Shown here: one piece after another, positions 1 through 20,217 of the stretch
How the letters are laid out: each line of letters begins with the position of its first letter
How positions within the stretch are numbered: the stretch's first letter is position 1
IMG/VR virus record: IMGVR_UViG_3300027851_000146
Location: 1-20,217 of that record
From: a virus
DNA length: 20,217 nt
Direction: 5' to 3' (one strand)
Program-made: the position numbers and the translations under genes
The notes under the pieces: model-generated
Databases searched by the model: none
What the model saw: only the letters and a program-made list of their open reading frames with translations
Told to the model about the DNA's origin: nothing

Positions 1-3000
1 GGCAAGCTCCATCTCTCGCACCTTGTTGGCGACTGCGCGCTCCTGCATGCCGATGAACTCGCGCAAGGCCGATCGGTACTCGGCAGGCGTCTCGATGCCC
101 ATGCGGGCCAGGGCTTTCAGGCGGTCGCTCGCGGTCTGAAACTGCCACGGCACGGTCAAGCCGTTGGCCTTGTTGCCACGGCGGCCGATGGCGTCCACCA
201 GCGTGTTGCCGGCGTCGATGGTCAGAGTGATGCGCTTGTCGCCGTCTCCAATCCAGATCCCGGCATTGATGGCCTCGCTCGGACTCATGATGATGCGGTT
301 CACGCCACGTTTTTCGGCGAGTACGATGGCCTTTCCGGTCAACCCGCTGCGCTTGATGGCGCGCTCGGCCAGATCCTTGCTCGGGAAAATCGCGGTCTTC
401 ACCTCGTCACCGCGGCGCACACTGAACGTGGACAGCTTGAACAGGTTGCCCGGCTCCTTGGCGAACGCCAGATAGGCGTCTGACACGTCGTCGGCCACCT
501 TCATCAGCTGATCGCCCAGTTTTTTCGTGCCATCAACGTCCTGCATCTGGCGGGCCAGGCTGGCGAGGTCTGAGCGGTAGGCGGTGAATGCTGGGAACTC
601 GGCAAAGTCGGCCGTCTCAGCGGTCGGTGGCTCACCCTTGCGCTTCTCTTGCTCGGCGTAGGTCTCGTACTTGGCGCGAAGCTCGTTGTTCTTCGCCGTT
701 GCCACCAGGCCGGTCAGCGTGTCCACCTGGGACTTTGTTCGGATGCCGTCCAGAAACTTGGCCTTGCCGTCATCGACAGACTGCGCCACATTGCGCATGG
801 TCTGCGCCTTGGCCTTCATGCCGGCTGCCTCGGCCAGTGCGCTGGATGCAAAGCGGGCGCGGCGCTCGGTGTTGGTCTTGCGGTCGCGGCCCTCAATCTC
901 GGCGGCCTGCTCGGTCAGCTTGTCGGCCATGGCGCGAAGCCGCTCCACTGCGGTTTCGCTGCGGTTGTCCTCGAAGGCATCCCGGCGCTGCTCGGCCTGC
1001 GCTTGTGCGTCGGTCGTATCGCCGCCAGCCAGCTTCAAGAACGCTTCGGCGTTTGCCTTGTCCTTGAACTGGAACCCTGGCACGGCACCCTTCACGCGGA
1101 ATGCGCTGTACCAACCGCCCAACTTCTTGGCGCTGGCCAGCACGGTCGTGTAGTCCTCACGGCTCAGGCGATCGGACAACTGCACCACGAACAGGTCGTA
1201 TCCGTCTCGGGTGTGCTTGGTGGCGATGACCTCGCCGCCCGTGGCCTGGCCTGCCGCTCGGACTTCTGTCTTGCGCTCGCGCTTGCGGGTTTCACGAGCC
1301 TCTTTGGTGGTCTCCGCCTCCATCTCGTCGAACTTGACCCGCTGTTCTGGCGTGAGCATCAAGAAGGCTTCTTTGCGGGTCTTTCCACCTCTGATGTGCT
1401 CGCGCATGACGGCCCGGAAGTCATCCAGGGTTTGCGGGTTTTCCAGCGCTTTAGCCCTTGTCTCGCGCTCTGCATTGTATTCGTCGCTGGCCTTCTTCAC
1501 ATCGGAGGCGAACTCTGCCAGCGTTTCGGCGGTCTGGCCGTCCACCAGATCGCGTAGCGCTTTAGCCTTGGCGGCATCGTAGCTCTTGCGTTCACCCATC
1601 ATGTAGCCGGTCGGTCCATACTCCTTGCCGAGCGCGTACTCGTTGACCAGCGCGTCGTACATGGCATCGATGACATCGGCCTTGTTTTCTGACTTGTAGC
1701 GCTGGTAGAAGAAGGCGCCACCGGAGCGCAGAAGTGTTTCCTTGTTCAGCGTGTTCAGTTCGGCCTTGACAGCAGACGGGTTGCCAACCATGGACTCGAA
1801 TGAGCCTTGGTAGGCCTCAACGCTGGCCGTGCCGGCGCGCACCGCCTTGATGGCCGCGGTGTGTTCATCCAGGGCCGGCGTCTTGCTGGCGGGATTCTCA
1901 TCCTTCGGCTGCGGTGCTGGTTCAGGCTTCACCGGCTCTGCTGGCTGTGCCTTGGCGGTGGTTTCAGGCTTCGGCTGGGCGGCAGAATCGTTCCCTGCGG
2001 GCACTGCTGCCGGCTGCTGCGCATCCAGCACCTCGCGCAGTTTCGTCTTCACATCGGCGTCAATCCGATCCCAGCGCTTCTCTGCCAACTTCTGGGCAAA
2101 GATGCCCTTGCGTCCAATGGCCTCGGCCACGCGCTCGCGCTCGCTCAGGTTCATGGACTCCCAGCGGCTGTCGCGGATGTCTTCGGACTTGCGGCGGGCG
2201 GCCTTCGCCTTCTGTTCGGCCATCTTCGCCAGCACACCGCGCGGTTTCTTCACCCCATCGGCTTGAACGTCACCGGCTCCTGGTGCTGCGGCTTCGGTTG
2301 TAAGGCTGCGCTTCTTGCGCTCTGCTTCCCACTTGGCACGGGGTAGCCCTTGGAATCGGAATTCCTTGATGGCATCTTCGTATGGCTTCTGCCAGTAGTT
2401 CAGTTCTGCCGCCTCATTGGCCCTGACGTTCTTTTCTGCAAGGTCAGCGTTGGCAACAGACCACGGCTTCTCATTGGCTCCGATGAACCGGCCCTGACCG
2501 TACTTGGCCTCTGCGGCCAGTCGTTTTGCGTAGCCATCGGCGTAGGCCTTGGCCTGCTCCTTTGTGTCAATCGGCATGTCGCGCAACTGCCGTGCGGTCG
2601 GCGCCTCGTCGCTTACCCCATCCGCCCGTACACCGGCGTCTTGTCCCGCTGCGGGAACTCCAGCGGCTGCGGCTGCATTGCCTCGTGCTGGCGCTGACGC
2701 TTCAACTGGCGCGGCTTGGGTTTCGGCTCCGGCGGGTCGGCTCTGTGTGTCTTGGACATTGCTCAATGCCGGTACGGCACCCTGTTCATCGACTCCAGAA
2801 ACACCAGTGCCGCGTACTGCTGGCGCCTGAGTTGGGCTGGTGTCTTCGGTGGCGGGCTGGATGGCTTGGTCATTCTTTGCTCCTGCTCGGGCTGCGTCGG
2901 CTTCGGCCTTCTTGGCGAGGATGCCGCGCGGCGCTTTCAGGTTTGCTGGGGCTGGTTGCGCTTCTCGTCCTTGCGGCGTTGTTTCTACGGCTTGAGCGGG

Positions 3001-4878
3001 CGTAGTGCCATTCGTGGGTTCTCCGGTGGTGGTTTGTGCCGCCTGGTTGCGGACGGATTGGTACGCGCCGCCGTCCACAGCAATGACTGCCGCCGATGAC
3101 ATCGGGCCGGCGGCTGGATTCAGCCCCATAGCCTGCGACGGTCGGATGGCTGGCAGGCTGTACGGGTCTTGCGGTGCGCGAGCCTGTGCTGCGGATTCGG
3201 CCGGGCGCTCGTCGGCGGTCTTGCCTCGCTCAACAGCCATGCGCTGCTCAACATCTTGCCGCGTGATGCGGCCAGCATCGAACTCACCAACGAATGCCTT
3301 TGCAGCCGGGGTGTTCACGGTTCGCAGGTTGTCCACATACCCGGAAACCGCATCGGTGTTCAGGTCCAAGGCGGCCGGGTCGGTGCTGACGCGAGCGGCG
3401 CGCTGGATCGGCGCATCCTCGACTTGAGCCACGCGAGCCAGTGCCTCGCGCAGCGATGCTTCAGCCTGTTTTGCAACCTGCGGTGTCACCCATGCGCGCG
3501 GGATCACCAGATACCCGCCGTCCGGGTGTGGTGCAACGGTGAAGTCCAGGCCCTGTTCCTGCGCGGCCACCAAGATGTTTGCGGCGGCCGTGGCCGGCAT
3601 TGGTGGGCGCTTCTCCGCTGCGCGCTGGATGTTGACCGAGGTGTTTGCATCGCTGGTGCGCTGGTCTGCCAGCATGTTGGCAAGCGGGTCGGCGCGCGAT
3701 CCAAACATGCCGCCACCGGCCAGTGCTTCGTTGTTGCGCTCGGCAAAGTCGTTGCGCGTGATCGCCGCGTCGGCGGCCAGAACTCGCGCGTCTGAAATCC
3801 GCCCGGCCAGCGGGTCGGTTCCGCGCGCCATGAGGTCCGCAGGCTCGGTGCCCGTCAGGCTTGCGCCCATGGGCTGCGTCTGCTCGGCCGGCGGCTGCAC
3901 TGGCGGCTGCGCCGGGGCTTGGTCTGGAGCCTTCCGGGAGTCCATGTAGCCCTTGAAGCCGGATGCGCCGCCACCCATGGCACCTCCAGAAAGCGTGCCC
4001 AGAACAACGGCCTCGTCAACGCCTTCGGACCAGTCCCTACCCAATGCCAGGTTCTGCAACACCTGCTCTGTCACCGACTGAGGCAATTCTTCGAGCAAAC
4101 CCTCGGTCATCGCGCCTTGGATGACCTTCTTCGGGATGCTTTTGAGCGTGCCTTGTGCCGCTGGCGCTACGAGACTCTTGGCGCCTTGAGCGACCATCGT
4201 GTCAACGTCGCCGATGCCCAGCTTGTTGGCGAGTCGCCCGCTGGCCGCGCCGACCACGCCACCGATCAGGCCCGTGCCGGCCGCGAGCGCGGATTGCCCC
4301 GGCGTCAGGTAGCCATCGGCGGTTTCCTGGCGGATGGATTCGGCCTGCTGGCCGGCCATCATCGCGCCTTCACCGGCAGCGCCGGCAATGGCCGCGCCCT
4401 TGGCTCCCATGGCGCCGAGTCGGGTTGCACCCAGAATGCCGCGCGCTGCGACACCGCCAGCACCCATGGCCGGCAGGGATTCGCCAATCGATGTGGCGAT
4501 GATGCTGGGGTTTTCGATGGCCGCCTGCAGCTTACCTCCAATGCCTTCAGCGGATTGGAACTTCTGCTGCGCCAGCTTTGTGGCGTCGGAGTTCCAGTCG
4601 CTTGCAATCTCCTTGGCCTGCTTGGGCCGGAATCCGATGGCTCCGCCTTCGTTCTCAAGGAACTTGCCGACTGCGCCGCCGGTTGGGATGTCGGCCAGGC
4701 CCACTAGGGCCTCGGGCACGCCGATGGCGCCCTTCAATGCGGTGGCGCCAATGTCCTGCGCCCAGCCCTTGAAGCCTCGGGCCGGCGGGTCTCCAGAAAG
4801 CTCCTCGTAGGAGAATGCATCCGGCTTGCTATCCGGGATCGGTGTGAGGTCTTCGTAGGAGAATGAGTCTTGTGCCAT
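1..4878 (-). CDS. Giant polyvalent, probably ejected virion protein (3' end outside window)
   Basis: An unbroken frame of 1,626 codons runs off the left edge; I translated many segments across it and met no stop. The ATG at 4878 has only a G-rich upstream stretch as Shine-Dalgarno (SD) sequence. Residues 4-11 and 20-27 form a short repeat (DSFSYEDL, DAFSYEEL). Residues about 85-305 are Gly/Ala-rich with long uncharged segments, as in internal virion proteins that cross membranes during DNA ejection. Residues about 310-340 and 590-760 are Pro/Gln/Ala-rich linkers. A charged helical block lies near 880-945. A compact block near 1205-1275 (GYDLFVVQLSDRLSREDY, then KKLGGWYSAF and VPGFQFK) resembles a domain I recall from P1 DarB-like polyvalent proteins. 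Coiled-coil-like helices follow, then another folded block near 1465-1590. No catalytic motif is visible. The position at the end of the virion cluster fits an ejected protein. That it is coding is near certain; the role is inferred. Confidence 0.85.
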   Translation of the reverse strand, partial: MAQDSFSYEDLTPIPDSKPDAFSYEELSGDPPARGFKGWAQDIGATALKGAIGVPEALVGLADIPTGGAVGKFLENEGGAIGFRPKQAKEIASDWNSDATKLAQQKFQSAEGIGGKLQAAIENPSIIATSIGESLPAMGAGGVAARGILGATRLGAMGAKGAAIAGAAGEGAMMAGQQAESIRQETADGYLTPGQSALAAGTGLIGGVVGAASGRLANKLGIGDVDTMVAQGAKSLVAPAAQGTLKSIPKKVIQGAMTEGLLEELPQSVTEQVLQNLALGRDWSEGVDEAVVLGTLSGGAMGGGASGFKGYMDSRKAPDQAPAQPPVQPPAEQTQPMGASLTGTEPADLMARGTDPLAGRISDARVLAADAAITRNDFAERNNEALAGGGMFGSRADPLANMLADQRTSDANTSVNIQRAAEKRPPMPATAAANILVAAQEQGLDFTVAPHPDGGYLVIPRAWVTPQVAKQAEASLREALARVAQVEDAPIQRAARVSTDPAALDLNTDAVSGYVDNLRTVNTPAAKAFVGEFDAGRITRQDVEQRMAVERGKTADERPAESAAQARAPQDPYSLPAIRPSQAMGLNPAAGPMSSAAVIAVDGGAYQSVRNQAAQTTTGEPTNGTTPAQAVETTPQGREAQPAPANLKAPRGILAKKAEADAARAGAKNDQAIQPATEDTSPTQAPAVRGTGVSGVDEQGAVPALSNVQDTQSRPAGAETQAAPVEASAPARGNAAAAAGVPAAGQDAGVRADGVSDEAPTARQLRDMPIDTKEQAKAYADGYAKRLAAEAKYGQGRFIGANEKPWSVANADLAEKNVRANEAAELNYWQKPYEDAIKEFRFQGLPRAKWEAERKKRSLTTEAAAPGAGDVQADGVKKPRGVLAKMAEQKAKAARRKSEDIRDSRWESMNLSERERVAEAIGRKGIFAQKLAEKRWDRIDADVKTKLREVLDAQQPAAVPAGNDSAAQPKPETTAKAQPAEPVKPEPAPQPKDENPASKTPALDEHTAAIKAVRAGTASVEAYQGSFESMVGNPSAVKAELNTLNKETLLRSGGAFFYQRYKSENKADVIDAMYDALVNEYALGKEYGPTGYMMGERKSYDAAKAKALRDLVDGQTAETLAEFASDVKKASDEYNAERETRAKALENPQTLDDFRAVMREHIRGGKTRKEAFLMLTPEQRVKFDEMEAETTKEARETRKRERKTEVRAAGQATGGEVIATKHTRDGYDLFVVQLSDRLSREDYTTVLASAKKLGGWYSAFRVKGAVPGFQFKDKANAEAFLKLAGGDTTDAQAQAEQRRDAFEDNRSETAVERLRAMADKLTEQAAEIEGRDRKTNTERRARFASSALAEAAGMKAKAQTMRNVAQSVDDGKAKFLDGIRTKSQVDTLTGLVATAKNNELRAKYETYAEQEKRKGEPPTAETADFAEFPAFTAYRSDLASLARQMQDVDGTKKLGDQLMKVADDVSDAYLAFAKEPGNLFKLSTFSVRRGDEVKTAIFPSKDLAERAIKRSGLTGKAIVLAEKRGVNRIIMSPSEAINAGIWIGDGDKRITLTIDAGNTLVDAIGRRGNKANGLTVPWQFQTASDRLKALARMGIETPAEYRSALREFIGMQERAVANKVREMELA

Positions 4879-4881
4879 CCC

Positions 4882-4900
4882 CGCACTTTCGGCGAGTGCG
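4882..4900 (-). promoter_or_regulatory. Hairpin in the leader of the giant gene
   Basis: CGCACT at 4882-4887 pairs with AGTGCG at 4895-4900 across a 7-nt loop, ending 3 nt before the giant gene's ATG. In RNA it would cover the area where a ribosome loads, so it may limit translation. A similar, stronger hairpin lies at 5290-5313 beside the second copy of the upstream motif. Confidence 0.4.
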
Positions 4901-4908
4901 CCCGGGGC

Positions 4909-4925
4909 GTCCAACCCTATGCCGG
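4909..4925 (-). repeat. 17-bp direct repeat, copy A (intergenic motif)
   Basis: The plus strand reads GTCCAACCCTATGCCGG. A second copy at 5318-5334 differs by one base (GTCCAGCCCTATGCCGG). The two flank the lone plus-strand gene at 4996-5277. A third, 13-bp version (GTCGAGCCCTATG) lies at 10968-10980 upstream of another late gene. On the minus strand the core is CATAGGGYTSGAC. It could be a phage promoter or leader element, or the trace of an insertion. Confidence 0.55.
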
Positions 4926-4943
4926 GCTGGATGGAATTGCAGA

Positions 4944-4972
4944 TTGCTGCCTGCTATTGGTGCATGTAGGAT
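4944..4972 (+). promoter_or_regulatory. Candidate sigma70 promoter for the 93-aa gene
   Basis: TTGCTG at 4944-4949 and TAGGAT at 4967-4972 are separated by 17 bp and lie 23 bp upstream of the ATG at 4996. The match to consensus is only partial. It is the best candidate in the 117-bp divergent gap and would let the lone plus-strand gene be expressed independently of the late genes. Confidence 0.35.
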
Positions 4973-4995
4973 GCCCGGCAAAGGGAGCAAAGCTT

Positions 4996-5277
4996 ATGAG
5001 CGACGAGGGAAGCAAGACGGATCAACTGAGAGACTTCACATTTGGGATGCACTCGGCAATGTTTGCAGCCCTTGGCGCACTCATTCGGTCGCACCCGAAC
5101 CCGGGCGCTCTTGCTCAGATGATGGAGGTGTACCGCCAGAGGGAGCAGACGTACTTGGAGAACAAGGCCGTCCCTGAGCATGTGCTGGATTCATTTCATC
5201 AAGCATGGAAGCGCTTCGATCTGGAAATCCAGCAAGCTCAAAAAGACGATCAGCAACAGCCTCAATGTCCGGGGTAA
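4996..5277 (+). CDS. Hypothetical 93-aa protein, lone plus-strand moron candidate
   Basis: I do not recognise a named family. I chose the ATG at 4996 because AAGGGAG lies 8 nt upstream; the frame is open further upstream but without an SD. The product appears mostly helical. An N-terminal part with a hydrophobic patch (GMHSAMFAALGALI) leads to RSHPNPGALAQMMEVYRQRE and a charged, Gln-rich C-terminus ending QQQPQCPG. No signal peptide or clear membrane segment is seen. It is a single gene in opposite orientation to its neighbours, flanked by a 17-bp direct repeat, with its own possible promoter, which fits a moron. An antisense minus-strand frame covers the same DNA, but its C-terminus is low-complexity and it lacks an SD, so I treat it as a shadow. 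Confidence 0.7.
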   Translation: MSDEGSKTDQLRDFTFGMHSAMFAALGALIRSHPNPGALAQMMEVYRQREQTYLENKAVPEHVLDSFHQAWKRFDLEIQQAQKDDQQQPQCPG

Positions 5278-5289
5278 ATGTGTTCATGC

Positions 5290-5313
5290 CGCCACTCTCG
5301 CTCTTGAGTGGCG
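5290..5313. other. Strong hairpin after the 93-aa gene
   Basis: CGCCACTC at 5290-5297 pairs perfectly with GAGTGGCG at 5306-5313 (8 bp stem, 8-nt loop), beginning 12 nt after the stop codon of the plus-strand gene. No T-run follows on the plus strand, so it is not a classical intrinsic terminator, but it may stabilise or end that transcript. Confidence 0.5.
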
Positions 5314-5317
5314 ACAC

Positions 5318-5334
5318 GTCCAGCCCTATGCCGG
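5318..5334 (-). repeat. 17-bp direct repeat, copy B
   Basis: GTCCAGCCCTATGCCGG matches copy A (4909-4925) at 16 of 17 positions. Together they bracket the plus-strand 93-aa gene. The motif lies between the 5290-5313 hairpin and the first pentamer array. Confidence 0.55.
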
Positions 5335-5390
5335 TGAACACACTACCAATCCACCTCGGTTGAAGAGGATCGGTGCTGTTTTCAGCCCAT

Positions 5391-5476
5391 GCCTTGCCGC
5401 GCCTGGCCCAGCCTCGCCCGGCCACACCCAGCCTGGCCGCGCCTTGCATCACCGCGCCGCTGATGCTGATCGCATC
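5391..5476. repeat. Pentamer array 1 and its hairpin
   Basis: Fourteen consecutive 5-nt steps occupy 5391-5460; eleven begin exactly with GCC and three vary (ACC, GCA, ACC). The hairpin GATGC/TGATC/GCATC follows at 5462-5476. A further inverted repeat, AGGATGC at 5477-5483 with GCATCCT at 5499-5505, encloses an inner CTTTT/AAAAG pair and separates this unit from the next. Confidence 0.8.
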
Positions 5477-5521
5477 AGGATGCGCTCTTTTGAAAAGTGC
5501 ATCCTGCTGTTGACAGCCCAC

Positions 5522-5593
5522 GCCTTAACACGCCTCAGCAAGCCTCGCCTGACCCCGCCCCGGCGGGCCACACCACTTAATGCTGATCGCATC
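5522..5593. repeat. Pentamer array 2 and its hairpin
   Basis: Eleven 5-nt steps at 5522-5576 are more degenerate than in array 1 (for example AACAC, AGCAA, ACCCC). The hairpin equivalent is AATGC/TGATC/GCATC at 5579-5593, with one stem mismatch. The loop TGATC is identical to that of unit 1. Confidence 0.7.
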
Positions 5594-5635
5594 CCCAAAC
5601 ACCGCACGCGATGCTTGAGGCTGTTTACAGCCCAT

Positions 5636-5715
5636 ACCTTTCCGTGCCCCGCCGCGCCGAGCCAGGCCTAGCCGTGCCATTCCCCGCCGCGCCGATCCAA
5701 TGATGCTTTCGCATC
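5636..5715. repeat. Pentamer array 3 and its hairpin
   Basis: Twelve 5-nt steps at 5636-5695 are mostly GCCNN. The hairpin GATGC/TTTC/GCATC lies at 5702-5715. On the minus strand its loop reads GAAA, a GNRA tetraloop, whereas units 1 and 2 have a 5-nt loop. The stem is kept while the loop changes, which suggests that the structure matters. Confidence 0.75.
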
Positions 5716-5747
5716 CCAAAGCCCTCCGGCAAGGGCTTGGAGTTGCG

Positions 5748-6209
5748 TCATCGGCCGATCTGCTTCCTGACTGTACCTCGAAGCGCCGAGAGCTTTGCAA
5801 TGGCATCGACGTTTTCCTGCCTCTGCTCACCGGTCAGTTCTTCGATGCGGACGTACCGGAGCCGTGTAGCAGTTGCCCTGAACGTCCGTCGCATGTCGCG
5901 CTCAAACTCCGCAGTCGCGACACGGGTCTGCTCTTCTGGCGCGCACCACCGATAGCCCTCTCCGCGCACAGACTGCAGCATGACTTGGTGGTCGCGCAAC
6001 AACTGGTCCTTGAACCCCTCGATGCTGGACAGCCACTCAAACTGCCGAGCCCGAAACTCGGCTGCACTCAGCTTTTCATCGTGCAGCACCATGGAGAAGT
6101 GATCGGCCAGCCATTCGTGCGAAACGGTGTCGCCATACTTGAACTCGTTGAGGAAGTCGCGCACGGCCTGCTTCCAGGCAGGAAACAGCTTCACGGATGA
6201 ATCAGCCAT
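5748..6209 (-). CDS. Phage protein with winged-helix-like segment (153 aa)
   Basis: I recall similar unnamed proteins in other proteobacterial phages, but no function. The ATG at 6209 begins 3 nt after the stop of the 190-aa gene, so the two are probably co-translated. Residues about 8-35 (AWKQAVRDFLNEFKYGDTVS) and the segment LRDHQVMLQSVRGEGYRW near 72-89 recall the helix-wing end of OmpR-type winged helices (VRGxGYR), so DNA binding is possible. The C-terminal third is helical and basic, with an EELTGEQRQENVDAIAKL helix. It is the last gene of the antirepressor operon before the pentamer arrays, and could bind them; that is only a suggestion. Confidence 0.8.
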   Translation of the reverse strand: MADSSVKLFPAWKQAVRDFLNEFKYGDTVSHEWLADHFSMVLHDEKLSAAEFRARQFEWLSSIEGFKDQLLRDHQVMLQSVRGEGYRWCAPEEQTRVATAEFERDMRRTFRATATRLRYVRIEELTGEQRQENVDAIAKLSALRGTVRKQIGR

Positions 6210-6212
6210 GGC

Positions 6213-6785
6213 TCAGGCTCCAAAAGAGACGGCGAACCGACCAAACCGCGGGCGGTATTCGCAGACCCCGATCAGCGCCCCAGCATCCGTGATCGCCTTC
6301 CTTGCCTCCTGCAGATCAAGCACATCGGGGTTCACGACAACGGTGAATTCTGCAGCCCACCGGAGAAACACTGGTCGATACCGCATGATTTTCGCCGTCC
6401 CGACCTTGACGCCTCGGCAGTCAACAAATGCCGGGTTTTCCCATAGATCGTCAGGCGTCTTTGGGCCGTCGTGCTTGATCTTGATGCGGTTTTCAAGCAC
6501 CAACGCACCGCGCCGCCAGTGCGTGCCGAGTTTTTGCAGCTTGGCCCCAGCCAGCAGGGTTGCATCGACGTTTTGCCCTGGAATGAAGAAGCCATCGGCG
6601 GCGTTCCAGTAGCACCCAGCGATGAACTCGCTGCGCGCAATGGCCAGATGGTCGTCATCTGTTTTTTTGCGCTTGCAGGTCAGCTCTTTGTGAAGCTTGG
6701 TCGCAGGGTGCAGCGGGTTTGCGAACGTGTCGGCGTGCATCATCAGCGGCGCCGTTCCTTCGATTTTGACTGAAATCTGTTCCAT
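6213..6785 (-). CDS. Conserved phage protein, possible RAMP/Cas7-like fold (190 aa)
   Basis: The start at 6785 is supported by GAGGA about 6 nt upstream; the frame is open further upstream but encodes Arg-rich shadow sequence overlapping the previous gene. The protein opens with a beta strand, ISVKIEGTAPLMMHAD, has a basic segment CKRKKTDDDHLAIAR near 43-57 and a central FFIPGQNVDATLLAGAK. It ends with a helix, then ALIGVCEYRPRFGRFAVSF. The opening strand with PLMMH and the closing Gly-rich loop before a strand recall RAMP/Cas7-type RNA-binding proteins. This is pattern resemblance only; no cas gene or CRISPR is present. I recall unnamed relatives in many phages. It lies 8 nt after the 64-aa gene and 3 nt before the 153-aa gene. 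Confidence 0.85.
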   Translation of the reverse strand: MEQISVKIEGTAPLMMHADTFANPLHPATKLHKELTCKRKKTDDDHLAIARSEFIAGCYWNAADGFFIPGQNVDATLLAGAKLQKLGTHWRRGALVLENRIKIKHDGPKTPDDLWENPAFVDCRGVKVGTAKIMRYRPVFLRWAAEFTVVVNPDVLDLQEARKAITDAGALIGVCEYRPRFGRFAVSFGA

Positions 6786-6793
6786 GGCGATCC

Positions 6794-6988
6794 TCAGGCG
6801 GGTTGAGTTTGAAGTTCGAGAACTGCGATCTGGTTGGCGGTCAATCCAGACGTCAGGTCGGCGCGCTCGTTGAGCTGGCACGCGGTGCCATGGAAGACGA
6901 CGGCGCCGGTCATGTGGCTGGTGAGCCAAACGACGTCATCGATATCGGAGACTCCGAGGCCGAACGGGTTTTGGTGGTGAGTGTGCAT
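6794..6988 (-). CDS. Hypothetical 64-aa protein
   Basis: The start at 6988 is chosen because it falls 2 nt after the stop of the upstream 155-aa gene, a typical coupled arrangement, with a weak GGAAG as SD. The product begins MHTHHQNPFGLGVSD, which is His-rich, followed by IDDVVWLTSHMTGAVVFHGT and an acidic, Leu-rich tail. No family recognised. Its existence rests on operon packing and length rather than on motifs. Confidence 0.6.
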   Translation of the reverse strand: MHTHHQNPFGLGVSDIDDVVWLTSHMTGAVVFHGTACQLNERADLTSGLTANQIAVLELQTQPA

Positions 6989-6990
6989 GG

Positions 6991-7458
6991 TCAGTTCGCT
7001 TCCGCAAGCTCGATCATGTCTCCGAGTACCCGGAAGTCCTCTGGCAGTTTTTTCAGGCAATCCTTGAACAGGCACTCGCGTTTTAAGGCGTTGTCCGCCA
7101 GTGAAACGACGGAAGATATTTGCCACCACGACTTGAAAAACTCATCTTCGCTGATGCTCTTGGATGCTTGCAAGCTCTGCAGTTCCTTGCGCGCCAGGTC
7201 AAGCGAGAAGTCCACATCGCTGTCGTTTTTCCCATCCCAGTCTTTGTCGGTACGCCGGATGTTGGCCATCATCTGCATCGTGTCCAGGATCACTGCGATG
7301 GCCAGATTTCGGGCTTGCTGGACGGTAGGAAGCGTGGCGTCTTGCCCATTGGTCCTTGAGGTGGTATCTTTCATGTTGAATCTCGCTCTGTTTGTGGGTT
7401 CATTCCAGAAGGCCTCGACGGTTGCACCCGTCGGGGCTTTCGCCTTTTTTGCGGTCAT
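6991..7458 (-). CDS. Hypothetical 155-aa protein downstream of the antirepressor
   Basis: The ATG at 7458 overlaps the antirepressor stop as ATGA and has AAAGGGGT about 9 nt upstream, so this start is preferred over the internal ATG at 7374. The N-terminal 30 residues are basic and Pro/Ala-rich (MTAKKAKAPTGATVEAF). The rest appears helical: a segment TVQQARNLAIAVILDTMQMM near 44-63 is followed by acidic and amphipathic helices ending KLPEDFRVLGDMIELAEAN. There is no recognisable domain, signal peptide or membrane span. Translational coupling implies that it is made together with the antirepressor. Confidence 0.75.
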   Translation of the reverse strand: MTAKKAKAPTGATVEAFWNEPTNRARFNMKDTTSRTNGQDATLPTVQQARNLAIAVILDTMQMMANIRRTDKDWDGKNDSDVDFSLDLARKELQSLQASKSISEDEFFKSWWQISSVVSLADNALKRECLFKDCLKKLPEDFRVLGDMIELAEAN

Positions 7459-8168
7459 TGCGTGACCCCTTTTGCCGGTTGCCTCGTCAGCAGTTCGCCA
7501 TGCCGGGCGACGAATCTGCGGATGAACTCAATGCCGCGGCCTGTCACCCGGGCAGCGTGGGCGATCCGAGCGCCTGCCGTGGTCGTTTCATACGTGTGGA
7601 TCGACTCAACAAAGTAGCCCTTCTGAACATACTCAGATGCTGGGGCGTTGTTGCCCAGGATCACGCCCTTTTCCTTGAGCGCCTTGTGAAGCTTCATCGG
7701 ACCGACACCCAGGGTCTTGGCAACGTCGCGAACCAGAGTGGTGCCATCGGCGTTCAGCAGTGCGTCGGCGTATTCAACCTTTGGCCGATCGGTTTCGATC
7801 TTCAGTTGCTGGGCCTCGATCTGCTCCTGCTGCTCTGCGGCCAGTCGAAGCGCTTGCGCAAAGGTCTGTGGCAGCGCAGGCGATTTGGCGGATTCAAGCT
7901 CTTGCCAGCGATCAACCAGACGCGCCGTGAACTCAGGGGAAAGCTGGGCGACGATGACGTAGCTGTCACGCTTGCCGACTCGGTACTCTGTTCCAGGCCG
8001 GCCGCCGGTCTCGGTCTTTTCCTCAATTTGAGGAGAAGTGACCACGCCGCGTTCGGCAAGGGTTTCAATGGTCCGCTTCACGTTGTCGTGACGCTTTTCC
8101 ACGAGGTCAGCCAACTCCCGGCTGGTCATGGTCAGGCTTGTGTTGGCCAGGGCGGTGATTGCGTTCAT
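7455..8168 (-). CDS. Rha-type regulatory protein with C-terminal KilAC/ANT domain (antirepressor)
   Basis: Residues 1-95 match the phage Rha domain: TMTSRELADLVEKRHDNVKR starting near 13, then the YVIVAQLSPEFTARLVDRWQELE block at 70-92. Residues about 100-130 are a Gln-rich coiled linker (AAEQQEQIEAQQLKIE). Residues about 130-225 match the KilAC/ANT antirepressor C-terminal domain, with VRDVAKTLGVGPMKLHKALK and GRGIEFIRRF. Such two-domain proteins are known phage antirepressors or regulators. The gene starts in an ATGA overlap with the Arc-like RHH gene and ends in another ATGA overlap with the 155-aa gene. By analogy with P22 arc-ant, expression would be held down by the RHH protein made from the same transcript. 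The P22 Ant protein itself has different domains, so this is functional rather than sequence equivalence. Confidence 0.9.
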   Translation of the reverse strand: MNAITALANTSLTMTSRELADLVEKRHDNVKRTIETLAERGVVTSPQIEEKTETGGRPGTEYRVGKRDSYVIVAQLSPEFTARLVDRWQELESAKSPALPQTFAQALRLAAEQQEQIEAQQLKIETDRPKVEYADALLNADGTTLVRDVAKTLGVGPMKLHKALKEKGVILGNNAPASEYVQKGYFVESIHTYETTTAGARIAHAARVTGRGIEFIRRFVARHGELLTRQPAKGVTQ

Positions 8169-8335
8169 GCTGCAGATCCTTGAACCCTCTCCTGCTCTTC
8201 CCGGCTTTTCTCAAGGCGATAGAGCACCTCGCCATTCAGGGTCCTGCGGTTATCGACTGCCTGGTGCTTGAGCCATCGTTTGAGGTCATCTGGCATCCGC
8301 ACCATGACGGCCGGTGATTCACGTCCTACGTTCAT
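8165..8335 (-). CDS. Arc-like ribbon-helix-helix repressor (56 aa)
   Basis: This small gene reads MNVGRESPAVMVRMPDDLKR and continues through a TLNGEVLYRLEKS helix to end VQGSAA. An ideal SD (AAGGAG) lies 6 nt before the ATG. It aligns well with P22 Arc: the beta strand PAVMVRMP corresponds to Arc PQFNLRWP, with the Arg in the same place, and TLNGEVLYRLEKS to Arc SVNSEIYQRVMES. Ala and Met replace two of Arc's base-contacting residues, so the operator would differ. As an RHH protein it should bind DNA as a dimer or pair of dimers. It is the first gene of the operon, overlaps the antirepressor start (ATGA) and diverges from the second RHH gene at 8433. Confidence 0.9.
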   Translation of the reverse strand: MNVGRESPAVMVRMPDDLKRWLKHQAVDNRRTLNGEVLYRLEKSREEQERVQGSAA

Positions 8336-8349
8336 TTGCATCTCCTTGC

Positions 8350-8402
8350 ATTTCTATGCACGGTCTGTGCACGGATGCATTCTAAACACGGTGCATAGAA
8401 AT
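8350..8402. promoter_or_regulatory. Operator region between the two divergent RHH genes
   Basis: ATTTCTATGCAC at 8350-8361 is the perfect inverse of GTGCATAGAAAT at 8391-8402 (12 of 12 bases, 29 bp apart). Between them TGCACGG occurs at 8357-8363 and again at 8368-8374, spaced 11 bp (one helical turn), and a third TCTA lies at 8381-8384. The arms contain TAGA, the core of the known Arc half-site in P22. This is the expected place for both RHH proteins to bind. Confidence 0.6.
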
Positions 8403-8408
8403 GTGCAA
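8379..8408 (-). promoter_or_regulatory. Candidate promoter of the Arc-like/antirepressor operon
   Basis: On the minus strand TTGCAC (8403-8408) is followed after 18 bp by TAGAAT (8379-8384), which would start RNA about 35 nt before the ATG at 8335. The right arm of the inverted repeat lies in the spacer, so a bound repressor would block the promoter. A clear promoter for the plus-strand gene was not found. Confidence 0.4.
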
Positions 8409-8432
8409 TCTTTTTCGTGGCACAGTGCGTAG

Positions 8433-8717
8433 ATGGCACGAACTGACCCAACGATATACATGCGGATCCCGCAATGGCTAAAGGACAAGCTTGATGCTGC
8501 CGCCGAGTCAAACCACAACTCTTTGACGGCGGAAGTTGTTCGGCGACTCTCGGAGAGCTTTGAATCACCGAGGCTCGGTTTTGGCCCTGGAAGTGTTGGC
8601 GATCAACTTGAGAAAGCTCGCATCGAAGCGATTGAACGGCTTGAGGCCGCTGCGCCAGCGATTGCTGATCGCGTGTTGCAGCTAATCAATGAGAAGCTGA
8701 AGGCTGGCGAGAAGTGA
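8433..8717 (+). CDS. Mnt-like ribbon-helix-helix repressor (94 aa)
   Basis: The N-terminus MARTDPTIYMRIPQWLKDKL follows P22 Mnt (MARDDPHFNFRMPMEVREKL) closely, including MARxDP, the beta strand with Arg and the Pro that caps it. The second helix, SLTAEVVRRLSESFESP, matches Mnt SMNSELLQIVQDALSKP. A helical C-terminal extension (about residues 57-94, GDQLEKARIEAIERL onwards) corresponds to the tetramerising coiled coil of Mnt and is slightly longer. Mnt in P22 represses the arc-ant promoter in the prophage. There is no good SD before the ATG at 8433, so translation may be weak or from a very short leader. It diverges from the Arc-like gene across 97 bp. Confidence 0.9.
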   Translation: MARTDPTIYMRIPQWLKDKLDAAAESNHNSLTAEVVRRLSESFESPRLGFGPGSVGDQLEKARIEAIERLEAAAPAIADRVLQLINEKLKAGEK

Positions 8718-8726
8718 CAAGCCCGG

Positions 8727-8735
8727 TGCTATATT
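8727..8735 (+). promoter_or_regulatory. Extended -10 promoter of the membrane-protein gene
   Basis: TGCTATATT at 8727-8735 matches the extended -10 form TGnTATAAT with one change. It lies just after the stop of the Mnt-like gene and 21 bp before the ATG at 8757. No good -35 is seen at the usual distance, which extended -10 promoters tolerate. Confidence 0.5.
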
Positions 8736-8756
8736 TCAGCGAACAAGGGGCAAGCA

Positions 8757-9125
8757 ATGGATCTGACTCAAGAGAAAACCACGCCGATGGCGATCACGGT
8801 TGCCAGGCATGTCGTTGGTATGGCGGTCGTGGCGCTAGGGAACCCGATGATCTACAGCGACCCGAGCCCGCTATTTGTCTGGCTCACGGGCTGGGTGATG
8901 GCGCTGCTGGTCGCATCCGTAGTATTCGGCGTCTATGCGCTGCTCTTCACATCGCGAGCAAAGTTCGTGTGGCCTCGCATGGTCTTGGCCATGGCGTGGG
9001 TCATCGTTGTGCTGTACGCCCTGGGAGGGTGGTCTGAATACAACCATACAGACCAAGAGCCACCCACCAAGAACCAAGACTTTGATCCCGACTTCTGGAA
9101 AAAAGGCGGGACCCCGGTCAACTAG
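8757..9125 (+). CDS. Small membrane protein, SieA-position moron (122 aa)
   Basis: The start at 8757 has AAGGGG 6 nt upstream. Two clear membrane spans are visible, about residues 39-65 (PLFVWLTGWVMALLVASVVF onward) and about 74-91 (MVLAMAWVIVVLYALGGW), with a weaker hydrophobic stretch at about 14-30. The C-terminal 30 residues are polar and charged (NHTDQEPPTKNQDFDPDFWK). I recognise no family. The orientation, own promoter and place beside the Mnt-like gene recall P22 sieA, a prophage-expressed inner-membrane exclusion protein, but SieA is longer (about 160 aa) and I see no sequence match. The stop overlaps the convergent 598-aa gene within CTAG. Confidence 0.8.
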   Translation: MDLTQEKTTPMAITVARHVVGMAVVALGNPMIYSDPSPLFVWLTGWVMALLVASVVFGVYALLFTSRAKFVWPRMVLAMAWVIVVLYALGGWSEYNHTDQEPPTKNQDFDPDFWKKGGTPVN

Positions 9126-10918
9126 TTCTTGATGTACGTCTTGCCATCAGGCCCGACATAGCGAGCTCCTTTCGGCATCGCGTCGAATGCAGCCTTCCCG
9201 GCCGCGTCAGGCGTTATCTTCGCGGTGCCTTGCGCTTGAACCTGCTGCCCCTGAACAGGCTGCCCAGTGCGTTTGTTCACGATGATGTCAGGGCTCTTTG
9301 TGACCATTCCGGTGACTGGATCAACGCTTTGACCGCTGGAAACTGCCATGTACTCGTCGCCCTTGACGTTCCCTGACAAGGCATTTAGCTTCGTGACGAT
9401 TGCGGATTGCTCTTCTGGAGTACGGGCGTTCAAGTATGCGGCGCGCAATTCGGCGATCTGCTTGGCGGATTTGAGCTCCACGCCAGCGGCATCGCGCTTG
9501 ACGCTGTTCGTCGCCGAGTTGTCGGCCAGCTCCTGCGCTTTCAGGTCGCGATTTGCGGCTGAGTCACCCATGCGCGCGGCCAACTCCTGCGACTTGAATC
9601 CACGGTCTGCTGCTGATTCGGTAGCGGACTGCGCCAGTCGATCACGCTCGATCTGCTGGCCTGGTGCGTCGGCCTGCTGCTGCAAGAAGCCTTGGAGCGC
9701 CAGTTTTGAGCCGGGTTTTCCCTGCTGCACATCCATCGACAGGTTGCGCTGCTGAATGCGGTTGGAGTTCGCCAAGCCGAAACCATAGCCCTGCCCGGTG
9801 TCGGGTGGCGTGAGGTTCTGAGACGCCACAGGCGCTGGTGATTGAACCTGCGGCGTGAACCCGCGGGCGGCGGATCGCTGCGCCAGGCTGTCGGCCGCTG
9901 CCATGTTCTGCTCAGACACGGAGCTGCGCGGCTTGAACCCGGCGGGTCCGCTGTAGCTCACATCGCCGGACACGTTATCACCGCTGAACTCCATCACGCC
10001 ATTTGGCTGGCGTCGCACGTTCACATTGCCAGAGGTCTGCATGTTCGCCTGGGCGGCCGGCGTGCCGGGTTGTTCTGGTGCGCCGGATGGCGTCACGGCC
10101 GTGGCTGCAGGGGCAACTGGTGGCGCCTTGGCGACTGGACTCACGACGGGCGGCGTCGCGGCCTGAGCCTCACCACCGAAGCCGAGAAACTGCTTCGCGG
10201 CGTCCATCGCGCCCGGAACCACGGCCCGAACTGCTCCGCCGACCAGATCGTCAGCCACGGCTGGCCCATACGCCGTCGCGGCGCGTGCAGCCTCGCCCAG
10301 CGCGGCGCCATACCGGCCTTGCCCGGCCAGATCGCCGATAGCCTTTCCTGATTCGTTGAACACCGCCCGAGTGCCCGGCATGAAGCCTGGACCCGATGGC
10401 GTTGGCGACGGCTTCACGGCCTGCGGATTGATGAACCCGCGGCCACCGCCTGCGGCTTGGTCGCCAACAAGCGGCGCCGGCTGTGGCCGCGGCGGCATGC
10501 CGGCGCTGTACATCTTGGTCATGTCGCGCTGCACCTCGGGCTGCAGCGTTGGCATGAACGGCTTGCGCTTTTCATCGTCCAGCGGCCCGCCATTGACAAA
10601 AAAGAACTTCTGCCCTTCTGCGCCCTGCTCGGGTACTGGCGTGTGCGTGGCGTTCTTCATGGCCTCCAGCGCCTGAAACCCGCCCGCGGCCTGCACCTGC
10701 TGCGGGTTCAGCACCGCCTCGCCAGCGCTCAACTGCGCCGCGCGCATGCCGGGCTTGAACCCAGTCGCCTGCACAGTGTCTGCGGGAAGAACGAACCCGT
10801 CTCGCGGCACCATGGCCGGAACGCTATCGGACGTGCCGCTTCCTGGCCCCTTGACGATTCCGCCATTGGCGTAGTTCTTCGGCTGAGTCTTGTGTTTCTG
10901 CGGGTGAAAGCCTTGCAT
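9122..10918 (-). CDS. Virion-associated protein with GPGSGTSDS motif (598 aa)
   Basis: AGGAG lies about 7 nt before the ATG at 10918. Residues about 16-50 carry YANGGIVKGPGSGTSDSVPA and VPRDGFVLPADTV, a motif common in phage virion proteins and at tape-measure C-termini. Residues about 70-380 are Ala/Pro/Gly-rich and partly disordered, with a hydrophobic Ala-rich part near 200-250. Residues about 420-510 are a helical, charged region with repeated steps of the form SAxxRxxKxQELA. The C-terminus ends YVGPDGKTYIKN. No enzyme motif is visible. The place after the tail genes and before the immI-like locus matches that of P22 ejection protein gene 16, so an ejected or internal virion protein is likely, by position only. 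Confidence 0.8.
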   Translation of the reverse strand: MQGFHPQKHKTQPKNYANGGIVKGPGSGTSDSVPAMVPRDGFVLPADTVQATGFKPGMRAAQLSAGEAVLNPQQVQAAGGFQALEAMKNATHTPVPEQGAEGQKFFFVNGGPLDDEKRKPFMPTLQPEVQRDMTKMYSAGMPPRPQPAPLVGDQAAGGGRGFINPQAVKPSPTPSGPGFMPGTRAVFNESGKAIGDLAGQGRYGAALGEAARAATAYGPAVADDLVGGAVRAVVPGAMDAAKQFLGFGGEAQAATPPVVSPVAKAPPVAPAATAVTPSGAPEQPGTPAAQANMQTSGNVNVRRQPNGVMEFSGDNVSGDVSYSGPAGFKPRSSVSEQNMAAADSLAQRSAARGFTPQVQSPAPVASQNLTPPDTGQGYGFGLANSNRIQQRNLSMDVQQGKPGSKLALQGFLQQQADAPGQQIERDRLAQSATESAADRGFKSQELAARMGDSAANRDLKAQELADNSATNSVKRDAAGVELKSAKQIAELRAAYLNARTPEEQSAIVTKLNALSGNVKGDEYMAVSSGQSVDPVTGMVTKSPDIIVNKRTGQPVQGQQVQAQGTAKITPDAAGKAAFDAMPKGARYVGPDGKTYIKN

Positions 10919-10967
10919 GGTGGGCTCCTGTTCTGATGGTGCGATTGTTCTGGTGTGGGACTTGCTT

Positions 10968-10980
10968 GTCGAGCCCTATG
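10968..10980 (-). promoter_or_regulatory. Third copy of the intergenic CATAGGG motif
   Basis: On the minus strand CATAGGGCTCGAC lies in the 66-bp gap upstream of the 598-aa gene, about 50 nt before its ATG. It matches the core of the repeats at 4909 and 5318. This gap is one of the few in the late operon, so an internal promoter or processing site is plausible. Confidence 0.35.
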
Positions 10981-10984
10981 GGCG

Positions 10985-11941
10985 TCACTCGCTCACGATC
11001 TTCTGAACCGTGGCGTTGACGGCGTTCAGTGCGGCGGCGGCCTGTGTGCCCAGCGACTGCGCCACGCCCAGCGCGGCGTTCGACTTGATCTGCACGTAGC
11101 GAACCCGACCCTCATCGGACTGGATGGCGGCGCGCATTTCCATGTCGGCCTCGGCAATGTTCTTCTGTTGCGCCAGTTGGGCGGCGCTGATGCGGGCATT
11201 GAAGAACCCGGCAGCTGCAGAAATCAGCCGGGCCTGAGCGCCGGAAGCCTCGGTCGCCAGTTGCGTCGCGAGCTGCGGACCCAGCGCCAGCGCTCGGATG
11301 TAGTCGCCGGCCGCGCTGATGGCCTTGCTGCGGTAGTCGATGGCGGTCGTGATGGCGAAACGAACGTTCTCGATTTCAGTCTCGAAAGCCTTGATGGCGG
11401 CGTCCCGGCTCACGGCGGCCAGGGCGGCGGAGCGCTTGCGGGCGATGTCCTGCACCGTGGCCACTGCAGCTCCGGGCGGAAGCGGGAAGCCTCGCGCAGC
11501 CCATGAACCCACGGCCTCGTCGGTAGCGGCCTGGAATTCGTTGGTGATGCGGTCGCGGTCGCGCTGCCAGATGCCGCGCTCCACGTTGGCATTGATGCCG
11601 GTCCCGCCAGCGATGGCCGATTGCAGCCAGCTTTCAACGGCAGCCATCAAGGCAGGGTTCAGCGGGAAGTACCTGACGATGAAGTCTGCGTACTTGTCCG
11701 TGAAGTCGCCCATGATCCGGTCATAGGTCGAGTCGAACAGCGCGCTATCCACGCCGGTTGCGCGGCTCGGGATGATGACGCTGGGTTCGCGGATGTTCGG
11801 CGTGTTCTCGATGCTGGGCGCAAACACGTCGCCATGTCCGGTGGCGGCGTTGACAGCCTGCCCGCCATAGGCCTCGGACTGCGCAGCCTTCAGGTCGCCA
11901 AGCGCGATGGATCGGTCAATGATTTGGTCAACGGTTGCCAT
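10985..11941 (-). CDS. Virion-type helical protein (318 aa)
   Basis: The start overlaps the stop of the upstream tail gene as TAATG, with GAGGA about 7 nt before it, so it is translationally coupled. The protein has an N-terminal segment MATVDQIIDRSIALGDLK, an acidic/aromatic part (FDSTYDRIMGDFTDKYADFI near 69-88) and a very Ala-rich helical C-terminal half, about residues 140-318. This composition suits an elongated internal or tail-tube-interior protein. I recall unnamed relatives in podophage virion operons but no function. There is no signal peptide and no clear membrane span. Confidence 0.75.
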   Translation of the reverse strand: MATVDQIIDRSIALGDLKAAQSEAYGGQAVNAATGHGDVFAPSIENTPNIREPSVIIPSRATGVDSALFDSTYDRIMGDFTDKYADFIVRYFPLNPALMAAVESWLQSAIAGGTGINANVERGIWQRDRDRITNEFQAATDEAVGSWAARGFPLPPGAAVATVQDIARKRSAALAAVSRDAAIKAFETEIENVRFAITTAIDYRSKAISAAGDYIRALALGPQLATQLATEASGAQARLISAAAGFFNARISAAQLAQQKNIAEADMEMRAAIQSDEGRVRYVQIKSNAALGVAQSLGTQAAAALNAVNATVQKIVSE

Positions 11942-13758
11942 TACAGTTTCCTCGAAAGTGCAAGCGGGAAGAACTCGATTTCGGCCAGGTCAAATGCCGT
12001 TCCGCCTTCGTTCATGATCGTGATGTCGTAGTAGCTGGCGCGCAGTCCTCGGCCCAGCTCGAAGCGGTGCGCCTTCAGCAGCTCGGTGTTGTCGCGCACG
12101 GTGTAGAGGTGAGTTGCACCATCGGCCACCGCCTTTAGGATCAGGTTTCCATTCGACGCCACACCGCAGTACAGGTACGGCAGCGCCTTGCGAGCGATGG
12201 TGCCGAAATTCAGATTGCCGAAATTCACAGAAGCATCAACTGCCGCTCCCGCGTCGTCCGGACCTTCCAGCAGGTACAGGCCGTCGTATTTGGCGCCGTA
12301 GTACAGGCCTCCAATTTCGGCGAAGCTGTTGAAGTCGTAGCCCTCGTACCGGGTGGACCCGTTCATGTCCATGTTCAGCGCCCAGACCGTCAGCGGTTCG
12401 CCGGCCTGGTCGAAGGCTCCGGCAGACGGCTGAAACAGGGACTCGATGAACGCCTTGACCGTGAGCTGAACTTCCATCGATGCCGAGGCCGACAGCCCAA
12501 CCGGGATGTTGCCGGTTGCCGTGGTCTGCACCTGCATGAGTCCAGTGACCTGCATGTTGGCGTCAATGATCGCGTACAGCGTCACGCCGGCCGTCATGTT
12601 TGTGACGCCAAACAGGTAGTTGGTCAGCACGCCTTGGCCGGGCAACAGGTAGTTTTCTGCGTAGCCAACCATGGGGCTGAGGTCGCTCTGAATGCTGGCA
12701 TAGGGCCGATCAGCCATCCATCCCGACATCGGCCTGGTGGAGCTCGCCATGCTGGCGATGCGGCCCGTGAGGCAGGTCATCACGCCCTGCATGGGTAGCA
12801 TGAAGCCATAGCCAAGGCTGTATTCAGGCTCCAGACCGAAGCCATACACCTCGTCCGTCATGGGCTTGAATGAGCTGGTGATCTGGCAGTAGCCGGTGCC
12901 GTCCGCCATGTTGCCGACCATGGGCTTCGTGGATCCAGACATCTGCGCGCGGCGTACCGACGACATGGATCCCGTCATGGGCTTGAACGATCCAGCGGCC
13001 CCGGCATAGGACTCGGTGCCCATGAAGCCCTGCATGGGCTTGAAGCCGGCATCCATCACCGACTCACCCCACTCGACCATGCTGTAGGCGAGCACCGAAT
13101 CACCACCCGAGTACAGCGAGGCGGCTAGGTACATCGAACCGCCAGCATCAACCCCGGTGTGCTCCAGCGTGCCATTCACCCGGTACTCAATCGTCCCATT
13201 GGTGCGCGTGATCGACAGCACCGCGTTCGGGATGCCGCCAACGTACAGCACCTCGACGCCGGATTCGTAGACCCGGATGACACCGTGCGCGACATAGAAG
13301 CCGTGCAGGATGTCGTTGAAGCCTTCCTTCTGTGGCGAGCGCGACAGGCCGACCACGGCGCCCACGTCCGACACGGGAATAGTGAATGTGAAGCGGCCAG
13401 GGCCTTTCAGGAAGTCAATCGAGCGGGAGCGGCCATTCCATCCCAGCTTGAAGTTGTAGATGATGGTTGCCGGCGACGCGGGAATCGACGGGATTGGCGC
13501 GATGTACGGCTGTTCAGGCTGATACACCGTGATGGTTTGCGTGGTGCAGCGCTTGCCGCCAGATGGGATGCGGTAGCCGGTGTTCGGGTTTGCCAGTGCC
13601 AGCGCGTAGATCGGCGTTGTGTCAACGTAGGTGTAGGAGCAGACACGCACGCGCTCCGTGGTGGTCCTGGCCGATCGGTACGGTTGACCCGGATAGCCTG
13701 GCCGCCCGGCAGTGCCGGGTATGTACGTGATCGCTTGGTTCTTAATCAGTTGCGCCAT
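11941..13758 (-). CDS. Tail protein with lectin-like domain and about seven 20-residue repeats (605 aa)
   Basis: I choose the ATG at 13758 (GAGAGG 5 nt upstream) over the GTG two codons earlier, which overlaps that SD. Domains in order: a short collagen-like stretch (GTAGRPGYPGQP, near 15-26); a beta-rich, SPRY/ConA-like domain about 98-230 (GVIRVYESGVEVLYV, IEYRVNGTLEHTG); seven repeats of about 20 residues at 239-380 with core xPMxGxM (FKPMQGFM, FKPMTGSM, TKPMVGNM, FKPMTDEV, MLPMQGVM, TRPMSGWM, LSPMVGYA); then a C-terminal domain about 455-605 with YEGYDFNSFAEIGGLYYGA and ELGRGLRASYY. I recall the last type from other phage tail proteins. It probably binds the host surface or forms part of the tail tip. 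It overlaps the glycosyltransferase gene by 13 nt. Confidence 0.85.
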   Translation of the reverse strand: MAQLIKNQAITYIPGTAGRPGYPGQPYRSARTTTERVRVCSYTYVDTTPIYALALANPNTGYRIPSGGKRCTTQTITVYQPEQPYIAPIPSIPASPATIIYNFKLGWNGRSRSIDFLKGPGRFTFTIPVSDVGAVVGLSRSPQKEGFNDILHGFYVAHGVIRVYESGVEVLYVGGIPNAVLSITRTNGTIEYRVNGTLEHTGVDAGGSMYLAASLYSGGDSVLAYSMVEWGESVMDAGFKPMQGFMGTESYAGAAGSFKPMTGSMSSVRRAQMSGSTKPMVGNMADGTGYCQITSSFKPMTDEVYGFGLEPEYSLGYGFMLPMQGVMTCLTGRIASMASSTRPMSGWMADRPYASIQSDLSPMVGYAENYLLPGQGVLTNYLFGVTNMTAGVTLYAIIDANMQVTGLMQVQTTATGNIPVGLSASASMEVQLTVKAFIESLFQPSAGAFDQAGEPLTVWALNMDMNGSTRYEGYDFNSFAEIGGLYYGAKYDGLYLLEGPDDAGAAVDASVNFGNLNFGTIARKALPYLYCGVASNGNLILKAVADGATHLYTVRDNTELLKAHRFELGRGLRASYYDITIMNEGGTAFDLAEIEFFPLALSRKL

Positions 13759-14276
13759 GGGCACCTCTCAATCTCTTGGCGCAACATGGCGCCGTTGATG
13801 TTCCTATGGGCCTGTCCTTCGTGCAGCCGCCATGCGTAGCCCACAAAGTCCAGTTGCTCCGGTTTCAGGTGCCTGCGAACCATGACATCGCTCAGGTAGT
13901 CGATGGTTTCCATGTGGTCCAGCAGCGGTTCAATCGCCTCTCGACGGGCTGCGAACAGATTGTGACCACCGCGCGGCTTTCTGAAAAACCCTACACCGTT
14001 GTGCAAGGCAATCTCTCGGGTGCAGACGCTGGTGTGAGTCTTGAGCCCTTCGATGACGGCCTCCATCACGCCCGGGTACACAAAGTCGTCGCTGTCCACG
14101 TAGGACACGAACGGGTGTGATCCGCGCTGGTAGCCTTGCGCGCGGCCAAACCCAACCGTGCCACCCATGTTGCGGATGACGTGAACCGTGCAGGGCTCAT
14201 CCTCCAGCGAGCGCAGGCACTCGGCCAGCCAGTCGATCCGGGTTCCTGCGTGGGTCAGAACGTGAACGTCGATCAT
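13746..14276 (-). CDS. GT2-like glycosyltransferase embedded in the tail operon (176 aa)
   Basis: The ATG at 14276 overlaps the stop of the BNR tail gene (ATGA), and the 3' end overlaps the next tail gene by 13 nt, so it is locked into the late operon. The protein starts MIDVHVLTHAGTRIDWLAEC, like the first strand and helix of a GT-A fold. Residues 42-52 (GFGRAQGYQRG) and the FVSYVDSDD segment at 56-64 match the nucleotide-sugar binding and metal-binding DxD region of family 2 glycosyltransferases. After that comes LKTHTSVCTREIALHNGVGF and a short C-terminal part. At 176 aa it is shorter than typical GT2 enzymes (often 230 aa or more), so the acceptor part is reduced. Donor and acceptor cannot be read. 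Late expression suggests modification of a virion protein. Confidence 0.8.
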   Translation of the reverse strand: MIDVHVLTHAGTRIDWLAECLRSLEDEPCTVHVIRNMGGTVGFGRAQGYQRGSHPFVSYVDSDDFVYPGVMEAVIEGLKTHTSVCTREIALHNGVGFFRKPRGGHNLFAARREAIEPLLDHMETIDYLSDVMVRRHLKPEQLDFVGYAWRLHEGQAHRNINGAMLRQEIERCPWRN

Positions 14277-16063
14277 GGTTTGTCCGTGTAGCGGTCGGGG
14301 ATCGTCACGTCCAGCAGGCCAGATGTCGGGATCAGGTGGCGGAAGGTGTTCAGGTCCTTGGCGCCGTCCAGCACCAAGCCTCGTGTGTCGCGCCACGTCC
14401 CATCCATGCGCCGGAATGTCTCGGCGGTGATGATCTTGCTTTGGCGTGTCCACGTCAGGCCGTCATCCTTGGACACGTAGACGTGGTAGCTGCTGGTTTC
14501 TGCCCGCCATGAGTTGACCGCCACGACCCCGGGTTCTCCGTCCTTGCGCGGCTCGATCGCCGTGAAGTCGCCGAACTTGCCGAGCTCAAGGTCGGCATCA
14601 AACCCGGTCGGCGTGATGTCGCTCCACGTCAATCCGCCGTCTGTGCTGCGAATGAACGTCAATGGTTCTTCGCCCGGCGTGACCGTCAGATGGGTAGCGT
14701 CGGCTTCGCTGTAGGCCTTGGCCGATGGCTGCAGTCCGTGGCCCAGCTTCGCCAAGACGTAGTTCTCGCCCAGGTGAACCATGCACGACACGAACAGGCC
14801 GGGCCAGAACAGGGACGGCAGCGAAGGCGAGTCGAAAAGCTCACCCATGCGAACCGTGGGCTCGTCGTAGGTAATCGAGGCCGTGACGCCTGCACTCATG
14901 TCGATGCGGGCGATGCGGATGTCGTGGTGGGTCTGGTAAGTGCCTTCGATGGTACCGGCCTTCATCACGAAATAGGACAGCAAGAAGACGTTGTTCGGAA
15001 GTGCCACCGTTCGCATGTGCTGGGCCGCGAGTTCATCGATGTGGGTGAACCAAGCGGCGGGATAGTAGAAGTCCGCCGTTGACCAGAAGGTTTCGTTGGA
15101 CAGTTGGCCATCAAACAGCGCGGTCAGGTCCAGCACCTCCAGCGTGCTGAAATTCTTGTTGATTGCGCGCAGCATCCAGAATTTGCGCGAGTAGTCGCGC
15201 GGGTCCAGCGCACCGCTGTACTCCGTCCAATAGAAGCGTTCCCGCATCAGCACCGCCAGGTGGTTTTCTGTGGCGATGCACGGCATGTACTGTGCGAACT
15301 CGACGTCGGGGTCAGCGAACACCTCGGATGCGATGGCGAAGTTGTAGGCCACCTGACCCAGCTGCACCACGGTGACGGATGGGTCGTTGCGTGGCCGGCC
15401 CGCCGTGTCCACCCGCTCGGAAAACCGAGGGTAGGCGCAGAACACCGCATTCACATGGGCGTCCGATACCGTGCTCGGGATCTTCCCGGCGAAGGCCATG
15501 CAGGGAGAAAACACCGGGAACAGTTGCGCATCGGCGCTGGTGAAGCCGTCGTACAGGTGGAGTGTGGTTGCTGGGAACACATCGGCCAGGACCTTGTGCC
15601 CGCCCCACTGGTTGAACCGGGCGATCTGCACATGCCGGCGCATGATCCGGTAATCGATCTCCTGCGCCTGTTCTTCCGTTCCACCACCAAGAACTTCTGC
15701 GTCAAAGGTGTAGGTGTAGGCGAAGGTGTCGAACTGCGAGTAGTCCTGCAGGATGCCACCGAAGTACGTTGCTCCCGGTGTCGGAGCCGCGTCCGAAATC
15801 TCGGTCTTCGGGGCCGGGATGGGCTGTGCCGGAAGCTGGTAGCGCGTGACCGTTCGGCCCTGCTGTATGTCGGACTTCGGGTAGCCGTAGGTCAGGAACC
15901 CGAGCTGCTCGATGTTGACGCGGCTGAATTCACCGCTGACGCGCGTCTTGGTGGTGGAGTTGCGCTGGCTGAACTGCCAGTCACCGCCGGCCCCCCGCTG
16001 CGCCCGCACCTGCGCCGTCCCGACAGGACTCGGGCCATCCGGCAGTTTCGGGTACAGGTCCAT
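14273..16063 (-). CDS. Tail protein with BNR/Asp-box repeats (596 aa)
   Basis: The ATG directly follows the stop of the 152-aa gene with no gap. Two Asp-box motifs (SxDxGxTW) are visible: STDGGLTW at 473-480 and SKDDGLTW at 531-538, spaced as in beta-propeller blades of sialidase-like folds. The N-terminal 60 residues (QRGAGGDWQFSQRNSTT, then VNIEQLGFLTYGYP) may attach it to the tail. Residues 95-450 are beta-rich with many aromatic residues. No sialidase catalytic set (Arg triad, Tyr/Glu pair) could be assigned by eye, so enzymatic activity is unproven. A role as tail fibre, spike or glycan-binding propeller fits the position between structural genes and the glycosyltransferase. Confidence 0.85.
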   Translation of the reverse strand: MDLYPKLPDGPSPVGTAQVRAQRGAGGDWQFSQRNSTTKTRVSGEFSRVNIEQLGFLTYGYPKSDIQQGRTVTRYQLPAQPIPAPKTEISDAAPTPGATYFGGILQDYSQFDTFAYTYTFDAEVLGGGTEEQAQEIDYRIMRRHVQIARFNQWGGHKVLADVFPATTLHLYDGFTSADAQLFPVFSPCMAFAGKIPSTVSDAHVNAVFCAYPRFSERVDTAGRPRNDPSVTVVQLGQVAYNFAIASEVFADPDVEFAQYMPCIATENHLAVLMRERFYWTEYSGALDPRDYSRKFWMLRAINKNFSTLEVLDLTALFDGQLSNETFWSTADFYYPAAWFTHIDELAAQHMRTVALPNNVFLLSYFVMKAGTIEGTYQTHHDIRIARIDMSAGVTASITYDEPTVRMGELFDSPSLPSLFWPGLFVSCMVHLGENYVLAKLGHGLQPSAKAYSEADATHLTVTPGEEPLTFIRSTDGGLTWSDITPTGFDADLELGKFGDFTAIEPRKDGEPGVVAVNSWRAETSSYHVYVSKDDGLTWTRQSKIITAETFRRMDGTWRDTRGLVLDGAKDLNTFRHLIPTSGLLDVTIPDRYTDKP

Positions 16064-16522
16064 TCATTGCTCTTGCGTGTTGTTGTGGTCGGTCCACCAG
16101 GGAACGAATGGCGCATCACCGCCTGAAAGTGCAATCTCTACCGGCGGGTCAGAATAGGTTCCACTGGCCACTCCAGTACCGCGAAGCGTGAACGTCACGC
16201 CGTCCGAGCTGGTCAACAGATCAACCTCGTAGGGCTCATAGCTGAATGCGAAGCGGATCAGCGCCGTGCATGGCAGCGTGAACATGCCATCTGGCGCCAC
16301 GAAAATGAATTCGTTTTCCACTGGGCCACTGCCAGACCCTTGAATGCAGTCGTTTCCGGTGAGGCCACTTACGACAGGCGAACGATCCCCCGAGATGAAG
16401 TAAGCCGCCTCCAGCAGGTCTGCCGATTCAACCAGCGACTCATCAAGAAATGAGATCGTTTCAAAGGTATCGAACGTGTCCCAATAGGTCGCCCGGACAA
16501 CCGCCTTCACATAGGTCGGCAT
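16064..16522 (-). CDS. Small beta-rich virion protein (152 aa)
   Basis: The ATG at 16522 lies 3 nt after the stop of the 146-aa gene; the stop abuts the BNR gene's ATG. The sequence opens MPTYVKAVVRATYWDTFDTF, has an acidic middle (FLDESLVESADLLEAAYF) and a beta-rich C-terminus with FAFSYEPYEVDLLTSSDGVTF. No family recognised. Packing between structural genes supports a tail or neck component. Confidence 0.75.
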   Translation of the reverse strand: MPTYVKAVVRATYWDTFDTFETISFLDESLVESADLLEAAYFISGDRSPVVSGLTGNDCIQGSGSGPVENEFIFVAPDGMFTLPCTALIRFAFSYEPYEVDLLTSSDGVTFTLRGTGVASGTYSDPPVEIALSGGDAPFVPWWTDHNNTQEQ

Positions 16523-16525
16523 GGC

Positions 16526-16966
16526 TTACTCGGTCGGCAGTGCGAAGGTCGCGTAGTCGATCAACTGCGGAGCTGCGGAAACCAGCGCGGTGTCCGAAAT
16601 GTTCATGTCGTGGCCGGCGATGCCGACCGTGCCCTGCCAGCGGCGCTGCGTGGTGCTCAGGGTGCCATCGTCTGCAGCGGTCACAAAGCGGAAGAACGAT
16701 GCTGTTCCGGTTGCCACGTTCACACCGCTCCAGACTTCTGCAACGGTCTTTGTGATGACGCCATCAGCAGCCACCGCTTCAACCGTCAATCCCGTGGCGG
16801 TCGAGTTGTTGCTGATCGTGCAGAGCAGCGTCGCACCGCCCAGGCTGTCATTCGCCGAAGACGGGATGGTGCCCGCGTAGATTTTGACGAAACCAAGGTC
16901 CATCGCTTCTTTGAAGCTGCCCGTGTCGAGCATGTAATTGCGCAGGCCGGTTGATTGTTTTGCCAT
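16526..16966 (-). CDS. Small phage structural protein (146 aa)
   Basis: AAGGA lies about 6 nt before the ATG at 16966. The protein starts MAKQSTGLRNYMLDTGSFKE, followed by VKIYAGTIPSSANDSLGGAT and a Ser/Thr/Val-rich beta region with FFRFVTAADDGT near 90-101. I recall this layout (LRN.ML, IY.G..P..A, FxRF) from unnamed proteins in many podophage and siphophage virion clusters. The fold is probably an all-beta virion domain; the exact location in the particle is unknown. Confidence 0.8.
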   Translation of the reverse strand: MAKQSTGLRNYMLDTGSFKEAMDLGFVKIYAGTIPSSANDSLGGATLLCTISNNSTATGLTVEAVAADGVITKTVAEVWSGVNVATGTASFFRFVTAADDGTLSTTQRRWQGTVGIAGHDMNISDTALVSAAPQLIDYATFALPTE

Positions 16967-16975
16967 GATGATTCC

Positions 16976-17389
16976 TTAGACAGAGATTCCGGTGAATGGG
17001 GCGGTGATTTCGATCTTGTTGCCGACACCGAGCGGCAGAGGGGATGGGAATCGCACGGCAGCGATCAGCACGCCGGTCGTTGAACCTTTGGTCGGCGATG
17101 TGGAGACAAACCCACCCGTGGCGGTTTCGGCAGCCGTGGTGCCGGTGAACAGGGCCACATCGGCCTCGTTGTCCACAGCCCCGGAAGCGATAGCGCCAAG
17201 CACCAATTCAGGTCGAGTGGTTTGCGAGTACAGCGTCTGTTCTGTCGCGAGCCCGGGAAACGTCGCCATCGTGTCGCCGGGTTGTGGCGTGTAATCTCCC
17301 TTGTACAGACCGACGTACAGGTTCGGGTATTGGGTGCCGGCCTTGAGCGCGGCAGACCACAGGTAATTCAAGCCTTCAACCGGGATCAT
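16976..17389 (-). CDS. Small phage structural protein (137 aa)
   Basis: A strong SD, AAAGGAGG, lies about 6 nt before the ATG at 17389, directly after the stop of the 408-aa gene. The sequence MIPVEGLNYLWSAALKAGTQ leads to YVGLYKGDYTPQPGDTMATF and a beta-rich, Thr/Ala-rich C-terminal half ending ITAPFTGISV. It is paired with the 146-aa gene 9 nt downstream and may share its fold (both have a helix-then-strand start and a 'YxG' segment). No named family recognised. Confidence 0.8.
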   Translation of the reverse strand: MIPVEGLNYLWSAALKAGTQYPNLYVGLYKGDYTPQPGDTMATFPGLATEQTLYSQTTRPELVLGAIASGAVDNEADVALFTGTTAAETATGGFVSTSPTKGSTTGVLIAAVRFPSPLPLGVGNKIEITAPFTGISV

Positions 17390-17401
17390 TTCGACCCTCC
17401 T

Positions 17402-18628
17402 TTAAGTGACAGAACGAGCCGTCATGTAGCAGCCGAAAGCCGCCGTACCGCTGCCAGGCGAACTGCCAGACAGCGCCGTGATGAGAGTCCGCAAACCGTT
17501 GGTTTCGCGGTAGATGGATGCGCCGGAATCAGCCGGAGCGAATGCGATCTGCTTGTCCTGCAGAATCGTGATCGAGCCGTCGATGCCGGCGCGCACTGGG
17601 CCGCGCGGGCTGAACCACGTCACATCCCTGCTGTTCGGGATCGTGGCCAACGTGCCGGGCGTGGCTCCGTAGGGGGCGACTTCCCTCATTTCGGCCTTGG
17701 ACACATCACCACCGGGGAAGAACCATGTCTTCTTCGCGGTCGCCATGTAGACGCCACCTTCGACAGCGGCCACCAGCGTGACCACATCGGGGAACGGGAT
17801 GTAGCCGGTGCCGGGCTTGTACAGGCCCAGGCTGTAGGGCAGCGAGTAGCGAACAAACTGACCCTGAGCCGACAGCAGGCGCCCGTTGTGGTACGCCAGG
17901 ATGTCAGCAGGAGGAAGAGAGGCTGTGACCTCGTGCACCACAGGTTCACCGCTGGAGGTGATGACGCTCAGGTCTTGCAGCGTGGTGCCGATGGGAAGCG
18001 TGCGGTCGCGGTAGAAGATGTCGCCATCGGGTGCCGTGACGAACACATCCACCGTCGCAGCCAGTGCGGCCATGGTCAGGCGGATGCGCCCGTTCTCTGG
18101 CACCTGCACGAAAGCCGGTTCTGTCAAGGCTGACCGCAGGCCGCTGGCCAGCACGGTCGCAAAGCACACCGCGTACATGCCTTCGCGCAAAGAGCCGCCG
18201 GCCTGGCCGACACACAGCGGCGCAGGGTTCGGCATGGCGGGCACCAGTCGGGCCGTCGATCCATTGCGGATCAGGTTCAGCGTGAAGCCATCCGACCAGG
18301 CGAGGCCGTTTGGCGTTTCGGCGTAGCAGACATTGGCGAAGGCCGACGCCAAGGTCGCCACGGACTCGTAAGGCGCAACGCCGTCGAATCGGTACAGGTT
18401 GGCGCCCGATGCGTAGTAGCCGTAGCCACCCGAGCTCGTCAGGCTTCGAACATTGGAGCCCGTCACGATGCGCTCGGAGCCGGGACGGCGCTGGAACGTG
18501 CCGACTTCTGTCAGGTCGACGTTCACGGCATCGCGCACGGCGCTCTTGCCAGACGCATCCTTGGGCAGGCGGTCATCCGGCGCGCGGTTGTTGATGCCGG
18601 TGAAGCCCGGGACTTTGACGGGCTTCAT
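17402..18628 (-). CDS. Tail hub / stabilisation protein candidate, P22 gp10-like (408 aa)
   Basis: The start overlaps the adaptor gene stop (ATGA) and lacks its own SD, so it relies on coupling. The N-terminus VKVPGFTGINNRAPDDRLPK and the following DAVNVDLTEVGTFQRRPGSE match the opening of podophage head-completion proteins such as P22 gp10 (N-V-D, G, RxG pattern). The remainder is beta-rich with repeated short strands (YYASGANLYRFDG, GVYMATAKKTWFFPGGD, ILAYHNGRLLSA), consistent with a beta-propeller that extends the portal and tail. It directly follows the head-to-tail adaptor, as gp10 follows gp4 in P22. The family assignment is by pattern and context. Confidence 0.8.
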   Translation of the reverse strand: MKPVKVPGFTGINNRAPDDRLPKDASGKSAVRDAVNVDLTEVGTFQRRPGSERIVTGSNVRSLTSSGGYGYYASGANLYRFDGVAPYESVATLASAFANVCYAETPNGLAWSDGFTLNLIRNGSTARLVPAMPNPAPLCVGQAGGSLREGMYAVCFATVLASGLRSALTEPAFVQVPENGRIRLTMAALAATVDVFVTAPDGDIFYRDRTLPIGTTLQDLSVITSSGEPVVHEVTASLPPADILAYHNGRLLSAQGQFVRYSLPYSLGLYKPGTGYIPFPDVVTLVAAVEGGVYMATAKKTWFFPGGDVSKAEMREVAPYGATPGTLATIPNSRDVTWFSPRGPVRAGIDGSITILQDKQIAFAPADSGASIYRETNGLRTLITALSGSSPGSGTAAFGCYMTARSVT

Positions 18629-19293
18629 GGCAGGATGGATGTATTGGCGTGCTCGACGTCGTGGCGCGTGATGCGGCGCATGTCGGCGTCAGGCAGCGGG
18701 CCGAAGTGGCGCGTGAAGCGGGCCTCGGCCTTGTCGGCGCGAGCCGGATCGAACACCTCGACATCGGGGATGCTGAATCCCTTGTGCATCGCCCAGTCGA
18801 TCAGGTGGATGTGGTTGGCTCGGTGAATCTCGGGCTCGTCGGCATCGTTGACCAACGGGTCCAGCGGCAGGCGGTAGCACTCCAAGTCGATGCGGTCATC
18901 GGCAACAAACGTGCCGACAACCCGGATCTTGGTGTCGTCCTGCACGATGCAGAAGGCTTCTTCTTCGCTCTCGCGCCAGTCCGGGATGTTCTTGTCCAGC
19001 CACTCGCGCGACTGGATGGGTAGCGGTGTAGGGTCATCACCGCTGGCGTGGATCAGGCGCACCGCGATCAGCTCGTAGACCGACTCGTGCAGCGCATAGG
19101 TGTGCGTGCCAACGGTCAGCGGAATTTGGGTGACAGCCGCGGTGGCATCGTCACGCAGCAGGCGGGCACGGATGCAGGCCTGCTCTTGTGCTTCGTTGAG
19201 CCAATCCGTCACATCCAAGTCTTCGAACAGGTAAGGCAGCGCCTTGTCGTTCACGTTGACGCGGAATCGGCGGATCAGTTCTTCTAGCGTCAT
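18625..19293 (-). CDS. Head-to-tail adaptor protein (222 aa)
   Basis: The protein begins MTLEELIRRFRVNVNDKALP and continues FEDLDVTDWLNEAQEQACIR, the start pattern I associate with podophage adaptor proteins annotated as DUF6682, functionally like P22 gp4 or T7 gp11. A helical N-terminus, a central beta part (THTYALHESVYELIAVRLI near 62-80) and a helical C-terminus (RADKAEARFTRHFG) fit the adaptor plan. It would form a ring under the portal and accept the tail. The ATG at 19293 lies 1 nt after the stop of the 130-aa gene, and its stop overlaps the next start (ATGA). Confidence 0.8.
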   Translation of the reverse strand: MTLEELIRRFRVNVNDKALPYLFEDLDVTDWLNEAQEQACIRARLLRDDATAAVTQIPLTVGTHTYALHESVYELIAVRLIHASGDDPTPLPIQSREWLDKNIPDWRESEEEAFCIVQDDTKIRVVGTFVADDRIDLECYRLPLDPLVNDADEPEIHRANHIHLIDWAMHKGFSIPDVEVFDPARADKAEARFTRHFGPLPDADMRRITRHDVEHANTSILP

Positions 19294-19294
19294 G

Positions 19295-19687
19295 TCAGCG
19301 CACCCCGAACTGCTCGATCAGGTTGGCGACTTCGGCGCGCAGCTTGGCGACACCCAGGCGCTTGTCCAGCTTGGTTTCGTATTTCTCGGCGTAGGCTTCG
19401 AGCGTGTCCTTGTCCATGGACTCGACATGCAGCAGCATGGATTCCATTTGCTGGTGCTCGTCGTCCTTCTCCTGTTCGACAGCCAGCGTCGCGGCCTCGG
19501 CCATGGCCTGCTCTTGCTCGGGTGCAGTGGTGGTGTCGTCGCTCACCTTGAACTCGGCGAAGCGCAGCAGCGGTTTCGCGTACTGGGCCGGGATGGGCTT
19601 GGTGTCACCGGGCGTCCACGCGGTTTTCAGCGGCGTGCGGTCGGTGTAGGGCTTCCAGCCGGTGTACTTGATGCGGACGAATTCCAT
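19295..19687 (-). CDS. Charged 130-aa protein between head and adaptor genes
   Basis: The start at 19687 has GGAGA about 7 nt upstream; the longer frame to 19807 overlaps the upstream gene and lacks support. The first half (MEFVRIKYTGWKPYTDRTPL, then WTPGDTKPIPAQYAKPLLRF) looks like a small beta domain. The second half is helical, Glu/Lys/Gln-rich (APEQEQAMAEAATLAVEQEK onward), ending in KLRAEVANLIEQFGVR, a possible coiled coil. Proteins of this size and layout often lie between capsid and adaptor genes in phages. No specific function can be assigned. Confidence 0.75.
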   Translation of the reverse strand: MEFVRIKYTGWKPYTDRTPLKTAWTPGDTKPIPAQYAKPLLRFAEFKVSDDTTTAPEQEQAMAEAATLAVEQEKDDEHQQMESMLLHVESMDKDTLEAYAEKYETKLDKRLGVAKLRAEVANLIEQFGVR

Positions 19688-19700
19688 GTGTGTCTCCAGA

Positions 19701-19726
19701 AGCGGGCCAGCCGGAGCCAGCCCGCT
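19701..19726 (-). other. Intergenic hairpin in the late operon
   Basis: AGCGGGC (19701-19707) pairs with GCCCGCT (19720-19726). Next to it, on the minus strand, GCAC-GCAA-GTGC forms a small hairpin with a GNRA loop right after the stop codon of the upstream structural gene. With no T-run, it more likely protects or trims the mRNA 3' end than terminates fully, giving more of the upstream protein than of the downstream ones. Confidence 0.4.
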
Positions 19727-19739
19727 CGCACTTGCGTGC

Positions 19740-20217
19740 TTACTTGACGCCTTCTGCCAGACCGAACACCACGATGTCGGTGACAGACGCCGAAGCGTTG
19801 GCAGCACCGCCCGTGGTCAGGATCAACCAGGCTTCTTTCTGGAGGGTCACAGGGGCGTTGGTCGTGGCATTGCGCAGGCGACCAACTGCGTTCACAGCCA
19901 GCGCGCTACCGAAGTAGGTTGCAGACTGCGGCACAGCGGAATCGTCAACGCCATCGACGTACTCAAAGCCCAGGTTGGCCGTCACGGATGCGGTCCAGGC
20001 GTCGGACACGATCACTTCGCTGTCCACGAACAGGAAGCCGGCGGGCAGCAGGCCCACACGAACCTTGTCGCCACTGGCCACAGCAGCGGTGGTGTCCGAG
20101 CCGATGACGGCGCCGGATGCGTTGGTCTGCACCTTGTAGGGAAGGGCCGACAGGTTGCCCCAAGGGGTCGAGCCAAGTTGCACGCGGGCGTCCTTGGTGT
20201 TTTTGGTGATGGTTGCC
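19740..20217 (-). CDS. Beta-rich structural / head decoration candidate (start just outside window)
   Basis: The frame is open to the window edge and reads ATITKNTKDARVQLGSTPWG. The last bases (minus strand G GCA ACC) suggest an ATG whose first two bases fall outside the window, giving about 159 residues; the internal GTG at 20183 is not needed. The rest is Ala/Val/Thr/Gly-rich and beta-like (KVRVGLLPAGFLFVDSEVIV, then TASVTANLGFEYVDG), ending VVFGLAEGVK. There is no enzyme motif. Its place upstream of the adaptor, where podophage major capsid and decoration genes lie, and the hairpin after it fit an abundant head protein. Confidence 0.8.
   Translation of the reverse strand, partial: ATITKNTKDARVQLGSTPWGNLSALPYKVQTNASGAVIGSDTTAAVASGDKVRVGLLPAGFLFVDSEVIVSDAWTASVTANLGFEYVDGVDDSAVPQSATYFGSALAVNAVGRLRNATTNAPVTLQKEAWLILTTGGAANASASVTDIVVFGLAEGVK

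Follow-up and report, generated by a model that had tools for sequence, protein, structure and literature searches.

The window (the whole 20,217-nucleotide stretch of viral DNA that was analysed) carries on its minus strand a gene for a small RAMP-fold protein, an adjoining accessory gene and, directly 3′ of the two genes, an array of 5-nt repeats. The genes are called vipr and vap here, with vipr upstream of vap, and the repeat units vrRNAs, after a 2026 preprint (PMC13142463) that describes VIPR loci as made up of Vipr, vap, and vrRNAs in which GGY and NN alternate. The array reads (GGYNN)n in three units of 12–13, 11, and 14 pentamers, each ending (3′) in GGGCTGNNAACAGC and a covarying hairpin, and its minus-strand order is a leader hairpin followed by three successions of GATGC hairpin, guide, and tail. 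The features are listed below with their coordinates in the window.

6213–6785, minus strand: vipr, encoding a 190-aa RAMP-fold protein (PHROG_4652; PDB 36pp match, AlphaFold2 model, and Foldseek)
6669–6704, minus strand: site in vipr matched by the vrRNA of another phage (locus L031) at 9/12 NN
5748–6209, minus strand: vap accessory gene, 153 aa (PHROG_5926), which adjoins vipr in nearly all related loci
5716–5740, minus strand: leader hairpin before guide 1, tail-like but without the GGGCTG border (an upstream hairpin of at least 7 effective pairs occurs in 33/42 loci)
5702–5715, minus strand: GATGC-GAAA-GCATC hairpin 5′ of guide 1
5634–5698, minus strand: putative vrRNA1 guide tract; NN = (TC) GC GG AT AC TA CT TC GC GG AC AA AT
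5594–5633, minus strand: vrRNA1 3′ tail, a GGGCTGTAAACAGC hairpin followed by a second hairpin (covarying structure)
5579–5593, minus strand: GATGC-GATCA-GCATT hairpin 5′ of guide 2
5520–5574, minus strand: putative vrRNA2 guide tract, 11 pentamers; NN = GT CC GG GG CA GA TT GA GT AA GT
5477–5519, minus strand: vrRNA2 3′ tail (covarying structure)
5462–5476, minus strand: GATGC-GATCA-GCATC hairpin 5′ of guide 3
5389–5458, minus strand: putative vrRNA3 guide tract, 14 pentamers; NN = GC GA AA GC CA TG GT CG GA TG CA GC AA AT
5345–5388, minus strand: vrRNA3 3′ tail (covarying structure)
10779–10817, plus strand: best vrRNA1 match inside the window (7/13 NN), lying in antisense orientation at the motif MVPRDGFVLPAD of the phage's own gene

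The guide 1 tract consists of 12 strict pentamers and GGATC. The border GCTGTTNNCAGCCCAYRCC is present exactly three times in the window (at 5375, 5506, and 5620), where 0.04 occurrences would be expected by chance even with two mismatches; 300 first-order Markov resamplings of the window produced no run of GGY pentamers that scored comparably. The original prediction, made from the letters of the window, had described three GGCNN units of 14, 11, and 12 steps at this position, which agrees with the pentamers found, and had noticed a stem that is kept while its loop changes; the GATGC/GCATC stem is indeed constant with either a GATCA or a GAAA loop, in the window as well as in its relatives. 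Both of the border structures that it described are also real, but their polarity was reversed. Because the opposite strand had been read, the start and end of the units were exchanged: on the functional minus strand, the palindrome taken for the start belongs to the 3′ tail and the hairpin taken for the end lies at the 5′ end. Beside the array, an 18-nt direct repeat, CGTCCARCCCTATGCCGG, occurs at 4908–4925 and 5317–5334 and encloses a 93-aa plus-strand ORF (4996–5277) without a family match; the flanked stretch may represent a small cassette inserted between the large structural gene and the array.

The protein encoded by vipr matches the PDB entry 36pp (“SUSP1 Vipr protein”) with E = 3e-45, and with E 1e-58 in a profile search. 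Its AlphaFold2 model has a pLDDT of 96, and the top Foldseek matches of this model are Csm3/Cas7-type CRISPR RAMPs (E 5e-5, probability 1.00); the window thus encodes a small Vipr-lineage protein with a RAMP fold. The neighbouring vap is homologous to the gene that follows vipr in the felixounavirus Alf5 (hhalign 98.6%, E 6e-16), whose Vipr is 40% identical to that of the window and whose vipr–vap pair is flanked on both sides by GGY pentamer tracts. No significant fold match was found for vap, for which the winged-helix-like matches were weak; its product is probably DNA-binding. A Vipr 39.9% identical to the query, as in the E. coli felixounaviruses, is also encoded in the record of Staphylococcus phage SA1 (GU169904, 91703–92266), and mislabelling or contamination of that record is possible. 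Searches of Pfam, NCBIfam, and PADLOC returned no family for vipr or vap, the array had no match in Rfam, and BLAST of the array yielded just a weak 73-base match against phages, to Mycobacterium phage Donkeykong, and none against plasmids. The statement in the original prediction that nothing in standard feature lists explains the pattern thus holds for these four resources, although the pattern is explained by PMC13142463. The Donkeykong region similar to the array (NC_051648, 37072–37148) is covered by the annotation of a hypothetical protein, gp48, and is possibly a vrRNA annotated as a gene.

The exact border pattern was found in 52 stretches of IMG/VR, about 40 of which have the same anatomy of hairpin, GCTGTTNNCAGC, pentamers, and often a GATGC-type hairpin, while the remainder are apparently unrelated sequences. 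A stricter parser applied to all collected loci identified 77 units (vrRNAs) in 42 loci, mostly of 8–17 pentamers, and the vipr–vap pair (PHROG_4652 and PHROG_5926) is located directly 5′ of the array in nearly every genuine locus with enough flank. A search by pentamers with attention to their neighbours, as had been proposed originally, was carried out in IMG/VR with (GCCNN)8 and recovered a Vipr homologue in 84/120 stretches compared with 0/31 control stretches (72 of the 120 with a profile built without those stretches). In 82 of the 84 Vipr-carrying stretches, the array is in the GGC sense on the vipr strand, at a median distance of 62 bp. The other 36 contigs (among L054–L173) have at least eight GCCNN pentamers and no Vipr homologue was found in them; such contigs may be truncated, may belong to other VIPR types or to other systems, or may be chance finds. 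The position of the array varies within the clade, since four vrRNAs of locus L046 (3102–3558 and 3741–4307) are located upstream of vipr and not downstream.

Among annotated phages, Pseudomonas phage Medea1, which has siphovirus-type tail genes, carries the element unlabelled. Its vipr–vap pair and array are located among tail genes beside an antirepressor and an Arc-like gene, as in the window (antirepressor [Rha/KilAC] and Arc-like genes at 7455–8717 in the window and at 9161–10229 in Medea1, L174). The recurrence of this gene set in the podovirus-like window and the siphovirus-like Medea1 looks like that of a mobile cassette.

Across 68 distinct units, the entropy of the three GGY positions is 0.27, 1.05, and 1.19 bits, and that of the NN positions 1.92 and 1.98 bits. 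The covariation check that had been suggested for the hairpins was performed on 58 tails, in which 12/17 pairs have changed on both sides and 95.8% of cells are paired; double-change cells number 198, versus 61.5 in shuffles and 33–57 in slid versions. Tail helix 1 (GCTG/CAGC) is nearly invariant and therefore contributes no covariation evidence. Many G-U pairs are among those that covary in the hairpin on one strand, a sign of RNA. The hairpins upstream of the first guide in the 33 loci lack the GGGCTG border and most resemble the tail hairpin; the mean effective stem is 9.3 versus 5.5 in shuffles. An array with n guides therefore commonly has n+1 hairpins as its boundaries, a layout that may reflect processing on both sides and that finds no mention in the main text of PMC13142463.

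Taken with the neighbouring genes, the region very probably holds the guide RNAs of a VIPR system resembling type II, whose components (vipr, vap, and three vrRNAs) are all encoded on the minus strand. Of the explanations offered originally, a regulatory RNA or ncRNA is the one that came through, the repeats being the guide RNAs of this system. The gene content, the RAMP fold, the GGY/NN make-up, and the covarying tail are established for the window or its relatives, as is, in the relatives, a 1-base-skip match to genes of other phages. Expression of the RNAs, formation of a complex, and silencing by the system of this phage would follow by analogy with the SUSP1 and P. fulva systems, for which PMC13142463 reports that vrRNAs are expressed and co-purify with Vipr, that reporters are silenced, and that phages are defended against; it also reports that the NN letters designate double-stranded DNA read with a skip of 1 nt. 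In the mechanism proposed, a vrRNA would be a run of GGY-NN pentamers capped by a structured 3′ tail, and Vipr, as an ancestral Cas7-like RAMP, would coat the pentamers, with GGY as the protein footprint and each NN presented to DNA. The target would be double-stranded DNA with the same dinucleotides one skipped base apart, the skipped base usually being the codon wobble base, and binding of Vipr–vrRNA would block transcription of genes of competing phages. The 5-nt period would reflect a RAMP protein on the RNA that leaves two bases readable at each step.

Like the type II VIPR systems of phage SUSP1 and a Pseudomonas fulva prophage (PMC13142463), the window has Vipr and vap homologues, a phage-encoded downstream vrRNA array of GGY/NN repeats with hypervariable NN (9–16 repeats in type II; 11, 12–13, and 14 in the window), and a conserved, structured 3′ tail, for which a pseudoknot is described in the SUSP1 clade. 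A further likeness is found in related loci, whose guides have 1-base-skip targets in other phages, vipr genes among them. The window differs from type II systems in that its phage, on an IMG/VR contig of 20 kb, has structural genes resembling those of podoviruses, in the extra leader hairpin before the array (n+1 hairpins) with no upstream vrRNA seen, and in that the probable vrRNA1 target is homologous to the phage's own gene. Class 1 CRISPR-Cas (Cas7/Csm3 with crRNA) shares the RAMP fold, a periodic protein footprint on the guide RNA, and a structured guide cap; however, the window has a single RAMP and a period of 5 nt instead of 6 nt, and VIPR pairing, unlike that of class 1 CRISPR-Cas, is described in PMC13142463 as noncontiguous. 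No CRISPR repeats or spacers were found in the array, which consists of hairpins and pentamer tracts, and the searches of neighbouring proteins revealed no cas genes, including those for adaptation.

The 1-base-skip code was examined by scanning 62 distinct guides against 3.1 Mb (both strands together) of the collected loci with arrays masked. With a skip of one base, 8/62 vrRNAs match at least 80% of their NN and 11 at least 75%, compared with 0 guides at 80% and 0–3 at 75% for skips of 0, 2, 3, 4, and 5. Reversed and complemented guides gave 0 at 80%, and ten order shuffles gave 0–3 (mostly 0) at 80% and 0–5 at 75%. The independent number of matching guides is approximately six, as three of the eight are near-identical and come from related loci. 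Mismatches concentrate at the tail-proximal end. The matched genes include the host-specificity protein J and assembly protein L of Medea1, a tape-measure gene (L007), and the vipr genes of other phages, which are matched by guides of L031, L040, and L008 (7/9 NN for L008).

A structured regulatory RNA or a 3′ UTR of the vipr–vap transcript, with no guide function and with pentamers that bind Vipr for autoregulation or storage, would suit an array that in most related loci follows vap immediately on the 3′ side, where co-transcription is possible, but is very unlikely in view of NN letters that are near-maximally variable while GGY is kept, and of NN strings that fit genes of other phages under a 1-base skip only. 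The inverted repeats, the regular spacing, and a unit number that differs between phages could likewise belong to a DNA element that a protein reads every 5 bp, namely a site of replication, packaging, or recombination. The covariation of the hairpins on one strand with many G-U pairs, the strand fixed relative to vipr in 82/84 contigs, and NN content that differs phage by phage make such an element extremely improbable; among the original suggestions, neither a replication or packaging site nor a recombination junction between modules is supported, nor is a DNA scaffold at half-turn spacing, the period being explained by RAMP-bound RNA.

Mechanical ORFs cross the array region, yet a degenerate coding sequence or low-complexity expansion deserves almost no credence beside a 5-nt period with two conserved borders in 42 loci, covarying hairpins, and guides that match other genes under a 1-base skip. 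The two outcomes that the original prediction had named as contrary to it were a loss of the period in relatives, which did not occur among the 77 units, and degenerate coding in a relative, in place of which covarying hairpins were found. The 5-nt period is also known from TRAP with (G/U)AG-repeat RNA, in which trinucleotide repeats spaced by 5 nt are recognised by a multimeric protein. A TRAP-like reading was dropped after the RAMP match of the neighbouring protein; in the window, moreover, the NN letters would carry target information.

For the three guides of the window-encoded VIPR system, IMG/VR was scanned with exact NN patterns. Scans with 9 NN gave 0, 0, and 1 match, and the single match (L177) does not extend and was taken as chance. 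Scans with 8 NN gave 13, 12, and 6 matches, with clear extension for vrRNA1 only; the 13 matches are approximately the chance expectation estimated for a collection of the size of IMG/VR. Most of the vrRNA1 matches encode [DE]SYVIPA on the opposite strand, with the skip at the wobble base, and the best (L182) reaches 11/13 NN. The L182 protein and the window protein at 9122–10918 both match PHROG_11341 and align at 43% across a stretch of 37 residues with the motif at its centre (E 1e-6); the own-gene site at 10779–10817 is in register and homologous to the probable target motif in other phages. These sequence comparisons suggest that guide 1 is probably aimed at an ADSYVIPAD-motif homologue in competing phages, sparing the phage's own diverged copy, a target rated probable, given that the count of matching letters could by itself be due to chance. 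For the window itself, the evidence of 1-nt-skip targeting of competitors consists of this probable vrRNA1 target. A protein search with the L182 motif returned no annotated phage and two weak bacterial matches. No convincing target was found for vrRNA2 or vrRNA3 in the 8- and 9-NN exact IMG/VR scans or in the window, and vrRNA1 and vrRNA3 had no match with up to three mismatches in 401 Comamonadaceae genomes. The own-window matches of vrRNA2 (from 11336, plus strand) and vrRNA3 (from 10040, minus strand) cover half to 7/11 NN out of codon register and were taken as chance. A more specific and tentative reading is that the layout of the array is that of a CRISPR array, its n guides lying between n+1 hairpins at each of which processing would occur. 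Guide 1 might then silence, in competitors, the homologue of a structural-type gene that the phage itself carries, and divergence of the phage's own copy (7/13 versus 11/13 NN) would prevent self-targeting.

The results indicate that VIPR systems can be found from raw pentamer periodicity alone, and the analysis tests the noncontiguous 1-base-skip code independently and by computation. It also yields a clearly delimited collection of 77 guides and, with it, concrete target predictions. Among the predicted targets are vipr genes of rivals, which makes RNA-guided silencing as a weapon between phages directly testable.

Follow-up and report, generated by a model that had tools for sequence, protein, structure and literature searches.

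A divergent ribbon-helix-helix repressor pair with a Rha-KilAC antirepressor in a phage virion cluster, a probable P22 immI-type second immunity cassette

The cassette and its virion setting

The window, by which we mean the whole stretch of DNA that was analyzed, is a 20,217-nt fragment of the viral record IMGVR_UViG_3300027851_000146. Two divergent genes for ribbon-helix-helix (RHH) proteins lie in it, with an operator-like array between them (positions 8349–8432, no strand assigned). The Mnt-type RHH repressor is encoded on the plus strand (8433–8717; 94 amino acids, MARTDPTIYMRIP; Pfam Arc, E = 8.7e-8). On the minus strand, the ant operon begins with the gene for the short, Arc-type RHH repressor (8165–8341; 58 amino acids; Pfam Arc, E = 5.4e-6), and a second ATG at position 8335, which by eye is better placed, would give a protein of 56 amino acids. 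This gene is followed by an antirepressor (7455–8168, minus strand; 237 amino acids) with an N-terminal Rha and a C-terminal KilAC domain (Pfam Phage_pRha, 2.1e-11, and KilAC, 1.7e-21; PHROG_63 anti-repressor Ant, 8.6e-65). The ATG of the antirepressor gene overlaps the stop codon of the Arc-type gene as ATGA, and hence there is no arc-ant spacer. A divergent RHH pair joined by such an overlap to a Rha-KilAC antirepressor was already proposed in the first-pass annotation, and the domain matches and gene coordinates bear it out. The nearest antirepressor that we found (71 per cent identity, survey locus L004) has an AlpA-type gene upstream of it, with no RHH match.

The operon runs on from the antirepressor through a 155-amino-acid gene that overlaps it by 4 nt (6991–7458, minus strand) towards a phrog_4652 protein with a predicted Cas7/Csm3-type RAMP fold (6213–6785, minus strand) and its habitual neighbor, a phrog_5926 protein (5748–6209, minus strand); phrog_4652 has matches at 14 survey loci, with phrog_5926 as its neighbor at 13 of them. 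Upstream of the cassette are a head-closure Hc3 gene (phrog_8040, a name also borne by gene 10 of P22 in NC_002371) and further structural families, and downstream is a giant protein of virion-type families. The cassette is therefore situated inside a late virion cluster, as had been claimed, and we infer that the phage is a podophage. Neither an integrase nor a primary repressor was recognized on the window fragment. The suggestion of a betaproteobacterial host is unproven, with the nearest named-host relatives of the phrog_4652 protein coming from Acidovorax facilis (75 per cent) and a Pseudomonas syringae phage (70 per cent).

At the position of P22 sieA, the window encodes a predicted membrane protein of 122 amino acids (8757–9125, plus strand). 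It adjoins the Mnt-type gene and is unlike P22 SieA, both as noted previously: by the same Kyte–Doolittle count it has two hydrophobic segments versus four in SieA, BLASTP detects no similarity between the two (E = 1.2), its best PHROG match has an E-value of 0.2, and one scan of viral_contigs confirmed no relatives. As a general part of the plan, a membrane protein was rejected, since the long RHH gene is followed by an open reading frame of at least 60 amino acids that encodes a hydrophobic segment at 16 of 77 survey loci, and the antisense control gives 16 of 77 too. When at least two hydrophobic segments were required, the counts were 6/77 and 2/77, respectively.

Arc is the sole Pfam family above its cut-off for either RHH protein, and a profile search of the PDB with 15 Mnt-type rows retrieved Mnt (2.4e-18) and Arc (1.9e-10), so that the placement in unrelated toxin–antitoxin families which would have refuted the initial reading did not occur. 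The AlphaFold monomer of the Mnt-type protein (pLDDT 79, pTM 0.39) has helices at residues 14–27, 31–44 and 55–93; the last of these, predicted with moderate confidence, would form a long C-terminal helical extension like that of Mnt. In a Foldseek search with this model, Arc, TacA1 and AmrZ were the top rows, none of them below an E-value of 0.1. Within the survey, the Arc-type protein matches the Arc-type proteins of L105 (67 per cent over 49 amino acids) and L104 (65 per cent over 46 amino acids). The earlier description of the 56-amino-acid protein as Arc-like holds at the level of the Pfam family, but in pairwise comparisons the protein is equally near to AmrZ, Mnt and Arc. Because pairwise similarity fails to separate Arc from Mnt, the names used here rest on position and length.

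Operator-like array, promoter and likeness to P22 immI

The array contains a 16-nt inverted repeat with 94 per cent identity (8349–8364 and 8388–8403). Half-sites resembling CTATGCAC are found at 8354–8361 (exact), 8365–8372 (one mismatch) and 8382–8389 (two mismatches), and in inverted orientation at 8391–8398 (exact) and 8425–8432 (one mismatch); the recurrence of this intergenic 8-mer was reached in 1 of 40 shuffles. The arrangement exceeds chance because of this repeat, the recurrent 8-mer and the presence of the same plan at many other loci. Three survey loci (L103, L104 and L105) have near-invariant blocks in the array.

A predicted P-ant promoter (8379–8408, minus strand) reads TGCACA-17-TAGAAT with half-sites in its spacer, or, by eye, TTGCAC-18-TAGAAT. 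Its counterparts are TTGCGT-17-TAGAAT in L103 and TTGCAA-18-TAGAAT in L105; in L104 the reading by eye is TTGCAC-18-TAGAAT, and the best match of the script is another site. The putative operators between the RHH genes overlap the predicted P-ant. There is no plus-strand promoter match within positions 7300–9300, and the arc-ant spacer that would be the position of sar is absent. Across 57 loci, the palindrome score of the P-ant spacer is 3.26 versus 2.93 in shuffled sequences, with no locus reaching at least six pairs. Since this is only slightly above the shuffled value, we claim a spacer repeat solely for P22 and the group to which the window belongs.

The immI region of P22 (NC_002371) likewise has a divergent pair of Arc-family repressors, of which the shorter heads an antirepressor operon on the virion strand, together with one operator in the P-ant spacer and a second beside it, and a location inside the late virion cluster. 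The distance between the RHH domains is also similar (122 nt in the window, 118 nt in P22), and the P22 promoter, TTGACA-17-TATATT, has an annotated Arc operator in its spacer. The two regions differ in operator sequence and in the protein at the SieA position. Additionally, P22 has a sar spacer, whereas the overlapping Arc-type and ant genes of the window leave no room for one, and the operon of the window, unlike that of P22, runs on towards the Cas7-fold gene and phrog_5926. The antirepressors are of different classes: P22 Ant matches both P22_AR_N and P22_AR_C in Pfam, and the Rha-KilAC protein of the window matches neither.

Taken together, these features make it probable that the window carries a second immunity cassette of the P22 immI type with a non-P22 output, as one member of a widespread family whose controller consists of an RHH pair and its own operator and can couple to different antirepressors. 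In a lysogen, the Mnt-type protein would hold the array and keep the antirepressor off. Upon entry of the phage into a cell without the Mnt-type protein, the operon would fire, the antirepressor would inactivate the main prophage repressor, which would be encoded off this fragment, and the Arc-type protein would afterwards shut the operon down.

Parts of this plan are found in other named systems. For AmrZ, a chromosomal regulator of Pseudomonas aeruginosa, we know of no divergent partner and no antirepressor. Like the window, Pseudomonas phage UFJF_PfDIW6 has a divergent Arc-family pair, near its tailspike gene, but its antirepressor has P22_AR_N. Pseudomonas phage Medea1 has an Arc-type gene, a Rha-type antirepressor and relatives of phrog_4652 and phrog_5926 in the same order, also inside a tail cluster; it differs in being long-tailed, as indicated by a tape-measure gene, and in having a helix-turn-helix regulator rather than an Mnt-type RHH protein as the divergent gene. 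AmrZ belongs to the same RHH family as the cassette repressors (PMC3325190).

In an alternative reading, the cassette would be a device that times host takeover and not one of immunity, and its RHH pair would give a brief pulse of an early operon (Rha-KilAC, Cas7-fold and phrog_5926 genes) in a phage that is perhaps strictly lytic. Such a device would account for the extension of the operon towards phrog_4652 and phrog_5926 and for the lack of a recognized integrase on the window fragment. It also fits the finding that 129 phage records contain relatives of phrog_4652, and that six of these records carry the name Felixounavirus, a lytic genus. However, a maintenance repressor of the Mnt type lacks an obvious role in a lytic-only pulse, survey locus L095 is in an A. 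facilis assembly, and an integrase adjoins the triad in UFJF_PfDIW6. We consider the timing device quite unlikely.

Divergent RHH pairs and their antirepressors in other phages

An alignment scan with Mnt-type rows was needed for the survey, as a single-sequence scan with the Mnt-type protein of the window confirmed no relatives. Among 80 viral loci from the Mnt-type scan, the RHH partner is divergent in 63, tandem in 1 and convergent in 7, with 15 of the 80 lacking a divergent pair; the expectation that the arrangement would recur in other phages is thus upheld. A scan with Rha gave 80 loci, of which 22 have any RHH gene and 19 a divergent pair, with no tandem or convergent arrangements. After removal of redundancy, 77 pairs remained. 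An antirepressor-class gene lies behind the short RHH gene in 65 of them and behind the long one in a single pair, and when only pairs from the Mnt-type scan are counted, for which the antirepressor was not used in the search, the numbers are 38/49 and 1/49. In the other 12 pairs, the gene behind the short RHH gene has no antirepressor domain according to the local profiles. Four of these 12 have a contig end within 1.4 kb; at L085, Pfam does find ORF6N and KilAC, and at L169 the length rule reversed the short and long labels.

This association bears on whether the two RHH proteins regulate in the manner of antitoxins or of plasmid partition and are situated beside an antirepressor incidentally. 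The short RHH protein has weak FitA-like and TraY matches in Pfam, all below their cut-offs, and the best-matching RHH families in PHROGs are labeled 'partition protein ATPase'. P22 Mnt bears the identical label in NC_002371, so the label is a misnomer; only Arc exceeds its cut-off for both proteins, and in the survey the short RHH gene is as a rule followed by an antirepressor-class gene. Such a regulator is very improbable, and a toxin–antitoxin operon was rejected on the same grounds, namely that solely Arc passes and the downstream gene is antirepressor-class.

The antirepressors behind the short RHH genes comprise eight domain types. Even under one DNA-contacting strand of the Mnt-type protein (TIYMR, common to the window, L103, L104 and L105) and the same operator blocks, the effectors vary: Rha-KilAC in the window, an unclassified protein in L103, ORF6N followed by Rha in L104, and KilA-N in L105. 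In named records, genes for tailspike, tape-measure, tail-tube or baseplate proteins adjoin the cassettes. Shuffling of antirepressor domains was reportedly described by Iyer, Koonin and Aravind in 2002. The proposal of a portable circuit with exchangeable effectors therefore agrees with the survey, but turnover of the region is not new. In one study of sixteen P22-like phages and prophages, the 'ant moron' is a variable insert among virion genes that frequently carries mnt, arc and an antirepressor gene (PMC2629481); the cassettes described here lie beside other virion gene sets and have other antirepressor classes. Ant, Mnt and Arc are named in an Edwardsiella prophage (PMC6372524), Arc-family genes of filamentous phages are discussed in PMC7549136, and PMC10434257 places an Arc-like gene of a Psychrobacter phage divergent from a KilA-N gene between tail genes, with a second RHH protein unnamed. 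Apart from PMC6372524 and PMC7549136, the excerpts consulted from one open-licence library contain no earlier plan of an RHH pair with an antirepressor outside P22-like phages. What is already known is the region of P22 and its variability among P22-like phages.

Separate RHH genes could also have been recruited repeatedly beside antirepressors, in place of one mobile controller. A tree of helix columns places 19 of 153 rows among neighbors with mostly the other label, including P22 Arc, which is beside P22 Mnt and not among the short RHH proteins, and the tree has only 32 columns; both points leave room for convergence. Conversely, the same tree requires 9 label changes, compared to a mean of 51 and a minimum of 42 in 200 shuffles, the spacing within the RHH pairs is similar (median of 134 nt, range of 103–253 nt), and the antirepressor is behind the short gene in 65 pairs but behind the long gene in 1. 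Convergence is unlikely.

Strand residues, operator specificity and second immunity

The strand positions that we compared correspond to Lys18, Val20 and Arg22 of AmrZ, as given in PMC3325190. Unexpectedly, in 24 pairs, the fraction of DNA-contacting residues shared by paired repressors is 0.52, versus 0.20 when partners are shuffled, and in the window's own pair these residues differ. For the adjoining helices, the observed coupling was reached in 1096 (helix A) and 109 (helix B) of 5000 shuffles with 76 pairs, and in 2867 and 595 of 5000, respectively, with the 24 pairs. Because coupling of the neighboring helix columns is slight or absent, gene conversion is not favored as the source of the shared strands.

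Across loci, partial correlations indicate that operators track the Mnt strand. At all 77 loci, the four partial correlations, helices included, all exceed 1000 permutations; since those of the helices do so as well, relatedness matters there. With the coding ends trimmed, the link to the Arc strand is weaker than that to the Mnt strand whichever cut is used, and it disappears at 20 loci (176/1000); the Arc helices retain some link at 30 loci (15/1000). The 4-mer tests of the N, K and R strand classes were picked after the sequences had been viewed, and the GGC test, for which the motif came from PMC3325190, was likewise not blind, as the regions had already been viewed.

It is about an even chance that phages carry a large family of address-labeled second-immunity cassettes with private operators, which in many of them would be read by both repressors through shared strand residues, and with a controller that swaps at least eight antirepressor domain types, often inside late clusters of different kinds of phages. 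If so, the strand-to-operator code could be readable from sequence, and operator sequences could help to predict which cassettes cross-react. The paired repressors are a natural data set on the choice of DNA by RHH strands, and gene circuits can make good use of orthogonal repressor–operator pairs. Discussion of the immI region has so far centered on P22-like phages. Were the family real, P22 immI would be the archetype of a second layer of immunity that is common, mobile, mutually orthogonal and independent of the main repressor, and its cassettes could help to predict which prophages exclude which phages.

The RHH cassette of the window

The cassette lies between minus-strand virion genes of the 20,217-base virus record. 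Its two ribbon-helix-helix (RHH) genes, a long or Mnt-type gene (94 aa; 8433-8717, plus strand) and a short or Arc-type gene (58 aa; 8165-8341, minus strand), are divergent, and the end of the latter is overlapped, as ATGA, by the start of a 237-aa Rha-KilAC antirepressor gene (7455-8168, minus strand). Beyond the antirepressor follow, on the same strand and in this order, a 155-aa gene and the genes of a phrog_4652 protein (6213-6785) and a phrog_5926 protein (5748-6209). A predicted 122-aa membrane protein, encoded 3' of the Mnt-type gene (8757-9125, plus strand), has no similarity to SieA of Salmonella phage P22 (E = 1.2). The divergent pair, the overlapped antirepressor and the virion setting described in the first-pass annotation are real. 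From an Hc3-type head-closure gene, we infer that the phage is a podophage. The window also holds a giant protein gene (1-4914, minus strand), incomplete at the record's end; the final stretch of the protein ahead of the cut matches families with lengths of 2,800-3,400 aa, including one labelled DNA methyltransferase.

The Pfam cut-off for Arc was the only one passed by either RHH protein. A PDB search with a profile of 15 Mnt-type rows, drawn from different loci and including P22 Mnt, found both Mnt (2.4e-18) and Arc (1.9e-10). The proposed kinship of the two proteins with Arc and Mnt is upheld by Pfam and by the profile; pairwise PDB matches were weak and did not separate Arc from Mnt. The 94-aa protein is modelled with both RHH helices and a further, long one at the C terminus (mean pLDDT 79, pTM 0.39), and the model's top Foldseek rows were Arc, TacA1 and AmrZ, every one with E of at least 0.1. 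In PHROGs, the Mnt/Arc-type repressors of phrog_795 and phrog_2685 are labelled 'partition protein ATPase', as is mnt of NC_002371; this annotation is misleading, in other records too.

The 97 bases between the two RHH genes contain an inverted repeat (8349-8364 and 8388-8403; 16 nt, 94 per cent). Exact copies of CTATGCAC lie within them at 8354-8361 and, in inverted orientation, at 8391-8398. Copies with a single mismatch lie at 8365-8372 and, again inverted, 8425-8432, and a copy with two mismatches at 8382-8389. Only 1 of 40 dinucleotide shuffles equalled the 8-mer recurrence of the region. The top minus-strand promoter match, TGCACA-17-TAGAAT, has half-sites in its spacer, much as in P22 the spacer of the P-ant match (TTGACA-17-TATATT) contains the annotated Arc operator, with the Mnt operator alongside. 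Across 77 non-redundant pairs, promoter matches of at least 9/12 were present in 41 pairs in the arc direction versus 13 in the mnt direction, with mean best matches of 8.32 and 7.51, respectively (shuffled, 7.30). On sequence grounds, gene order, the overlap of the Arc-type and antirepressor genes, and an array on a predicted promoter are established.

Recurrence of the plan and exchange of its effectors

In three IMG/VR scans, keyed on the Rha-KilAC protein, phrog_4652 and a Mnt-type alignment, divergent pairs recurred in 95 of the 182 records scanned (96 pairs, 77 of them non-redundant; median domain-to-domain spacing 134 nt, range 103-253). In the best 80 of 136 Rha-scan loci, 22 had any RHH gene and 19 a divergent pair, with no tandem or convergent pairs; the phrog_4652 scan gave 6 and 4 of 10 loci, respectively. 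The Mnt scan was made without the antirepressor, and the best 80 of at least 238 matches included 63 divergent, 1 tandem and 7 convergent pairs (65 divergent at a looser cut-off); because its profile was seeded from such pairs, 63/80 should not be read as a rate for RHH genes in general.

Triads were also assigned, by annotation or profile, in named phages: P22, PfDIW6 (close to the tailspike gene), SPN3UB, Klebsiella ST11-VIM1phi8.1 (between the major tail protein and tape measure genes), JLK-2012 (in the nin region, with the Mnt-type gene unannotated), Edwardsiella GF-2 (close to a baseplate gene; short RHH weak by profile, E = 0.21), Acetobacter phiAX1 (with KilA-N), Acinetobacter TCUAN1 (adjoining tail genes) and qsb1 (between tail chaperone and tape measure genes). 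Phages phi3, vB_Pae_CF55b and vB_RleM_PPF1 have an RHH match with no annotated antirepressor adjoining and are not triads by annotation. Medea1 shares the operon of Arc-type gene and Rha with the window, but an HTH regulator replaces Mnt. In a random draw of 20 of the 52 eligible loci, the product of the longest ORF in the flanks was a protein of tail, head or packaging type at 9 loci (weakly so in L104), at 3 a giant DarB-like or related protein, and at 8 something else or uninformative.

The effector domains found were Rha, KilAC, Bro-N, P22_AR_N, P22_AR_C, KilA-N, AntA, ORF6N, ORF6C and P63C, in several combinations. Such types form one set that phages shuffle. A Pfam scan of the gene 3' of the short RHH gene covered 30 of 63 effector clusters, picked mainly by length, and detected an antirepressor-class domain in 28 (L111 under Pfam's cut-off) and none in the scanned genes of L024, a 99-aa frame preceding its antirepressor, and L103. 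With local profiles, which are partly circular since they were built from the Pfam-scanned proteins, 65 of the 77 pairs had such a domain behind the short RHH gene and 1 had it behind the long one, the Rha-scan members possessing an antirepressor by construction; in the Mnt-scan subset (from the best 80 of at least 238), the counts were 38/49 and 1/49.

The window and its sister cassettes (L103, L104 and L105) are the clearest case of effector exchange. In all four, the DNA-contacting Mnt strand is TIYMR and the operator blocks are near-invariant, so that by sequence comparison the array is conserved together with the strand, and their outputs are Rha-KilAC (window), an unclassified protein (L103, whose Arc-type protein also differs from the window's), ORF6N then Rha (L104) and KilA-N (L105). 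In L105, a SocA/Panacea-type antitoxin gene (6931-7509, minus strand) lies close to the Mnt-type gene. For the closest antirepressor relative found (L004; 71 per cent), the upstream gene is of AlpA type and there is no RHH match. Relatives of phrog_4652 occur in 14 loci (among them L085-L095, L117 and L002), 13 of them with phrog_5926 (exception, L060), behind KilA-N (L087, L117), Bro-N (L089), ORF6N (L085, L088) or Rha outputs (L086, Medea1), and in L091-L094 with no RHH match. On this evidence, controller, effector and follow-on genes appear to reassort separately. The central inference of the first-pass annotation, that immI is a portable circuit whose effectors can be exchanged, is borne out.

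The phrog_4652 protein is predicted to have a Cas7/Csm3-type RAMP fold (pLDDT 88, pTM 0.81). Among the 50 VIA rows listed, almost all are Cas7-like chains of CRISPR type III, IV or VII, the best with Z 8.8, rmsd 3.5 and 151 aligned residues; models lacking true relatives commonly reach a best Z of 7-8. This Cas7-like protein stands alone in its antirepressor operon, and Felixounavirus records include relatives. Since phrog_5926 directly follows phrog_4652 both in L091-L094, which lack RHH matches, and in P. aeruginosa phage LESphi2 (L187), the two seem to form a separate unit.

Shared strands and apparently matched operators

Leaving the conserved Arg aside, we compared the two RHH proteins of each pair at the two other DNA-contacting positions of the strand, which correspond to Lys18 and Val20 of AmrZ (PMC3325190). 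That paired repressors share strand residues was unexpected. Strand identity was 0.57 within 76 pairs versus 0.23 for shuffled partners (reached by 0/5000 shuffles), 0.52 versus 0.20 in 24 pairs below 60 per cent identity (0/5000), and 0.42 versus 0.15 in 13 pairs below 50 per cent identity (3/5000). Helix A showed no within-pair coupling, and helix B a slight excess at 76 pairs (109/5000) that faded at 24 (595/5000). Of 77 pairs, 35 agree at both residues and 26 at neither; the window's own pair is one of the 26. Outside this set, two of four pairs (GF-2, phiAX1, qsb1, TCUAN1) share both residues by eye, with an unusual His common to the phiAX1 pair; qsb1 resembles L136 and L161 of the set and is therefore not independent.

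Recurrent 8-mers averaged 4.10 copies per intergenic region versus 2.55 in shuffles, and at 43 of the 77 loci no more than 2 in 40 shuffles equalled the recurrence. With coding ends trimmed and helix identity allowed for, Mnt strand and operator similarity were correlated at 30 loci (partial r = 0.385; 0/1000) and at 20 loci (0.263; 2/1000); the Mnt helices, with the strand allowed for, had no link at the 30 loci (0.053; 166/1000). For Arc, the values at 30 loci were 0.124 for the strand (10/1000) and 0.112 for the helices (15/1000). At all 77 loci helices also correlate with operator similarity, so relatedness is incompletely removed. Taken together, the sequence comparisons suggest that many cassettes have a private operator sequence that fits the Mnt-type strand, and that the Arc-type strand fits too in many of these.

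The AmrZ structure suggests that K/Q-x-V/I-x-R strands read GGC. In a comparison that was not blind, the intergenic regions having been viewed beforehand, mean GGC z was 2.19 in 8 V-or-I loci versus -0.15 in 69 others (p = 1.5e-4); the R strand class was likewise enriched (p = 4.9e-5). Post hoc 4-mers paired class N with AGCA, K with AACC/GACC and R with CCAC/CACA. At L055 (6253-8720), two RHH-RHH-antirepressor cassettes lie back to back and differ in Mnt-type strand (DKFVV and VQTNL) and operator word (ATGGCGA and TTGCTTG).

In a tree of 153 RHH domains (32 columns, helices only), short and long labels changed 9 times versus a shuffled mean of 51 (minimum 42; 200 shuffles), which favours two old lineages that travelled together; 19 rows, P22 Arc included, have mostly other-label neighbours, which counts against this reading, and on 32 columns the case for two lineages is suggestive only.

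Relation to P22 and significance

The P22 region is the classical example. By analogy with it, the Mnt-type protein would repress in the lysogen, the Arc-type protein would give shut-off during infection, and the antirepressor would act on a main repressor; the P22 mechanism is summarised in PMC2629481 and PMC11016777. The former names the region the 'ant moron', distinguishes ten types among sixteen P22-like phages and prophages, and deems one ancestral insertion, modified later, plausible. PMC8022706 describes a phage whose mnt homologue is poorly conserved and which lacks arc, ant and sieA at that place. Searches of an open-licence paper library found no report of an RHH pair controlling other antirepressor classes outside P22-like phages, nor of covarying paired strands and operators. 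It is the wider cassette family and the shared-strand result that merit attention.
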